DNA of 60,515 bases from an uncultured Anaerolineae bacterium (lineage in GTDB: Bacteria > Chloroflexota > Anaerolineae > J036 > Brachytrichaceae), in contig CALHLE010000064.1 of NCBI GenBank assembly GCA_938034415.1, forward strand, positions 1 through 60,515. Direction: 5' to 3'. The notes under the pieces were generated by a model. That model was not told the DNA's origin. It saw nothing but the letters and a program-made list of their open reading frames with translations, and ran no database searches. The position numbers were made by a program, and so were the translations under genes. Shown here piece after piece: positions 1-60,515 of this stretch. Position 1 is the first letter of the stretch. Every line of letters begins with the position of its first letter.

Positions 1-2
1 CG

Positions 3-65
3 CTGGTGCGCAATGGAACCTGCTTGAAGTGCGAAACGTGCGGCAGCACCACCGGCTGTTCGTAG
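3..65 (+). CDS. nrdJ: C-terminal tail of adenosylcobalamin-dependent (class II) ribonucleotide reductase, partial
   Basis: Only the last 20 codons and the TAG stop lie in the window. The tail carries four cysteines in a CxxCxxC plus late C arrangement (tail residues 7, 10, 13 and 19) and ends TGCS. Class II ribonucleotide reductases of the NrdJ type commonly end in such a cysteine-rich tail, which passes reducing equivalents to the active-site disulfide. The enzyme makes deoxynucleotides using coenzyme B12. The assignment rests on this short tail alone; another zinc-ribbon-ended protein is possible. A hairpin terminator candidate follows about 110 bases downstream, after a palindromic repeat. 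Confidence 0.6.
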   Translation: MVRNGTCLKCETCGSTTGCS

Positions 66-99
66 CCGGCGACGCGCCTTGAGCAGCATCCGCCGCTAG

Positions 100-176
100 G
101 GGGCATTTCTCCGCAGGGGCGAGACACGGGTAGGCGCAGGCGTTGCCTGCGCCTACCCCCTCGTCAGAAATGCGCC
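100..176. repeat. Imperfect palindromic intergenic repeat, copy 1
   Basis: A perfect 14-bp stem (128-141 with 145-158, loop GTT) is nested inside an outer inverted repeat, GCATTTCT at 102-109 and AGAAATGC at 166-173. The inner arms contain GGGTAGGCGCAGGC. A related but decayed copy lies at 58366-58425, sharing GCATTTCT followed by GGGTAGG and an inner palindrome. The element resembles a REP or MITE-like extragenic repeat. It encodes nothing. Confidence 0.7.
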
Positions 177-211
177 GAGTCCTCAGGCGAGGACTGCGGC
201 GGCGTCTTTTT
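174..211 (+). terminator. Rho-independent terminator candidate after nrdJ
   Basis: AGTCCTC (178-184), loop AGGC, GAGGACT (189-195) form a perfect 7-bp stem. It extends by GCCG/CGGC (174-177 with 197-200) across a one-base bulge. A run of five T follows at 207-211. The distance from hairpin to T-run is a little long, so efficiency is uncertain. Confidence 0.5.
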
Positions 212-305
212 GCCGGGCTGGGTTCGCTTTGGCTTGTCAGGGCAGGCTGTCAAGTGATTGACAACTTGACAACCGGCCAGAAGGAGGGCCGGTTTCGCGT
301 CCGAG

Positions 306-314
306 TGATATAGT
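306..314 (+). promoter_or_regulatory. Extended -10 element for the DUF4032 gene
   Basis: TGA followed by TATAGT (309-314) forms an extended -10. Eight bases separate it from the ATG at 323, so transcription should start at or within a base or two of the start codon. Two TTGACA hexamers at 258-263 and 266-271 are too far upstream to serve as its -35. Confidence 0.5.
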
Positions 315-322
315 CCCCTCGG

Positions 323-1294
323 ATGTCGGAAGCACTCTCGACTCAAGATTACCTCGACTTTCGCCGGGCGCGCTCAAAAGGCTTCCTGCGCAAGGCGTGG
401 TCATTGCTGTCTGGGCGGAACACCGAGCTGATGGCATGGGACGAGGTGCGCGATAAGCTCAAGCTGCGCGGCTTCATCCGGCGCGGCATCCAGGCGGTGC
501 CGGTGGATAAGATCAAGGGCAGCGTAGGGCGCTATCACGACTTCGACAATGCCTTCCTGCCGGTCAACGACAGCAGCAGCAGCCGCTGGCGCAAGATCAA
601 TCGCGCTTTTTACGACGACGTTAGCTTGCCGCCGGTATCGCTCTACAAAGTCGGGGATGTGTATTTTGTGCTGGACGGCAACCACCGCGTGTCGGTCGCC
701 CGCGAACACGGCGTGAAATACATAGACGCCGAGGTGCAAGAGGCAATCACATCGGTGCCGGTCACGGCCGAGGACGTCAACGCCGACGCGCTTGAGCTGC
801 TCGGCGAGTATGCCGAGTTCCTCGAACGCACGCGGCTGGACGTATTGCGGCCGGAGCAGAACATTCGCTTCTCGATTGGCGGCGGCTACGCGCGCTTGCT
901 CGAGCACATCGCCGTGCATCGCTATTTCATGGGCCTAGATCTCCAGCGCGAAGTGAGCGAAGACGAGGCTGTAATAGATTGGTATGACAACGTCTATTTG
1001 CCTATTGTCGAGGCGATCCGCAAAGAGGGCATCCTACGCGACTTCCCCGGCCGAACCGAAGCCGACCTGTATCTGTGGATCATGGACCACAAGCACTATT
1101 TGAGGGAACGTTGCGGCTGCGATGTGCCGCCAGAGGAGGCAGTGGCCGACTACGCCGAGCACTTTGCGGAGAAACCGCCACTGCGCCGCGTACAGGAAGC
1201 CTTCGATCACATCGTGGACGCGATCGGCGCTGCACTCCCGCATCGCCCGCACAACGGCATCGATCCGGTCGAAGCGGAGATGATCGAGCGCTGA
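323..1294 (+). CDS. ParB/sulfiredoxin-fold protein with DUF4032 domain
   Basis: This 323-residue soluble protein has a ParB/Srx-type core around residues 75-150 that includes LDGNHRVSVAR, the family's phosphate-binding GxxR-like loop. A C-terminal part with TEADLYLWIMDHKHYL (about 248-263) fits DUF4032. Members are often labelled transcriptional regulators, but the function is unproven. ParB-fold proteins of this kind can bind nucleotides or act as kinases or nucleases. There is no membrane segment or signal peptide. The gene stands alone, convergent with the histidine phosphatase gene. The start is supported by an extended -10 only eight bases upstream, predicting a leaderless message. Family assignment is fairly safe; the biochemical role is open. 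Confidence 0.75.
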   Translation: MSEALSTQDYLDFRRARSKGFLRKAWSLLSGRNTELMAWDEVRDKLKLRGFIRRGIQAVPVDKIKGSVGRYHDFDNAFLPVNDSSSSRWRKINRAFYDDVSLPPVSLYKVGDVYFVLDGNHRVSVAREHGVKYIDAEVQEAITSVPVTAEDVNADALELLGEYAEFLERTRLDVLRPEQNIRFSIGGGYARLLEHIAVHRYFMGLDLQREVSEDEAVIDWYDNVYLPIVEAIRKEGILRDFPGRTEADLYLWIMDHKHYLRERCGCDVPPEEAVADYAEHFAEKPPLRRVQEAFDHIVDAIGAALPHRPHNGIDPVEAEMIER

Positions 1295-1335
1295 AGCGCC
1301 GTCCGACGGCTGTCGGGCGGCGATGTGGCGCGCCG

Positions 1336-1932
1336 CTACCTTTGCAAATGGCAGCGGTCGTTCAAGCTGCGCAATCGCCATCGCCCGCCTTCGTAGCCGG
1401 CCTCGGTGAGCGAAGCGTTGCCGAAGGCGAACGGGTGGCGCCGCATGACCGGCAGCCCCAGCATCGCCCCGACCATAGCGCCGAGCGTGCCGCCGTGCGA
1501 AACAAGGACGACCGCCTCGCCGTCGTGACGCGCGATCAGATCGCGCAGGAAAGCGGTGACTCGCTCGCGCATGTGCTGTGCGCTCTCGCCGTTGGGGACG
1601 GGCGCTTCCGGATCGTCCAAGTGCGCCGTCGGCGTCGTCATTCGGATCTCATCAGCGGTCAGTCCGGTCCAGTCGCCCATGTGGTACTCGCGCAGCCGCT
1701 CGTCGAAGATGACTTCGAGCCGGCAAGCCTGCGAGATGGCGCGCGCGGTGTCGGCGGCGCGCATCAGCGGGCTGGAGTAGATCGCCTGGACGGGCTTCTC
1801 GCTGAAGCGGCGGGCCACACATTGCGCCTGAATTTGGCCGACGGCGTCCAGCGGCACGTCCAGCCAGCCTTGTATGCGGCCCTCGGCGTTGAACGCGGTT
1901 TGTCCGTGCCGAACGAGGTAGGCGGTGAGCAT
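1336..1932 (-). CDS. Histidine phosphatase family protein (phosphoglycerate mutase-like)
   Basis: The 198-residue protein starts MLTAYLVRHGQTAFN, the RHG motif of the histidine phosphatase superfamily, with the phospho-accepting His at residue 9. A second active-site histidine is in LVSHGGTLGAM. The length fits the cofactor-dependent phosphoglycerate mutase/GpmB/alpha-ribazole phosphatase branch. Its place next to two B12-linked genes leaves alpha-ribazole phosphatase (CobC) possible, but sequence alone does not separate it from general phosphatases. I chose the ATG at 1932 because the RHG motif lies near the N-terminus of the family; an upstream start would overlap meaB. It is probably last in an operon with meaB and the mutase small subunit. 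Confidence 0.85.
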   Translation of the reverse strand: MLTAYLVRHGQTAFNAEGRIQGWLDVPLDAVGQIQAQCVARRFSEKPVQAIYSSPLMRAADTARAISQACRLEVIFDERLREYHMGDWTGLTADEIRMTTPTAHLDDPEAPVPNGESAQHMRERVTAFLRDLIARHDGEAVVLVSHGGTLGAMVGAMLGLPVMRRHPFAFGNASLTEAGYEGGRWRLRSLNDRCHLQR

Positions 1933-1969
1933 AGCGCGGTTGTCGTAAGGAGGTTTTGTCGGCGCTGGG

Positions 1970-2992
1970 TCACCCGGCCGGCGCGCGACCGTCGTCGCGC
2001 GCCAACTCATTCAGCAATTCCTGAGCCGCCTCCTGAGGATGCAATTTGCGGGCGATGCACGCCTCGATTAAGGCGTGATAGCGCGTCGGCTCGATCTGTT
2101 GCATCGCGCGCTTTAAGAGGAGGTCGCGCAGCCGGATCGTCACTTCCTGCTCCAAGCGTTGCGCCCGACGCTGTGCGCCCGCGCCTTGCTCTAGGTACTG
2201 CCGGTGGCGCGCGATGGCGTCGAGCACGGCTGCGACGCCGTCGCCTTCGGTCGCAATCGTCTTCAAAACGGGGATGCGCCAGCCGGTGGAGGACGCCGTC
2301 GGCGCTTCAACGCGATGCAGCGCGCCGTAGCCGTGGTGTCCGGCTGTACCGACCGATGGCGCGGCCAGGTCCAGGGCGGCTTGCAGCACGCTCACGGCGC
2401 GCTCCGCGCCTTCGCGGTCGGCTTTGTTCACGACCAGGATATCGGCGACTTCCAGGATGCCGGCTTTGATGGCCTGAACGTCATCGCCCAACCCAGGCGC
2501 CTCGACGACGATGACCGTCTCGGCCACGCGCGCGACTTCGACCTCGGCCTGACCGGCGCCCACGGTCTCGATGAATATCAGGTCGTAGCCCGCCGCGTCG
2601 AGCGCAGCGACGACGTCGGCCGTCGAGCGGGCGATCCCTCCCAGCGCGCTGCGGTTGGCCATGCTGCGAATGAACACGCCGTCGTCCTCGAACAGTTCGC
2701 GCATGCGGATGCGATCACCTAGGATCGCCCCGCCGGTGAACGGGCTGCTCGGATCTACCGAGACGATGGCCACCGTCTGACCGCGGCTGCGCGCCATTCG
2801 CGTCAGCGCAGCGACCAGCGTGCTTTTGCCGCTGCCGGGCGCGCCGGTGACGCCGACGATATGGGCGCTGCCCGTGCGGCCATACCACTCGCGCAACGCG
2901 CGCAATGCGTGTGGATCGTCGTTTTCGATGCCGGTGATCAAGCGCGCCAGGTCGCGCTTGGTGAAGTGGAGGGGGCGTGTATCGCCGGTCAT
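1970..2992 (-). CDS. meaB: Methylmalonyl-CoA mutase-associated GTPase MeaB
   Basis: This 340-residue G3E-family GTPase has Walker A GAPGSGKS at residues 50-57, a [18 protein letters not shown] stretch typical of MeaB/ArgK, a Walker B region ending in [11 protein letters not shown], and the NKAD guanine-specificity motif. MeaB gates the loading and removal of adenosylcobalamin on methylmalonyl-CoA mutase and protects it from inactivation. The start codon overlaps the stop of the upstream mutase B12-subunit gene by four bases (ATGA), so the two are translationally coupled and surely work together. The C-terminal helical region (about 270-335) is the dimerisation arm. Length and motifs are complete. 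Confidence 0.93.
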
Positions 2993-3450
2993 CCGTAGTC
3001 GCTCATCAATCGCGAATTACGATCGGCTATCGGATGCCGCAACGGCGTGTGTTCGCGGATGAATTCGACGATCTCCGACAGCGGAGTGCCTGGCCCGAAG
3101 ACTGCGGCGATGCCGGCGGCTTTGAGGCCGGGCACATCTTCGTCGGGGATGATGCCGCCGACGAACACAGGCACGTCTCCCATGCCGTTTTGACGCAACA
3201 GTTCGACTACGCGCGGCAGTAGGGTATTGTGCGCGCCGCTGAGGATGCTCAGGCCGACTGCGTCCACGTCTTCTTGCAACGCGGCGGCTGCGATCATCTC
3301 CGGCGTCTGACGCAGGCCGGTGTAAATCACTTCCATGCCGGCGTCGCGCAGCGCGCGCGCGATCACCTTGGCGCCGCGGTCGTGGCCGTCCAGGCCTGGC
3401 TTGGCGATCAATATGCGCAGCGGGCGCATCGCTTCGGGCATTTGCGCCAT
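2989..3450 (-). CDS. Methylmalonyl-CoA mutase, small (B12-binding) subunit
   Basis: The 153-residue protein is a stand-alone cobalamin-binding domain. LDGHDRG contains the DxHxxG motif whose histidine (residue 23) ligates cobalt from below. GLSILSG and FVGGIIP are the later B12 contact loops. In many bacteria this domain is fused to the catalytic TIM barrel; here it is separate, as in archaea and several Chloroflexota. The large catalytic subunit is not in the window. The enzyme interconverts methylmalonyl-CoA and succinyl-CoA in propionate metabolism. It overlaps meaB by four bases. A TAAAAT hexamer nine bases upstream suggests a leaderless transcript starting the operon. Confidence 0.9.
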
Positions 3451-3459
3451 ATACCCGCG

Positions 3460-3465
3460 ATTTTA
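3460..3465 (-). promoter_or_regulatory. -10 hexamer for the mutase-meaB operon
   Basis: TAAAAT on the minus strand, with nine bases to the ATG at 3450. It predicts a start of transcription at or just before the start codon. Confidence 0.45.
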
Positions 3466-3492
3466 GTCACAATCAGGACTGCCGGCTCGGGG

Positions 3493-4224
3493 CTATTGCA
3501 GGGGTGACTTGCGCGGCGCGCCGCCGCGACGCGGGTAGGGCTGCGGCGTGGGGTGCAGCTTGTTGATCACGATCAACGCGCGCCGCTCATCGCGGCCGGG
3601 CAGGGTGACCGGCGTGACGGCGGCGATAGCGCCGCCCAGCCTGGCGATCGCGCCGGCGGCGCGCGCCGCTTCGGCCTGGGCCTCGCTGCCTTTCATGGCG
3701 ATGCATGCGCCTCCTACGCGCGTCAGCGGCAGTAGATACTCGGCCAGGGTCGGCATCGGCGCAACGGCTCGCGCGATCACCACGTCGTAGCGCTCGCGGT
3801 GCTCAGGGCGATGGCCGGCTTCCTCGGCGCGGTCTTGGATGGCGCGGATATGCTCCAGCCCCAGCGCGCGAATCGCCTCGGCGCAGAATTGCACCTTCTT
3901 CGCCGTGCTGTCCATCAGCGTCACGCGCAGCTCGGGCAGAGCGATCTTGAGCGGGATGCCCGGGAAGCCGCCGCCGGTGCCGACGTCTATCAGCTCCAGC
4001 GCAGCGCCGACGTTGCGCTGGAGGTCGCGAATAACCTGAACCGCGGTGAGCGAATCGAGGAAGTGCAGCGCGAGGATGGACGCATCGTCGGTGAGAGCGG
4101 TCAGGTTGAAGCGCTGATTCGCTGCCACCAGCAGGTCGCGAAAGCGCAGCAGCGCGCCGGCCTGCCGAGCATCCAGCGCGACGCCCAGCAGGCGCGCGGC
4201 ATCTTGTATCTCGTCCTGCGTCAT
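3493..4224 (-). CDS. rsmG: 16S rRNA (guanine527-N7)-methyltransferase RsmG
   Basis: The 243-residue methyltransferase has the RsmG N-terminal helical part with [16 protein letters not shown] (residues 28-43), the SAM-binding loop [18 protein letters not shown] (80-97) and an [17 protein letters not shown] region. It methylates N7 of G527 in 16S rRNA; loss gives low-level streptomycin resistance in other bacteria. In many genomes rsmG sits beside mnmG or parAB, but here it stands alone, divergent from pgk. The C-terminal tail [13 protein letters not shown] is basic and beyond the conserved fold. No clear promoter was found close to its ATG. Confidence 0.92.
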
Positions 4225-4262
4225 CTCTCGTCGCGCGTCAGACGATACCGCATCTCAACCGC

Positions 4263-4325
4263 TACAATTCGCGTCGGAAAGACTCGCGGGTCGCTCGCGC
4301 GACCTGCCGGATAACACCCAGGAGA
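4263..4325 (+). promoter_or_regulatory. -10 hexamer and Shine-Dalgarno of pgk
   Basis: TACAAT at 4263-4268 is a good -10 for pgk, giving a leader of about 60 bases. AGGAGA (4320-4325) lies eight bases before the GTG at 4334 and supports that GTG as the true start. Confidence 0.5.
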
Positions 4326-4333
4326 CGGAAAAC

Positions 4334-5512
4334 GTGTTCAACAAACGGACAATTCGAGACTTCCCTTCGCTGAACGGCAAGCGCGTGTTGATGCGCGTGG
4401 ACTTCAATGTGCCGCTCAAGGACGGCGCCATCACCGACGATACCCGCATTCGGGCCGCGTTGCCCACCATCCAGTATGCGCTCGACCAGGGGGCGTCGGT
4501 GGTGCTGATGTCGCACCTCGGCCGGCCCAAAGGCGTCGATCTCTCGCAGAGCCTTCGGCCTGCCGCCGAGCGCCTCAGTGAGCTGCTTAAGCGGCCGGTG
4601 CAATTCGCCAATGACTGCGTCGGGCCTGAGGTAGAAGCGCAGGCCCGCGCGTTGAAGCCGGGCGACGTGTTGTTGCTGGAGAACATGCGCTTCCACAAAG
4701 CGGAGGAGAAGAACGATCCGGATTTCGCCAAGCAACTGGCGGCGCTGGGCGATGTGTATGTGAACGATGCCTTCGGCAGCGCTCACCGCGCGCATGCCTC
4801 GGTCGAGGCCGTGGCGCACTTTCTGCCCGCCGCAGCCGGCTTCTTGATGGAGAAGGAAATCAAGTTCCTGGGCAAGGTGTTTACCGACCCCGAGCATCCG
4901 GTGGTGGTGTTGCTCGGCGGCGCCAAGATTAGCGACAAGCTGCCGGTGATCAACAACTTGATGTCGCTGGCCGACAAGATCATGATCGGCGGCGGCATGG
5001 CCAACACCTTCCTGAAGGCGGAGGGTTACGAGTTGGGCGACTCGTTGGTGGAGGACGATGCGATCGAACAAGCGCGCGAGCTGCTGTCGTGCTGCAGCGG
5101 CAAGCTGATGTTGCCGGTGGATGTCGTCGTCGCCGACGCCTTCAGCAACGACGCGCGCAGCGAAACAGTCACCGTCGGGCAGATTAAGCCAGGCTGGCGT
5201 GCGCTCGATATCGGCCCGCACACGGTGGAGAAGTACCGCCACGAGCTGCGCAATGCGCGCATGATCATCTGGAATGGCCCGATGGGCGTGTTTGAGTTTG
5301 ACCGGTTTGCGGCAGGCACACGCGCGATCGCCCAAGCGGTGGCCGAGTCGAACGCGATCAGCATCATCGGCGGCGGCGATTCGGTGGCAGCCGTGGAGCA
5401 GGCCGGCCTGGCCGACAAGATCACCCACATCAGCACCGGCGGCGGCGCTTCGTTGGAGTTCCTCGAAGGCAAGACGCTGCCAGGAATTGCCGCGCTGCCG
5501 GATCAGCGCTAG
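4334..5512 (+). CDS. pgk: Phosphoglycerate kinase
   Basis: The protein is 392 residues, the usual bacterial length. It opens with [13 protein letters not shown], has SHLGRPKG (substrate-binding basic patch), the nucleotide-binding GGAKISDK and NGPMGVFE segments, and ends with the GGGDSVAA and [14 protein letters not shown] motifs that form the hinge and phosphate loop. It transfers phosphate between 1,3-bisphosphoglycerate and ADP in cytosolic glycolysis or gluconeogenesis. The start is GTG at 4334, backed by a Shine-Dalgarno sequence. gap is not adjacent, so the usual gap-pgk operon is absent here. The next gene starts ten bases after the stop and may be co-transcribed, though its function is unrelated. 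Confidence 0.96.
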
Positions 5513-5521
5513 ACTGGTGAC

Positions 5522-7642
5522 GTGCACAGGCTCAGCGCGGCGGTTGTTACGCTCACGTGCCTCAGCGCGCTGTTGGTGAGTCCCGGCAGAGCCGTTGTGG
5601 GCGATGATGGCTTCGCCGGTACGGCCTACACCTTCTACCCGTTGCCCCCAGGCGCTTCCACACGTCCGTTGCTGCCGCTCATGCACGCAGCCGGGTCGCG
5701 CTGGGAGCGCCTCGACTTTCCCTGGCCGCAGCTTGAGCCTGCGCCGGGGCAATGGTCTTGGACGACGCAAGATGCGCTGGTGCAGGACGTGCGCCAGTCC
5801 GGCCTGGACATCCTCGGCATTTTGCTCTGGACGCCGTCCTGGGCGGCGGAAGGCGCCTGCGGCCTATACCAGTATCAACAGCTCGCCGAGCTGCGTCGGC
5901 CGCCGCTCAGCCACCGGTTTCAAACTCCTCCCAGTCCCCAGTCGGCGGCGTTTGCGCCCTGCGCCACACGACCGCCGCGCGGCCTGTCGGAAGCGTGGGA
6001 CGACTGGAGCGAGGCGGACGGTGACCCGGCTAATTACTGGGGGCGTTTTGCTTACGAGTTGGCCAGCCGCTATCGCGGGCAGATACGGCACTGGGAGGTG
6101 TGGAACGAGCCGGACCTGACTTGGTTCTGGAGCGGTTCACCGGCCGAATATGCGCGATTGCTCCAGGTGGCTTATCGAGCGATTAAGTCGGCCTGCCCGG
6201 AATGTCGCGTGTTGTTCGGCGGGTTGGCGTTCTACGCAAATCCAGATTTCTATCGCCAGGCGTTCACGGCCATCGCCAGCGACCCTGCGGCGCTGCAACA
6301 CGATTACTTCTTTGATGCCCTGAGCTTGCACCTCTACAGCCGGCCATCCAGCATCGTGGACGTGACGAACGTCGTGCGCGCCGACATGCGCCAGCGCTTG
6401 TCTGTAGAGCGCCCGATTTGGCTGACCGAAACCGGTGTGCCGGTGTGGGACGACTTCAGCGTTAACCCGAGCGCGTCACCGTATATCTGGTCCGCTCGTC
6501 AAACGGAAGCGGCCTCGTTCGTGTTGCAGTCGTTCGCCAACGCGCGGCTGATGGGCATTGAGCGCTACATCTTCTTCCGCGCCCATGATGATTGGTGTGA
6601 CAAGAATGGCAACGGCACGTGCGCCGACGACGGTCCGTATGCCGGCATGCACGAGATGTATGGCCTGGTGCGCGACAACCTCTCGGCCCGCCCGGCCTAC
6701 ACCGCTTATCAACTGGCGACGCAATACCTCATCTCGCCCACCTGGGTGAGTTACTGGAACTACACCGGCGGCGGACGCCGAGTCTCCTTCTGGGGCACAC
6801 CGCGCGGCAAAGTCAGCGTGCTGTGGAACACTCAGCCGACGACGACGACGGTCGTTTATCCGCTGGCGGCGCCCACGGCCACGCTGATCGCGCAAGATGG
6901 ACAGGCGCAGATGATCGCTCCGAACGCGGAGGGGATGTATGCACTGCTCTTGCCCGGCGCCACGGCGAACAATGGCTTGTCGAATACCGACTACATCATC
7001 GGCGGCCGAACCTACTTGTTGATCGAGCACGACACCGATTCGCCCACAGCTCAGTTGCTGGAAGTCACGCCGACCGACGTGATGACGTTCACCGTGCGAT
7101 GGACGGGCGCCGACGCGACGTCCGGCGTGTGGCGCTATGATGTGCAGCACCGTGCGCCCGCCGAATCGGCCTGGACGGCTTGGCTGACCCGCACTCAGGC
7201 GACTACGGCCGTGTTGCGCGCCCCACAACCCGGCGCGCGCTGTTTCCGCGTGCGCGCCTGGGATCGCGTCGGCCAACTGAGCGATTGGACGCCGGCGCAG
7301 TGCGCTACGCCGCAGGCCAGCTTGCAGTTGACCGTCTCCGTCGTCTTCGGCGACCAAAACCGCAACGGCATCCAGGACCTGGACGAGACGATCGTGGCGT
7401 CGTGGCTGCGGTTGCGCGACGCCCAGGGAATGGAGGTGGTTTCGCCGACCCTGGGCAGCCAGTGGGCGGCGTCGTTGACTTTGCCGTTGGGCGATTACCG
7501 CCTTGAAGTGTTGCCGCAGGAGGGGGCATGGCTACCGGCGCTGCGCGAGATCGGCCTGTGGTCAGCCGCTGAGTCGTGGAGTGAAGCAATCGCCCTTTTG
7601 CCCAGGCAGGGTGAGGTTTTCATCCCTCTAGTGCAGCGGTGA
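5522..7642 (+). CDS. Secreted clan-A glycoside hydrolase-like protein (GH39/GH5-like)
   Basis: The 706-residue protein begins with a hydrophobic signal peptide (about residues 3-24). The catalytic (beta/alpha)8 barrel spans about 35-400. WEVWNEPDLTWFW holds the predicted acid/base Glu196 and IWLTETGVPVWDD the nucleophile Glu303, the clan-A arrangement. A beta-rich region follows, with a fibronectin-like segment around 520-590 and an SdrD-like GDQNRNGIQDLDE segment around 610. The protein ends VFIPLVQR, a short hydrophobic tail resembling those of many secreted Chloroflexota proteins. It presumably cleaves a plant or biofilm polysaccharide outside the cell; the substrate cannot be read from the sequence. 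The start is GTG at 5522. The gene is convergent with mnmA, with only eight bases between the stops. Confidence 0.8.
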   Translation: MHRLSAAVVTLTCLSALLVSPGRAVVGDDGFAGTAYTFYPLPPGASTRPLLPLMHAAGSRWERLDFPWPQLEPAPGQWSWTTQDALVQDVRQSGLDILGILLWTPSWAAEGACGLYQYQQLAELRRPPLSHRFQTPPSPQSAAFAPCATRPPRGLSEAWDDWSEADGDPANYWGRFAYELASRYRGQIRHWEVWNEPDLTWFWSGSPAEYARLLQVAYRAIKSACPECRVLFGGLAFYANPDFYRQAFTAIASDPAALQHDYFFDALSLHLYSRPSSIVDVTNVVRADMRQRLSVERPIWLTETGVPVWDDFSVNPSASPYIWSARQTEAASFVLQSFANARLMGIERYIFFRAHDDWCDKNGNGTCADDGPYAGMHEMYGLVRDNLSARPAYTAYQLATQYLISPTWVSYWNYTGGGRRVSFWGTPRGKVSVLWNTQPTTTTVVYPLAAPTATLIAQDGQAQMIAPNAEGMYALLLPGATANNGLSNTDYIIGGRTYLLIEHDTDSPTAQLLEVTPTDVMTFTVRWTGADATSGVWRYDVQHRAPAESAWTAWLTRTQATTAVLRAPQPGARCFRVRAWDRVGQLSDWTPAQCATPQASLQLTVSVVFGDQNRNGIQDLDETIVASWLRLRDAQGMEVVSPTLGSQWAASLTLPLGDYRLEVLPQEGAWLPALREIGLWSAAESWSEAIALLPRQGEVFIPLVQR

Positions 7643-7650
7643 GCCAAGCG

Positions 7651-8775
7651 TTATTCGCGCGCGATCACGCCGCCGCCGATCACCTCATCGCCCAAGTAGC
7701 ACACCAGCCCCTGACCGGGCGTCACATCGCGCTGCGGCGTGTCGAATTCGAACTCGGCGCCGCCATCCGGCAGCGGCCTGAGCCAGCCGGGCGCCTCCTT
7801 GGCCTTGTAGCGGATCTTAGCCGTGCAGCGCAATGGCTCGGTTGGCGGCTCGCCGCTCACATAGTGCATCTTGCGCGTCCGCGCGACGCGCGCGCCTAAC
7901 TCATTGGCGCTGCCGACCACGAGGGCGTTATTTGCTGCGTCCAGCCGCAGCACGTAGAGCGGCTCGCTGTGGGCAGAGCGCACCGCGATGTGCAGGCCCT
8001 TGCGTTGACCAATGGTGTAGAAGGGCAGCCCCTCGTGCCGGCCGATCACTTCCCCGCGCGTGTTCACGATCGGCCCCGGCCGGGCGACCTCCGGCGCGTT
8101 GCGGATCAAGAAGCCGCGATAGTCGCCCTGCGTCAGAAAACACAAATCCTGGCTCTCTGGGCGTTCGGCGGTGGGCAGGCCAAAGTCGCGCGCCATTTGG
8201 CGCACCTCTTCCTTAGTGTGCTGACCAACTGGGAACATCGCGCGCGCCAAGTCCTTCTGGCCCAGGACGTGCAGGACGTAGCTCTGGTCTTTCTGCGCGT
8301 CTCTCCCTTTGAGAAGGCGGTAGCGCATTCGCGGCAGGGGCGCAGCCTCAGCCGTTGTCGTCGCCTGATCCACGCGCGCGTAATGGCCGGTCGCCAGGTA
8401 GTCCGCGCCGAGGGTGAGCGCCTTCTGCATCAGGAAGCCGAAGCGGATCGCGCGATTGCAGGTGAAGCACGGATTAGGCGTGGTGGCGTCGGCGTAGCCG
8501 GCGATCCACGAGTCCACGACGCGCTGCTTGAAGACATGCTCGGCGTGAATGTCGTAGAAGGGAATGCCGAGCCACTTTGCGATGGCGCGCGCATCGGCGA
8601 TGGCTTCCGGCGCGCAGCAGCGATTGGCGTTGCGTTCCGCATCTGGGCGCGCTTCCTCGGCCCACAGGCGTAGCATAATGCCGATCACGTCGTAGCCTTG
8701 CCGCACCAGCAAGGCCGCCGCGACCGACGAATCCACGCCCCCGCTCATGGCTACGACTACGCGCGTTTTCTCCAT
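7651..8775 (-). CDS. mnmA: tRNA 2-thiouridine(34) synthase MnmA
   Basis: The 374-residue enzyme has the PP-loop SGGVDSS (residues 11-17) that activates U34 with ATP. It has catalytic cysteines in NPCFTCNR (about residue 101) and QDLCFL, plus the C-terminal beta-barrel with YTIGQRKGL. It puts sulfur on C2 of the wobble uridine of Lys, Glu and Gln tRNAs, stabilising codon-anticodon pairing. The upstream gene on the same strand, 30 bases away, is a cysteine desulfurase, the direct sulfur source. This pairing is common in bacteria that lack the Tus relay. All key residues are present. Confidence 0.95.
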   Translation of the reverse strand: MEKTRVVVAMSGGVDSSVAAALLVRQGYDVIGIMLRLWAEEARPDAERNANRCCAPEAIADARAIAKWLGIPFYDIHAEHVFKQRVVDSWIAGYADATTPNPCFTCNRAIRFGFLMQKALTLGADYLATGHYARVDQATTTAEAAPLPRMRYRLLKGRDAQKDQSYVLHVLGQKDLARAMFPVGQHTKEEVRQMARDFGLPTAERPESQDLCFLTQGDYRGFLIRNAPEVARPGPIVNTRGEVIGRHEGLPFYTIGQRKGLHIAVRSAHSEPLYVLRLDAANNALVVGSANELGARVARTRKMHYVSGEPPTEPLRCTAKIRYKAKEAPGWLRPLPDGGAEFEFDTPQRDVTPGQGLVCYLGDEVIGGGVIARE

Positions 8776-8805
8776 CAGCTTTTGCCTGTCGAGATATGAA
8801 CGGGT

Positions 8806-9987
8806 TCAAAACTCCAGGTTTGCCGCGCGCGCGCGCGCCACGCAGCGGGGCAGCACGTCCAGCAAAGCGTCAATCTCTTCTTCCGTGGTGTGGTATCCCA
8901 GCGTCACGCGCAGGCTGCCCAGCGCCCATTCGCGTGGGACGCCCATGGCGACCAGCACCGGTGAGGGTTCGGGATTGCCGCTGGTGCAGGCCGAGCCGGT
9001 GCTGACGGCGATGCCCTCGACGTCCAGCGCCATTAACAATGACTCGCCGTCCACGTGCTTGAACACGAAGCTGGCATGATTGGGCAGCCGCTCGGTGGGA
9101 TGGCCGCTGAGCCGAACGTCGGGCACGTTGGCCAATACGCCCTGGATCAGCCGGTCGCGCAGCCGGGTCAGGCGCGCAGCCTGCGCGTCGCGCTCGCGCG
9201 CGCTGTATTTGAGCGCTGCCGCGGCGCCGACTGCGCCGGCGACGTTGACGGTGCCTGGGCGTCGTCCCCGCTCATGCCCGCCGCCGGTTATCGGCGGCAT
9301 GTACGGCGTGCCTTCGCGAATGTAGAGCACGCCGACGCCCTTCGGGCCGTAGAATTTGTGCGCCGAAAGCGCTAGCAGGTCGGCGTTCAGTTCGTCCACC
9401 TGCACGGGCAAATAAGCCGGCGCTTGGACGGCGTCGGTGTGGAAGGGCACCCCGCGCTCGCGGCAGATCGCGCCGATCTCGCGGACCGGCTGAAGCGTGC
9501 CGATTTCGTTGTTGGCCAGCATCACGCTGACGAGGACGGTATCGCGGCGGATGGCGCGCCGCACGTCGTCGGGGTCCACGCGCCCGCAGCCGTCCACCGG
9601 CAGCAGCGTCAAGTCGAAGCCGAACTGCGTATGCAGTTGGTGTGCGGTTGCTTCGACGGCATAGTGTTCGACGGGCGTGGTGATGATGTGGCCGGGCGAG
9701 CTGCCGTTGGCGCAGCGTGCGGCAAAAGCAACGCCGCGCAAAGCGAGGTTGTCGGCCTCGGTGCCGCAACCGGTGAATACAATCTCACCGGCGCGCGCGC
9801 CGAGCGCGCAGCCGACCGCAGCGCGCGCTTCGTCCAGCGCGGCGGCCGCGTCGCGCCCAAAGCTGTGCAGCGACGACGCGTTGCCGAACGTGTCGCTCCA
9901 GTAGGGCTGCATGGCCGCCTTCACTTCTGGCGCGACGGGCGTCGTGGCTGAGTAATCCAGATATATTGGCCTGCGCGTCGTGCTCAT
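8806..9987 (-). CDS. Cysteine desulfurase (NifS/IscS family)
   Basis: This 393-residue PLP enzyme has the PLP lysine in SAHKFYGPKG (Lys211), EHYAVEA with the PLP-stacking histidine, and the mobile catalytic loop GSACTSGNPEPSPVL (Cys334). The loop length fits group I (NifS/IscS-type). It takes sulfur from cysteine and passes it as persulfide. The gene lies directly upstream of mnmA and probably feeds tRNA thiolation; no iscU or other Fe-S scaffold gene is adjacent. A TACAAT hexamer ends seven bases before the ATG, so the message is probably leaderless. Confidence 0.93.
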   Translation of the reverse strand: MSTTRRPIYLDYSATTPVAPEVKAAMQPYWSDTFGNASSLHSFGRDAAAALDEARAAVGCALGARAGEIVFTGCGTEADNLALRGVAFAARCANGSSPGHIITTPVEHYAVEATAHQLHTQFGFDLTLLPVDGCGRVDPDDVRRAIRRDTVLVSVMLANNEIGTLQPVREIGAICRERGVPFHTDAVQAPAYLPVQVDELNADLLALSAHKFYGPKGVGVLYIREGTPYMPPITGGGHERGRRPGTVNVAGAVGAAAALKYSARERDAQAARLTRLRDRLIQGVLANVPDVRLSGHPTERLPNHASFVFKHVDGESLLMALDVEGIAVSTGSACTSGNPEPSPVLVAMGVPREWALGSLRVTLGYHTTEEEIDALLDVLPRCVARARAANLEF

Positions 9988-9994
9988 ACGCGCG

Positions 9995-10000
9995 ATTGTA
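9995..10000 (-). promoter_or_regulatory. -10 hexamer for the cysteine desulfurase-mnmA pair
   Basis: TACAAT on the minus strand, seven bases from the ATG at 9987. This is the spacing expected for a leaderless transcript. Confidence 0.5.
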
Positions 10001-10021
10001 AAGCGGCAAGGTTAGGATTGG

Positions 10022-10786
10022 ATGACAGAGACGATGAGGCCACAGTCGGTCGAGGTCTTGGGCGTGCGGGTGGACGATGTCACCTATAGCGAGGCGTGTG
10101 AGATCGCTGCGGCGTTGATTCGGCGGGGCGGCGCGCACCAGTTCGCCACGGTGAACCCCGAATTCGTCATGGCGGCCAGGCGCGATGAGGAGTTTCGGGA
10201 GGTGCTGACCGCTACGGCGCTCAACGTGCCGGACGGCGCCGGCGTGGTGTGGGCTGCTCGGCGGCGTGGGTTGCAAGTGCGCGAGCGTGTGGCCGGCGTG
10301 GACTTGATGCTGAAGCTGTGCGACTTGGCGGCGCGCCAGCGCTGGCGGGTGTTCTTCCTGGGCGCGCAGCCCGGTGTGGCCGAGCGGGCGGCGGCGGCGC
10401 TCGTGCTGGCCTACCCAGGATTGACGGTGGCGGGCGCATACGCCGGTTCGCCTCGGCGCGAGGAGGAGATGGCCCTCGTCGCGCGCGTGCGCGCGGCGCG
10501 GCCGCAGCTCCTGTTCGTTGCCTACGGCGCGCCGGCGCAGGACAAGTGGCTGGCGCGCAACTTGCCGCTCTTGGCGCCTGCTGCGGCGGATGGCGCAAGC
10601 GGGATAGTCGGCATGGGTGTAGGCGGCGCATTCGATTTCATCGCCGGCGTGCAAAAGCGCGCCCCGCGCTGGGTGCAGCGCGCCAATCTCGAATGGCTAT
10701 ACCGTCTGGCGCGCCAGCCGTGGCGCTGGCGACGCCAGATCGCGCTCATCGGCTTCGCCTTGGCCGTGATGCTAGAATCTCGCTGA
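10022..10786 (+). CDS. WecG/TagA/CpsF family glycosyltransferase
   Basis: The 254-residue protein matches the GT26 family: TVNPEFVMAARRD, NVPDGAGVVWAARRRG with the catalytic Asp, RVAGVDLM, FFLGAQPGVAE, and the late VGMGVGGAFDFIAGVQKRAP motif. GT26 enzymes add N-acetylmannosaminuronate or similar sugars to a lipid-linked acceptor during cell-surface polysaccharide synthesis. The C-terminal RAPRWVQRANLEWLYRLARQP segment is the usual membrane-associating appendage, and a further hydrophobic stretch ends the protein. It abuts the next gene with no gap, so the two may form an operon, although an internal -10 suggests the second gene also has its own promoter. Confidence 0.9.
   Translation: MTETMRPQSVEVLGVRVDDVTYSEACEIAAALIRRGGAHQFATVNPEFVMAARRDEEFREVLTATALNVPDGAGVVWAARRRGLQVRERVAGVDLMLKLCDLAARQRWRVFFLGAQPGVAERAAAALVLAYPGLTVAGAYAGSPRREEEMALVARVRAARPQLLFVAYGAPAQDKWLARNLPLLAPAAADGASGIVGMGVGGAFDFIAGVQKRAPRWVQRANLEWLYRLARQPWRWRRQIALIGFALAVMLESR
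10773..10778 (+). promoter_or_regulatory. Internal extended -10 for the cNMP-fold/PH gene
   Basis: TGC TAGAAT (hexamer at 10773-10778) lies inside the end of the glycosyltransferase gene, eight bases before the next ATG. It predicts a separate leaderless transcript. Confidence 0.5.
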
Positions 10787-12535
10787 ATGGCTCAGGAAGC
10801 CGGCAACGCGACCAACGGCCAGGCGCTCCTCACGCCGGATGCCATCATGCGCCGACTGCGCGAGTTCACGCTCTTCTCGCGCCTCACCGATGAGGAGTTC
10901 AAGGCTGTGCTCAGATTGATGCGCGCGCGTGCCATGAACGAAGGCCAGATTCTGACCGTGGCCGGCGCAGAGGATACTAACCTCTACATCCTCCGCCGCG
11001 GAAAGATGCTCATCCGCGCGCCGGAGAAGGACGGCAAAGACCCCATCATCCGGTTTGTGCAGCCGGGCGAGATCCTGAACGAGTTGCCGTTCATCACCGG
11101 TCATCCTAGTGAAGTGACGATTGAGGCGGTGACGTCGGCGCAGTTGTGGTACATCCCACGCGGCGAATTCCAGCAATTGATGGCGCGCGAGGGTGACATT
11201 CGCGAGCATCTGACTTACCCTTCCGAGGCGGAGAAATATATTAAGCAGCGTCAGCGCTTCGACACACAACGGCCGGGCGAATTGGTGCTGTGGTTCGGGC
11301 GCAAGCACTGGTGGGTGCTCTTGCAGAGCCAGTGGTTCACGGCGTTGATGTTAACGTTCGCGGGGGCGACCTTCCTGCCGCCGGTTCGCCCGATCTTCAG
11401 CGGCCCGTTTGGCCTGGCGTTGGTGGGGGCGTTGCTGTTCGCAGCTTTCGCCAGCTTCCTGTGGTTCCTGATTGACTGGTGGAATGACTACTATGTTGTG
11501 ACCGATCAGCGCGTGATCCATCGCGAGCGCATCCTCCTCATCTACGATTCTCAAGACGAAGCGCCCATCAGTTCGGTTCAGAAAGTGACGGTTGAACGGC
11601 CGAATTTCATCAGCACCGTGCTGGATGCCGGCACGCTCTTGATCGAGACGCTGGGCGCGCGCGCCGACATTCGGTTTGAATGGGTGGCCGAGCCGAATCG
11701 GATCTCGAAGCTCATCCTCGATCAGCAGGCCCGCGCGCAGGTTGAGTTCGCTGCGACCGAACGCGCTAAGGTGCGCAGCGAGCTGCGCCGGGAAATGGAA
11801 GTGGTGACAGAACCGTTGCCCGCGTCCGCGCCTGCTTCGCAGGCGAATCAGAGGGAGCAGTTGCTGCCCTTCGTTCGCCGCGTCGGCATCGGGCTGGCCA
11901 ACTTGCGCAATGAGGTGTTGCCGCGCATGCGCCTGGTGCGCGCGCCCGACACCATCGTCTACCGGAAGCACTGGTTGGCGTTGGTCGGCGCGACCATCGC
12001 GCCTTTCCTGCTGCTGCTGCTCTATCTCGCGGTGATGGCCTTCGTCTGGTTCAGCGCCTCCTCGCTGCGCCGCTTGCTGTTCGAGACGCCGGCGGTGGTT
12101 GTCGTCGCCTTGCTCGGGTTCATCTTGTCCTTCTGGCTGGTCTGGCAATATGAAGACTGGCGCAATGACCTGTATATGCTCACAACCGATCGCTTGATCG
12201 AATACAAGCGCACGCCGTTTGGGTTGCTCGGCACTTCGCAACGCACGGCCAGCTTAGCGAATGTACAAAATGTGACTGCGGTGACCAAAGGCTTCGTGGA
12301 CAACCTGTTCAACGTAGGCGACGTGGCCATTCGCACCGGCGGTGTGGATAACGAGTTGAACTTCGCGCGCGTGTGGAACCCGCGCGGCGTGCAGCGCGAG
12401 CTGGTGACGCGCCTGGAGGCCTATCGCGCCGCCCAACGCGATAAGGAGGCGGCGCGCCGCCGACGCGAGTTCATCGAGTGGATCGGCATCTACGATGAGT
12501 TGACCCGCATTCACGAGAGACGGCCGCTCCGCTGA
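10787..12535 (+). CDS. Cyclic-nucleotide-binding-fold membrane protein with two PH-like modules
   Basis: The 582-residue protein starts with a cNMP-binding fold (about 28-140). Two copies of one module follow. Each has RKHW (172-175 and 393-396), two membrane helices (about 182-230 and 398-455), an acidic-aromatic D/E-W then ND turn, and a PH-like domain (about 232-312 and 460-540). Proteins with bacterial PH domains after paired helices are known; fusion to a cNMP domain is unusual. The phosphate-binding cassette reads GEILNELPFITGHPSEVTIEA and lacks the arginine needed for cAMP phosphate, so ligand binding is doubtful. A charged linker (about 315-385) separates the modules. The role is unknown; a membrane-associated sensor or scaffold is a guess. 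Confidence 0.75.
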   Translation: MAQEAGNATNGQALLTPDAIMRRLREFTLFSRLTDEEFKAVLRLMRARAMNEGQILTVAGAEDTNLYILRRGKMLIRAPEKDGKDPIIRFVQPGEILNELPFITGHPSEVTIEAVTSAQLWYIPRGEFQQLMAREGDIREHLTYPSEAEKYIKQRQRFDTQRPGELVLWFGRKHWWVLLQSQWFTALMLTFAGATFLPPVRPIFSGPFGLALVGALLFAAFASFLWFLIDWWNDYYVVTDQRVIHRERILLIYDSQDEAPISSVQKVTVERPNFISTVLDAGTLLIETLGARADIRFEWVAEPNRISKLILDQQARAQVEFAATERAKVRSELRREMEVVTEPLPASAPASQANQREQLLPFVRRVGIGLANLRNEVLPRMRLVRAPDTIVYRKHWLALVGATIAPFLLLLLYLAVMAFVWFSASSLRRLLFETPAVVVVALLGFILSFWLVWQYEDWRNDLYMLTTDRLIEYKRTPFGLLGTSQRTASLANVQNVTAVTKGFVDNLFNVGDVAIRTGGVDNELNFARVWNPRGVQRELVTRLEAYRAAQRDKEAARRRREFIEWIGIYDELTRIHERRPLR

Positions 12536-12633
12536 GCGCGACAGTTTCCAGGCGCGACTTGCGCCGAGTGTATATGCTTCTAAGCCTCGGCGCCCTTGTG
12601 CCATATAAGGCGCCAATAGGCACACAACAAGCT

Positions 12634-13146
12634 ATGGTCAGGGAAATCCGAAAGATCGGCGATCCGATCCTTCGCAAAAAGGCGAAGAAGGTCGAAAAGA
12701 TCACTCGTGACACGTGGAGGCTTCTCGACGACATGGTGGAGACGATGCGCCAGGCGCATGGCCAGGGGCTGGCCGCGCCTCAAGTGGGCGTTTTGCAGCG
12801 CGTGGCCGTCGTCGAGGTGCCGCAGGCCGATGACATCGCCGGCAGCGGCGTGCTCTACGAGCTGATCAACCCCGAAGTAGTCAAACAGTCGGAGGAGACA
12901 TGGGAGCACCAGGAGGGATGCCTCTCCATCCCGGGCTGGCGCGGCGATGTAGCGCGCCCTTACCGCATCGTCGTGCGCGCGCTTGACCGCTATGGCAACC
13001 GGGTCAAGCTCGAAGTTGAAGGCCACGTGGCGCGCGCCTTCCTGCACGAGATAGACCATCTGGATGGCGTGCTTTACATTGACAAGCTGGTCTCGCCCGA
13101 CCGGGTCTGGCGGGTCAAGGAAGAAGCCACGGAAGACCTCGAATGA
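12634..13146 (+). CDS. def: Peptide deformylase
   Basis: The 170-residue enzyme has the three metal-site motifs in order: GLAAPQVGV (motif 1), EGCLSIPG (motif 2, metal-ligand Cys) and HEIDHLDG (motif 3, two His ligands and catalytic Glu). It removes the formyl group from nascent proteins in the cytosol. I take the ATG at 12634, which starts MVREIRKIGDPILRKKAK as in the family; an in-frame TTG at 12559 would add an unsupported extension. fmt is not adjacent. The stop overlaps the start of the acetyltransferase-like gene by four bases, so the two are coupled. Confidence 0.95.
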   Translation: MVREIRKIGDPILRKKAKKVEKITRDTWRLLDDMVETMRQAHGQGLAAPQVGVLQRVAVVEVPQADDIAGSGVLYELINPEVVKQSEETWEHQEGCLSIPGWRGDVARPYRIVVRALDRYGNRVKLEVEGHVARAFLHEIDHLDGVLYIDKLVSPDRVWRVKEEATEDLE

Positions 13147-14147
13147 TGCGCACCGACGTTTACACGACTCCCGAAGCGTTCGAGCGATTGGCCGGTGAGT
13201 GGAACGCGCTGCTGAAGCGATCGGCGTCGAACACGCTCTTCCTCACCCGCGAATGGCAGCAGACGTGGTGGCGTGAGCTGGGCGACGGCGAATTGCGCGT
13301 GTTGGCCATGCGCGAAGATGGCGCGCTGGTCGGCATCGCGCCGCTCTTCTTCGAGCCTAACGCGCTTGGGGCGGTGGAAGTGGCGCTGGTGGGCTGCAAG
13401 GAAGTGTCGGACTACTTGGATTTCATTTTTGCCCGCGGCCGCGAGCCGGCGTGCTTTCGCGCCGTCGTGGATTTCCTGAAGAGCGGCGATGCGCCGACGT
13501 GGCACACCATCGGCCTGTGCAACATCATCGAGACTTCGCCCACCTTGAGCGTGTTCGTCGAGCTGCTGAATGCTGAGGGTTGGCGCGCGCATGTCGCCTT
13601 CGAGGATGTCTGCCCGGTCGTGGCGTTGCCGGACACGTTCGACGCTTATCTGGCGATGCTGGACGGCAAGGACCGCCGCGAGTTGCAGCGCAAGTTGCGC
13701 CGGGCGAGTGAAGGCGTCGCGATTACCTTCACCACCGACGCCGGGACGTTGGCGCGCGACATGGATGACTTCATCGCGTTGATGAAAGCCTCGGCGCCGA
13801 ACAAGGCGGCGTTCATGACCCCGCGCATGACGCGCTTCTTCCACGCCATCGCCCGCGCGATGTTCGAGGCCGGCCGCTTGCAGCTCGCCTTCTTGGAGGT
13901 CGAAGGGGTGCGCGCAGCGGCGTATATGAACTTCGTGTATGAAGATACTGTGATGGTCTATAACTCCGGCCTCGATCCGGAGCAGTATGCCTACCTCAGC
14001 CCCGGCCAAGTGCTGATCGCTCGGCTGATCGAGAAGGCCATCCGGGACGGCTGCCGCGCGTTTGACTTCCTCCAGGGCAATGAGGAATATAAATACAAAT
14101 TCGGCGGCAGGGACGTGAAGCTCTACACGCTCAGCGCGCGCCGATAG
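13143..14147 (+). CDS. GNAT-superfamily acetyltransferase of the CelD/BioF2-like type
   Basis: The 334-residue protein has the two-lobed layout of the CelD/FemAB-like GNAT group. An N-terminal lobe contains LFLTREWQQTWWRELG and LVGIAPLFFEP. A C-terminal lobe contains RLQLAFLEVEGVRAAAYMNF, VMVYNSGLDPEQYAYLSPGQVL and the ending FDFLQGNEEYKYKFGG. Such proteins modify cell-surface polysaccharides or transfer aminoacyl groups to peptidoglycan; the acceptor cannot be told here. There is no membrane helix. The ATG overlaps the def stop (ATGA), with an alternative ATG three bases on. Coupling to def looks like simple operon economy rather than a functional link. Confidence 0.8.
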   Translation: MMRTDVYTTPEAFERLAGEWNALLKRSASNTLFLTREWQQTWWRELGDGELRVLAMREDGALVGIAPLFFEPNALGAVEVALVGCKEVSDYLDFIFARGREPACFRAVVDFLKSGDAPTWHTIGLCNIIETSPTLSVFVELLNAEGWRAHVAFEDVCPVVALPDTFDAYLAMLDGKDRRELQRKLRRASEGVAITFTTDAGTLARDMDDFIALMKASAPNKAAFMTPRMTRFFHAIARAMFEAGRLQLAFLEVEGVRAAAYMNFVYEDTVMVYNSGLDPEQYAYLSPGQVLIARLIEKAIRDGCRAFDFLQGNEEYKYKFGGRDVKLYTLSARR

Positions 14148-14299
14148 CGCAGCCGCCGACCCGCATACGGCTCAGCCCAGCAGGCTTCAGGCGCTTGAGC
14201 TTTCTTCATCTGACCGGCTCGCATAGAATAAAGCGTTGTTCAGCGCGCCAGCTTCACGCTGGTTTACATGTGCGTTGTTGTAGGACACCGGAGACAAGC

Positions 14300-14788
14300 A
14301 TGGAACAAGTCACGGTTGGGTTGCTCAGCATAGCCTTGGGCGTCATCGCGTTGCTATCGCGTGGGAACTTGCACCTTTTTACGGCTGCGGCCGGCTTTCT
14401 CATCGGTTGGGTGCTTGCGCAACAGATCATCCCCGGCGCGCCGCTGGCGATGCTGACCGTTGCTGTCGTCTTGGCGCTCACCGGCGTCGTCTTAGTTGCC
14501 CTTGTGCGCGGTGGAATCCAAGTAGTGTTGCAGATTGTGAGCGCAGTTGCTGGCGCAGGGGTCTTATTGTGGCTCAGCCAATCGCTCAGCACTCCGTCAG
14601 GACTGACCCCATGGGTCATCGCGCTGGTTGGCGCGTTGATCGGCTTTGGCCTGACGGCGCGACTTTTTAAGCTCGGCATCACCATCCTCACCGTCCTCCT
14701 GGGTGCAAGCCTGATCCTGCATGGGCTGAGTTTGTTGTTCAACGCATTGCCGTCTGTCGTCGGCACGGTGATAGTCGCAAGTTGCTGA
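14300..14788 (+). CDS. Small polytopic membrane protein, unknown function
   Basis: The 162-residue protein is almost wholly hydrophobic. About six membrane segments can be drawn, for example VGLLSIALGVIALL, LFTAAAGFLIGWVLA, AMLTVAVVLALTGVVLVALV, and three more to the C-terminus. Its glycine-rich helix pairs recall DUF4203-like proteins, but I cannot assign a family. The ATG at 14300 fits best because upstream codons give a polar, basic stretch unlike a start. A TAGAAT hexamer at 14224-14229 could drive it with a leader of about 65 bases. tsaE begins two bases after its stop, so it may be the first gene of the tsaE-tsaB-rimI operon by position only. Confidence 0.6.
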   Translation: MEQVTVGLLSIALGVIALLSRGNLHLFTAAAGFLIGWVLAQQIIPGAPLAMLTVAVVLALTGVVLVALVRGGIQVVLQIVSAVAGAGVLLWLSQSLSTPSGLTPWVIALVGALIGFGLTARLFKLGITILTVLLGASLILHGLSLLFNALPSVVGTVIVASC

Positions 14789-14789
14789 C

Positions 14790-15311
14790 GTGAGTGCTGC
14801 GCCTAGCATGGCCATCCTTGAACCACTCTCGATCGAGTGCACCAGCCACAGCGAGGCGCAAACGCAGCGACTGGGCGCGCGATTGGGCGCTTTGCTGCCG
14901 CGTCACGCCGTGATTGCCCTGCATGGGCCGCTCGGCGCAGGCAAGACCAGCTTCGCGCGCGGGGTGGGCGCCGGCTGGGGCGCGGAACAGCCGCTGCGCA
15001 GTCCGACTTTCACGCTGGTGCAGGAACATCATCGCCGGCGCGACGACGCCGTGCTGTATCACATTGACCTGTATCGCGTCGAGGACGAGCGCGACCTGGC
15101 CAGCCTGGGCCTGGAGGAGATCCTGGACGATGAGAACGGCGCGTGCCTGATCGAGTGGCCGGAGCGCGCGCCGGGGCTGATCCCGCCGGCGGCGATCCAC
15201 GTCAAGCTGGCGCCGGTGAGCGACACGCGCCGCCAACTGACCTTCTCCACGCAGGATACGCAAACCTGGCAGGTGTTGCTCGCCTTCCGCAAGAGCGCGT
15301 TTGGGGTATGA
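14790..15311 (+). CDS. tsaE: tRNA threonylcarbamoyladenosine biosynthesis ATPase TsaE
   Basis: The 173-residue protein has Walker A GPLGAGKT (residues 46-53), the SPTFTLVQEH strand, the HIDLYRVEDERDLASLGLEEIL stretch with its Walker B-like aspartate, and LIEWPERAPGLIP. TsaE is the ATPase that resets the TsaB-TsaD complex making t6A at position 37 of ANN-decoding tRNAs. The start is GTG at 14790, with an ATG at 14808 as alternative. It overlaps tsaB by four bases, followed by rimI, a classical bacterial order; tsaD and tsaC are not in the window. Confidence 0.93.
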   Translation: MSAAPSMAILEPLSIECTSHSEAQTQRLGARLGALLPRHAVIALHGPLGAGKTSFARGVGAGWGAEQPLRSPTFTLVQEHHRRRDDAVLYHIDLYRVEDERDLASLGLEEILDDENGACLIEWPERAPGLIPPAAIHVKLAPVSDTRRQLTFSTQDTQTWQVLLAFRKSAFGV

Positions 15312-15967
15312 ACATGTCCGCCGTCTTGCTTGCCCTCGACACCTGCACCGCGCGCGCCAGCATCGCCCTGCGCGACCAGGTGACGCTGCGCGCCGAGATG
15401 ACCTGGGAAGCGCAGCGACACGAGACGGCTGCTGTCGCTGCGCGCATCCGCGATCTGATGCGCGTGTGCCGCATCGCGCCAGAGGACATCGGATGCGTCG
15501 CCGTAGCTATAGGCCCGGGGTCGTTCACCGGCGTGCGCTGTGGCCTGGCCATCGGCAAGGGGATAGCTGTGGCGCGCAACTTGCCGATGGTCGGCGTGAC
15601 GGCTTTCGACGTGATCGCCCATGCGCAGCCGCCGCGGCCGGTGCCGATGCTGGCCTTGCTCGAAGTCGGGCGCAACCGAGTCGCTGCCTGCCCCTACGAA
15701 TGGCACGAGGGCGCGCCGTCGGTCGCCGGCGAGTGGCAAATTCATAGTTGGGCGGAGCTGGTCGAGCGCGTCGAGCCGCCGCTCTACGTCTGTGGCGACG
15801 TCGCGCCGGCCTGGATCGCTGCCCTGCGCGCGAAAGTCGCGGTCGCGCCGGCGGCGCTCAACCTGCGGCGGGCGGGATTTCTGGCAGAATTGGGAATGGC
15901 TCGCTGGGAACGCGGCGAATTGGATGATGCGATGACGTTGGCCGCCGTTTATCCCCCCGAGACATGA
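15308..15967 (+). CDS. tsaB: tRNA threonylcarbamoyladenosine biosynthesis protein TsaB
   Basis: The 219-residue ASKHA-fold protein begins MNMSAVLLALDTCTARASIAL, followed by HETAAVAARIRDLM and the GPGSFTGVRCGLAIGKGIA signature. TsaB is the inactive paralog that scaffolds TsaD in the t6A37 synthesis complex. It lies between tsaE, with a four-base ATGA overlap, and rimI. The C-terminal half is variable in the family and shorter than in E. coli by little. All features fit TsaB rather than TsaD, whose metal-binding HxxxH motif is absent. Confidence 0.93.
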   Translation: MNMSAVLLALDTCTARASIALRDQVTLRAEMTWEAQRHETAAVAARIRDLMRVCRIAPEDIGCVAVAIGPGSFTGVRCGLAIGKGIAVARNLPMVGVTAFDVIAHAQPPRPVPMLALLEVGRNRVAACPYEWHEGAPSVAGEWQIHSWAELVERVEPPLYVCGDVAPAWIAALRAKVAVAPAALNLRRAGFLAELGMARWERGELDDAMTLAAVYPPET

Positions 15968-15987
15968 TTGCGCCGCATTAAGGCGAG

Positions 15988-16689
15988 ATGGGCAGTCCAG
16001 TCGTCTGTGATCCGCTCCCCTCAGCGGGGACGTCGAGGCAAATTGCTTCGGTCGTCGTCACGCCGATGTCCCTAGACGACATTCCGGCTGTCATGGCGAT
16101 CGAGCGCGCCTCCTTCCCACGACCCTGGCCGGAGCGCGCCTATCACTACGAGCTGAGCAAGAACCCTGAAGCCTACTTCGTCGTCGCGCGGGCGTATGCG
16201 GTTGAGGCGATGCCAGCGGAGCAGCGCTCGCATTGGCAACGCCTGGCGCAGCGTCTGGGTTTGCAGAGCCGCGCCCCGGCGCGCCGCGCCCCGCATACGG
16301 TTGTGGGATTTGCCGGAATGTGGATGCATGTGGACGAAGCGCACATCGCTACCATCGCCACGCATCCGGCTTGGCGTCGGCGCGGCGTCGGCGAGCGCAT
16401 CCTCATCAACTTGCTGCGCGAAGCGCAGCGCCGCCGCGCCGAGATCGTCACGCTGGAGGTGCGGGTGAGCAATGTCGCAGCGCAGCATCTATATCGCAAA
16501 TACGGCTTCGAGGAAGTGGGCCGGCGCAAAGCCTACTATCAAGACAATCGCGAGGATGCGCTGCTGATGACCATCGTCCGCTTCAACACGCCCGAATACC
16601 GCGCCCAGTTGGACGCGCTGGAACGCCGACTGCAGCATGGCAGTGATTCAAAATTCCAGCCCGACGACGTAGCGCCACCAATTGTTTAG
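15988..16689 (+). CDS. rimI: Ribosomal protein S18 N-alanine acetyltransferase RimI-like
   Basis: The protein has the RimI pattern: DIPAVMAIERASFPRPW, the acetyl-CoA loop RRRGVGE (residues 130-136), LEVRVSNVAAQHLYRKYGFEEVGRRKAYY and a NREDALLMT ending. RimI acetylates the N-terminal alanine of S18. At 233 residues it is longer than the usual 150 or so. The extra length lies in a basic insertion (about 69-104) between the second and third strands and in a C-terminal tail. It follows tsaB by 20 bases, the common tsaE-tsaB-rimI order. Its last 42 bases overlap the convergent unknown gene on the other strand. Confidence 0.88.
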   Translation: MGSPVVCDPLPSAGTSRQIASVVVTPMSLDDIPAVMAIERASFPRPWPERAYHYELSKNPEAYFVVARAYAVEAMPAEQRSHWQRLAQRLGLQSRAPARRAPHTVVGFAGMWMHVDEAHIATIATHPAWRRRGVGERILINLLREAQRRRAEIVTLEVRVSNVAAQHLYRKYGFEEVGRRKAYYQDNREDALLMTIVRFNTPEYRAQLDALERRLQHGSDSKFQPDDVAPPIV

Positions 16690-17673
16690 CTTGCCCGTCG
16701 GCGTCGTCCCCTCGACGTGGGGGAAGCGCTTCATCCACCACAGGTGATGCCGGCGCATGTCGCCGCCGCCCCAGTCGGCGCAGTTCATCTCGCGCGCTTG
16801 ACCGGTGAAGTTTGGGTAGTTCAACCAGTCATCGGCGTTGCTCCACACCGTCCGGCGGTTGCCCCAGTCGTAGTCGGCCTCGCTGTTGGGCGCGAAGTGC
16901 ACGTTGCCGCATGCCGCCATGCCGGGGTGAAGCGCGTCGTAGCGCGCGAACTGCTTCCACAAGTTCCCCGATAGGTTGATGCCAGGCGACGGCCGATTGA
17001 CGATCGCCGATCGTCGCAGGCCGATTGCCCCGAGCAGCCGCCCCCACCACGACCGACTGTGTTCCGACGTTCTCGCCGTGCTCCCAGGTGCGCCGGCTTC
17101 ATCGGGAATATCGCTGAAGACGTGCTCCATGATGCTCTCGGCGCGATGGCCTAGGTCTTCGAGCATTTCACCCACGCCGCGCTCGTAGTTGAAGCCCATC
17201 ACCACGAAGCGACGCGCGACTTGCGCCGTGCCGGGAATGACCGGGCCGTTGCACCAGATCGCACCGCGCCCGCCCATGCACGACTCGTATAGGCCGGCGT
17301 AGGGAAAAGCCATGATCCACAGTTCGTCCACCAAGCCGGCCTCCAGCTTACGCACGAAGTCGCAGCGCCGCAGGATCGCCGGATAGTCGGCCGTATCAGG
17401 TTGGTGAAATCCGCTGCGGGCGCGCCAGGCGCTCAGGTAGCCGGCGTCGTCGTAGCGAAAGCCGTCTTGCTTGATCGGATACTCATCCAGTTCGATGCGC
17501 TCGACGATCTGATAGCGCACATAGCCGTGGCTGGCTTCCTCCACATCGGCGATGTATTGCGCGCAGAGCTGGTCGGGATCGTTCCAGCCGAGGACGTGAT
17601 TTAGCCGTCTGCCTCCCTCGGCCTCGAGGATAGGGTTGTAGATGACGAGCGAGACGCGCGGCGCAAGCGTCAT
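16648..17673 (-). CDS. Conserved protein of unknown function, aromatic-rich
   Basis: The 341-residue protein has no signal peptide and no membrane helix. Marked segments are LCAQYIADVEEASHGYVRY, VDELWIMAFPYAGLYES, a FNYERGVGEMLEDLGHRAES helix with MEHVF, and a C-terminal part rich in Trp, Asn and Cys (CGNVHFAPNSEADYDWGN, WLNYPNF, HHLWWMKRFPHVEG). Similar arrangements occur, as I recall, in secreted proteins of myxobacteria and Actinobacteria, often with carbohydrate-binding partners, but no catalytic role is known to me. A TACAAT hexamer seven bases upstream supports the ATG at 17673 over longer in-frame starts. The 3' end overlaps rimI by 42 bases in convergent orientation. Confidence 0.65.
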   Translation of the reverse strand: MTLAPRVSLVIYNPILEAEGGRRLNHVLGWNDPDQLCAQYIADVEEASHGYVRYQIVERIELDEYPIKQDGFRYDDAGYLSAWRARSGFHQPDTADYPAILRRCDFVRKLEAGLVDELWIMAFPYAGLYESCMGGRGAIWCNGPVIPGTAQVARRFVVMGFNYERGVGEMLEDLGHRAESIMEHVFSDIPDEAGAPGSTARTSEHSRSWWGRLLGAIGLRRSAIVNRPSPGINLSGNLWKQFARYDALHPGMAACGNVHFAPNSEADYDWGNRRTVWSNADDWLNYPNFTGQAREMNCADWGGGDMRRHHLWWMKRFPHVEGTTPTGKLNNWWRYVVGLEF

Positions 17674-17680
17674 GCCGCGA

Positions 17681-17686
17681 ATTGTA
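17681..17686 (-). promoter_or_regulatory. -10 hexamer for the unknown gene at 17673
   Basis: TACAAT on the minus strand, seven bases from the ATG; predicts a leaderless transcript. Confidence 0.5.
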
Positions 17687-17763
17687 TGCGCGTCCTCATG
17701 TCGGCGCTTTGCCTTGAGCTTGCCGAAAGGCGCCGGCCGGCCACATGTGGCATCATTCGCGCC

Positions 17764-18207
17764 ATGTTGAGGGTAGAGCGGGATATCGTCATTGCGCGGC
17801 CATCGGCTGAAGTGTTCGCGTTTGTGTCGAACTTTGACAACTTCACCCGCTGGTCCACCGATGTGGTGAAGGCCGAGCTGCTGAACGGCCAGCGCGTCGG
17901 CGTGGGGACGCGGGCGCGCATCACCCGTCGGGCGCTGGGCCAGCATTTCGACATGCTGTTCGAGATGGTGCACTTTGAGCCGCCGGCGCGCCTCAGCTTC
18001 CGCGGCGAGATGTTAGGCATCCCCTTTCGCAGTGGGCTGCGCTTCGATCCGGCGAGCGCCGGCACCCGCGTGACGCAGAGCGGCGAGGTGGTCATCCCGC
18101 CGCTGCTCTTCATGGTCGAGCCGACGGCGCGCCAGGTGCTTGCCACGATGTTCGAGAACGATTTGCGCAAGCTCAAGCAGGTGCTGGAATCCGATGATTG
18201 GTCCTAA
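17764..18207 (+). CDS. SRPBCC-fold protein (polyketide cyclase/START-like)
   Basis: The 147-residue protein shows the SRPBCC pattern: a first strand VERDIVIARPSAEVFAFVSNFDNFTRWSTDV, a central strand-rich block with FEPPARLSFRGEMLGIPF and TRVTQSGEV, and a long C-terminal helix TARQVLATMFENDLRKLKQVLES. The fold makes a hydrophobic pocket for lipids or small aromatic ligands; the ligand is not readable here. I chose the ATG at 17764 because the fold starts right after it. The next gene begins inside its last five codons, so the two are probably co-transcribed. Confidence 0.82.
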   Translation: MLRVERDIVIARPSAEVFAFVSNFDNFTRWSTDVVKAELLNGQRVGVGTRARITRRALGQHFDMLFEMVHFEPPARLSFRGEMLGIPFRSGLRFDPASAGTRVTQSGEVVIPPLLFMVEPTARQVLATMFENDLRKLKQVLESDDWS

Positions 18208-19066
18208 GCGCATCTGGGTCGGTATCGGGTTGGTCTTGACCCTCGCGCCGGCGGCCTGCGCTGCGCCGCCCGACATGCGGCCTGCAACTGTTGTGGTTAC
18301 TCCCTCGGCAACCCCCAAGGCTACTGTTGCGCCGGCTGAACCGTCGCCTGCGCCGGAACCGCCGCCTGCCGTCGTCACCTACACCTACGCCATCATCCGC
18401 GCCTACCCGCACGACCCCGCTGCGTTTACGCAGGGCCTCGTCTACGCCGACGGCGTGCTGTATGAGAGCACCGGGCTGTATGGGCGCTCCAGCCTGCGCC
18501 GCGTCGCGCTGGAGACCGGCGAGGTGCTGCAGCAGCGCGACCTCCCCGCGGAATACTTCGGCGAGGGATTGGCGCTGTTCGATGGCCGGCTGATTCAGCT
18601 CACCTGGCAGAACAACATCGGCTTCGTGTACGACGCCGCATCGTTCGCGTTGCAGCAGACGTGGACATATCCCACTGAAGGCTGGGGATTGACCCACGAT
18701 GGCACGCACCTGATCATGAGCGACGGCAGCGCCACGCTGCGCTTCCTCGATCCGCGCACCTTTCAGGCGCAACGCGAGGTGCTGGTAACCGACGGCGGCC
18801 GGCCGGTCGGCTGGCTTAATGAATTGGAATACGTCAACGGCGAGGTGTTCGCCAACGTGTGGCAGACCGACTGGATAGCGCGGATTGATCCGCAAACTGG
18901 TCGTGTGCTGGGATGGATTGACCTGAGCGGCCTGCTCGCGCCCGAAGAGCGCCAGGGCGCAGATGTGCTCAACGGCATCGCCTATGACGCACAAAACGGC
19001 CGTTTGTTCGTCACCGGCAAGCTCTGGCCCAAGCTGTTCGAGATCACCCTCACGCCCCGGCCATGA
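18194..19066 (+). CDS. Glutaminyl-peptide cyclotransferase (plant/bacterial beta-propeller type)
   Basis: The 290-residue protein has an N-terminal export signal ending LAPAACAAPP, which may be a weak lipobox, then a proline-rich linker to about residue 60. The rest is a beta-propeller of the plant-type glutaminyl cyclase family: PHDPAAFTQGLVYADGVLYESTGLYGRSSLRR, LTWQNNIGFVYD, EGWGLTHDGTHLIMSDGS, LNELEYVNGEVFANVWQTD and GADVLNGIAYD. Such enzymes turn N-terminal glutamine into pyroglutamate, protecting exported proteins from aminopeptidases. It probably works outside the membrane. The start overlaps the SRPBCC gene; the following ATPase gene begins about 30 bases after the stop. Confidence 0.88.
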   Translation: MIGPKRIWVGIGLVLTLAPAACAAPPDMRPATVVVTPSATPKATVAPAEPSPAPEPPPAVVTYTYAIIRAYPHDPAAFTQGLVYADGVLYESTGLYGRSSLRRVALETGEVLQQRDLPAEYFGEGLALFDGRLIQLTWQNNIGFVYDAASFALQQTWTYPTEGWGLTHDGTHLIMSDGSATLRFLDPRTFQAQREVLVTDGGRPVGWLNELEYVNGEVFANVWQTDWIARIDPQTGRVLGWIDLSGLLAPEERQGADVLNGIAYDAQNGRLFVTGKLWPKLFEITLTPRP

Positions 19067-19080
19067 TGCCGCCGTGGCGT

Positions 19081-19086
19081 TACAAT
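19081..19086 (+). promoter_or_regulatory. -10 hexamer for the HerA-type ATPase gene
   Basis: TACAAT nine bases before the ATG at 19096. It argues for that ATG rather than the in-frame one at 19063 and for a leaderless message. Confidence 0.5.
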
Positions 19087-19095
19087 GCAACGCAC

Positions 19096-21543
19096 ATGCC
19101 CCAGACGCTTTCAGCATTCGACCGGCCAGGGAAGCTCTATCTGGGCCGCGAATTCGACTTCGATGCCGGTCAGCCGACCGGCGATCCCATCTTTCTTAGC
19201 CTGCGCGACCTGACCACGCATGCCGTTTGCCTGGGCATGACCGGCACCGGCAAGACCGGCCTGGGCATCGTCGTGTTGGAAGAGGCGCTCCTGCAGGGTG
19301 TGCCGTGCATCATCGTGGACCCGAAGGGCGACATCACCAACCTCGCGCTCAGCTTCCCGCAGATGCAGCCGGCCGATTTTTACCCCTGGCTGGATGCGGA
19401 CGAAGCGGCGCGCCAGGGGATGACGCGCGATCAGCTCGCCGTAGCGACGGCGCAGCGGTGGCAGGCCGGGCTGGCGCAATGGGGCATCGGGCCGGCGCGC
19501 ATCGCTGCGCTGCGTGACCGCGTGACGTTCGACATCTACACGCCCGGCAGCGACGCCGGCATCTCGGTGAACGTGCTGCACAGCCTCGCCCCGCCGAACG
19601 ACCCCAACCTGACCTGGGCCAGGAACGCCGAGGCGCTGCGCGAGCGCATCGCCCAGGTCGTCCAGGCCATCCTTGGCCTGGCTGGGGTCGAGGCCGACCC
19701 GCTGAAGAGCCGCGAGCATATCTTGCTGGCCAATGTCTTCGAGGCGTCATGGCGCGCCGGCCAACCCCTCGACATCGCCTCGCTCATTCGCCAAGTCCAA
19801 GACCCGCCCGTCCGTCGCGTCGGCGCGTTCGATATGGACGTGTTCTATCCGCGCGCCGAGCGCTTCCGGTTGGCGATGGCGCTGAACAACCTCGTCGCGT
19901 CGCCGTCGTTTGCCGCGTGGACGCAAGGTGCCCCGCTCGACATCGCCAGCATGATCGCGCCCGACCGCAGCGCCGGCGGGACATCCCCCATTGGCAAAAC
20001 GCGCGCCGCGATCTTCTACCTGGCGCATCTGGGCGAAGCCGAGCGGCAGTTCTTCGTCGCGTTGCTGCTCTCGCAGTTGGTGTTGTGGATGCGGGCGCAG
20101 GCCGGCACTTCGTCGCTGCGCGCCCTGGTGTATTTCGACGAGGTGTTCGGCTATGCGCCGCCATTCCCGCGCAATCCGCCGACCAAGACGCCGCTGATGA
20201 CGATCATCAAACAGGGGCGCGCCGCCGGCCTGGGGGCCTTCCTCGCTACGCAGAACCCGGCCGATCTGGACTACAAGGGCCTGGCGAACATCGGCACGTG
20301 GTTCATCGGGCGCCTGCGCACTGGGCGCGACCGCGACCGCGCGCTCGAAGGGCTGGAGGGCGCAGGCGCCGGCTTTGACCGTGCGCATTTTGAAGCCCCG
20401 CTGAGCACGCTGCCGCCGCGCGTCTTCCTGTTGCAAAGCGCGGCCGGCGATCCGCGCTTCTTCCACTCGCGCTGGGCGATGAGCTTCCTGCGCGGCCCGC
20501 TCACGCGCGACCAGGTGGCGACCCTGGCAGGCAAAGACAGGCCGAGGCCATCGCCGGTCCCGCCATTCGCCCCCAGCAGTGCGCTCCCGCGCAGCAATTC
20601 TGTTGACGCGCCGTCCTTCGCATCCGGCGATGCGCGCCCTGCGTTGCCGCCCGGCGTGAACGAAGTCTTTCTGCATGACGACCGGCGGACCCGAGGCGCG
20701 GGACAGCGCCCGCGATATGTGCCGCATCTGCTCGCCGGCGCTTTGGTGCGCATCGCCGACCGCGCCAGTGGCGTGAATCACGACGAGCGCTACACCTATT
20801 TGTTGCCGCTCGATGCCGCAGCTTACGCGCTGGATTTCACGTCTGCGCGCATCATGCCCGAGCTGTCGCCGGCGGCGTTTGCGCGCGAACCGCTTGCCGG
20901 CGCGCAGTTTGCGCCGGTGCCGCCGGGCATTGACGCCCGCTGGATGAAGCGCGCAGAACGCGCCCTAATCGAGCACATCTATCGTCGCGGCGCAACCCCC
21001 ATCCTGTTCAATCGGACGCTCAAGGTGTATAGCCGGCCGGGTGAGACCCAGCTCGACTTTCGCCGACGCTGCGAGGCGATAGCCCGCGAGCGGCGCGACG
21101 CCGAGGCGCTTAAGCTACATGCCCAATTTGACCGGCGCATGCAGACGCTGCAGGACAAGTTGGCGCGCGAGCATCGCGAGTTGGAATCCGACCGGGTGGA
21201 GCTGAGCGCGCGCAGGCGCGAGGAGCTGCTGGGCGGCGTCGAGTCGCTGTTCAACCTGTTCGTCGGTCGTCGGCAGAGCTACGCCGTGGCGTTTGGCGCG
21301 CGCCGCCGGCGCGCGGTGGAATCCGCCGAGCGCGAGGTGCGCGAATCAGAGGAAACCATCGCTAAGCTGAATGCCGACCTCGAGGCATTGGCGCAGGATT
21401 ACAAAGCCGCCCTGGGGCAGGTGAGCGACAAGTGGATGCGCGCGCTCGGCGACGTAGTTGAGGTGCCGCTTGCGCCGAAGAAGAGCGACATCTTCGTCAA
21501 TCTGATGGCGATTGCCTGGGTGCCGGAGGACGGCGCCGAATAG
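19096..21543 (+). CDS. HerA/VirB4-type ATPase with C-terminal coiled coil
   Basis: The 815-residue protein has a HerA-type core. Walker A is GMTGTGKT (residues 47-54), CIIVDPKGD follows, LVYFDEVFGY is the Walker B with catalytic Glu, and FLATQNPADLDYKGL with an RTGRDRDRALEGL segment gives the sensor and arginine-finger region. A linker leads to a basic, Arg/Glu-rich coiled coil (about 640-790) and a short tail. HerA-family enzymes pump DNA or proteins as hexamers; the partners NurA or a secretion channel are not encoded nearby. No membrane helix is seen. The next gene, on the other strand, is a QueF-like protein. The target of this ATPase is unknown. Confidence 0.82.
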   Translation: MPQTLSAFDRPGKLYLGREFDFDAGQPTGDPIFLSLRDLTTHAVCLGMTGTGKTGLGIVVLEEALLQGVPCIIVDPKGDITNLALSFPQMQPADFYPWLDADEAARQGMTRDQLAVATAQRWQAGLAQWGIGPARIAALRDRVTFDIYTPGSDAGISVNVLHSLAPPNDPNLTWARNAEALRERIAQVVQAILGLAGVEADPLKSREHILLANVFEASWRAGQPLDIASLIRQVQDPPVRRVGAFDMDVFYPRAERFRLAMALNNLVASPSFAAWTQGAPLDIASMIAPDRSAGGTSPIGKTRAAIFYLAHLGEAERQFFVALLLSQLVLWMRAQAGTSSLRALVYFDEVFGYAPPFPRNPPTKTPLMTIIKQGRAAGLGAFLATQNPADLDYKGLANIGTWFIGRLRTGRDRDRALEGLEGAGAGFDRAHFEAPLSTLPPRVFLLQSAAGDPRFFHSRWAMSFLRGPLTRDQVATLAGKDRPRPSPVPPFAPSSALPRSNSVDAPSFASGDARPALPPGVNEVFLHDDRRTRGAGQRPRYVPHLLAGALVRIADRASGVNHDERYTYLLPLDAAAYALDFTSARIMPELSPAAFAREPLAGAQFAPVPPGIDARWMKRAERALIEHIYRRGATPILFNRTLKVYSRPGETQLDFRRRCEAIARERRDAEALKLHAQFDRRMQTLQDKLAREHRELESDRVELSARRREELLGGVESLFNLFVGRRQSYAVAFGARRRRAVESAEREVRESEETIAKLNADLEALAQDYKAALGQVSDKWMRALGDVVEVPLAPKKSDIFVNLMAIAWVPEDGAE

Positions 21544-21567
21544 CGAAGGGCGCAGCGGCGCCTCCGT

Positions 21568-21924
21568 TCATCCGCCCGCTCGCCCGTGCTCGGCCACGAT
21601 CTCAACGACCACGCCGTGTTCGCGTTCGGTGTGCGCGTGCACCCGCGCCCAGATCGGCCGCAGGCGCTCGAACATGTCATCGAGTATCCGGTTGACGGCG
21701 CTCTCCAAAGACATCGGCGCGTCCTCGAACGAGCGCAGGTATGCCATGAAGCTAGGGAAGTCGAAGAGCACCTCGTTGGGCGCGTAGGTGATCGTCATGA
21801 CGGCGAAGTTCGTCTTCTCCGGCTCCATCTCGTAGCGGCAGCGAAACCCCGGATAGGTCAGCGTCACAGTGTAGGTGCGCAGACTCTTGGTGTTGGGGAT
21901 GGTCTTGATGTCGGCCTGAATCAT
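21568..21924 (-). CDS. QueF-like T-fold protein lacking the catalytic residues
   Basis: The 118-residue protein follows the QueF (preQ0 reductase) outline: TYTVTLTYPGFRC, TNFAVMTITYAPNEVLFDFPSFMAYLRSF, then AVNRILDDMFERLRPIWARVHAHTERE. In QueF the first block carries a catalytic Cys and a following Asp, and the second an ESKS-type substrate motif. Here the Cys position holds a different residue, with a cysteine two or three residues earlier. The Asp is Asn, and the ESK motif is DFPS. So it is probably not a preQ0 reductase. It may bind a pterin- or purine-like ligand as a T-fold scaffold, or have a new activity. No other queuosine gene is nearby. Confidence 0.6.
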   Translation of the reverse strand: MIQADIKTIPNTKSLRTYTVTLTYPGFRCRYEMEPEKTNFAVMTITYAPNEVLFDFPSFMAYLRSFEDAPMSLESAVNRILDDMFERLRPIWARVHAHTEREHGVVVEIVAEHGRAGG

Positions 21925-22011
21925 GGCGTCACTCCCGATTTTGCGTCACACAATCATGTGTCGTCAACTCGTCCTTAGCCTGTGATGCTGGGCCGACGGC
22001 AGAGAGGCGGC

Positions 22012-22827
22012 TCAGGCCCACGCGCGTCGGCGCAGCTCTCGCGGTGCGCAGCCGTAGCGCTGCTTGATGAGCCGCGAGAAGTGGAACGGCGTCTGGAAGC
22101 CGCACTGCGCGGCGATCTCGCTCGCCGGCAGGCCGCTCTGGATGAGCAACTGTGCGCCGCAACGGACGCGCGCGTCCCAGGCGTAGCGCATCGGCGTGGT
22201 GTGCAAGTGTTGGCGGAAGAGCTTGATGAGGTGAGCCGGCGATACATTGGCGGCGCGAGCGATTTCGTCCAGCGTGATCGGCTGCGATAGGTTGGACTCG
22301 ATGAATCGCTGCGCCTTCAAGACGGCCTCCGGCGTGAGCGAATGCAGCGCAGCGCGTTCGGCCTCGAAAACGTAAGCGTGTAGCGCGCTCAGCCCTAGTT
22401 GCGCCAGCAGCGCCTGGGCCGAAGGCAGGTCGCTCGGCGCCAAAGATAGCCCTATCTCGATCAAGCCATGCAAACGCGGCGTGATGGGCAGGCAGAACGG
22501 CGTCGCGGCCAGCGCCTCGCGCAGCGGCGCATCTACCAACGATGGATGCACGGCGCACCAGGTGTGATGGGTCTGTGTCGCGACGGCGAATTGAAACCAC
22601 TCGGCGTGGCCGGGCTGCATCAGCGCGATGTGCTGACCGGGCAGGTGATGCAGCTCATCATCCACCTGGATGTGCGCTTCGCCTTCGTAGATGGCGACCA
22701 GTTGGAAGTCCTGCTGCACGCGTGGGCCGCACTGGCCGCCCGGCCGGTAGGTCACGTCGCCGAACGTGACCGTGCCCGTGGCGCAGACTCGGTGAATGCT
22801 AGATAAATTCTGAATCAGCGCAGACAT
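22012..22827 (-). CDS. AraC-family transcriptional regulator
   Basis: The 271-residue regulator has an N-terminal cupin sensor domain (about 15-140, with GEAHIQVDDELHHLPGQHIALMQPG) and a C-terminal pair of helix-turn-helix motifs: ITLDEIARAANVSPAHLIKLFRQHL and LPASEIAAQCGFQTPFHFSRLIKQRYG. AraC proteins with a cupin usually sense a sugar. The gene is divergent from the phytanoyl-CoA-dioxygenase-like gene, with 35 bases between starts, so it likely controls that gene and itself. The ATG at 22827 is preferred to a TTG at 22836. Confidence 0.93.
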   Translation of the reverse strand: MSALIQNLSSIHRVCATGTVTFGDVTYRPGGQCGPRVQQDFQLVAIYEGEAHIQVDDELHHLPGQHIALMQPGHAEWFQFAVATQTHHTWCAVHPSLVDAPLREALAATPFCLPITPRLHGLIEIGLSLAPSDLPSAQALLAQLGLSALHAYVFEAERAALHSLTPEAVLKAQRFIESNLSQPITLDEIARAANVSPAHLIKLFRQHLHTTPMRYAWDARVRCGAQLLIQSGLPASEIAAQCGFQTPFHFSRLIKQRYGCAPRELRRRAWA

Positions 22828-22849
22828 GGCGCGCAAGCCGGAAACGTGC

Positions 22850-22855
22850 TATTAA
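22850..22855 (+). promoter_or_regulatory. Extended -10 for the PhyH-like gene
   Basis: TGC TATTAA, seven bases before the ATG at 22863, inside the short divergent region that must also hold the AraC operator. Confidence 0.4.
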
Positions 22856-22862
22856 GTCTCGC

Positions 22863-23885
22863 ATGTCCATGCCAGAAGCACAAACCGACCTGCTTGACCC
22901 GCGCGTTCCCTTTCCTCCTTTTGGCTCATGGCGAGCCGGACGGCCGGCCGGCTGGTTTGACCTGCCGATGACGCCCGACAAGGCGCAGTTTTACAAAGAC
23001 AACGGCTTTCTAGTAATTGAGAACGGCGCCGATCCCGATGTGTTGCGCGCGCTGATCCGCGAGACGGTCGCGTTGTGCCGGGGTGAGCGCGGGCCGATCA
23101 AAGGTGTCACGCCGGCTGACCCGAGCGAAAGCGACGATGACGTGATGCGCCGCTACTTGTGCATTCACTTCCCGCACAAGCTGTCTAAAGTGATGCATGA
23201 CGCGCTGTCGTTGCCGGCCATCGTCGAGGTGCTCACCCGCGTGATCGGCCCGAATGTCAAGTGCATGCAGAGCATGTTGTTCATCAAGGCCAGCGGCAAA
23301 CCGGGCCAGGCCTGGCACCAGGACGAGTTTTACATCCCCACGCGCGATCGCTCGCTGACCGGCGCGTGGATCGCGCTGGATGATGCCACGGTCGAGAACG
23401 GTTGCCTGTGGGTGATCCCCGGCTCGCACAAGCACGGCATCCTCTGGCCGCAGCACCAACAGCGCGACCCGCGCTTCGACTGCGCCGGCGAGGCGACCAT
23501 GTTCCCCTACACCGACGCTGACGCCGTGCCGGTCGAGGTGAAGGCCGGCAGCATCGTGTTCTTCAACGGCTATCTCCTGCACCGCTCACTGCCGAACTAT
23601 GCCCGGAGCGGCTACCGGCGTGCGCTGGTGAACCACTACATGAGCGCCGAGTCGCTGTTGCCCTGGCACTGGGGCGATAAGCCGCATGGCTCGATCGCCG
23701 GCCTTGATTATCGTGACATCGTGATGATCGCAGGAGTAGACCCGTATGCGTGGAAGGGGATCGAAGAGCGCGCGGCGGCACACGTGCGGCCCAGCGGCGA
23801 GGGCGGTTGCGGCAACATCGAGCGCAACATCGAGGCGCTCAAGTTCCGTAACATGGTGCTGCTGGCCGAGGACCATGATGATTAG
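22863..23885 (+). CDS. Phytanoyl-CoA dioxygenase family protein (Fe(II)/2-oxoglutarate oxygenase)
   Basis: The 340-residue protein carries the iron-binding triad of the family: WHQDEFY (His152, Asp154) and the distal His240 in GYLLHRSLPN, with an arginine for 2-oxoglutarate a little after. WVIPGSHKHGILWP is the usual loop before the barrel core. Bacterial members hydroxylate many small molecules, including natural products and sugar or amino derivatives, so a phytanic-acid role must not be assumed. The gene is divergent from an AraC-type regulator and convergent with a fucose-isomerase-like gene, which suggests use of a carbohydrate or related ligand. The stop codon is built into a strong terminator hairpin. 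Confidence 0.88.
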   Translation: MSMPEAQTDLLDPRVPFPPFGSWRAGRPAGWFDLPMTPDKAQFYKDNGFLVIENGADPDVLRALIRETVALCRGERGPIKGVTPADPSESDDDVMRRYLCIHFPHKLSKVMHDALSLPAIVEVLTRVIGPNVKCMQSMLFIKASGKPGQAWHQDEFYIPTRDRSLTGAWIALDDATVENGCLWVIPGSHKHGILWPQHQQRDPRFDCAGEATMFPYTDADAVPVEVKAGSIVFFNGYLLHRSLPNYARSGYRRALVNHYMSAESLLPWHWGDKPHGSIAGLDYRDIVMIAGVDPYAWKGIEERAAAHVRPSGEGGCGNIERNIEALKFRNMVLLAEDHDD

Positions 23886-23912
23886 GGGCGATCGCGAACG
23901 ATCGCCCCTTTT
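23884..23912 (+). terminator. Rho-independent terminator after the PhyH-like gene
   Basis: AGGGGCGATCG (23884-23894) and CGATCGCCCCT (23899-23909) pair perfectly over 11 bp with loop CGAA, followed by TTT. The hairpin begins inside the stop codon. With the convergent gene ending at 23943, it may act on both strands. Confidence 0.85.
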
Positions 23913-23942
23913 CTATTGCCTACCGATTGCTGCTGCTACGTG

Positions 23943-25370
23943 TCACCGATGTCGGTACACGCTCCAGCCCAGGTACTTGCCCAGCGCCTCGGCGACGGCG
24001 TCGGCGCAGCGGCTCATGTTCATGGCCACGTGGTGCTCGAAGCCGTTTTCGCAGATGTAGCGCAGCAGCGCCTGCAAGTTCTCCACCCGCACGACGCCGT
24101 AGCCGCCGAAGGTGTCGAGCGGATCGTCGGTCGCCACGCCTTCGCCGACGTAGGCTTCGATGCGTCCCTTGGCATCGTTGGTGCTCACGCGGCAGAAGGT
24201 GAAAGGCTCGGCTTTCACACGGCCGTACATCGTGCCGTAGGTGTTCTCTGCGCCGACCGTGCCGGCGATGATCTCCTGATAGTCCATCACCGGGATGTCG
24301 GTGAACACCTGCGCCGGCAGGTTGGAGCAGTGGAACACCACGGCCTTGTTGGGGTCCTCGCCGTAGTTGTTGTTCCAGTCCACCAACGCGCTGGGCTTGC
24401 CGCTGGCCAGCGCCATGGCATACATGCTGACCACGCCGGCCACGTCGGTCTCGCATGCGCTGCTCTGTAGCCGGTCGCTCATCATGCTCATGATCGTGCA
24501 TGGCACCACGCCGAAATACTCTTCCATCGAAGTCCAGCACTGGATGGCCGTCATGTCGAGCTGTGTGTCGTCCATCCAGCGCTCGATGACCACGCCGAGC
24601 TTGGCCATCTTGGTCAGCGCCTCCGCCGGCACATTCGGGCCGACCTTGGCGTAGGCGCGGATGCGGTCGAGGTATGCCTTCACCGCCGGGTCGTCGTCGC
24701 GCAGCTTGCCGATGCGCCCGAAGGCCTCGCTGAGGTCAAGCGTCTCGACGCTGATGCCGCTCAACTCGAACAGCTTCTCGCTATAGCGCACGGTGTTGAA
24801 GGCTTGCGGCCGCGCGCCGAGCGCGCCAACGCGGGCGTGCTTCAAGCCCCTCACCACGCGGCAGGTGCCGACGAAATTGCGCAGGTCGGCCTTGAACTGC
24901 TCGCCGGCCGGATCGCAGGTGTGCAGCGTCGTGAGCGAGAACTTGATGCCGTATTGCGCGAGGTTATTGCACACGCTCATCTTGCCGCAGAAGCTGTCCC
25001 GCCGATCGGCGATGGTCATCTTGGCGGCGTCGTCGTTGAATGCATGCACCAGCACCGGCACGCCCAGGTCGGCCCAGCGAATGGTGTTGGCGACGGCGCG
25101 CTCATCGCCGAAGTTGGGCAGGGTGACCAGGATGCCGTCAATGTCGTCGCGGCGCTGCCGGAACAGGTCGGCGTACAGCCGCGCTTCGTTCATGCTCTCC
25201 ACCGAGCCATAGGCTGTCGCATCCTCCGGCGCGATCACCGCCTCGATGCCCAGTTCGCTCAGCGTGTTGAGCACGGCCTTGCGGCCTTCGACACACAGAT
25301 GTTTGGGAAAGAACCCTCGGTTGCCGACGATGACGCCGAGAGTGGGTCGTTTGTTGGTGACTGTTGCCAT
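23943..25370 (-). CDS. L-fucose/L-arabinose isomerase family protein
   Basis: The 475-residue protein has the fucose-isomerase fold pattern: VIVGNRGFFPKHLCVEGRK at the N-terminus, GILVTLPNFGDERAVANTIR, a CNNLAQYG stretch, ERWMDDTQLDMTAIQCWTSMEEYFGVVPC in the middle domain with acidic metal ligands, and GEDPNKAVVFHCSNLP in the last third. Family members isomerise aldoses and ketoses with a divalent metal. The substrate is not clear, and some members near PhyH-type oxygenases have unknown roles. It lies convergent to the PhyH-like gene, so the AraC regulator could act on one only. Length is less than the about 590 residues of E. coli FucI, as in the shorter subfamily. Confidence 0.85.
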   Translation of the reverse strand: MATVTNKRPTLGVIVGNRGFFPKHLCVEGRKAVLNTLSELGIEAVIAPEDATAYGSVESMNEARLYADLFRQRRDDIDGILVTLPNFGDERAVANTIRWADLGVPVLVHAFNDDAAKMTIADRRDSFCGKMSVCNNLAQYGIKFSLTTLHTCDPAGEQFKADLRNFVGTCRVVRGLKHARVGALGARPQAFNTVRYSEKLFELSGISVETLDLSEAFGRIGKLRDDDPAVKAYLDRIRAYAKVGPNVPAEALTKMAKLGVVIERWMDDTQLDMTAIQCWTSMEEYFGVVPCTIMSMMSDRLQSSACETDVAGVVSMYAMALASGKPSALVDWNNNYGEDPNKAVVFHCSNLPAQVFTDIPVMDYQEIIAGTVGAENTYGTMYGRVKAEPFTFCRVSTNDAKGRIEAYVGEGVATDDPLDTFGGYGVVRVENLQALLRYICENGFEHHVAMNMSRCADAVAEALGKYLGWSVYRHR

Positions 25371-25440
25371 AGCACAATACGTTTAATTGACCTAGGGCAA
25401 CTTGGCAAGTGCGGAGGCGTGCGATGCAGCCCGGCTCAAG

Positions 25441-26661
25441 TCAGCGATCTGGATATGCAAGCGGGCGTCGGCTGGCCGCGCCCAGCCGACGACGCAGCGC
25501 GTCGGCCGTTGCCGCGAGGAACGCCGGGATGTTGACGCTGCTCATGATTTGCACGTCTTCCAGAAGCGTCGTGTCTTCGTCCAGAAAGCGGAATACGCGC
25601 TGCGGCGGGTTGCGCGCGAACAGGTCGGTAAATACGCGCCGGCCGCGTTCGCGTCCTTTGTCCAACACGTTCAGCAGCGCGCTGTCGAATAATTCGTAGC
25701 GCCTGCAGGCCGGCGGCGTTGCGACGTAGGGACGGCCGGTCGCCTTGAGCGCCTGCGCGATGCGCCGGACGCGGCGTTGGATGCGCTGAAAGGTGTAGCC
25801 CGTGCTGGGCTTGGTGCAGCCGCCGGCGGTGCCGATGTTGATCACGCGCGCGCCGCGCCGGTCGGGAAAGGGCGCATCGGTCATCGGGATCACGCCGAAC
25901 TCCTCGTGTTGTTTCTCGTAGTCGGCGATGTGCAACCAATCGCGGATGTAGGCTTCCAACTGCCAGGTGTATTCGGCGCGGGGAAGTAGCTCGCCCGAAA
26001 ACACGGTGTATTCCACCAACGCCGTATGGGCATCGAGCGGCAGCACATAGACGAAGCGCGTATCGCTCGCTTGGTCCACGCGGAAGTCCATCAGCGTGGC
26101 GATCTCCGGATCGAACGCGCGCGCCGGCGTGTGGATCACCCAACCCAGGAAGTGCTGCAGCAGGTAATGATAGGCCGGTTGCCGCGCCGGCCGGTCGAGC
26201 AAGATGCTGTTGAAGGCCCATGCGCCGCGATAAGCCCGCCCGTCTTGCGTATGGACGACCGCCTCGTCGCCCACGCTTTCGACGCTTGTCACCTCGGCGT
26301 AGGCGCAGGCGATGTTGGGTTGCGCATTCAACCAGCGCGCCATGAAGCGATAGAAGTCCGCGCCGCGGATCATCTTGTAGCGGTAAGGGGCGATTTCCAG
26401 CGTCATGGAGAGGCCCTCGCCGTGGAAGGCCAAGCGTTCCCAGCGGCGGAAGACGAGCGCCTCGAATGCGCCCTCGCCGATTTCCCAGAAGCACCACGTG
26501 CGGTCATTGGCCGTCTTAGGTTCGCGGTCGAGCAGCAAGATGCGCCGGTCGGTCAGGCCGACTTGGTTCAGGTGGTAGGCCAGGCTCAGCCCGGCCGCGC
26601 CCGCGCCGGCGATGATGTAGTCGAAGCGTTCCGCTGCCCCTAACGGTGTTCCAACCGTCAT
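25441..26661 (-). CDS. Lycopene cyclase family protein (CrtY-like)
   Basis: The 406-residue flavoprotein starts with an FAD-binding loop in FDYIIAGAGAAGLSLAYHL. It then has NDRTWCFWE, the lycopene cyclase signature near residue 52, and INIGTAGGCTKPSTGYTF further on. These fit the CrtY type, which closes beta-ionone rings on lycopene using reduced flavin without net redox change. It implies cyclic carotenoids in the membrane, along with the CrtI-like desaturase at 29411. It overlaps the upstream M19 dipeptidase by four bases and is probably its downstream operon partner; phytoene synthase is not in the window. Confidence 0.9.
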   Translation of the reverse strand: MTVGTPLGAAERFDYIIAGAGAAGLSLAYHLNQVGLTDRRILLLDREPKTANDRTWCFWEIGEGAFEALVFRRWERLAFHGEGLSMTLEIAPYRYKMIRGADFYRFMARWLNAQPNIACAYAEVTSVESVGDEAVVHTQDGRAYRGAWAFNSILLDRPARQPAYHYLLQHFLGWVIHTPARAFDPEIATLMDFRVDQASDTRFVYVLPLDAHTALVEYTVFSGELLPRAEYTWQLEAYIRDWLHIADYEKQHEEFGVIPMTDAPFPDRRGARVINIGTAGGCTKPSTGYTFQRIQRRVRRIAQALKATGRPYVATPPACRRYELFDSALLNVLDKGRERGRRVFTDLFARNPPQRVFRFLDEDTTLLEDVQIMSSVNIPAFLAATADALRRRLGAASRRPLAYPDR

Positions 26662-27779
26662 GCCGGCAGCGCCTCACGGAGGATGCGCAGCCAGTTGCCG
26701 CGCATGATCTGCGCCACGTGCTGCGGCTCGAAGCCACGCGCCAGCAGCTCGTCGCCGATCTTGTAGTGGTCGCGAATGGTATTCAGCTCGCGCGGGATGT
26801 CGTTGTAGCCCAACCCGCCGTCGTAGTCGCTGCCGATGCCGACGTGGTCGGCGCTGCCGGTCACCTGGCAGATGTGATCGATCATGCGCACCACGTCGTC
26901 GAGCGTCACCTCTTCCTTCTTGCCGCTCCAGTCTTTCTTGAGGAAGCGGTTGTAGAGCACCACGCCGATCACCCCGCCGCGCTCGGCGATCATCTCGATG
27001 GCCTTGTCCGGCAGGTGGCGCGGCGTCGGCAGGTAGCGATGCGGGTTGCTGTGGCTGGCGATGACGTGGCGGCCCTCGAAGGCGTCCAGCGCTTCGTAGA
27101 GCGACTCGTGCGACATGTGGCTGACGTCGAGGATGACGCCGAACTGCGCCATTACATCCAGCAGCTCGCGGCCGAGCTTGCTCAGCCGCCCGCCGCTCCA
27201 TGTGCCGCCGGCGTAACGCGTCGTGTCCCAGGCCGGCCCGACGATGCGCAGCCCGCGCTCGTACCAGCGCTCTAATTCCTTCGGCTCTAGGATCGGGTCA
27301 GCGCCTTCCATCAGCAGCACGATGCCGACGCAGTGAGGCGTCGAGAATTGGGAGCCGGCCGGAGATGTCGCGCCGCTCTCCTCGATGCCCCATCGCCGAC
27401 AGACTGCCGCCAGCTCGGTCTGCGTCGTCACCAGCATCACGTGTTGGCTCTCCTCGGCCCAGCGCCGGTAAAAGTCGAGTTGTGCCATGCCTAGCGCGTG
27501 GGCTTCGCGCGCATCGCGATAAGCCGGCCAGCCCTCGCCCAGCTTGCGCGCATGCGGCTCGACGAAGATCGTGCCGAAGCACAACCCGACGCGCCCGCGG
27601 ATCATGTCCGGCAAGCCGACCGTGCATTGGCCGGATTGCTTTTCGACTGCGCTGTTGCGCTCGATCGCGCGCGTCGCGCAGGCCGAGCGGCGGTAGTCGC
27701 GCCGTTTGTAGAGCGCGTTGTAGGCGATATCGAGATGCGCATCTACGATAAGTGGGTGGCGAACCGTTGCACGCTGCAT
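26658..27779 (-). CDS. Membrane dipeptidase (peptidase family M19)
   Basis: The 373-residue enzyme has the M19 metal-site features: DAHLDIAYNALY near the start (HxD), DPILEPKELERWYERGLRIVGPAWD with a bridging Glu region, LDVSHMSHESLYEALD, VIASHSNPHRY and GIGSDYDGG. M19 enzymes cleave dipeptides, some with D-residues or beta-lactam-like substrates. There is no signal peptide from the ATG at 27779, so it is likely cytosolic. A TACAAT hexamer nine bases upstream favours this start over an in-frame one 162 bases earlier that would run into the LexA-like operator region. It is coupled to the lycopene cyclase by an ATGA overlap, with no evident functional link. Confidence 0.92.
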   Translation of the reverse strand: MQRATVRHPLIVDAHLDIAYNALYKRRDYRRSACATRAIERNSAVEKQSGQCTVGLPDMIRGRVGLCFGTIFVEPHARKLGEGWPAYRDAREAHALGMAQLDFYRRWAEESQHVMLVTTQTELAAVCRRWGIEESGATSPAGSQFSTPHCVGIVLLMEGADPILEPKELERWYERGLRIVGPAWDTTRYAGGTWSGGRLSKLGRELLDVMAQFGVILDVSHMSHESLYEALDAFEGRHVIASHSNPHRYLPTPRHLPDKAIEMIAERGGVIGVVLYNRFLKKDWSGKKEEVTLDDVVRMIDHICQVTGSADHVGIGSDYDGGLGYNDIPRELNTIRDHYKIGDELLARGFEPQHVAQIMRGNWLRILREALPA

Positions 27780-27788
27780 ACGGGGACG

Positions 27789-27794
27789 ATTGTA
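27789..27794 (-). promoter_or_regulatory. -10 hexamer for the M19 dipeptidase-lycopene cyclase pair
   Basis: TACAAT on the minus strand, nine bases from the ATG at 27779; leaderless transcript predicted. Confidence 0.45.
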
Positions 27795-27864
27795 TTCGGC
27801 GCCTGGCGCGGAATCGCAGCTTGTGCATGCTTTTCCAAAAAGTCGAAGATTTCGCAGGGGACAC

Positions 27865-27923
27865 TTGACGTAGAACACATGTTCTGGATAATTTGATGCC
27901 AGAACATTAGTTCTATAAGGTGG
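27865..27923 (+). promoter_or_regulatory. Promoter with two LexA-like boxes in front of the FtsK-type gene
   Basis: TTGACG (27865-27870) and GATAAT (27887-27892), 16 bases apart, make a good sigma-70-type promoter. AGAACACATGTTCT (27872-27885) fills the spacer; AGAACATTAGTTCT (27901-27914) lies just past the predicted start of transcription. Both contain GAAC-N4-GTTC, the LexA operator core known from Bacillus and Actinobacteria. In addition, ATGTTCTGG (27879-27887) and CCAGAACAT (27899-27907) form a perfect inverted repeat, so the 43 bases from 27872 to 27914 are one large dyad. A Shine-Dalgarno AAGGTGG (27917-27923) precedes the ATG by seven bases. Tight repression by a LexA-type dimer pair is inferred. 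Confidence 0.75.
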
Positions 27924-27930
27924 CTTCAGG

Positions 27931-28899
27931 ATGTATCGCAAGCTGCATCAAACTGCCGATCAGATCGAGGCCGTGCTGCGCGAACGCAAAGCGCCGGCTG
28001 CCGTCGTGGGGGGCAGGGTGCTGCCGGGCTTCATCGAGATGCTGTTGCGGCCTGCGCCGGGCACGCGGGTGAATCAAGTCAGGGCGCTCCAGGCCGATCT
28101 AGCTCTTGCCCTGGGCAACGCCAATGTCCGCGTCACGCAAAGCGGCACGCATCTGGCCGTCCAGATTCCACGCGAGACGCGCGCGCCGGTGCGTTTGACG
28201 ACGTTGATGGCGTCGGTTAAGGACGTTCCGCCGTACACGGCGGTGCTCGGCTTGGCTGAGGATGGCGCAACGTTGATGGCTTGTCTGTCCTCGCCGGAGG
28301 TGGCTCACATTCTCATCGCCGGCGCGACCGGTTCGGGCAAGACCTCGCTCGCGCATAGCATCGTGATCAGCCTGTGCCGATTCCATCGCCCCAGCCAGTT
28401 TGGCTTGATCGTCCTCGACCCCAAGCGCAACCACGACGTGGCGTTCTCGCGCGCGGTGGAACGCCACATGCTCCTCGGCGCGGCGCACACGCCGGACGAG
28501 GCGCATGCGGCGCTGGCGCGCGTCGTGGATGTGATGGAGCGGCGGGCGCACCTCAGCGATCCGCAGCCGCGCATCGTGGTCTATGTGGACGAGATGGCGG
28601 ACTTAGCGCAAGCCGGCGGCGCACGCATTACGGATCTGCTCACGCGCATCGCGCAGCGCGGGCGTGAAGCCGGAATTCACCTGGTCGCTTGCACGCAGAA
28701 GCCTTCCGCGCGGGTGATCGGGACATTGTTGAAGGCGAATTTGCCGTTGCGGTTGGTCGGGCGCGTGGTGTCGGCGGACGATGCGCGCGTGGCGACCGGC
28801 ATGCCCGCCACCGGCGCGGAGAAGCTAATGGGCAGCGGCGATTTCATCGCGGTCGCGTCCGGGCGAGTGATCCGCTTTCAAGCAGCGATGCCAATCTGA
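27931..28899 (+). CDS. FtsK/SpoIIIE-type ATPase without membrane or gamma domain
   Basis: The 322-residue protein corresponds to the motor half of FtsK only. An alpha-domain-like part (about 5-90, including GTRVNQVRALQADLALAL) precedes the RecA-like beta domain with Walker A GATGSGKT (131-138), VLDPKRNHD, Walker B VVYVDE (216-221), the GREAGIHLVACTQKPSA segment and a final GSGDFIAVASGRVIRFQA. The FtsK membrane domain and the DNA-reading gamma domain are absent. It should be a hexameric double-stranded DNA pump. The next gene encodes a two-helix membrane protein that could anchor it. The promoter carries two LexA-like boxes, so it is probably switched on by DNA damage. It may be a remnant or part of a DNA-transfer or repair system; no integrase or relaxase is nearby. 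Confidence 0.85.
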   Translation: MYRKLHQTADQIEAVLRERKAPAAVVGGRVLPGFIEMLLRPAPGTRVNQVRALQADLALALGNANVRVTQSGTHLAVQIPRETRAPVRLTTLMASVKDVPPYTAVLGLAEDGATLMACLSSPEVAHILIAGATGSGKTSLAHSIVISLCRFHRPSQFGLIVLDPKRNHDVAFSRAVERHMLLGAAHTPDEAHAALARVVDVMERRAHLSDPQPRIVVYVDEMADLAQAGGARITDLLTRIAQRGREAGIHLVACTQKPSARVIGTLLKANLPLRLVGRVVSADDARVATGMPATGAEKLMGSGDFIAVASGRVIRFQAAMPI

Positions 28900-28908
28900 G
28901 AGGGTGAT

Positions 28909-29388
28909 ATGGACAGGCTCAACAAAGCCGCCGCTGTAAGCCTGGTGACGTTTTCGGCCGTCCTTGCAGCGTTCGTCGGCTCGCGCGTGGACCAGTTCAC
29001 CGTCTCGCTCTTATTCAGCATGTGCGTCATCCTGCTCATCGTTATTCCGCTCATGCTGCTGGCCTTTATCATCTTCTTCAGCTTCTTCCGGCAGCGCGAT
29101 GACGCCGGCCGCGAGCGCTACGACCGGCTGCGCCATACCCACATGCCGCCTAGCCCGCCGCAGTATTGGGTGATGCCAACGCCGACCGATGCGCACTATG
29201 ACGTTCGCGCGCCGCAGCCGCCTGCCCCTCATTTTCGCGCGCCCGATGCTATGCCGGAGTATGTGGCGCCCCCTGCGCGGCGGCGCTTCTACCTCATCGG
29301 CGAATCGGGCGAGGCGCGGGAGATTGTGGCGCCGCTTGAGCCTGGCGACGCCGGTGACGACCTGCCGGACGATCCGGCGCGCTTTTAG
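28909..29388 (+). CDS. Small membrane protein with proline-rich cytosolic tail
   Basis: The 159-residue protein has two N-terminal membrane helices (about 8-24 and 32-60, the second long and strongly hydrophobic with IVIPLMLLAFIIFFSFF). A basic RQRDDAGRERYDRLRHTH stretch follows, then a proline-rich region with PPSPPQYW and PPAPHFRAP, and a short end with RRRFYLIGESGEAREI and acidic residues. No family is recognised. It starts nine bases after the FtsK-type gene, with GAGAGGG as a possible Shine-Dalgarno, so it shares the LexA-like promoter. A role as membrane anchor or channel partner of that ATPase is inferred from operon position only. Confidence 0.65.
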   Translation: MDRLNKAAAVSLVTFSAVLAAFVGSRVDQFTVSLLFSMCVILLIVIPLMLLAFIIFFSFFRQRDDAGRERYDRLRHTHMPPSPPQYWVMPTPTDAHYDVRAPQPPAPHFRAPDAMPEYVAPPARRRFYLIGESGEAREIVAPLEPGDAGDDLPDDPARF

Positions 29389-29410
29389 CGCGTTCGGAAC
29401 GGCGCGCTCC

Positions 29411-30892
29411 CTATCGCAAGTCCTCTTCGACGCACTTCGCCGCCGCGATGCCCGACAGCGTGACCAGCGGCACGCCGCCGCCGGGATGCGCGCTGCCGCT
29501 TGCGAAGTAGAGCCGGCCGATTGCGCGGTCTCGGTTGCCCGGCCGCATGAACGCCGCCGCGCGCGTGTTCGACGAGAAGCCGTAGATCGCGCCTCGATGA
29601 CCGCCATAGGTCGCCTGCAAGTCCAGCGGCGTAAGCCGGCGCTCCACCTGCACCAGCCCCGGCGCGTCCGACAGCGGGGAGACGCGCCCCAAGTTGGCGA
29701 CCAGCAATCCTTTGATGTGCTGCGCGTAGCGCTCGGCTTCGGCCTGCCAGTCGTAAGCCTCGCTCAGGTAAGGCGCGTTGACGAGCACGAACCAGTTCTC
29801 GCAGCCCGGCGGCGCATGGTCTGGGTCGGTCTTGCTGGTGATGCACACGTAGAGCGTCGGATCGCGCGGCGCGATGCGCCGGACGAAGATGTCGTCGAAC
29901 TCGCGCCGGTAATCCTCGGTGAAGAAGATGTTGTGATGCGCCAGTGCGTCGTGTGTCCCGCGGATGCCGAGCAGGAGCACAAAGCCGCTGCAGGAAGGCT
30001 CGAGCGCGTCTTTGCGCCGCGCGCCGTTGGGCATCAACGTCTCGCGCGCCCAGGTGTAATCCACATTGCACACGACCGCATCGGCGCGGATGGTCTCTCC
30101 GCTCATCAGCCGCGCGCCGCATGCCCTGCCGGACGCGATGCAGATCTCCTCCGCTGGGCTGTTGTAGCGCAGCTCCACGCCCAGCTCGCTCGCCAGCCGT
30201 TCCCACGCTCGCGCAAGCCGGAAGATGCCGCCGCGCGGATACCACGCGCCCTGCGCCATCTCCACGTAGGCGATTACGTTGAGCGTGGCCGGGGCGCGGT
30301 AGGGCGATGAGCCGTTGTAGGTGGCGAAGCGGTCGAAGAGCTGCACCAGGTGCGGGTCGCGGAAGTGCGCGCTGATGGCCTGATGCATCGTGCGCAGCGC
30401 GTCAATCTTGAGCACGTCGCCCACCGGCAGCGACGCCAAATCGCGCAGCGTAGGCTTTTGCCGGTAGAGGAAGGGGCCGCTGACCACGTCGTAGAGTCGC
30501 CGGGCGTAACGCATGAAGCGGCGGTAGCCATCTACATCGCGCGGGCCGAAGGCGCGCCGGATGTTCTCGCACATCGCTTCCTCATCGGCCACCGCGTCAA
30601 TCGTCGCGCCGTCGCGCCAAAAGTAGCGCGTGATCGGCTGCAGCGGGACGAGGTCGAGGTAGTCGTGCAGATCGCGCCCGGCGTCGGCAAACAGCCCCTC
30701 GTAGACGTGGCGCATGGTGATGACCGATGGGCCGGTGTCCCAGCGGAACCCGTCGGCGCGCACCTCGCCCATCTTGCCGCCGGGGCGATCGAGCTTTTCG
30801 ACGACCGTGACGCGGTAGCCGCGCGCGGCCAGCCGGATGGCCGCGCTTAACCCGCCGATGCCGGCGCCGATGACGAGAATGTGCGTCTTCAT
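29411..30892 (-). CDS. Phytoene desaturase family (CrtI-like) protein
   Basis: The 493-residue flavoprotein starts with the dinucleotide-binding loop ILVIGAGIGGLSAAIRLA (FAD), then RPGGKMGEVRADGFRWDTGPSVI, and ends with the CrtI signature YFASGSAHPGGGVPLVTLSG. It fits bacterial carotenoid desaturases that add double bonds to phytoene, though CrtD and CrtO-type relatives share this pattern and cannot be excluded. With the CrtY-like cyclase at 25441 it forms a split carotenoid locus. Its start overlaps the smc stop by four bases, so translation is coupled to a chromosome-segregation gene, an odd pairing. Confidence 0.9.
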   Translation of the reverse strand: MKTHILVIGAGIGGLSAAIRLAARGYRVTVVEKLDRPGGKMGEVRADGFRWDTGPSVITMRHVYEGLFADAGRDLHDYLDLVPLQPITRYFWRDGATIDAVADEEAMCENIRRAFGPRDVDGYRRFMRYARRLYDVVSGPFLYRQKPTLRDLASLPVGDVLKIDALRTMHQAISAHFRDPHLVQLFDRFATYNGSSPYRAPATLNVIAYVEMAQGAWYPRGGIFRLARAWERLASELGVELRYNSPAEEICIASGRACGARLMSGETIRADAVVCNVDYTWARETLMPNGARRKDALEPSCSGFVLLLGIRGTHDALAHHNIFFTEDYRREFDDIFVRRIAPRDPTLYVCITSKTDPDHAPPGCENWFVLVNAPYLSEAYDWQAEAERYAQHIKGLLVANLGRVSPLSDAPGLVQVERRLTPLDLQATYGGHRGAIYGFSSNTRAAAFMRPGNRDRAIGRLYFASGSAHPGGGVPLVTLSGIAAAKCVEEDLR

Positions 30893-33800
30893 GCGCGGCG
30901 TCCGTTGGCGAGTTCCACTTGGTCCAGCCGCAAGCTCAGCGCGGTGCTTGTGCCGTCGGCGCCCATGCTGATGCCGTAGATCGTCGTCGCGGCTTCCACC
31001 GTGCGCCGGTTATGCGTGATGATGATGAACTGGGTGCTGTCGCTCAGGCTCTCCAGCATCGCGCGGAAGCGTCCGACGTTCGACTCGTCCAGCGCGGCAT
31101 CCACCTCGTCCAGCACGCAGAACGGCGTCGGCTTCACCTGCAGGATGGCGAACAGGAGCGCCGTCGCCGTGAGCGAGCGCTCGCCGCCGGAGAGCAGCGC
31201 CAATGATTGCGGGCGCTTGCCGGGCGGTTGGGCGTGGATTTCCACGCCGCACTCGTCAAGGTTGTCCGGGTTGATCAGCGTAAGCCGCGCTTGGCCGCCG
31301 CCGAACAACACCTTGAACGTGTGCTGGAAAGCGTTGGCGATGGCGTCGAACGTCTGGCGAAAGGTGTCCTTCATCACGTCGTTCAGCTCGGCGATCACCT
31401 GCCGCAGCGACGCCGAGGCTTTTTCCAGGTCGTCGCATTGCTCGGTGATGAAGCGGTGTCGCTCGCTCAACGCCTCGAACTCGGCTTGTGCCTCTTCGTT
31501 GATGGCGCCCAGGCGTTTGATCTGACCGCGCAACTGGGCGATGCGGTCCTCAATGCCATCGGGCAATGCCTCAACCGATGGGAGGGACTCCAGGATTTGC
31601 GATGGGTCTGCGACCGTCGCATCGGCGCCGGCGGGGTCTTCCGCTGGCCGCTCCGGTTTCCGGGCGTCGTGCTCCACCTCGGCCAGGGCGCGTCGGCGCA
31701 AGTTCTCCAGCTCATCGTTGTGTCGCGCCAGCTCCAGCGTGATAGCGTTCAGGTGAGATTCGCGCTCGCGCAGCGCGTGTTCGGCTTCTCGCCGGCGCTC
31801 ATCCAACTCGGCGAGCTGCGCCTCGACTGCAGCGACCTCGCTTTGCAACGGCGCGATCTCCGCGTCGGCCTCGCGCCAGGCGGCTTCCGCCTGGGCGACG
31901 GCGTCGGCCATTTGCTGAAGCGTGGCCTCGGCTGCTTGCCGTTGCGTCGTCAGTTCGGCCAGGCGCCGCGCGCGTGTTTCGTGCTGCGCCAGCGCCTCGG
32001 CGCGCGCCGCAGCCCGTTCGCGGCTGAGCGATTCGGCGTGCTGCATCGCGCTCTGCGCGGCCGCGAGCATGGCTTGCGCAGCCGTGAGCGACTCCAGCCA
32101 GCCGCTCCGGAGCTGCTCATTCAGGCGAGCGTCGAGTTCGCGCAGCGCCTGCTGCGCTTCGGCGAGCGCCGCTTCACGCTGGGCGAGCAGGTCGGCGGCC
32201 TCCGCCAGTTGCCGGTCGAGCGACTCGACCTCTTCGCTCAGGCGTTGCATGTCGCCGGCCAACGCGGCCAGGGATTCCTCCAGCAGGCTGATCTTGCGCT
32301 GCGCCGCCTCGATGCGGTTGCGCCGGTTGGCGCTTTCGCGGTTGAAGAGGTCGCGCGCTTGGGTCGTTTGCGCCAAGAGGCGGCGCGCCGCTTCAAATTC
32401 GCGCTGCGCCTCGTCGCGATGTTGCCGGGCGCGCTCGAGGTTGGCCAGCACGGTTTCGTAGTCTGGCGCCGCCGGCGCCTCGGCTTCCATGCCCAAGATG
32501 ATGGGCGAGCGCGCGCCGGCCGCCAGCGACAATGTGCCGACGCTATGGGCCACTTCGCCGTCGCGCGTCACGCACAGGTAGCCATCCGGCAACTGCGCGG
32601 CCAGCGTGCGCGCGGCGTCCAGGTCGCGCGCGATGAACATCCGGCCGGCGATGATGCGCAAGGCCGGCTTTATCCACTCCGGGGCGCTGATCGCGTCGAG
32701 CAGCGGGCGAGCGTGACATGCGCGGGCGCGCTCGCGCAAGGTTTGGGCATCTGCCTTGCGTTCGTCGTCAAAGGCGCGGAGCGTGTGGGTCAAGATCACG
32801 GCGAGCCGGCCGGATGCTTGCTCGACGAGCCAAGCGCGCAGGCGCGTCAGGCCGGCTTCACCCTCCTCCGGCCGGTCGGGGGCGATGATGACGGCGCTGA
32901 GCAGCTCGCCCAGCGCCGCCTCGACGGCCTTTTGGTCGTCCGGCGCGATCTGAATGAAGGACGACAGCGCGCCGCGCGCGCCGGGCACACCGGCCTGCGC
33001 TGCTGCGGCGGCCAGCTCATCGGCGCTGCGGGCGGCCCGCGCGCGCATGTCGGCGAAGAGCGTCATGCGCGAGGTCAACCGCTCTTCCGCCTCCGCCGCG
33101 GCCAGAACCGACTGCGCTTGTTCCAACGACGCCCGCGCCGACTCGAGCGCTTGAACCGCCGACTCGTATTGCGCCTCGAACAGGTTCATCTGCGACGCCT
33201 CGCGTTCCATAGCGGCGCTCATCTCGTCCAGCGCCGCCAGTTCTGCTTCGCGCTGCGCGCCTAGGTCGGCCGCGCGCCTGGACATGGCGTCGAGTTGTTG
33301 TCGCAGCGCATCTTGTCGGGCGCGCAGGCCGGCGATGTGGTCGCGCGCTGCCCGCGCGGCGTCGCCGGCTTCGGTCAGGCGCTGCTCCGCAGCGGCGCGT
33401 TGTCTTTCCAGCGCGGCGCGTTCGTTTTGACGCTCGGACACGGCCATCTCGGCGAGTTCAAGCTCGCGTTGGCGCTCCAGGCAGGCGGCCTGCGCTGCCG
33501 CCAGGGCGGCCTGCGCCTCGTCGGCGCGCGCGGTGAGTGCATCCACGGCGGCGGCCGACTCGTCCAGTTCGCGCTGGGCTTCGGCCGCCTGCCATCCTAG
33601 CGCGGCGACGCGTTCGCGCATCACGGCCAGTTCGCGCGATGCAACCTCGGCGGCCTGGCGCGTCGCATCGCGCCGGGCGTGCATGTCGGTCAGGCGCGTC
33701 TGTAGCGTCCGACGCGCCTCGCGCAGTGCGGCGCTGCGTTCATCCAGCGCGCGGATCGCATCCAGCGCCTCGGTGACGGCGCGCTGCGCGTCGTGCTGAG

Positions 33801-34539
33801 CGACGGCGGCCGCCTCGATAGCGGATCGCACCCGCCGGTAGTGGTAGCCCAGCCATATGCGGGCAAGCTGATCCAGTTCGTCGGCCAGCGCGCGGTATTG
33901 GCGCGCGCGCTCGGCCTGCCGTTCGAGTTGTTTCAGGCGCGGCGTGATTTCGTTGAGGATGTCGCGGGCGCGCTCCAGGTTGTGGTTGGTCTCTTCCAGC
34001 TTGCGCAGGGCGTCCTCGCGCCGGTCGCGATAGCCGGCGATGCCGGCGGCTTCCTCGAACAGCGCGCGGCGTTCCTCCGGCTTTTGCGCCAGCGCCTCGT
34101 CCACCAAGCCCTGGCCGATCACCGTGTAGGTGCGTTCGGCCAGCCCGCTGTGGGCCAGCAGGTCGGTCACGTCGCGCAGGCGCACGCGGTTGCCGTTGAG
34201 CACGTATTCGTTGGTGCCGTCGCGGTAGGCCCGCCGGCCGATCTCGATCTCGCTGAACTCAATCGGGAAGAAGCCGTCGCTGTTGTCGAAAGTAAGAATC
34301 ACCTCGGCCATGCTGGCGCGGGGGCGCCGCGCGCTGCCGGAGAAGATCATGTCATCGGTCTTCTTGCCGCGCAGCAGAGAGAACTGCTGCTCGCCGAGCG
34401 CCCAGCGGATGCCATCGGCGATGTTGCTTTTGCCGCTGCCGTTGGGTCCGATGATGCAGGTGATGCCCTCGCCGAACTCGAAGCGCGTCTTGCTGGCGAA
34501 GGTTTTGTAGCCGTTGAGCGTGAGGGTCTTCAGGCGCAT
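30889..34539 (-). CDS. smc: Chromosome segregation protein SMC
   Basis: The 1216-residue protein has the complete SMC plan. The N-terminal head has Walker A GPNGSGKS (31-38). Two long coiled coils follow, rich in Glu, Arg and Ala, separated by a hinge with GARGALSSFIQIAPDDQKAVEAALGELL (about 515-660). The C-terminal head has the signature LSGGERSLTATALLFAI and Walker B FCVLDEVDAALDESNV. SMC dimers with ScpA and ScpB extrude DNA loops and help segregate chromosomes; scpA/B are not here. I chose the ATG at 34539 because the conserved MRLKTLTLNGYKTFA begins there. A TAGAAT hexamer ten bases upstream supports it. crtI-like gene follows with an ATGA overlap. Confidence 0.96.
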   Translation of the reverse strand: MRLKTLTLNGYKTFASKTRFEFGEGITCIIGPNGSGKSNIADGIRWALGEQQFSLLRGKKTDDMIFSGSARRPRASMAEVILTFDNSDGFFPIEFSEIEIGRRAYRDGTNEYVLNGNRVRLRDVTDLLAHSGLAERTYTVIGQGLVDEALAQKPEERRALFEEAAGIAGYRDRREDALRKLEETNHNLERARDILNEITPRLKQLERQAERARQYRALADELDQLARIWLGYHYRRVRSAIEAAAVAQHDAQRAVTEALDAIRALDERSAALREARRTLQTRLTDMHARRDATRQAAEVASRELAVMRERVAALGWQAAEAQRELDESAAAVDALTARADEAQAALAAAQAACLERQRELELAEMAVSERQNERAALERQRAAAEQRLTEAGDAARAARDHIAGLRARQDALRQQLDAMSRRAADLGAQREAELAALDEMSAAMEREASQMNLFEAQYESAVQALESARASLEQAQSVLAAAEAEERLTSRMTLFADMRARAARSADELAAAAAQAGVPGARGALSSFIQIAPDDQKAVEAALGELLSAVIIAPDRPEEGEAGLTRLRAWLVEQASGRLAVILTHTLRAFDDERKADAQTLRERARACHARPLLDAISAPEWIKPALRIIAGRMFIARDLDAARTLAAQLPDGYLCVTRDGEVAHSVGTLSLAAGARSPIILGMEAEAPAAPDYETVLANLERARQHRDEAQREFEAARRLLAQTTQARDLFNRESANRRNRIEAAQRKISLLEESLAALAGDMQRLSEEVESLDRQLAEAADLLAQREAALAEAQQALRELDARLNEQLRSGWLESLTAAQAMLAAAQSAMQHAESLSRERAAARAEALAQHETRARRLAELTTQRQAAEATLQQMADAVAQAEAAWREADAEIAPLQSEVAAVEAQLAELDERRREAEHALRERESHLNAITLELARHNDELENLRRRALAEVEHDARKPERPAEDPAGADATVADPSQILESLPSVEALPDGIEDRIAQLRGQIKRLGAINEEAQAEFEALSERHRFITEQCDDLEKASASLRQVIAELNDVMKDTFRQTFDAIANAFQHTFKVLFGGGQARLTLINPDNLDECGVEIHAQPPGKRPQSLALLSGGERSLTATALLFAILQVKPTPFCVLDEVDAALDESNVGRFRAMLESLSDSTQFIIITHNRRTVEAATTIYGISMGADGTSTALSLRLDQVELANGRRA

Positions 34540-34549
34540 CGCGGGGTTG

Positions 34550-34555
34550 ATTCTA
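34550..34555 (-). promoter_or_regulatory. -10 hexamer for smc
   Basis: TAGAAT on the minus strand, ten bases before the ATG at 34539. The transcript would have a leader of only a few bases. Confidence 0.45.
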
Positions 34556-34562
34556 ATCACAC

Positions 34563-35387
34563 CTACCTGGCCGGCCATGCCGGCGCTGCGCCCGCTTGCG
34601 TTTCGCGCTCGTGCGCTTGAATGACCTGTAACCACATCTCAGCGTGCGCTTCTAGGCCGCGATCGGAGAAGTGGCAACCGTCATAGCGGTATTCCGGCCC
34701 CAGTTGGTCAGTGTCCGGGCCGAGGTAGATGCCCAGCTTGGGATCGGCCAACCCGATCTGTGCGGCGCGGATCGTCTCGTTGGGGGGATATTGGCCACAG
34801 CGGGTGGCGATTGCGACGAACGCCGGCGCGTCTACGCCCAGCGCGCGGATCGCCTTGAGCATGCCCAGGAAGCGCCTTTGGTAGTCCTGTGCGGATGTGC
34901 CGAGCACGGCGTCGCTTTCGCCCTGATGCCACAGCAGATGGGTGAAGCGCAGCCGGGCTTGGCGGGCTTCGCGCACGTTGCGCAGCAAGTCTTCGTGTAA
35001 GCGGCCCTCCGGCGCCCACTGCGCGATCTCCGTTGCGCCTATGGCAGCCGGCACGAACACGACGCGGTCGTAGAGCTTGGCGGCGATGATCTGGTCGCCC
35101 AGTCGGGTCCACACGCTGCCGCCGTTGCCGTCTGCGCCGGCCAGCGGGTCGCGGGCGCGGCTGTAGCGCCCGCGGAAGAAGTTGAGCACGCGCGGCCCGG
35201 CGGTGCGCCGGCTCTCGCCCCAGTTGCCGGCGTTCGACTGTCCGAACACCAGCGCGACCATGACCCGCGGGCGCGCCGGTCGAGTCGGCGCAGGCGATTG
35301 GGCGCGCGCCGGTGGAAGCGCGAGCACTGCGGCAATCAGCACCCCCAGCGTTGCTGCCCAGCGAGAGAAGATCAATTGGAATCTCAT
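34563..35387 (-). CDS. Exported SASA/CE6-type carbohydrate esterase
   Basis: The 274-residue protein starts with a signal peptide (about 9-32, ending ALPPARAQS). The rest fits the sialate O-acetylesterase/CE6 domain: ALVFGQSNAGNWGE with the nucleophile serine, LLWHQGESDAVLGTSAQDY, and the late catalytic pair in YDGCHFSDRGLEAH. Such esterases remove acetyl groups from xylan or other surface sugars. The start overlaps the stop of the upstream mini protein by four bases. The C-terminal tail is short and alanine-rich. Substrate is unknown. Confidence 0.85.
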   Translation of the reverse strand: MRFQLIFSRWAATLGVLIAAVLALPPARAQSPAPTRPARPRVMVALVFGQSNAGNWGESRRTAGPRVLNFFRGRYSRARDPLAGADGNGGSVWTRLGDQIIAAKLYDRVVFVPAAIGATEIAQWAPEGRLHEDLLRNVREARQARLRFTHLLWHQGESDAVLGTSAQDYQRRFLGMLKAIRALGVDAPAFVAIATRCGQYPPNETIRAAQIGLADPKLGIYLGPDTDQLGPEYRYDGCHFSDRGLEAHAEMWLQVIQAHERETQAGAAPAWPAR

Positions 35388-35638
35388 CGGGCGATGATGC
35401 TGGCTGCGAGGATGACGAGCGCCAGCCCGGCCAGCGCTGCCGCCGCGATGACTAACGCGCGAGACAACCACACCCTCTGTCCATGGCGGCGGTGCATCGC
35501 TGCGCCGCGCCCTAACTCGGCCGAGTTAGCCGAGGGCGCGCCGACCACGCTGCTGAGCCACCATGCGCGCGCGCAGTAAGCATACTGGCCAATTTCGCTG
35601 GCCCGAATAACGCGATGCGGTTCGGAAGCGTCGGACAT
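35384..35638 (-). CDS. Mini protein with a Cas4/Dna2 N-terminus-like motif and a membrane helix
   Basis: The 84-residue protein begins RVIRASEIGQYAYCARAWWLSSVVG followed by SAELGRGAAMHRRHG. In Cas4 and related RecB-family nucleases the pattern is an S-E-x-x-QY-x-YC-x-R iron-sulfur start followed by E-x-x-x-G-x-x-x-H. Here that opening is intact (one Cys), but the catalytic D and E-x-K and the last three cysteines are missing. A membrane helix (about 58-82) ends the protein instead. So it is a truncated, membrane-anchored relative or a mimic. It is coupled to the esterase gene by ATGA. No cas gene or repeat array is near. Confidence 0.6.
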   Translation of the reverse strand: MSDASEPHRVIRASEIGQYAYCARAWWLSSVVGAPSANSAELGRGAAMHRRHGQRVWLSRALVIAAAALAGLALVILAASIIAR

Positions 35639-35645
35639 CCTTTTG

Positions 35646-35651
35646 AGTATA
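35646..35651 (-). promoter_or_regulatory. -10 hexamer for the mini protein-esterase pair
   Basis: TATACT on the minus strand, seven bases from the ATG at 35638. Together with TAGAAT at 35676-35681 it forms a back-to-back pair of leaderless promoters in 52 bases. Confidence 0.5.
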
Positions 35652-35675
35652 TGTGGATCACACGGGTGCCCCGGC

Positions 35676-35681
35676 TAGAAT
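35676..35681 (+). promoter_or_regulatory. -10 hexamer for prsW
   Basis: TAGAAT nine bases before the ATG at 35691 (six before an in-frame TTG at 35688). Confidence 0.5.
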
Positions 35682-35690
35682 ACGCGCTTG

Positions 35691-36650
35691 ATGCCGATCT
35701 TACTTTCCGCCCTGATTGTGGCGCTCCCCACCTACCTGTACGCGCGCCTGGTGCGCGGCATCGATCGCTTCGAGCAGGAGCCTGCCAAATACCTGTTCGT
35801 CGCGTTTGTCTGGGGCGCGCTGCCGGCGGCCTTTCTCGCGGCGATCTTTCAGACGATGCTGACGCTGCCGATCACGTTTATCTGGGATGAGGCGACGTCC
35901 ATGGCGGCGAATTCGATCGTCTTCGCGCCGCTGACCGAGGAACTCCTCAAGGGCCTGATGGTCGCTTTGATCTACTTGCAGCGCCGGCGCGAATTCGACG
36001 GCTGGGTAGATGGCATCGTGTATGGCTCGACGGTGGGCTTCGGCTTTGCCTACGTCGAGAACATCATTTATTTGGCAAGCGCCGACTCGCCGGGGCAATG
36101 GGTTTGGTTGTTCATCTTGCGCGTGATCGTGTTCGGCTTCATGCACGGCTTCTACACTTCGCTGATCGGCATCGGCTTCGGCGTGGCGCGGCATGCGGCC
36201 TCGCCGGCGCGCGCATTCTGGAGCATCGCGCTGGGCTGGTCCGCAGCGATCGTGACGCATGCGATTCACAACGCATCGGTCACGCTCGCCGATGCCAGCG
36301 ACGGTCAGTCGCTGGGCGTTGCCTTGCTCAACTATGGCTTGCTGATCGCGCTGATGCTGGGTCTGCGCTGGGTCAGCAAGCGCCACGACCGCGAAATGTT
36401 CCGCGCTTATCTGGCAGATGAACCGCCGGATGTTGTTCCGCCGCGCGCATACGATGCGCTCATCGGCGCGCGCAGCGCACGGCAACTCGACAGATCGTTC
36501 TGCCACCTCGCGGGCGAGTTGGCGCAACGCAAGCGGCAACTCATCCGATACGGGGAACCGGTGGCGGAAGAGGTCGCTCGGCTGCGCGATCAACTGCGCG
36601 CGCTCAATACTTCTCGCGGCCGGTTGGCCGCTGCGTCGCCATCCGGCTGA
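35691..36650 (+). CDS. PrsW-family intramembrane metalloprotease
   Basis: The 319-residue protein has about eight membrane helices and the PrsW motif set in order: LTEELLKGL (two Glu), FAYVENIIYL, the FMHGFYTSLIGIGFGVAR helix with His, and THAIHNAS (His pair). In Bacillus, PrsW makes the first cut in the anti-sigma factor RsiW; here no sigma or anti-sigma gene is adjacent. A soluble C-terminal tail (about 230-319) carries LAGELAQRKRQLIRYGEPVAEEVARLRDQL, a helical, basic segment. The gene is followed on the other strand by a geranylgeranyl reductase with three bases between stops. Confidence 0.88.
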   Translation: MPILLSALIVALPTYLYARLVRGIDRFEQEPAKYLFVAFVWGALPAAFLAAIFQTMLTLPITFIWDEATSMAANSIVFAPLTEELLKGLMVALIYLQRRREFDGWVDGIVYGSTVGFGFAYVENIIYLASADSPGQWVWLFILRVIVFGFMHGFYTSLIGIGFGVARHAASPARAFWSIALGWSAAIVTHAIHNASVTLADASDGQSLGVALLNYGLLIALMLGLRWVSKRHDREMFRAYLADEPPDVVPPRAYDALIGARSARQLDRSFCHLAGELAQRKRQLIRYGEPVAEEVARLRDQLRALNTSRGRLAAASPSG

Positions 36651-36653
36651 ATG

Positions 36654-37862
36654 TTAGCCCCATCCGAGCAGCGCACGCAGCGCGCGGCCGGCTGTGAGCT
36701 TGCGGCGCACCGGCGCGCCGCCGAGCACCACCTGCGTCAGTTTTCGGCGCAGGTCGTGCCGCCGGTTCGCCAGCGCCACCAGCGCATTCAGCGCTGCGGG
36801 GTGCGCGCACCATCGGCGCACCCAAGCGCAAAACTCAAACAGCGCCTGAAAGCGTTCGCGCAGGGCCTGGTCGTAGGCCGCCAGTCGTTGGGGTGTGAAG
36901 TCATCTTGTGCGAGCATTGCGAAGGCGTGCTCGGCGGCGATGCGGCCCGACTCCAGCGCGTAGTCAATGCCCTCGCCGGTGAGCGGGTTGACCAAACCGG
37001 CGGCCTCGCCCACCAGCAGCGCGCGCTCGCCGAAGGTCGGCGACGTTAAGAAGTCTTCGCGCAGCGGATACCCTCGCGCAGGGCCGGCCTGTGTTGCGCC
37101 TTCCAGCAACCGCCGCATCGCCGGCGACCGGCGAAACGACTCAAAGAAACCCAGCGCCGACGCCGTCCGATCGTGCCTGAAGTATCCGACGCCGACGTTG
37201 GCGGCGTCCGAGGCGATGGGGAAGACCCATCCGTAACCCGGCAGAGGCGCGCCGTCGAAGCGCAGCATCCAGACATCGGTCAGCTCACGGACGTTCTCGA
37301 AGTAGGCGCGCGCGGCGACGATGACCCGGGGTTGGGCGCGCAAGATGCCGGCGCGCAGCAGCAGGCCGGTGTTCGCGCCTGTGGCGATCACCGCCAGGCG
37401 CGCCCGGAAGGCGACGCGCCGACCATCGCGTTCGCCTGCGATCTCGACATGTGGCGCGCCGTTCGACGCCTCGACGCGCATGGCGCTCACGTGCGCGCGC
37501 GGCTCGAAGCGCGCGCCGCTGCGAATGGCGCGGCGGAGCAACAGATCGTCGAGCTTGAGGCGCGGCACCACCAACGCGAAGTCGGGCAGGTCGTTCGACA
37601 TCGCGATGGTGTCCGCGGTGGAGCGATGGTTTGGCGCAAACACCTCGAAGCGCCGGATGACGTGGCCGATGCGCCGGAGGTCCTCAACCAGCCCCATGTC
37701 GTGCAGCACGCTCACCGCCCGCGGCGTCAACCCGTCGCCGCAAGTTTTGTCGCGCGGAAAGTCCGCCTTGTCCAGCAGAAGCACCTTGACGCCGCGCTGG
37801 GCCAGATAATGCGCCGTCGCCGAACCGGCCGGGCCGGCGCCGATAATTGCCACATCGTACAT
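36654..37862 (-). CDS. Geranylgeranyl reductase family FAD-dependent oxidoreductase
   Basis: The 402-residue protein starts MYDVAIIGAGPAGSATAHYLA (FAD loop), then PRDKTCGDGLTPRAV, a strongly typical geranylgeranyl reductase segment, and GEAAGLVNPLTGEGIDYALESG near residue 290. The family reduces the double bonds of geranylgeranyl chains, in bacteria for chlorophyll side chains, menaquinone or lipids. With carotenoid genes nearby, an isoprenoid role is likely; a chlorophyll role would need bch genes, none of which is here. All conserved segments are present. Confidence 0.88.
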   Translation of the reverse strand: MYDVAIIGAGPAGSATAHYLAQRGVKVLLLDKADFPRDKTCGDGLTPRAVSVLHDMGLVEDLRRIGHVIRRFEVFAPNHRSTADTIAMSNDLPDFALVVPRLKLDDLLLRRAIRSGARFEPRAHVSAMRVEASNGAPHVEIAGERDGRRVAFRARLAVIATGANTGLLLRAGILRAQPRVIVAARAYFENVRELTDVWMLRFDGAPLPGYGWVFPIASDAANVGVGYFRHDRTASALGFFESFRRSPAMRRLLEGATQAGPARGYPLREDFLTSPTFGERALLVGEAAGLVNPLTGEGIDYALESGRIAAEHAFAMLAQDDFTPQRLAAYDQALRERFQALFEFCAWVRRWCAHPAALNALVALANRRHDLRRKLTQVVLGGAPVRRKLTAGRALRALLGWG

Positions 37863-37897
37863 ACCGCAATTGAACCACGAGCGAAGGACTGCTGCTT

Positions 37898-37903
37898 TAG
37901 AAT
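37898..37903 (+). promoter_or_regulatory. -10 hexamer for the homocysteine methyltransferase gene
   Basis: TAGAAT with six bases to the GTG at 37910, the tightest spacing of the set. It supports the GTG as start. Confidence 0.5.
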
Positions 37904-37909
37904 GACGCC

Positions 37910-38809
37910 GTGACGCTCATCCTCGATGGGGCAATGGGCACGGAGCTGACGCGGCGTGGGGTGGATACGGCGCTGCCGCTGTGGTCGGCGATCGCGCTCG
38001 ACGCCGCGCCGGATGTCGTGGCGCAGATTCATCGCGATTACCTTGACGCCGGCGCGCGCGTCATCACCACGAACACCTTCCGCACCAACGTTCGCGCGCT
38101 GGCCAAGGCCGGCATCGCCCATCGCGCGCGCGAACTGACCTTCCAAGCGGTCGCGCTGGCGCGGCAGGCGGTGATGGCTTGGCAGCAGGGTCAAGGCCGC
38201 GCGTCCTGCGGCTCCTCGGCCGCCGATCCCCCCATCCAAGTCGCCGGCAGCATCGCCCCGGTCGAGGATTGCTATGCGCCCGAACTTGTGCCAAGCGACG
38301 CCGAGTTAGCCGAAGAGCACGCCGTCCTCGCGCGCAACCTGGCCGATGCCGGCGTGGATTTGATCCTGGTCGAGACGCAGAACACGATCCGCGAAGCCGT
38401 CGCCGCCGCGCGCGCCGTGCGCGCGGTCGGCAAACCGCTATGGGTGAGCTTCACGTTGGACGACGAGAATCGCCTGTTGAGCGGGGAATGGCTGCCCGAC
38501 GCCGTTCGCGCGGTGCTGCCGTTTGAGCCGCGCGCTATCCTGGTCAACTGCGTTCCGGTCAGACAAGTGGCTTCGGCGTTGAAGCTGCTGCGCAGCGCCG
38601 CGCCGTCTCACGTCGCCATCGGCGCATACGGCAACGTCGGCCATGTGGATGAAGTCATTGGCTGGACGTTGGCCAACGCGGTCGCGCCGGACGCATACGC
38701 CGAAGCCGCGCGCGAATGGCGCGACCTGGGCGCGACGATCATCGGCGGCTGTTGCGGCACGACGCCCGAGCACATTCGGGCCGTCAGCGCGCAGTTGGCC
38801 GAGCGTTGA
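37910..38809 (+). CDS. Homocysteine S-methyltransferase family protein
   Basis: The 299-residue protein has the zinc-site pattern of the pfam S-methyltransferase domain: LDGAMGTELTRRG at the N-terminus, a Cys in NCVPVRQ and the Cys pair in GGCCGTTPEHI near the end, plus VETQNTIREA. These enzymes move a methyl group to homocysteine from S-methylmethionine, betaine or, in MetH, methyl-B12. At this size, without folate and B12 domains, it is a BHMT/MmuM-like enzyme or a stand-alone methyl acceptor subunit. The GTG start at 37910 has a -10 six bases upstream. Confidence 0.88.
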   Translation: MTLILDGAMGTELTRRGVDTALPLWSAIALDAAPDVVAQIHRDYLDAGARVITTNTFRTNVRALAKAGIAHRARELTFQAVALARQAVMAWQQGQGRASCGSSAADPPIQVAGSIAPVEDCYAPELVPSDAELAEEHAVLARNLADAGVDLILVETQNTIREAVAAARAVRAVGKPLWVSFTLDDENRLLSGEWLPDAVRAVLPFEPRAILVNCVPVRQVASALKLLRSAAPSHVAIGAYGNVGHVDEVIGWTLANAVAPDAYAEAAREWRDLGATIIGGCCGTTPEHIRAVSAQLAER

Positions 38810-38829
38810 AGGCGCTAGGGGCCCTTGTC

Positions 38830-40413
38830 TCAATCCACGGCATTGATGGGTGTCGTGGGGTAGTCAACGCGCGCGCGGGCTGCGTCCTGGATGACCTTCA
38901 TGGCCGCCAGCACGATGTGCTCTTGCCACGGTCGCGCGGCTACCTGCACGCCCACCGGCAGGCCGGCGCTGCCGATGTCCACGCGGCGCGCGGCCATGTC
39001 CACCACGTCGAGCGCGAGCGGTCGCGCGACTGCTTCGTTGGGACGCACCCGCGTGACCGGGACGACGCCGGCCGGGTAGCCCAGCAGGTTATAGACGATG
39101 GCGTATGCGCCGCCGGTGATCAGCTCCCGGCTGGCGCCGTGCGGCCAGGCGGGCGAGAAGCAAGCCGGACTCAGCACCCCGTCCAGCGGCCCGCCGTCGG
39201 CGCCGTCCATCGCTGCCGCGAAGGCGCGGCGATACGCTTCGGCTTCTTTGATCAAGCGCGGAATGTCCTCGGCGGCGAAGCCGATGTTGTCGAACTGCCG
39301 GGCGAAATGTGCCTGGCGCGCGGCGGCCAGCACATGCCGGATGCGCCGCAGTGTTCTGGGCGAGCGTTGCGCCAGCCAATACAGCAAGGCAAGCTGCGGT
39401 TCGGGCTTGTCGCGCGCCAGCGCAGCGCGAAAGACCGACGCGCCGTTGGCGGTGAGCAGGCGCACGTAGAGGGCTTCGGCCCGTCCAAGGTCTGGGGGCT
39501 GCCACTCGATCACCTGTGCGCCGGCGGCGCGCAGCATATCTGCGGCTTCGCGCACGGCGCGCGCGACGGCGGGCGAGGGCTGCATCAGCCCATCGTAAGT
39601 GAAGAACCCCAACCGCAGCTTCGACACATCCACGGCGTCCGGGTCTCCTAGCGGCTGCGGCGACGGCAGGCGCGGGTGGGGCAGGGTGCCGATCAGCCGC
39701 AGGGCCAGCGCGAGATCGCTCACGTCGCGCGCCATCGGCCCGACGACGCAGGTGATCGGCCCGAACTCGAACGCCAGATCGGAGAACCGGCTGTAATCGT
39801 GCGTGCGCAGCGAGGTCGGTTTAAGGCTGGCGATGCCGCAGAAGTGAGCCGGCAGGCGCAAGCTGCCGCCGATGTCGGTGCCCAGGCCGAGGGGTGAGCC
39901 GCCGGCGGCGATGATCGCGGCTTCGCCGCCGCTGCTGCCGCCGGGCGTGCGCATCGCGTCCCATGGGTTATTGGTCCGGCCGTAGAGCGCGTTGCTGCTC
40001 TCGTTGTAGATCAGCGCCTGCGGCACATTCGTTTTGCCGATCGCGATCGCGCCGCATGAAACCAAGCGTTGAACGTAGGGGTCAGTGGTTTGTGGGATGT
40101 CCTCGCGCCGCGAGGGCATCCCGAAGGTGCTCGGCGTGCCCACGAGGTCAAGGCATTCTTTGATGGTGATCGGCACGCCGTGCAAGGGCGGCAGCGGCTC
40201 GCCGCGTGCGCGACGAGCGTCGGCCTCCCGGGCCTCGCGCAGCGCCTGGTCGAACCGCTTGACGACGATGGCGTTGATCTTGGGGTTAACCGCTTCGATT
40301 TGGGCGATGTGCGCCTGAACGACCTCAGTCGAGGAGATTTCGCCGCGCGCTATCTGCGCAGCCAAGCGGGTGGCCGAGAGACAGGTGAGCGCGCTTGCCG
40401 ATGCATGAGCCAT
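38830..40413 (-). CDS. Amidase (amidase signature family)
   Basis: The 527-residue enzyme has the Ser-Ser-Lys triad segments of the amidase signature family: PITIKECLDLVG (Lys), RTPGGSSGGEAAII (cis-Ser region) and LGTDIGGSLRLPAHFCG (nucleophile Ser). N-terminal TRLAAQIARGEISSTEVVQAHIAQIEAVNPKINA matches GatA and fatty-acid-amide hydrolase types. It lacks the gatB/C neighbours expected for the transamidosome, so it is more likely a general amidase. Upstream in-frame ATGs exist; the one at 40413 fits the family's N-terminus best. It is convergent with the homocysteine methyltransferase gene, 20 bases apart. Confidence 0.9.
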   Translation of the reverse strand: MAHASASALTCLSATRLAAQIARGEISSTEVVQAHIAQIEAVNPKINAIVVKRFDQALREAREADARRARGEPLPPLHGVPITIKECLDLVGTPSTFGMPSRREDIPQTTDPYVQRLVSCGAIAIGKTNVPQALIYNESSNALYGRTNNPWDAMRTPGGSSGGEAAIIAAGGSPLGLGTDIGGSLRLPAHFCGIASLKPTSLRTHDYSRFSDLAFEFGPITCVVGPMARDVSDLALALRLIGTLPHPRLPSPQPLGDPDAVDVSKLRLGFFTYDGLMQPSPAVARAVREAADMLRAAGAQVIEWQPPDLGRAEALYVRLLTANGASVFRAALARDKPEPQLALLYWLAQRSPRTLRRIRHVLAAARQAHFARQFDNIGFAAEDIPRLIKEAEAYRRAFAAAMDGADGGPLDGVLSPACFSPAWPHGASRELITGGAYAIVYNLLGYPAGVVPVTRVRPNEAVARPLALDVVDMAARRVDIGSAGLPVGVQVAARPWQEHIVLAAMKVIQDAARARVDYPTTPINAVD

Positions 40414-40632
40414 GCCGGCAATCATGGACGCAGCCGCGCGCATGCGCAAGCGCCCGCATCGTCTAAGGCCGGCTGCAAGCACACGCTGTTTCGACGCCGC
40501 AGATGTTGTCCTACGCCGCGCAACCGGCAAAAGGTGGGCGCGGGCGTCGCTTGCGCGCGTCACGCCTTACAGGGAAGCGCGCATTGCGAAGAGCGGCGAG
40601 TCCAAAGTCCAAGTTGATCATCCGGCATTGCG

Positions 40633-40671
40633 TATACTTCCCCGGCATATGCGAATTTGATAGAGGGAAGC
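40633..40671 (+). promoter_or_regulatory. -10 hexamer and Shine-Dalgarno of fabI
   Basis: TATACT (40633-40638) gives a leader of about 35 bases. AGAGGGAAG, ending at 40670 or 40671, is a good Shine-Dalgarno eight bases before the ATG at 40679. The rest of the 265 bases between the amidase start and fabI shows no other gene. Confidence 0.5.
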
Positions 40672-40678
40672 ATCATTC

Positions 40679-41473
40679 ATGGCACTACTCACCGGTAAGA
40701 CCGCGCTTATCTTTGGCGTCGCGAATGACCACAGCATCGCCTGGGGCATTGCGAAGGCCTTTCACCGCGAAGGCGCAACCCTCGGTTTCAGCTACGCGGG
40801 GGAGAAACTCGAGCGGCGCGTGCGCCCGCTGGCCGAATCGCTCGGCTCCGACTGGATCGAGCCTTGTGATGTGAGCAAAGACGAGGACATCGCGACGGTG
40901 ATGGAGAAGGCCCAGGCGCGCTTCGGCGCGATTGATATCCTGGTGCACTCGATCGCCTTTGCCAACCGCGACGACTTAAGCGGCCCTTATCTGAACGTCA
41001 CACGTCAAGGCTTCATGACCGCGATGGACATCAGCGTGTATTCGTTCACGGCGCTGGCCCGCGCTGCTGCGCCGCTCATGCGGCCCAACGGCGCATTGCT
41101 GACGCTGACCTACATCGGCTCGCAGCGCGCCGTGCCGCACTACAACGTCATGGGGGTCGCCAAGGCCGCGCTGGAGGCCAGTGTGCGCTATCTGGCTGCC
41201 GACCTCGGCGCGGATGAGCGGCGCATCCGCGTCAACGCCATCTCCGCCGGGCCAATTCGCACCCTGGCCGTCGCCGGCATCGCCGGCTCGCGCGCGCTGA
41301 TCAACGAGTTTAGCAAGGTCAGCCTGCTGCGTCGCAACATCACCATCGAAGACGTCGGCAACGCAGCCGCCTACCTGTGTTCCGACCTCGCCGCCGGCGT
41401 CACCGGCGAAGTGCATTACGTGGACGCCGGCTTCAACGTTGGCTTCCCACTCGGCGACGACGCCGACGGTTGA
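40679..41473 (+). CDS. fabI: Enoyl-[acyl-carrier-protein] reductase FabI
   Basis: The 264-residue SDR-fold enzyme has the FabI opening LTGKTALIFGVANDHSIAWGIA, the GFSYAGEKLERRV stretch, the catalytic pair in YIGSQRAVPHYNVMGVAKAALE (Tyr and Lys six residues apart), and RVNAISAGPIRTLAVAGI. It reduces enoyl-ACP with NADH in the last step of each fatty-acid elongation round, and is the triclosan target type. The gene stands alone, away from other fab genes. It has a leader and a Shine-Dalgarno, unlike its leaderless neighbours. Confidence 0.95.
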   Translation: MALLTGKTALIFGVANDHSIAWGIAKAFHREGATLGFSYAGEKLERRVRPLAESLGSDWIEPCDVSKDEDIATVMEKAQARFGAIDILVHSIAFANRDDLSGPYLNVTRQGFMTAMDISVYSFTALARAAAPLMRPNGALLTLTYIGSQRAVPHYNVMGVAKAALEASVRYLAADLGADERRIRVNAISAGPIRTLAVAGIAGSRALINEFSKVSLLRRNITIEDVGNAAAYLCSDLAAGVTGEVHYVDAGFNVGFPLGDDADG

Positions 41474-41525
41474 TGGTCGCCTCTGGGCGCTCTGCTCCCT
41501 GGTTTGCCCCTATGCGCGCCGACGG

Positions 41526-41584
41526 TACAATGCTCAAGGTTACGCTGGCAATTCATACGACATCCTTCAAAACAGGAGAGCAAG
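41526..41584 (+). promoter_or_regulatory. -10 hexamer and Shine-Dalgarno of the duplicated lipoprotein gene
   Basis: TACAAT (41526-41531) and, about 45 bases later, AGGAGAGCAAGGG just before the ATG at 41589. A normal leadered gene. Confidence 0.45.
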
Positions 41585-41588
41585 GGTG

Positions 41589-42533
41589 ATGAAAACAAAA
41601 CTGCACGTGCGCGCGTTGTCGGCCCTTGTGTTGGCCGCTTTGATCTTGACGGGCTGCGGCGGAGGCAACCCCTTCCGGTTGGTCTTCCCTCGCATTTTTG
41701 TCGAAGTAGATGAGGAGGGCTTCCCCACCATCGCCGGCATCAGCCCGGCGGTGCTGAGCTTCTTCGGCGTGGATCCCAACCTGTTAAAGATTGACCCAGC
41801 GACGGTGGGCAAGCTGACCGATTCCAACCTTCAACACGTCGAGTTGCTCTTCCGAAACGACGGCCTGTATTGGTGGGCGAACGGCAAGGCCCTCGTCCCG
41901 CTGACCTGGGACGACGCTTCGTTCGACAACACGAAGGATCTGATCAACCGCTTCGTCAAATTGGACGAAGCCACAAGCGGCATAGTGAATAACGTGCTTC
42001 TGCCGGTGGCGCGCAGCATGGAGCAAAACATCATCATCCGCTTCCCGCGCAAGGACGGCGAGGCCGAGATTCCGTTGCGCGAGATGGGCGGGCCGTTGCC
42101 CGCGCCGGGCGCAGCGGTTGATCCTTCGCTCATCGGCGGCCTGCGCTTGACGTTCGACGATGCGGGTATGCCTTCGGTCGCCGGCGTGTCGTTCAGCGAG
42201 ATCGAAAAGCTGGCCGGCGCAGACCTCAGCGCTGCTAAGCTGCCGCTCGACACGGTTCAGCAGATGAAAGATGCCGGCATTCAGCACGCCACCATCCGCA
42301 CGACGCCTGAAGGCATCAAGATTTGGGCAAACGACAAGTCGCTGCCCACCTTGCGTTGGAGCGAGGAGACGTTGACCAACACGGCCGATACACTGGCCAG
42401 CCTGGAACTGATCGAGCCGGCGCTGAGCGCGGCGATCAAGCAAATCCTCCCCTATCTGAATCGCGCTGATATCGATCTGGTCCTCAAGTTCCCAACCGGG
42501 GGCGCTGCGCCCATTCCCGAGCCGGCGCGCTAG
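41589..42533 (+). CDS. Lipoprotein with two tandem copies of an unknown domain
   Basis: The 314-residue protein has a lipoprotein signal with lipobox LTGC (Cys23). The mature part is two related halves, about 37-163 and 185-309. Matching points are FPTIAGIS / MPSVAGVS, the NLQHVELLFRNDGLYWWANGKALVPLTWDD / GIQHATIRTTPEGIKIWANDKSLPTLRWSE block, and the ends IIIRFPRKDGEAEIP / DLVLKFPTGGAAPIP. The pattern looks like an old internal duplication. I do not recognise the domain. It should sit on the outer face of the membrane, perhaps as a ligand-binding or structural protein. A strong hairpin terminator follows. Confidence 0.7.
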   Translation: MKTKLHVRALSALVLAALILTGCGGGNPFRLVFPRIFVEVDEEGFPTIAGISPAVLSFFGVDPNLLKIDPATVGKLTDSNLQHVELLFRNDGLYWWANGKALVPLTWDDASFDNTKDLINRFVKLDEATSGIVNNVLLPVARSMEQNIIIRFPRKDGEAEIPLREMGGPLPAPGAAVDPSLIGGLRLTFDDAGMPSVAGVSFSEIEKLAGADLSAAKLPLDTVQQMKDAGIQHATIRTTPEGIKIWANDKSLPTLRWSEETLTNTADTLASLELIEPALSAAIKQILPYLNRADIDLVLKFPTGGAAPIPEPAR

Positions 42534-42548
42534 CCATTAGCCGACGCT

Positions 42549-42584
42549 GCCGCGCCCCCTGCAATCCGCTGGGGGCGCGGCGTT
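42549..42584. terminator. Bidirectional terminator between convergent genes
   Basis: GCCGCGCCCCC (42549-42559) and GGGGGCGCGGC (42571-42581) pair perfectly over 11 bp with an 11-base loop, followed by GTTTC on the plus strand. It lies between the lipoprotein stop (42533) and the stop of the oxidoreductase (42585), so it may serve both. Confidence 0.7.
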
Positions 42585-43688
42585 TCAGGGGTCGAGCGTG
42601 CCTTCGCGCAGGTCGGCCGGAAGCGGCGCAGGGCGCTCACAGACGCTCTCAATCGGGATGTGCTGGCCTGCGTTCGACGCGTCGTGGATCGCGTGCATGA
42701 TGTCGAGCACGTGATAGGTCAGCGCACTGTTGGCGCGGTGCGGTCGGCCCGACTGCATCGCATAGGCCATGTCGGCCACGCCCAGGCCGCGCGACTGTCG
42801 GCTGTAGGGGCGCGTGAGCGGCACATCCGTCCACTCCTTCTCGCCGGCCTTTGCAATGCGCACCGGCCCGCCGAATGAGTTGGGGTCGGGCACTTGCAGC
42901 GACCCTTCGCTGCCGTAGATCTCGATGCAGGGCATCGAATGCTTCCACACGTCGAAGCTGGTGACGATTGTGCCGATCGCGCCAGATGCGAAGTCGAGCA
43001 CGCCGGCGACGTGCGTCGGCACGCGCACCGCGATCGTCTGCCCGCGCTTGGGTTGGCCGGTGATGGTGCGCTCGGGGAAGGTGATGCGGGCCGAGCCGGT
43101 GACGCGCTTGACCGGGCCGATCAGCGTCACCAGCGCGGTCAGGTAATACGGCCCCATGTCGAACATCGGGCCGCCGCCGGGCTGGTAGTAGAACTCCGGA
43201 TCGGGGTGCCAACTCTCGTGGCCGTGGCCCATCATGAACGCCGTCGCAGCGACCGGCTCGCCGATCGCGCCTTTGTCGATCAGCTCGCGGCAGGTCTGGA
43301 TGCCTGCGCCCATGAAGGTATCCGGCGCGCCGCCGACCCGCAGGCCCTTCGCTTGGGCCAGGGCGATCATGCGCTGGGCCTCTTCCCGGCTGGGTGCCAG
43401 CGGCTTCTCGTTATACACGCTCTTGCCGGCTTCCAGCGCGGCGATGCCGACTTCGCCATGCGCCTTGGGGATGGTCAGATTGATGATGATCTGCACGTCG
43501 GGATGCGCCAGCAGCGCCTCGACGCTGAAGGCGCGCGTGTCGAACTCGCGCGCGCGGGCTTCGGCGCGCGACATGTCTAGGTCGGCGCAGCCGACCAGGT
43601 TGAGGATTTCGAGCGACTTACACGCGCGAAAATACAGCGGGCTGATATTGCCGCAGCCGATGATGCCGACGTTGACTTGAGTGGTCAT
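42585..43688 (-). CDS. Gfo/Idh/MocA family oxidoreductase
   Basis: The 367-residue protein starts [20 protein letters not shown] (NAD(P) loop). It has [15 protein letters not shown] (the EKP motif) and a C-terminal alpha/beta substrate domain with [26 protein letters not shown]. Family members oxidise or reduce sugars and inositols. The closest uses are in sugar catabolism, but the substrate is unknown. The ATG at 43688 fits the N-terminus; an upstream in-frame ATG would add an unlikely extension. No sugar transporter is adjacent. Confidence 0.88.
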
Positions 43689-43736
43689 GGAATTCACGTT
43701 GTTTGGTAAGGCTATACGGATTACGGCCATTATCAA

Positions 43737-44597
43737 TCACGGCGCGGGATTTGCCGTCGGCAACACGGTCATCGTCGCGGCCGCCGCCAAGGCGAGCGCG
43801 CTCACCGCTGCTTCGGCTGCGATGCTGACGCGAAAGCGGCGCGCGGCTTCGTATGACGATGGCGCCCGCGCGCGCCATGCGCGAAGCTGCGGGCTGATCA
43901 CGAACTGGTGAAAGGCGCCGAAGCCGATCAGCGCGGCGAAGAGGCCGATCTTGATCAGCAGCGCTCGCCCGTAGTCCGTGTTGAGCAGCGCCTCGAAGCC
44001 GCCGACGAAGCTGGCGCTCTGCATGATGCCGGTTAGCCCGATCACCAGCACCGACATCATGGCCAGCGGCGAGAACTTCTCGATGGTTGCGCCGAGGTCG
44101 CTCAGCAGCCGACGCTGGCGCACCACGATCGGCGCAAGCACGATGGCGAAGTAAGCCACGCCGCCCAGCCAAACCGCAGCAAACGTGAAGTGGACCCAAT
44201 CCGCCAGCACCGGCAACACCCATTCCGGCTGCGACGCGCTGCGGCTCGATAGGCTTTGGGTGAGGATGAGCGCAGCGCTGGCGGCGATCAGGATGGGCGC
44301 GTCGCCGCGTCCGCTGCGCAGCGCGCGCGCCATACCGCCTAGCAACGCCAGCCGCGCGGCGAACAAGACGATATCCCTTGTCGCCGCAGCGCCATCGAAG
44401 AGGCGCAGGGCGAATTCCAGGACGAACGCGAGCGCGGTCAGGAGAGCCGCCCATCGCGTCAGGCGCGTGCGCGGCGCTGCCGCCGCTGCGCGCAGCGCCG
44501 CCGTTGCCTGGCCGCGCATCGCCAGCGGCGTAAACGCGACGGCGCCGGCCAGCAAGACCAGCATGGCGAAGACGAGCCAACGCGCGAGCAAGCTCAT
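43737..44597 (-). CDS. CopD-like membrane protein
   Basis: The 286-residue protein has about eight membrane helices and the CopD-domain marks: [21 protein letters not shown] in the middle, with His and Trp in the helix, and [33 protein letters not shown], where the histidine after the last helices is typical. CopD proteins are tied to copper import or haem-copper assembly, often next to CopC; no copC is here. A four-base overlap links it to the upstream methyltransferase gene. The role is likely copper handling, by family only. Confidence 0.8.
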
Positions 44598-45439
44598 TTG
44601 TGCGCCACCACCCCGAACGCCTCCGGCCTGGGGGTCACTTGCTGAAAGCCAACCCGCTTCAGGCGCTCGACGACGCCGCGCGTCACGCGGCTGCCGGAAG
44701 GGCTGTTCAGGTCGCCGATGTAGTGGAACAGCCGGCCGCTCGGCCTGAGCACGCGATACAGCTCGGCGTAAAAGTCGGCGGAATACAGGTCGCCGGCTAA
44801 AGCAAAGGTGGGCGGGTCATGGATGATGCGCGAGAAGTGCGCATCGCCGAAGCGCGTGATTGCGTCGGCGCAGTCGCCAATGATGCGGGTGATCTTTGGA
44901 TCGTGGAACAGCGCCTGCGACCATGGGTTGAGCCGCGCGATCTCCTGCGCGGCCGGATCAAGTTCGATGGTGATCACTTCATCGGCGACCTTGGCCGCTT
45001 CGATAGCCGTGTAGCCCAGGCCGGTGCACGTGTCCAGCACACACCCGCGCGGCGCCGCGGCTCTGACCTTCGCCAGCGTGTCGTGATATGGATCGGTATC
45101 CTTGATGCGGTGCATCGGCAAGCCGGAGACCAGCAGGGTCGGCGCGAGAGGCGTTGGATACAGGCTGTAGGCGCGGCCGGTCGCCTCGGAGTAGATTTGT
45201 ATCTTCTCTGCATCTTCGCCAATGCGGTAGCAACCGTTTTCCGATGCGGCGACCTTTTCGATGACCGGCCAGGCGATGCGCCGCCCGTCGGGCAAGGTGA
45301 CGCCGTCGGCGTCAACTGCAACGTCGCAGCGCGAGCAGTTGAGGTCGAGCGAGGTGCGCGCCGTGGCCTGGCCTGCGCGCTTGGCCTTGAGCAGCGGCCT
45401 GGCCTGATAGTGCGAGAGCACGACCGGACTGAAAGCCAT
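44594..45439 (-). CDS. SAM-dependent methyltransferase (COG2521-like)
   Basis: The 281-residue protein has the SAM loop [17 protein letters not shown], the acidic end of strand two in VITIELDP, a GDCADAI stretch, and [39 protein letters not shown] with the DPP motif. The layout is that of the small archaeal-type COG2521 methyltransferases whose targets are uncertain. The DPP motif would allow N-methylation of a base. The N-terminal part (1-90) is a small beta domain with [19 protein letters not shown] hexamer eight bases before the ATG at 45439 supports this start. It overlaps copD by four bases. Confidence 0.78.
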
Positions 45440-45447
45440 CGGCGCGG

Positions 45448-45453
45448 AGTGTA
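45448..45453 (-). promoter_or_regulatory. -10 hexamer for the methyltransferase-copD pair
   Basis: TACACT on the minus strand, eight bases from the ATG at 45439. Confidence 0.35.
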
Positions 45454-45517
45454 TCGCAACGCGCTGAGCGTCTGTGTCGCGCGACTGGCTATCTCTGCGA
45501 TACTTGGCTGCTGATAC

Positions 45518-46513
45518 ATGACTGATCACGCCTTTCTCGTCACGGGCGCGCTGGGCTGCATTGGCGCGTGGACGGTGCGCAACCTCGTCCGAGCCGGCCT
45601 GCGCGCCGTCGTATTCGACCTCGGCGCAGATCTCCGCCGCCTTAGGCTGATCATGACCGAGGATGAGCTATCGCGCGTGGCATTCGTGCGCGGCGACATC
45701 GCCGACTTCTCGCAGGTGGAGCGGGTGATGGACGAATACGACATCACCTACGTGATTCACCTGGCCGGCTTGCAAGTGCCGTTCTGCCGCGCCAATCCTG
45801 TGCTCGGCGCGCAGGTGAACGTGGTTGGCACGGTCAACGTGTTCGAGGCGGCGCGGCGGCGCGAGGGACGCACGCAGCGCGTGGTGTACGCCAGCAGCGC
45901 AGCGGTGTATGACGTGGATGACGCCAAGCCGGGGGAACCGCTGCCGCACGACGCGACCGGCCATCCGGCCACCCTCTACGGCGTCTACAAGCTGGCCAAC
46001 GAGGGCACGGCGCGCGTGTATTGGAAGGAGAACCAAGTGTCCTCGATCGGGCTGCGGCCGTACGTCGTGTTCGGGCCTGGACGCGACCAGGGCCTGACCT
46101 CCGCGCCGACCAAAGCGATGTTTGCCGCCGCGGTTGGTCAGCCCTATCACATCCCATACGGCGGACGCGCCGATTACGAGTACGCCGACGACATCGCTAA
46201 GACCTTCATCGCCTGCGCGACGATTCCGTTTGAAGGCGCGGCGGTTTACAACACGCCGGGCGTGGCGCTGAGCATGCGCGATGTGGTGAGCGCCATCGAA
46301 CAGGCCGCGCCGGAATCGCGCGGCCGGATCACCTTCGACGACAAGCCGCTGCCCTTCCCGGAGACGATGGACGGCTCGCCGCTGGAGCAGTTGCTCGCGC
46401 CGGTGGGCGGCGTGCCGCGCAAGCCGTTCGCCGAGGCGGTGGCGGAGACGATTGCCCTCTTCCGGCGAGCGGTCGCCGACGGGCGGATGGCGCGAGATGA
46501 AATGTTGCGGTGA
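45518..46513 (+). CDS. NAD-dependent epimerase/dehydratase (extended SDR)
   Basis: The 331-residue protein has the extended SDR marks: [15 protein letters not shown] (NAD loop), [16 protein letters not shown], a catalytic YGVYK, and [18 protein letters not shown]. These enzymes epimerise or dehydrate nucleotide sugars. The second domain includes [18 protein letters not shown]. It stands between convergent and divergent neighbours, near glycosyltransferase genes, which suggests surface-sugar synthesis. GATACT 13 bases upstream is a weaker -10 candidate. The product sugar is unknown. Confidence 0.87.
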
Positions 46514-46522
46514 TCTTGGGCG

Positions 46523-47215
46523 TCAAACGTCCTCGGTGACGGCGCGCAATGCCTTCGCCAGGCCGCGCAGGTCATCTGCCGATAGCTTGCTCAGGTGCAT
46601 GGCCAGCTTCAGGTAAGGCGCTGCGCTCGGCGAAGTGACGAACGCGCGCGTCTCATCCGGCAGCGCATCAAAGCGCATGTGCTGCTCCAGCCGCAACTGC
46701 GACTCGCCGATCGGCCCGATGCCCAGATCGAGCAACCGGTCAAGGCGCAGGCCGTAGTGGGCCATGGCGCGCTCCAGCAGCGTGATCGCGATCGGCCGGC
46801 GTCCCAGCTCGTAGGCGTTTAACTGTCCGCCGGTCAGCCCCATCGCTTGCGCGGCGGCTTTCAACGATTCCCCGCGCTCCATGCGCGCCTGCTTCAGCCG
46901 CGCGCCGACTACCCGCGCGCGAAGCTGCATCAGCGCTTGTAGATTGCTGACCTGGGCTTGTGGCAGACGTTTGGCCTCTTCCTCGTAGATCAACGCGTGC
47001 ACCGGCACGTTCAGATAGTAGGCGAGCGCCTCGAGTTCGGTGAACGTCGGTTCGCGCGTCCCGTCCTCGTAGGCGGCGAACCGTTTGGAAGAGACGCCGA
47101 TGAAGCGGGCGCAGTCTTTCTGTGAGCGGCTAGCCGCTTCGCGGGCGGCGCGGATCAGCCGGCCGATGGTCATGCGCCTCAACGGGGCGGTGTCGAGTGG
47201 CGATGGATCAGGCAT
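46523..47215 (-). CDS. Regulator with two XRE-type helix-turn-helix domains
   Basis: The 230-residue protein has two Cro/C1-type HTH domains. The first is about residues 15-72 (AAREAASRSQKDCARFIGVSSKRFAAYEDGTREPT). The second is about 104-160 (RLKQARMERGESLKAAAQAMGLTGGQLNAYELGRRPI). A helical C-terminal region (about 170-230) ends in SADDLRGLAKALRAV. Two linked HTHs can bind a long or bipartite site. It is divergent from a glycosyltransferase gene, with 28 bases between starts that include a GGGAT-TGT-ATCCC palindrome, a likely operator. The ATG at 47215 is chosen since the first HTH begins shortly after; a TACAAT hexamer 12 bases upstream is consistent. Confidence 0.82.
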   Translation of the reverse strand: MPDPSPLDTAPLRRMTIGRLIRAAREAASRSQKDCARFIGVSSKRFAAYEDGTREPTFTELEALAYYLNVPVHALIYEEEAKRLPQAQVSNLQALMQLRARVVGARLKQARMERGESLKAAAQAMGLTGGQLNAYELGRRPIAITLLERAMAHYGLRLDRLLDLGIGPIGESQLRLEQHMRFDALPDETRAFVTSPSAAPYLKLAMHLSKLSADDLRGLAKALRAVTEDV

Positions 47216-47224
47216 AATCTGTAG

Positions 47225-47237
47225 GGGATTGTATCCC
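47225..47237. promoter_or_regulatory. Palindromic operator candidate between the XRE gene and the glycosyltransferase gene
   Basis: GGGAT TGT ATCCC, a 5-bp inverted repeat around three bases, in the 28-base divergent region. It overlaps the minus-strand TACAAT (47228-47233), so binding there would block the regulator's own promoter. Confidence 0.35.
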
Positions 47238-47243
47238 GCACTC

Positions 47244-48353
47244 ATGAAAATTGCCGTCAACGCCTGGTTCCTCGACTCACCGGACGCGCAAACGACGGGG
47301 AGCGGACAGTATGCCGCCCACTTGATCGCGGCGATCAAAGAATATGCGCCGGAGGCGCAGATCGAATGCGTATTGCCGCGCCGACGCGGCGATTGGTCTA
47401 AGTTGCGCTTCGAGCAGCTCGAGTTCCCGGAGGCCGCTCGGCGCATGCGCGCGGACATCGCCTTTGTGCCGTACTGGGCGCCGCCGCTGCGCAGCGATGT
47501 GCCGGTGGTGGTGACGATCCACGACGTGATCCCGCTTGCGCTGCCGGCCTATCGCGGCGGGCCTTTGCAGCGCGCCTACGTCGGCTTGGTGCGCGCGGCG
47601 TCGGCGAACGCAGCCGCCATCCTCACCGATTCCAACTTCAGCAAGGGCGACATCCTCAAGTATCTCGCTGTGGATGCCGCGCGCGTCACCGTCGTGCCCC
47701 TGGCCGTCGAGCCGCGCTTTACGCCGAACGTGCCGGAAGAGGACCTCGCCCGCGTCCGCGCGCGCTACGATTTGCCAGAGCGTTACGTGCTTTACCTGGG
47801 GGGCTTCGACCCGCGCAAAAACATCGAGACGCTGATGCAGGTGTATGTGTGGTGCGGCGAGTCCATCGGCGAAGAATATCCGCTCGTCATCTGCGGCGAA
47901 CCTTCCACGCCGGTGGTGACCGACGGCGGCGAGCGGCTCTCGCTGGCGCGCATGGCCGAGCAACTCGAGGTGAGCGACGTGGTGCGCTTCATCGGCCGGG
48001 TTGCGGAAGAGGATAAGCCGGCGCTGTATGCCGGGGCGCGCTGCTTCTTGTTCCCCTCGACTTATGAGGGCTTCGGACTGCCGCCGCTTGAGGCGATGGC
48101 CTGTGGCGTGCCGGTCGTCGGCAGCAGCGCGGCCAGCATCGGCGAGGTAGTCGGCAACGCCGGCATGTTGGTCGAGCCGAAGGACGCGCGGCGCATGGCC
48201 GGCGCGCTGATCGCAACCTGCATCGAGGACGACCTGCATGAGCGGCTGCGTCGGCGCGCGCTGTTGCGCGCGGCCCAATTTACCTGGGAGCGCACGGCGA
48301 TTGAAACGTTGGCCGTGTTCCGGCGCGTATGCGATGAGCGAAGCCGAACGTGA
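47244..48353 (+). CDS. Glycosyltransferase family 4-type protein (GT-B)
   Basis: The 369-residue GT-B enzyme starts MKIAVNAWFLDSPDAQTTG. It has TIHDVIPLALPAYRGG, the nucleotide-sugar part RYVLYLGGFDPRKNIETLMQ and the GT4 signature FLFPSTYEGFGLPPLEAMACGVPVVGSSAASIGEVVGNAG (E-x7-E). It probably adds mannose or a related sugar to a surface glycan. The upstream regulator gene is divergent and may control it. It overlaps the following DUF2723 gene by 20 bases, so the two are coupled and likely share a surface-glycan job. Confidence 0.9.
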   Translation: MKIAVNAWFLDSPDAQTTGSGQYAAHLIAAIKEYAPEAQIECVLPRRRGDWSKLRFEQLEFPEAARRMRADIAFVPYWAPPLRSDVPVVVTIHDVIPLALPAYRGGPLQRAYVGLVRAASANAAAILTDSNFSKGDILKYLAVDAARVTVVPLAVEPRFTPNVPEEDLARVRARYDLPERYVLYLGGFDPRKNIETLMQVYVWCGESIGEEYPLVICGEPSTPVVTDGGERLSLARMAEQLEVSDVVRFIGRVAEEDKPALYAGARCFLFPSTYEGFGLPPLEAMACGVPVVGSSAASIGEVVGNAGMLVEPKDARRMAGALIATCIEDDLHERLRRRALLRAAQFTWERTAIETLAVFRRVCDERSRT

Positions 48354-51006
48354 GACGGCAAACAGCCGCCGTCGGCGCGCCGCGCTCAACGTTGCCGCAC
48401 AAGCGGCGTTGTTCCTGGCCGCCGTCGCGCTCTATACGCTGACGCTGAACGGCGATGTTCAGCCGGCCGACAGCGGCGAGTTGCAGATCGCCGCCGTCAC
48501 GCTTGGCATTCCCCATCCGCCGGGCTATCCCCTGTTCACCATGCTGGGATGGCTGCTGGCGCAAACGCCGGTCGGTTCGCCCTACGCGCGCGTGTCCTTT
48601 CTGTCGGTCATCGCCTCGGCGATCACGCTGGCGCTGGTGAGCCTGACGGTGCAACGCGCGCTGTCTCCGCCCGGCTGCGTCCCTATATCCCGTTTAGCCG
48701 CCGGGTTGCTGGCTGCCTTGGCGTTGGGCGGCAGCACGACGTTCTGGGCGCAAGCGACCACGACGAACATCCGCAGCCTGACGGCGCTCTTCACGGCGCT
48801 GATGCTCTACGCTTCGGCGCGCAGTCACGCGACCGGCCGGGCTTCGTCGTTGGCGCTCTTCGCCGCCGCGTTTGGCCTGGGCGTCGGTCATCACATCTCG
48901 CTCGTCTTCATCGGCGCCGTGCTCGGCGCGCACGTCCTCTACCTGACATGGCGCGCCGACCGACGCGGCTTCTGGCGCGCAGCCGCCGGCGCACTGGGCA
49001 TCTTTGCCGCGACCCAACTGGTCTGGCTGTATCTGCCGATCCGCGACGCCGCGGGCGCGCGCTTTGCGCCGGGCAACCTGACCACGCCGGATGGCCTGCT
49101 GTTCCACATCTTCGCGCGCGGCTTCGCCGGCGACATGCTGGCCTTTGCCGCACCGGAGTTCCTGTTCGACCGGTTGGCGCTGTTGCCCACGTTGCTGACC
49201 TTTCAGTTCAGCGCCCCCGTGCTGATCGGCGCGGCGCTCGCAGCGCTCGCGATGCTTTGGCGATTGCGCGTCCTGGGGGCGGTCTGGTTATCGGCCTGCG
49301 CCGTGCACCTGTTCATCACCATCACCTACCGCGCGCCGCAGACGGTGGAGTACGCCGTGCCGTGTTGGGTGATCGTGTGCGTTGTGCTGGGCGCCGGCCT
49401 GGGCAAGCTGGCGGAATGGCGCGTCCCCTTCCTCTCTGCGGCGCAAAGCCGCGACGTTATCGAGCCGCCCTTCGCGCCTTTGCGCCTTCGCAGCCGAGCG
49501 GCGCTCTTGCGCGCCTTCGCCGCCTATGCGCCGCTGCTGGCCGTGATCGCGTTTGCCGCCGGGGATGCCGCCCAACGCTGGCCGAGCTTCGTGTATCTGG
49601 GCCGCGACCGCAGCGCGCGCGCTGCCGCCGAGGCGGTGTTGCGGGGCGCGCAGCCGGCCGGCGTCGTCCTGTCGCAGTGGCATCAGGCCACGCCGATGTG
49701 GGCGTTGCAGGACATCGAAGGCTTGCGGCGCGATGTGCGCGTGGAATACGTCTTCCCGCGCGGCGCGCAGCCCTACGCCGAGACGTTTGCCGAGCAAGCA
49801 GCGCAGCGCGCGCTTTCGCAGACCGTTTACGTGACCTCGCTCTTCGCCGATGAGCTGGCCGGCGCGGGGTTGCGGGCGACGCCGCTTCGCGATCGCCCGG
49901 CCTGGCGCGTCGCGCGGCGCTTCGACCCGCCGGCGGAATCCGACGGTGGGCTGTTCGATGCGCGCATCGCGGTGATCGGCCCCGCTTATCTCGACGGCCG
50001 GATCGTTGAGGTCGGGCAGTTGGTGATGCTGGACGTGGGCTGGCATCTGCGCGCTGCGCCCCAACCCGGCGACTCGATCACGGTGCGCATCCTGCGACGC
50101 GATGGCCGGCTGGCCGCCAACGCCGACCTGCGCCTGCCAAGCAACGCGCGGGCCGGCGATCACGCCGTGCAGCGCGTTGCGCTGGGCCTCCCGCTCGACC
50201 TGTCCCCCGGCTCGTACGACATCCTGATCGGGGCATACCGTTTGGCGGAAGGCGGCTTCGTTCAGTATCGCGATCGCCATGGCGCGGAGTTCGTCTCCGT
50301 CGCGACGTTGAATGTCGCGCCGGCGTCGCTGCCGCCGGCGACGCAGCACCCGCTCGCATCCGCCGACGGGCCAACCGCCCAGCAGCCCCGGTTGATCGGC
50401 GTGGATTACGATACCGGCATCGCAAGCCGGTTGCGCGTGTGGACGCATTGGCGGCTGGGTCAGTCGGCGGTCGAGGCAGCGCTTGTGGATGCGGCGGGGC
50501 GGCAGCTTGCGCCATCACAGACGTTGAGCGCGGCCACGGCGCCGGAGCGCGCGCAGTATCTGTCGTTGGCTTTCGACATTCCGCCAATGCGCGGGATTCG
50601 CGTCATGCCGTTTGGCCTGCGCTTGCCCGACTACCGCGACGGCCAGCGCTATGTGCCGTTTGCCGATCAGATGGCGCTGGTCGGGGCGAGCGCGCACGGT
50701 GGCGCAGCGCTCAAGGTGGATCTGCATTGGCTGGCGATGCGTCCGCTGGTCAACGACTACATCATCTCGGCGCGCGTCGAGGGCGACGGCCTGTATCGCG
50801 CGCACGACGGTGTGCCGGCGCTCGGCGCGCTCCCAACCCTGAAATGGATCCGCGGTTCGCGCGTGCTGGATCGCCATCCGTTCGAGTTGGGGGATCACCA
50901 CGGCGCGTTGCGCATCAGCGTCGTCGTGTATGACAGCGCGACCCGCTTGCCCTTGCCGCCGTTGGACGAGCGATACGAGAATGGCGTCAGCGTCATCGGC
51001 CCGTAG
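48334..51006 (+). CDS. DUF2723 membrane protein (GT117-like, protein O-mannosyltransferase type)
   Basis: The 890-residue protein has about ten membrane helices in its first 430 residues. ADSGELQIAAVTLGIPHPPGYPLFTMLG holds the acidic loop and HPPGYP motif of DUF2723, which belongs to the C-type glycosyltransferases. A long extracytoplasmic part follows (about 430-890) with beta-rich segments (VGQLVMLDVGWHLRAAPQPGDSITV, RVWTHWRLGQSAVE). It should transfer a sugar from a polyprenyl lipid to an acceptor on the outer face. It overlaps the upstream GT4 gene by 20 bases. The acceptor is not known. Confidence 0.88.
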   Translation: MSEAERETANSRRRRAALNVAAQAALFLAAVALYTLTLNGDVQPADSGELQIAAVTLGIPHPPGYPLFTMLGWLLAQTPVGSPYARVSFLSVIASAITLALVSLTVQRALSPPGCVPISRLAAGLLAALALGGSTTFWAQATTTNIRSLTALFTALMLYASARSHATGRASSLALFAAAFGLGVGHHISLVFIGAVLGAHVLYLTWRADRRGFWRAAAGALGIFAATQLVWLYLPIRDAAGARFAPGNLTTPDGLLFHIFARGFAGDMLAFAAPEFLFDRLALLPTLLTFQFSAPVLIGAALAALAMLWRLRVLGAVWLSACAVHLFITITYRAPQTVEYAVPCWVIVCVVLGAGLGKLAEWRVPFLSAAQSRDVIEPPFAPLRLRSRAALLRAFAAYAPLLAVIAFAAGDAAQRWPSFVYLGRDRSARAAAEAVLRGAQPAGVVLSQWHQATPMWALQDIEGLRRDVRVEYVFPRGAQPYAETFAEQAAQRALSQTVYVTSLFADELAGAGLRATPLRDRPAWRVARRFDPPAESDGGLFDARIAVIGPAYLDGRIVEVGQLVMLDVGWHLRAAPQPGDSITVRILRRDGRLAANADLRLPSNARAGDHAVQRVALGLPLDLSPGSYDILIGAYRLAEGGFVQYRDRHGAEFVSVATLNVAPASLPPATQHPLASADGPTAQQPRLIGVDYDTGIASRLRVWTHWRLGQSAVEAALVDAAGRQLAPSQTLSAATAPERAQYLSLAFDIPPMRGIRVMPFGLRLPDYRDGQRYVPFADQMALVGASAHGGAALKVDLHWLAMRPLVNDYIISARVEGDGLYRAHDGVPALGALPTLKWIRGSRVLDRHPFELGDHHGALRISVVVYDSATRLPLPPLDERYENGVSVIGP

Positions 51007-51070
51007 CCCTGCCTGTGCCGACCGCTGCGCGATGGCGCCGATGGATATAGCGTAAAGCGACGAACGATCT

Positions 51071-52303
51071 ATGCAGTATGGCTTTCAATCCACCTTGTGG
51101 TCTAACGAGCCGCTGAGCGTCTCGGAGTTGACAGCGCACATCAAAGACCTGATGGAAGGTGATCCGGTGCTCTCGGATGTGCGCGTCGCCGGCGAGGTCA
51201 GCAACCTGTCTCGCCCGACATCCGGCCATCTGTATTTCACGCTCAAAGATGCGACGTCGCAGATCCGATGCGTGATGTGGCGCAGCCAGGCGGCGCGGGT
51301 GGCGCGCACGCTGCAGAACGGCGACGCCGTCATCGCGCGCGGCCGGGTGAGCGTGTATGAGCGAGATGGGATATATCAACTCTACGTCGAGGCGCTGGTC
51401 GCGCAGGGCGCCGGCGACCTCAACGTGGAGTTCGAGCGACTCAAGCGCAAGCTGGAAGCCGAGGGCTTGTTCGATGCGGCGCGCAAGCGGCCGCTGCCGG
51501 CCTTCCCGCGCGCGCTGGGCGTCGTCACGTCGCCCACCGGCGCGGCGTTCCAGGACATCTTGAACGTGCTCCGTCGGCGCTATCCGCTCGTCGAGGTTGT
51601 GCTGGCGCCGACGGCGGTGCAAGGCGACGAAGCGCCGGAACAGATCGTCCGCGCGATCCAGCGGCTCAACGCGCTTGGCGCGTGCGACGTGATCCTCGTT
51701 GCGCGCGGCGGCGGCAGCCTGGAGGAGCTGTGGGCGTTCAACGATGAGCGCGTGGCGCGCGCGATCGCGGCTTCGCGTGTGCCGGTGGTGAGCGGCGTGG
51801 GGCACGAGACCGATTTCACGCTGGCCGACTTCGCCGCCGATGTGCGCGCGCCTACGCCTTCGGCTGCCGCCGAGATCATCACGCCCGACATCAACGAACT
51901 GCGCATGCGGGTGGATGAGCTGAGCGCCGCGATGGTCGCGCGCGTCTCGGCGCAGATCGACGACGGGCGCGCGCAACTGGCCGCGTTACAGCGCGCGCTG
52001 CGCTTGCTCAGCCCGGCCAATCGGTTGGCCCGGCAGCGCGAAAAGCTGCTCGATCTGAGCCGGCGGTTGACCGCCGCGCAGATGAATCGGCTCGCGTTGA
52101 CGCGCCTGCGCCTGGAAGGGTTGCGCGCCCGCCTGGAGGACATCGGGCCGGCGGCGACGCTGGCGCGCGGCTATGCGATCGTCCGGCGCGCCGATGGGCA
52201 ATTGGTGCGCTCGGTGGGCGACGCGCGCGCCGGCGATGCGTTGCGCGTGATGGTGTCCGACGGCGAATTTCGCGCGCGCGTCGCCGACGACCCTGCCGCC
52301 TAG
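51071..52303 (+). CDS. xseA: Exodeoxyribonuclease VII large subunit
   Basis: The 410-residue protein has the OB-fold N-terminus (VSELTAHIKDLMEGDPVLSDVRVAGEVSNLSRPTSGHLYFTLKD), the central nuclease core with GVVTSPTGAAFQDIL, ARGGGSLEELWAFNDE and GVGHETDFTLADFAADVRAPTPSAAAE, and a coiled-coil C-terminus with LRLEGLRARLEDIGPAATLARGYAIV. The enzyme trims single-stranded DNA in repair with the XseB subunit. xseB is not next to it as in many genomes. Its stop codon overlaps that of the convergent gene at 52300. Confidence 0.94.
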   Translation: MQYGFQSTLWSNEPLSVSELTAHIKDLMEGDPVLSDVRVAGEVSNLSRPTSGHLYFTLKDATSQIRCVMWRSQAARVARTLQNGDAVIARGRVSVYERDGIYQLYVEALVAQGAGDLNVEFERLKRKLEAEGLFDAARKRPLPAFPRALGVVTSPTGAAFQDILNVLRRRYPLVEVVLAPTAVQGDEAPEQIVRAIQRLNALGACDVILVARGGGSLEELWAFNDERVARAIAASRVPVVSGVGHETDFTLADFAADVRAPTPSAAAEIITPDINELRMRVDELSAAMVARVSAQIDDGRAQLAALQRALRLLSPANRLARQREKLLDLSRRLTAAQMNRLALTRLRLEGLRARLEDIGPAATLARGYAIVRRADGQLVRSVGDARAGDALRVMVSDGEFRARVADDPAA

Positions 52304-53997
52304 GCCGAAGGTCGGCGGACGAACGCATAGATCACCGCCGCAGCGACGGCGACCAGCGCCGCCAGCGGCAGCCTGGGCAGATCCGGCGTGGCCTGGATGC
52401 TCAGGCCGGCCAGTTGCGCCAGAGCCAGCAGCGCGGCCGTGAACGCCGATGACTCCGGCAGCGTCCAGGTGAACGCATCCCCCCATTGCCAATAGAACCC
52501 GACGAACACCAAAAGTTGGAGGATCGCGATCATCCCCAGCGCGCCTAGCGCGGCGGCGATCGCCTCGAAGACATCTTCGCATGAACCGCTGGTGAACGCA
52601 ATCGCTGCGCCGACCAGCCCCATCAGCGCGCCGGAGATGCGCTCCCACTCGCCGAGCGTCGCCGTCGGATCTCCGTCCGCAAAGAGCGACAGCGAGAGGC
52701 TGCCGCCGCGCGCGACGAAGAAGAGCGCCGCCCACGCGACCAAATAGGCGAGCGCGCCGGCGATCGGCCGGACGAGCTGCCGGTTCAAAATCAGCCCGGC
52801 AATCAGCAGCAAGAGCAGGCCGCCGCCGGCAGCGAGGGGCAGGCGCGCGATGCGTTCGCCGTTCAGCCGATCGATCGCTGCCTGCCTGACCGATTGGTTC
52901 AATTCGGCGAGCCACTGGGCGTAGCTCGCTGCATCGCCTGCCGACAGGCGATCCTCGTAGCGGCGCAGCAGCGCCGAAGCGAAGCGCGGCCGGCGGATGG
53001 TTGCGCTCCACAGCTCGTAGAACGCGGTCAGTTGCCGGGCGGACGCCAGCAGCAGGGTCGGCTCGGGCGCGAGCGCCTCAAGGATCAGCCCGCCCTGGGC
53101 ATGGGCCGGGATCGGCGCGCCCATCAGCGCGGCCAGGGTCGGCGCGACCGCCGTAGCGGGCGCAATCGCCTGCGCGCCGGGGGTGACTCCTGCGCCGGCC
53201 AACACCAACGGCGCGCGGACGACCTCGGCTTCGCCGCCCCCGCTCCGCCCGTCGTAGGTCAACCCGCGGTCAGATAGCACGACGAACGCATCCGAGCCGG
53301 GATCTAGCGCCTGGCCGATGGCTTCGATGCGGAAGTCGGTCGCGGCGACTGCAGCGCGATATGACCCTGGGTCGCTCCGCGCCGTCTCCTCCGGCAAGCT
53401 CAGCTCCACCAGCAAGAGCTGCGCCGGCCGCGCTGCGTCGTTCAGCACGGCGAGCGCCAGCTCAACCGCCTGCTGGTCGCGCTGCGCCGGCGCCAGCTCG
53501 TCCACCACCTCGACGCGCTGCAACGCGGCGCCGAGCCAATCGCTCAGCGAGTCGGATCCGACAAACGCCGTTGCCTTGCCGCTCGCCTGCGCGGCGCGCA
53601 GGATCGTGTCCGGCTGAGCAAGCAGGAGCGGGCTGTTTGTGGTCGCGCCGTGCGTCTCCGGCCACGCGCCGGAGAGGCCGGTCAATACCATGGGGAGGCG
53701 GTAGGTGGGTGGCCGCGATTCGAGGATGACGTCGGCGCCGCGCGCGCGCCATGCATTCAGCGCCGGCATCTGGCGCGATTCGTCCAGCCGCAAGCCATGC
53801 ACCAGCACCACGACGACGCGCCGCGCGCGCGGCGGCCCGGCAGGGCCGGACGGCAGCGGCTCCAGGAACGGGCTGGTGTAGCTCGCGTAGCGCTGCCAGA
53901 GTTGCGCGCGCGCCTGCTCGGCAAACGTCGCCGCGAGCGTGAGCGCAATCAGCAACGCGACTGTGATGGCGAGAGCGCTCTCGGTGACGCGGCGCAT
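52300..53997 (-). CDS. Alkaline-phosphatase-superfamily protein with altered metal site, membrane-anchored
   Basis: The 565-residue protein starts with a hydrophobic segment (about 9-28), then an alkaline-phosphatase-like fold (about 55-330), and ends with several membrane helices (about 385-565). The fold begins VVVVLVHGLRLDESRQMPALN, where family members have D in place of H67 (DG-R-x-D), and later reads VLSDRG (242-245), where SDHG is usual. Two metal ligands are therefore changed. The part after the first motif (PPTYRLPMVLTGLSGAWPETHG) is family-like. It may be a non-catalytic relative or use a different metal set. Its target is unknown. Confidence 0.65.
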   Translation of the reverse strand: MRRVTESALAITVALLIALTLAATFAEQARAQLWQRYASYTSPFLEPLPSGPAGPPRARRVVVVLVHGLRLDESRQMPALNAWRARGADVILESRPPTYRLPMVLTGLSGAWPETHGATTNSPLLLAQPDTILRAAQASGKATAFVGSDSLSDWLGAALQRVEVVDELAPAQRDQQAVELALAVLNDAARPAQLLLVELSLPEETARSDPGSYRAAVAATDFRIEAIGQALDPGSDAFVVLSDRGLTYDGRSGGGEAEVVRAPLVLAGAGVTPGAQAIAPATAVAPTLAALMGAPIPAHAQGGLILEALAPEPTLLLASARQLTAFYELWSATIRRPRFASALLRRYEDRLSAGDAASYAQWLAELNQSVRQAAIDRLNGERIARLPLAAGGGLLLLLIAGLILNRQLVRPIAGALAYLVAWAALFFVARGGSLSLSLFADGDPTATLGEWERISGALMGLVGAAIAFTSGSCEDVFEAIAAALGALGMIAILQLLVFVGFYWQWGDAFTWTLPESSAFTAALLALAQLAGLSIQATPDLPRLPLAALVAVAAAVIYAFVRRPSA

Positions 53998-54042
53998 GCT
54001 AGACGAGTGGAAGGCGGGTGACGAATGTGAGGGGCGCTGCAG

Positions 54043-54048
54043 TACAAT
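54043..54048 (+). promoter_or_regulatory. -10 hexamer candidate for cdaA
   Basis: TACAAT about 118 bases before the ATG at 54166. The leader (54055-54165) shows no riboswitch I can recognise. Confidence 0.35.
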
Positions 54049-54165
54049 CCGCCGCGTACTCGAAGTGCAAGCCGTGCGTGGTTGTCATCCATCCGCCATT
54101 ATCCGCGATTCGCCGTTGCGCCGAACCGCCGCATCCATCGCCCAAGTTGCCGATCCTCTCGCGCT

Positions 54166-54999
54166 ATGACCGACTTCATCTGGGTTATCCAACGGTTGAA
54201 CTGGCTGGCCGTCCTTGACATTGCGCTGGTGTCGTTGGTGTTCTTTGGCGTGTTGTTGCTCGTGCGCGCTACGCAGGCCGTGCCGTTGATTCGCGGCATG
54301 TTGGTGCTGGGCGCCATCACGCTGTTGCTGGGCGGGACGGCGCAATTGCCGACCTTCAACCTGATCATGCGCACGGCGCTGCCGGCCCTGCTCGTGGCGA
54401 TTCCGGTGATCTTCCAACCGGAACTGCGGCGCGCCCTGGAGCGGCTGGGGCGCGTCAACGAGATGCTGGTCGCGCCGCGCAGGACCGAGTTGGAAGTGAT
54501 GGTGCGCAAGATCAGCGACGCGGCCCAGCGCCTGGCCGCCCGGCGCCATGGGGCGCTCATCGTGATCGAGCGCGACACCGGCCTGCAAGACCTGATTGAC
54601 ACCGGCGTGCCGCTGGATGCCGAACTGACGCCGGACATCCTGCTCACCATCTTCGACCCGCACACGCCGCTGCACGACGGCGGCGTCATCATCCGGCATG
54701 GCCGCGTCGCGGCTGCCGGGTGTGTGTTGCCGCTGACTGCTTCGACGCCCGAGGACGCGCGCATCGGCCTACGCCATCGCGCCGGGATCGGGGTGACCGA
54801 GGGCACGGACGCCATCGCCGTCATCGTGTCCGAGGAGCGCGGCTCGATCAGCATCGCGCACAACGGCCGGCTCATCCGCCGCATCGAGCCGGATCACCTG
54901 GAAAGCGCGCTGATCGCCCTGGCGCAGCCCGGCATTCAGAAAGCGGCCTCGATGTTGCCCGGCTTCCTGCGCGCGCGTGAGAAGCACGAGACGCGCTGA
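54166..54999 (+). CDS. cdaA: Diadenylate cyclase CdaA
   Basis: The 277-residue protein has three N-terminal membrane helices (about 13-33, 41-58, 66-84) and a DAC domain (about 90-245). The domain shows PHTPLHDGGVIIRHGRVAAAGCVLPLTAS and the RHR motif in IGLRHRAGIGVTEGTDAIAVIVSEERGSISIAHNG (203-205). It makes c-di-AMP from two ATP; this messenger controls osmolyte and potassium balance in many bacteria. One oddity: the DGA catalytic motif reads DGG (171-173), which may keep or lower activity. The partner gene cdaR and glmM, usual neighbours, are missing here. Otherwise the protein is complete. Confidence 0.9.
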   Translation: MTDFIWVIQRLNWLAVLDIALVSLVFFGVLLLVRATQAVPLIRGMLVLGAITLLLGGTAQLPTFNLIMRTALPALLVAIPVIFQPELRRALERLGRVNEMLVAPRRTELEVMVRKISDAAQRLAARRHGALIVIERDTGLQDLIDTGVPLDAELTPDILLTIFDPHTPLHDGGVIIRHGRVAAAGCVLPLTASTPEDARIGLRHRAGIGVTEGTDAIAVIVSEERGSISIAHNGRLIRRIEPDHLESALIALAQPGIQKAASMLPGFLRAREKHETR

Positions 55000-55000
55000 G

Positions 55001-55813
55001 TCACCGGGTCGGCTGTTTGGCCTGCGCGGTCATCGGGGCGGATTGGGCGAGGAGTTCGCGCACGCGCCCGACCAGCGCGCCGAATTCCGGCCAGCTCTCC
55101 ATCGTCCACGCGCGCGGCCGCGGCAGCCCGACCGGCACGTTGCCGACCACGCTTCCCGGGCGCGGCGAGCACACCACGACGTGATCCGCCAGGAAGACGG
55201 CCTCGGCGATGCTGTGGGTGACCATCACGGCCGTCGTCCCCGTTTCGCGCAAGATGCCCTCGACCGAAGCGGTGAGGCTCTCGCGCGTCATGGCGTCGAG
55301 CGCGCCGAAGGGTTCATCGAGCAGGAGCACCGGCGGACGGGTGATCAGCGCGCGCGCCAGCGCCACGCGCTGGGCCATGCCGCCGCTCAGCTCGCGCGGG
55401 TAGGCCTGCTCGAAGCCAATGAGGCCGACCAGGTGGATCAGGTCGGCAATCGGCGAACGGCCGATCATGGACGAGACGGGCCGCGCCGCCCTGCCGCCCA
55501 GCTCAAGCGGCAGCCGGATGTTCTGCTCGACCGTGCGCCAGGGGAGCAGGGCGGCGTCCTGGAACATCATGCCGATGCGCAGCGAGGGCTGCGTGATGCG
55601 CTCGCCGTCCAGCCACACTTCGCCGGCGCTCGGTTGGATCAGGCCGGCAATCGCGCGCAGCAGCGTGCTCTTGCCGCATCCGCTGGGGCCGACGATGGCG
55701 ACAAATTGGCCGCGCGCGACGCGCAGCGAAAAGTCGCGCAGCGCTTCTACGCCGTTCGGGTAGGTGTGCGAGATGCGGTCGGCGATCAGCACGGCGGTTG
55801 CCTCCTCTTGCAC
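55001..55813 (-). CDS. Riboflavin ABC transporter, ATP-binding protein
   Basis: The 270-residue ATPase has Walker A GPSGCGKS (42-49), the ABC signature LSGGMAQRVALARAL, Walker B LLLDEPFGALD and the switch His in VTHSIAEAV. It is of the nitrate/taurine/NMT1-type importer class. The gene is the third of the minus-strand operon permease, binding protein, ATPase controlled by an FMN riboswitch, so it should power riboflavin uptake with RibX and RibY. Its start is 28 bases after the binding-protein stop. Confidence 0.9.
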   Translation of the reverse strand: MQEEATAVLIADRISHTYPNGVEALRDFSLRVARGQFVAIVGPSGCGKSTLLRAIAGLIQPSAGEVWLDGERITQPSLRIGMMFQDAALLPWRTVEQNIRLPLELGGRAARPVSSMIGRSPIADLIHLVGLIGFEQAYPRELSGGMAQRVALARALITRPPVLLLDEPFGALDAMTRESLTASVEGILRETGTTAVMVTHSIAEAVFLADHVVVCSPRPGSVVGNVPVGLPRPRAWTMESWPEFGALVGRVRELLAQSAPMTAQAKQPTR

Positions 55814-55841
55814 AGGAGCGTCTGGCCTTGTGCGCGCCGCG

Positions 55842-56834
55842 TCACGGCAAGAATTCGTTGGTGAAGAATTCGTTCACGTCTAGCTTCTGCTTGATCTGTC
55901 CCATCGCCAGCAAGGCGTTCTGCGTGTTCTCCCAGGCTTGGGGCGACGAGACGCCCAGGCGTTCGCCGCGCATCAGCTCGATGGTGGCGAGCAGCACCTG
56001 CTTTTGAATTGGGTCGTCGGCTTTGAGTCCCTCGACGTATTTGGCCGAGATCTGCATCGCGGCGTCTGGGTCGGCGATGGTGTCGGCGATGCCGCGGAGC
56101 AACGCGCGCGCCATGCCGCGCAACAGCGCCGGGTTCTCGCGCAGGGTCTTCTCGTTGGTGACCAGGCCGTTGGCGACCATCTCAACCTGGTCGCTCACGC
56201 GGAAGACGTTGACCGGGAACCCGTTGGCCTCGAGCACGAGCGGCTCGTTGACGATGTAGCCCACCGCCGCGTCCACCTTGCCCTGTTGCACGGCCGCCGC
56301 CTGGGTGAAGCCGATCTCCTGCACCTGCATGTCCCGCTCGCTCAGCCCGTTAGCCTCTAGGAAGGCGCGCCAGCCCACGTAGGTCGCGCCGAAGAAGCCG
56401 GGGATGCCTACGGTCTTGCCCTTCAGGTCTTCCGGCTTCTCGATGCCCTTCGTCTTCAGGCTGAAGATGGCGATCGGGAACCGGCGGTACCACTGCACGA
56501 AGTACTTGACCGGCAAGCCCTGCGCGCGCGCCAGCACCACTTGTTCGCCGCTGACCACGGCAAACGGCAGCTCGCCGGCGGCGACCAGCTTCATGCCGTC
56601 GGTCTCGAACTTGTAGTCGAACTCCAGCTCGATCCCCGCCTCGGCGAAGTAGCCGCGTTCGACCGCCACGTAGTAGGGGGCGAACTGCACGTTGGGGATG
56701 TAGCTCATCGGCAGCCTGATCTTCTGCAACGATGCGCCGGAACCGCCGGCGCGCGGCGGGGGCGCCTGCACGGCGCAGGCGCTCGATACGATAAGCAGCA
56801 CACTCGCAGTCAGAGAAACCTTCCACTTGTTCAT
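55842..56834 (-). CDS. ribY: Riboflavin-type ABC transporter substrate-binding lipoprotein (RibY-like)
   Basis: The 330-residue protein has a lipoprotein signal (Cys20 in VSSAC). The two-lobed NMT1/THI5-like binding domain follows, with LPMSYIPNVQFAPYYVAVERGYFAEAGIELEFDY, KLVAAGELPFAVVSGEQVVLARAQGLPVKY, GKTVGIPGFFGATYVGWRAFLEANGL and AAVGYIVNEPLVLEANGFPVNVF. The fold is shared with pyrimidine-precursor (thiamine) binding proteins. The upstream FMN riboswitch, rather than a TPP one, marks it as the RibY type reported from Chloroflexota and others. The ATG at 56834 gives the best lipoprotein signal. The permease stop is 24 bases upstream. Confidence 0.85.
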   Translation of the reverse strand: MNKWKVSLTASVLLIVSSACAVQAPPPRAGGSGASLQKIRLPMSYIPNVQFAPYYVAVERGYFAEAGIELEFDYKFETDGMKLVAAGELPFAVVSGEQVVLARAQGLPVKYFVQWYRRFPIAIFSLKTKGIEKPEDLKGKTVGIPGFFGATYVGWRAFLEANGLSERDMQVQEIGFTQAAAVQQGKVDAAVGYIVNEPLVLEANGFPVNVFRVSDQVEMVANGLVTNEKTLRENPALLRGMARALLRGIADTIADPDAAMQISAKYVEGLKADDPIQKQVLLATIELMRGERLGVSSPQAWENTQNALLAMGQIKQKLDVNEFFTNEFLP

Positions 56835-56858
56835 ACACAATCCCTCACAATCCATGAA

Positions 56859-57677
56859 TTACGCAGCCCAGCGCGCCATGCGCAGCGCGCGCTCGGCCAG
56901 GCGAACTGCGCCATAGATGCCTAATGCGATCAGCACGATGGTGAGCACGCCGGCGATGACCAGCGGGGTGTCGTATAGGCCGTTGCCCAGGTTGATCATG
57001 AAGCCCAGGCCGCGATCGGCGCTGAGGAACTCGCCGGTGATCGCGCCGATCATCGAGAGCGTGCCGCCCACCCGCAGGCCGGCGAAGATGAACGGCAGCG
57101 CCGCCGGCAACTCCAGCTTGAGAAACGTCTCGCTCGGCGTCGCCCCCAGCGAGCGAAACAGGTCGCGCAGGATGGGCGATGCGCTGCGCAGGCCGGCGAT
57201 GACGTTGATGGCGATCGGGAAGAACACCACCAACGCGCATATCAGGACCTTCGCCCCTAGGCCGTTGCCGAACCAGATGAACAGGAGCGGCGCGACGGCG
57301 ACGAACGGCACGCCCTGCGAGGCGACGATGAACGGCGAGAGCAGCCGATCGGCCAACGGCGATTTGGCGATCGGCATGCCCAGCGCGAACGCCGCCAGCG
57401 CGCCGAGGGCTAGGCCGGGGATCGCCGCGGACAGCGTGGCGGCGATGTGCGCAAGCAGCGAACCGTCGGCCAGCTTCTCGACCCAGCGCGCCATCACGCT
57501 CGCCGGGCCGGGGAGGATGAAAGGCGGGTAACGCAGCGAAAGCAACTGCCAAGCCGCGACGAACAGGGTTAGGCCGACCAGCGGCGCGAACCGGAAGGCG
57601 GCCGGAGGGCGCGCCGTTGCCGCGCCCAACGTCCGCGGTTGCGCTGCGAGGACTTCGCTTTTGCTCGTTGCAGTCAT
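56859..57677 (-). CDS. ribX: Riboflavin-type ABC transporter permease (RibX-like)
   Basis: The 272-residue protein has about six membrane helices. The EAA-type loop of importer permeases is LFRSLGATPSETFLKLELPAALPFIFAGLRVG. Further marks are GPASVMARWVEKLADGSLLAHIAATLS and ICALVVFFPIAINVIAGLRSA. It forms the channel of the importer and is the first gene after the FMN riboswitch. The ATG at 57677 is set by the Shine-Dalgarno GAGGGG eight bases upstream, which is part of a hairpin that can hide it. Confidence 0.87.
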   Translation of the reverse strand: MTATSKSEVLAAQPRTLGAATARPPAAFRFAPLVGLTLFVAAWQLLSLRYPPFILPGPASVMARWVEKLADGSLLAHIAATLSAAIPGLALGALAAFALGMPIAKSPLADRLLSPFIVASQGVPFVAVAPLLFIWFGNGLGAKVLICALVVFFPIAINVIAGLRSASPILRDLFRSLGATPSETFLKLELPAALPFIFAGLRVGGTLSMIGAITGEFLSADRGLGFMINLGNGLYDTPLVIAGVLTIVLIALGIYGAVRLAERALRMARWAA

Positions 57678-57681
57678 GAGA

Positions 57682-57716
57682 ACAGCCCCTCGAACCACGT
57701 CGGCCCTCGGGGCTGT
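57682..57716 (-). promoter_or_regulatory. Shine-Dalgarno-sequestering hairpin of the riboflavin operon
   Basis: On the minus strand ACAGCCCC (57716-57709) pairs perfectly with GGGGCTGT (57689-57682). The second arm contains most of the GAGGGG Shine-Dalgarno (57691-57686). When the hairpin forms, ribosome access to ribX is blocked. It is the likely expression platform of the FMN riboswitch about 140 bases upstream. No T-run follows, so a translational switch is more likely than a terminator. Confidence 0.6.
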
Positions 57717-57857
57717 GTCTGTGCTGCCAGGTCGCGCAGCGGAAAGGAGCGCTTGATGCGCTCGCGCCGCCGCGCGCAGACTGCGAAGCATAGGAGCAAA
57801 GCGCGAGAAATGCTCAAACCACGCCGCATGTGCGACCGCTTGCGCTTTGCGCGATAA

Positions 57858-57974
57858 GCCTTCTTTACATCCAGACTGTCACTGTCGGCTCCGGAGTTGC
57901 ACCGGATCCTGCGCGCCTCTCAACGCGCTCGTGGGCTGTACCACCGATCGGGAATTTCACCCTGCCCCGAAGGC
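57858..57974 (-). ncRNA. FMN riboswitch (RFN element)
   Basis: The minus strand shows the RFN conserved blocks in order: TTCGGGGCAGGGTGAAATTC at the 5' side, CGATCGGTGGTACAGCCCACGAGC, AGGATCCGGTG, ACTCCGGAGCCGACAGT, ACAGTCTGGATG, and a closing P1 stem of GCCTTC with GAAGGC. It is about 117 bases long, a compact but complete aptamer. It binds FMN and turns off the riboflavin uptake operon that begins at 57677. The 343-base gap between ribX and the Rieske gene is accounted for by this aptamer, its platform and a hairpin. Confidence 0.95.
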
Positions 57975-57983
57975 CGCTATTGA

Positions 57984-58025
57984 GTTGAACACGGGAATGC
58001 CGGCGCGCGGCATCCCAACTTCAAC
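57984..58025 (-). terminator. Hairpin after the Rieske gene
   Basis: GTTGAA (57984-57989) with TTCAAC (58020-58025) and an inner GGGaATGCC / GGCATCCC pair form a long stem with one bulge. It overlaps the stop of the Rieske gene and lies just upstream of the riboswitch. There is no T-run, so termination is uncertain. Confidence 0.35.
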
Positions 58026-58335
58026 GCTCGATTTTGACCTTGACCTCGTCTCCTTCGATTTTCGTCTCGTAGATCGGAATTTTAACCACGGCCGGGAAGG
58101 TGGGCTGGCCGGTGAACAAGTCGAAGCGCGCGCCGTGTCGCGGGCATACGACGCACTGCCCCTCGATGTGGCCCTCGGCCAGCGGGCCGTCGTCGTGCGT
58201 GCAGATGTCGCCAAAGGCGCGCACCTCGCCGTTGAGCTTGGTCAGCGCGATGGGCGTCTCGTCAATCACGACGGCCGTGATCTCGCCTTCCTTGACCTCG
58301 TCTAGCTTCGCCGCGAATACGAAAGTTTCAGCCAT
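58021..58335 (-). CDS. Rieske [2Fe-2S] protein
   Basis: The 104-residue protein is a compact Rieske domain with the two cluster motifs ICTHDDGPL (Cys45, His47) and CVVCPRHGARFD (Cys64, His67). It is the size of a ferredoxin component of a non-haem iron oxygenase or a NirD-like protein. No oxygenase or nitrite reductase large subunit is near. It carries electrons in the cytosol. A TATAAT 13 bases before the ATG gives a leader of only a few bases. It lies upstream of the FMN riboswitch on the same strand. Confidence 0.9.
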   Translation of the reverse strand: MAETFVFAAKLDEVKEGEITAVVIDETPIALTKLNGEVRAFGDICTHDDGPLAEGHIEGQCVVCPRHGARFDLFTGQPTFPAVVKIPIYETKIEGDEVKVKIER

Positions 58336-58348
58336 GCGCCTACTGCCG

Positions 58349-58354
58349 ATTATA
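58349..58354 (-). promoter_or_regulatory. -10 hexamer for the Rieske gene
   Basis: TATAAT on the minus strand, 13 bases before the ATG at 58335. A very short leader is predicted. Confidence 0.45.
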
Positions 58355-58365
58355 GCGACGACGCA

Positions 58366-58425
58366 GGGCGCATTTCTCTGCGCGGGTAGGGGGAGTCATT
58401 GCCCGCGACTGCCCCTCGCCTCAGC
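58366..58425. repeat. Decayed palindromic intergenic repeat, copy 2
   Basis: The segment shares with the repeat at 100-176 the order GCATTTCT, short spacer, GGGTAGG and an inner palindrome, here GGGGGAGTC (58389-58397) with GACTGCCCC (58407-58415), one mismatch. The outer right arm is not kept. It lies between the Rieske gene and rfbC. Confidence 0.5.
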
Positions 58426-58457
58426 CGCCGAGCCGGTGCGATAATCGCGGCCGTCAT

Positions 58458-59036
58458 ATGGGCATTCGCGTCACGCAGACGAAGCTGGACGGCGTGTTGG
58501 TGATCGAGCCGGAGGTGTTCCGCGACGCGCGCGGGTTCTTCTTGGAGAGCTACAACAAGCGCGAGTTCGCCGCTCACGGTATCACCTACGAGTTCGTCCA
58601 GGACAACCATTCGCGCTCGCTTCACAAGGTGCTGCGCGGGCTGCACTTTCAGGACATGTCCGCGCCACAGACCAAGCTGGTGCGCTGCACGATGGGGCGC
58701 ATCCTCGATGTGGCGGTGGACCTGCGCGTCGGCTCGCCGACTTTCGCGCAATGGGTTGCCGTGGAGCTATCGGCGGAGAACGCCAAACAGTTGCTGGTGC
58801 CGGTGGGGTTCGCGCATGGCTTCGCCGTGCTCTCCGAAGCCGCCGAGGTGCAATACAAGTGCGACGCCTACTACGCGCCGGCGGCCGAGGGCGTGGTGAT
58901 GTGGAACGACCCGGACATCGGCATCCAATGGCCCTTCGACGAGCCCATCCTCTCCAAGCGCGACGCGGCCGGACTGTCGCTCAAAGCGTATCTGGCTGAT
59001 CCGAAGTTTTTCTATCCGACGGCGCGCGGCCTGTGA
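58458..59036 (+). CDS. rfbC: dTDP-4-dehydrorhamnose 3,5-epimerase
   Basis: The 192-residue cupin enzyme has the RmlC pattern: PEVFRDARGFFLESYNKREFAAHGI, NHSRSLHKVLRGLHFQ with the catalytic His63, VRCTMGRILDVAVDLRVGSPTF, VPVGFAHGFAVLSE and YYAPAAEGVVMWNDPDIGIQWP. It epimerises C3 and C5 in dTDP-L-rhamnose synthesis for surface glycans. rfbA, rfbB and rfbD are not in the window. Its last 56 bases overlap the convergent sulfotransferase gene. Confidence 0.93.
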   Translation: MGIRVTQTKLDGVLVIEPEVFRDARGFFLESYNKREFAAHGITYEFVQDNHSRSLHKVLRGLHFQDMSAPQTKLVRCTMGRILDVAVDLRVGSPTFAQWVAVELSAENAKQLLVPVGFAHGFAVLSEAAEVQYKCDAYYAPAAEGVVMWNDPDIGIQWPFDEPILSKRDAAGLSLKAYLADPKFFYPTARGL

Positions 59037-59619
59037 CCTCGTCGGGTTGCCGCTGGCGGTAGAGCGAGCGGTCAATCACGCGCTGCATGGCCGCCACGTC
59101 CAGCCCGCCGCCGAGGAAGGCGCTGATGCGCTCCACTTCCTCCGACGGCTGCGCCAGCAGCGCGTTGTAGCTGACGTAGAGCGTCGGCATGTGTGGCTGC
59201 GCGGCCAGCCAATGCTCGGTCTGCTCCAGGTGTCGCTCGAAGAGCGCGGCGAGCCGCGCGTCCTCGGCGTCGTTGGTCGTTTCGCCGCGCGAGGCCAGCA
59301 TTTGGCGCTGCGAGGCGAGCACCTCGGCCAGGTTGCGGCGCATGAAGACCACGCGATACGAGTAAGTGGGCGGCAGGTGCGGCAGCAGCGCCGAGATCAC
59401 CTTCACGGCTTTGCCGAGCGCCAGCGATAGCCACTCGTTGTCGCCCTCCGGTAGCTTCTTGACGCGCTCGAACTCATAGTAGCCGCGCGGGTTGTCTTGG
59501 TCGGGCCGGCGTTCATGGTCGGTCAGCGGCGGGATGCCGCCGGCGGCGAGCATCGCCATCATCATCGAGGTGCCGGAGCGGGGCAGGCCGGAGACAATCG
59601 TGATCCAGGAGGTGCGCAT
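58981..59619 (-). CDS. Sulfotransferase family protein
   Basis: The 212-residue protein starts with a P-loop-like PAPS-binding segment, GLPRSGTSMM (11-20), typical of the sulfotransferase superfamily. Then come YRVVFMRRNLAEVLASQRQML, the region of the 3'-phosphate-binding Arg, and YVSYNALLAQPSEEVERISAFLGG. It is short, as the bacterial subgroup is. It may sulfate a surface glycan or lipid; the acceptor is unknown. Its 3' end overlaps rfbC by 56 bases in convergent orientation, so its last 18 codons lie within rfbC. Confidence 0.83.
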   Translation of the reverse strand: MRTSWITIVSGLPRSGTSMMMAMLAAGGIPPLTDHERRPDQDNPRGYYEFERVKKLPEGDNEWLSLALGKAVKVISALLPHLPPTYSYRVVFMRRNLAEVLASQRQMLASRGETTNDAEDARLAALFERHLEQTEHWLAAQPHMPTLYVSYNALLAQPSEEVERISAFLGGGLDVAAMQRVIDRSLYRQRQPDEVTGRAPSDRKTSDQPDTL

Positions 59620-59673
59620 AGGGCTGTTGCCGGTCGTCGTGATAACCCGCGCCGGCCGTCAGACGCGGCGCAT

Positions 59674-59679
59674 TATAAT
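59674..59679 (+). promoter_or_regulatory. -10 hexamer for the DUF2142-like gene
   Basis: TATAAT with eight bases to the ATG at 59688. Leaderless transcript predicted. Confidence 0.5.
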
Positions 59680-59687
59680 CTCGGTTC

Positions 59688-60515
59688 ATGCGCTTTGAGC
59701 GTGCGCCGTGGTGGAGCGCCGTTGTCTTCGCCGCGCTCGCGTTCCTCCATGCGGCGCTGTGGGGCAACATCGTCCCGCCGTGGCAGATCCCCGACGAGGC
59801 GGCGCACTTCGAGTACGTCCACCTGCTCACCCGCTTGGGCCGCCGGCCGACGCCGGCCGACGCCGACCCGGAGCTACAGGCTGCCATCCTGCGCTCGATG
59901 TGGGAGAACCGCTACTGGGAGTATCTGGGCTTTCGGCGGCCGGAGCAGCCGCCGCGCCGCATCTTGGCCGGCGCCTGGACCGCCGGCGGCGCGCTGCCCG
60001 ACGACGGCGTGGTGGGCGACGCTTACATCTATGCCTTCAGCCAACTGCAAAACTCCACTCCGGCCTACTATGCGCTGCTCGCGCCGGTCCAGCGGTTGGT
60101 GATGGATCGGCCGGTCGCCGACCAGTTGCTCGCGCTGCGCTGGGCCTCGCGGGTGGTCTTCGCGCTGGGCGTGATGTTCATCGTGCTGACCGCCGGCGAG
60201 GTGTTCGCCTGGCGCGCGGGGCCGGTGCTGGGGGCCGGCCTGTTCAGCGTATTGCAGCCGATGTTCGTATACATCGGCAGCGGGCTGAACAACGACAACG
60301 GCGTGATGCTGTTCGCCTCGGCGGCGACGTGGCAGCTTGCGCGCGGCTGGCGGCGCGGCTACCCGTGGTGGCGGCTGCTGCTGATCGCGGCGCTGGTGGT
60401 GCTGGCGGTGCAGGCCAAGCGCACCGGCGTCTTTCTGGCGGCCTGGGCACCGCTGGTGGTTGGCGCGTGGTGGTGGCGGCAGCAGTCACCGCTGTTGCGC
60501 CGGCGCTTGGCGCTG
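59688..60515 (+). CDS. DUF2142-like polytopic membrane protein, partial
   Basis: The open frame runs from the ATG at 59688 to the end of the window (276 codons, no stop). It starts with a membrane helix and the loop PPWQIPDEAAHFEYVHLL, whose PDE-x2-HF pattern is that of DUF2142 and C-type glycosyltransferases, with Asp-Glu in the first outside loop. Further helices follow (VVFALGVMFIVLTAGEVF, LLLIAALVVLAVQAKRTGVFLA). It probably transfers a sugar from a lipid carrier on the outer face, in keeping with nearby surface-glycan genes. The C-terminal part is not seen. Confidence 0.8.
   Translation, partial: MRFERAPWWSAVVFAALAFLHAALWGNIVPPWQIPDEAAHFEYVHLLTRLGRRPTPADADPELQAAILRSMWENRYWEYLGFRRPEQPPRRILAGAWTAGGALPDDGVVGDAYIYAFSQLQNSTPAYYALLAPVQRLVMDRPVADQLLALRWASRVVFALGVMFIVLTAGEVFAWRAGPVLGAGLFSVLQPMFVYIGSGLNNDNGVMLFASAATWQLARGWRRGYPWWRLLLIAALVVLAVQAKRTGVFLAAWAPLVVGAWWWRQQSPLLRRRLAL

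Follow-up and report, generated by a model that had tools for sequence, protein, structure and literature searches.

The QueF-like gene and its predicted fold

The window, that is, the whole 60,515-nt stretch of DNA that was analysed (contig CALHLE010000064.1 of an uncultured Anaerolineae bacterium), carries on its minus strand a QueF-like gene of the form that we call R-type (21568–21924; 118 amino acids), as delineated by its open reading frame, Pfam and NCBIfam profiles, codon conservation and predicted fold. Its start codon is the ATG at 21924, and the coordinates of the frame are exactly those first noted. About 8 bases upstream we read in the sequence a GGGAG (21932–21936, minus strand), a possible ribosome-binding site. 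The window also holds an FMN riboswitch on the minus strand at 57854–57978 (99.4 bits).

The Pfam QueF profile (PF14489) matches the R-type protein at 54 bits (E 2.1e-14; cut-off 27.3) and NCBIfam QueF-II (TIGR03139) at 57.6 bits (E 1e-15), which is below the equivalog cut-off of 86.9. As all PDB sequence matches at E <0.001 are likewise unimodular QueFs, the likeness to QueF is not due to chance. GTP cyclohydrolase I (FolE; PF01227) is absent among the Pfam matches up to E 10. An AlphaFold model (pLDDT 91.5) was built from an input of 49 rows, comprising the window protein, three relatives and 45 viral QueFs; this input alignment placed Cys29 in the column of the catalytic Cys55. In fold searches with the predicted model (Foldseek, VIA-align), the best PDB match was Bacillus subtilis QueF (4f8b; Z 18.1, rmsd 1.5, 117 residues), followed by archaeal QueF-Like and then FolE. 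Consistent with the QueF outline proposed in the initial annotation, the profile match and the predicted tunnelling fold (T-fold) place the protein in the QueF superfamily, and the motifs on which that proposal drew are present as T23-Y24-P25-G26-F27, F40-A41-x3-I45-x-Y47-x-P49 and L63-R64-S65-F66.

Active-site register and substituted residues

For comparison, we built by the same procedure a model of equal confidence (pLDDT 91.5) for L101, a canonical QueF encoded on a viral contig. The strand before the catalytic loop spans 11 residues in both models (20–30 in R-type, 36–46 in L101), as does the strand after it (38–48 and 53–63), and the loop itself is one residue longer in R-type. Because these strand lengths match, we assign Tyr31 (codon 21832–21834, minus strand) to the place of Cys55, and Asn39 (21808–21810, minus strand), which adjoins the shared Phe-Ala, to the place of Asp62. 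Cys29 (21838–21840, minus strand), the only cysteine of the protein and part of the strand 20–30, falls by the same register at QueF position 53, the backdoor cysteine. This register is well supported by the two predicted structures and stops short of proven, because MAFFT instead aligns Cys29 with the Cys55 column; it rests on predicted strand ends, since the fold search yields ranges and not residue pairs. MAFFT also puts residue 36 (Glu in the window protein, Asp in three relatives) on the Asp62 column. The frequency of Cys53 in homologues fits the assignment of Cys29: cysteine occupies position 53 in 103 of the 169 homologues that were matched by the loop pattern (182 examined). In the available parts of PMC5372742, Cys53 is described as a backdoor cysteine, an alternative present in 22% of unimodular QueFs, and as lying near Cys55 in genuine QueFs. 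By strand register, then, the residues for thioimide formation appear to be replaced, as had been claimed, and the cysteine of the FRC motif is predicted to lie two residues before the catalytic place and not in it.

The substrate-binding residues are altered less uniformly. The QueF motif ESKSLKLY reads DFPSFMAY in R-type, agreeing only at the acid, one serine, a hydrophobic residue and the tyrosine; in the alignment its two lysines become Pro57 and Met60. Its first residue, Asp55 (21760–21762, minus strand), stands in the place of Glu78 by models and alignment and is a conservative swap. His96 is replaced by Leu73, and RGG by REHG. By contrast, the residue that anchors the base, Glu97, persists as Glu74 (21703–21705, minus strand), which aligns with it and is invariant in the ten R-type sequences. 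The loss of the substrate site that the initial annotation described therefore applies to the NADPH-binding QueF motif, whereas the base anchor is retained. The QueF criteria in the consulted portion of PMC5372742, which exclude sequences that lack any one of the key features, can be read against the protein directly: Cys55 and Asp62 (by strand register) and the QueF motif with Glu78 are lacking and the Glu97 anchor is present. With three of four residue features failing, the R-type protein is not a QueF by these criteria.

The blocks RYEMEP, FDFP, SLES and REHG are invariant in all ten R-type sequences, and the invariant residues include Cys29, Tyr31, Glu32, Glu34 and His103. Pocket columns are invariant more often (21/27) than columns elsewhere (43/81; p 0.019), for pocket columns chosen after the alignment was seen.

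We compared 182 distinct homologues from 196 loci with a match, keeping one of 80 viral loci as a reference and omitting the other 79. Cys, Asp, Glu and Glu occupy the four key places in 161 of them; the set also includes the ten R-type sequences (in three of which MAFFT set Asp36 on the Asp62 column), one shortened R-type copy and one FolE-like sequence. Cys55 is replaced by Ala in four homologues and by Asp in five. The Ala forms (L091, L093, L181 and L186, from genomes G543, G714, G411 and G679; family code f74) carry FTCLAPDSGFPD and keep the other key residues. Sister sequences with the same family code have the cysteine, and one of these (L182) adjoins a gene recognised by eye as resembling a YhhQ-type transporter. 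The Asp forms (L209, L272, L273, L274 and L275; f80) are a second QueF paralogue with a VDLKTLK-type motif, and the f80 genomes with two matches also carry a canonical QueF (CPWTGLPD, as read in L208 and L210).

Distribution, selection and genomic setting

R-type genes occur in 10 of the 28 genomes of the family, namely all nine of the genus Roseilinea, whose members live in hot springs, and one (G041) of another genus, which is the single carrier among the 19 family genomes outside Roseilinea. Across the class, 69 of 396 genomes have QueF matches over the cut-off, and among those read R-type was confined to the same ten; many weak PF14489 matches were taken as FolE-like, one of them (L063) having been read. 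In a draw of 400 genomes from the phylum, 127 have a match to the R-type model (E 0.001), with scores that fall from 223 to 64 bits beyond four carriers; the lower-scoring matches that were fetched are QueF-like, with f74 and f80 as the exceptions. A scan of a collection of 84,980 species genomes, sensitive to close relatives only, returned three loci, all close relatives. We also considered a viral or plasmid origin and rejected it: neither IMG/VR, searched with the R-type alignment, nor plasmids held a relative, and the one phage match was a QueF at 30%.

The ten R-type sequences form one clade (SH-aLRT 100), the stem of which carries 5.4 changes per column, whereas no branch inside the clade exceeds about 0.4. 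The tree comprises 94 rows, with L043 and L063 dropped and the ordinary rows thinned to about one in two and capped at 70; its few columns and the very long R-type stem leave the sister group of the clade unplaced. Pairwise dN/dS among the ten genes ranges from 0.03 to 0.29 (43 of 45 pairs computable), indicating purifying selection, and the frame is open in every carrier. Rapid change and then strong constraint is a pattern more in keeping with a new function than with decay. In agreement with the conservation that had been anticipated for relatives, the gene is present across the whole genus with the same substitutions and is therefore not a decaying gene. In one carrier (G342), R-type is also present as an additional copy that is shortened and diverged (L043; G342:C2:94553-94795), probably a decaying duplicate.

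The initial annotation had also drawn attention to the adjoining HerA-type ATPase, for which we find no support as a meaningful neighbour. The two genes lie tail to tail in eight of the nine Roseilinea genomes and on different contigs in the ninth (G248); in G041 the only HerA match is distant and does not adjoin the R-type gene; and a HerA match occurs in 16 of the 18 family genomes that have no R-type gene. The proximity of HerA is a matter of position. Immediately upstream of the R-type gene, in the window and at L036 and L041, there is an AraC-type regulator, which lies about 5 kb away at L042; no match to it was seen near the gene at L038, L039 or L040. No constant operon partner was seen among the carrier loci, and no preQ1 riboswitch or other RNA was found near the gene.

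The ten carriers lack matches to the preQ0 pathway: FolE (PF01227) matches in none of the 28 family genomes, carriers included, and the ten have no match to PTPS/QueD, no ordinary QueF and no QueC over the cut-off (one weak partial match in G218, 21.3 bits against 22). TGT, QueA and QueG are present in all ten, as is a YhhQ-family transporter (PF02592), which occurs in 27 of the 28 family genomes. YhhQ-family transporters can carry preQ0, according to the accessible parts of PMC5372724 and PMC11130926. With the preQ0 pathway absent and the TGT–QueA–QueG–YhhQ salvage set kept, the carriers most likely import preQ1. The salvage set is equally present in family genomes without R-type, G003 and G138 among them; salvage is thus independent of R-type, which is an addition and not a needed step. 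Roseilinea also has a second TGT-family gene, interrupted by an in-frame stop in three genomes, split in a fourth and open in G000 (disrupted copies at G248:C65, G218:C1:4589422, G316:C22 and G119:C4:284865-286005); its counterpart adjoins queA in G023 and G086.

Candidate functions and comparison with known T-fold proteins

Since the residues for thioimide formation and NADPH use are missing from the sequence and the predicted pocket, the R-type protein is, on this evidence, not a preQ1 synthase, and its strong conservation despite the lost catalytic residues means that it probably does a different job from QueF. Our first choice, held tentatively, is that it is a neofunctionalised, non-redox relative of unimodular QueF that keeps the base-binding pocket and works by binding. 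It would fold as a T-fold subunit and retain the glutamate that anchors 7-deazaguanine in QueF; a base resembling a purine or a pterin may still be bound in the pocket, the simplest candidate being preQ1 or a related base that the cell imports; and the protein would act through buffering, delivery or sensing, not through catalysis. Against this choice, the salvage set is identical in family genomes without R-type, and neither a nearby preQ1 riboswitch nor a constant operon partner points the same way. The invariant Cys29, Tyr31, Glu32, Glu34 and His103 would, moreover, equally suit a new enzyme. Under that second choice, possible but rather unlikely in our judgement, the pocket would have been remodelled to act on a purine- or pterin-like substrate in a different reaction, drawing on some members of the set formed by these five residues, Asp55 and Glu74; position 53 may have taken over the catalytic cysteine from position 55. 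The four invariant blocks are consistent with such an enzyme, as are the different reactions catalysed by T-fold relatives (fold matches to FolE and DHNA) and the second group that has lost Cys55 and kept Cys53 (the four f74 genomes). Archaeal QueF-Like shows that the same scaffold can drop NADPH use, but that protein keeps both the cysteine and the acid/base aspartate (PMC5485725, in the parts available), whereas in R-type Asp62 is lost too, and no pathway neighbour points to a substrate.

Third in our order, and improbable, is an RNA-binding T-fold protein that would keep the ring assembly and bind tRNA or another RNA in place of a free base. The analogy draws on Synechocystis QueF, which bound RNA in vivo in a PNK assay (PMC12475003, as far as the accessible text goes), and on archaeal QueF-Like, which acts on tRNA (PMC5485725, same parts); the Synechocystis protein is, however, described as an ordinary reductase. 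A preQ0 reductase that remains active through catalytic residues we fail to recognise, and supplies TGT from imported preQ0, would suit the transport of preQ0 by YhhQ-family proteins and carriers without any other QueF. We consider it very unlikely, as other residues stand in place of Cys55, Asp62, the two motif lysines and His96, and the salvage genes are equally present in family genomes that lack QueF altogether. The loss of the preQ0 pathway in the carriers and the shortened copy in G342 would be expected of an old QueF decaying after pathway loss, but ten open frames and dN/dS values that never exceed 0.29 among the computed pairs make a relic highly implausible. Least credible is a partner of the HerA-type ATPase: the adjacency in most of the genus is convergent, and convergent genes are not one operon; the separate contigs in G248, the distant match in G041 and the HerA matches in R-type-less genomes argue against the pairing, and on the distribution across family genomes we rejected it.

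It is conceivable, and we propose it with reserve, that R-type represents an undescribed T-fold family that arose from QueF in importers of a queuosine precursor, with a constrained pocket and a new 7-deazapurine or pterin function, as a preQ1 carrier or sensor or as a non-redox enzyme. Our searches of the available literature found nothing linking QueF with pseudoenzyme, nothing joining QueF, tunneling-fold and catalytic cysteine, and nothing on queuosine in Anaerolineae. Annotation based on Pfam would name the protein a QueF and mistakenly attribute preQ1 synthesis to these phototrophs. The family offers a clean natural case of a scaffold without its chemistry, with the base anchor kept, strong selection and the upstream pathway gone; a ligand, if found, would show what role a T-fold pocket has once QueF catalysis is lost, or would uncover a new reaction.

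Among known systems, the unimodular QueFs (NADPH-dependent preQ0 reductases; TIGR03139, PF14489; B. subtilis 4f8b, 4fgc and 5udg) share with R-type the T-fold, the N-terminal PN block, the FA strand, the YLxSF helix and the Glu97 anchor, and many of them have the same Cys53. R-type departs from them in Cys55 to Tyr, Asp62 to Asn, His96 to Leu, RGG to REHG and ESKSLKLY to DFPSFMAY, and in one extra catalytic-loop residue, at an identity of about 25%. The archaeal QueF-Like amidinotransferase (5jyx, 5k0p) is a T-fold relative (Z 15.8) whose reaction uses ammonia and not NADPH; it retains the thioimide cysteine and the acid/base aspartate (PMC5485725, from the sections at hand), whereas R-type is predicted from its model to have neither. 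The f74 (Ala) and f80 (Asp) homologues have, like R-type, lost the catalytic cysteine and kept the fold region; unlike R-type, they retain Asp62 and His96 along with most of the QueF motif, and they branch elsewhere on the tree.
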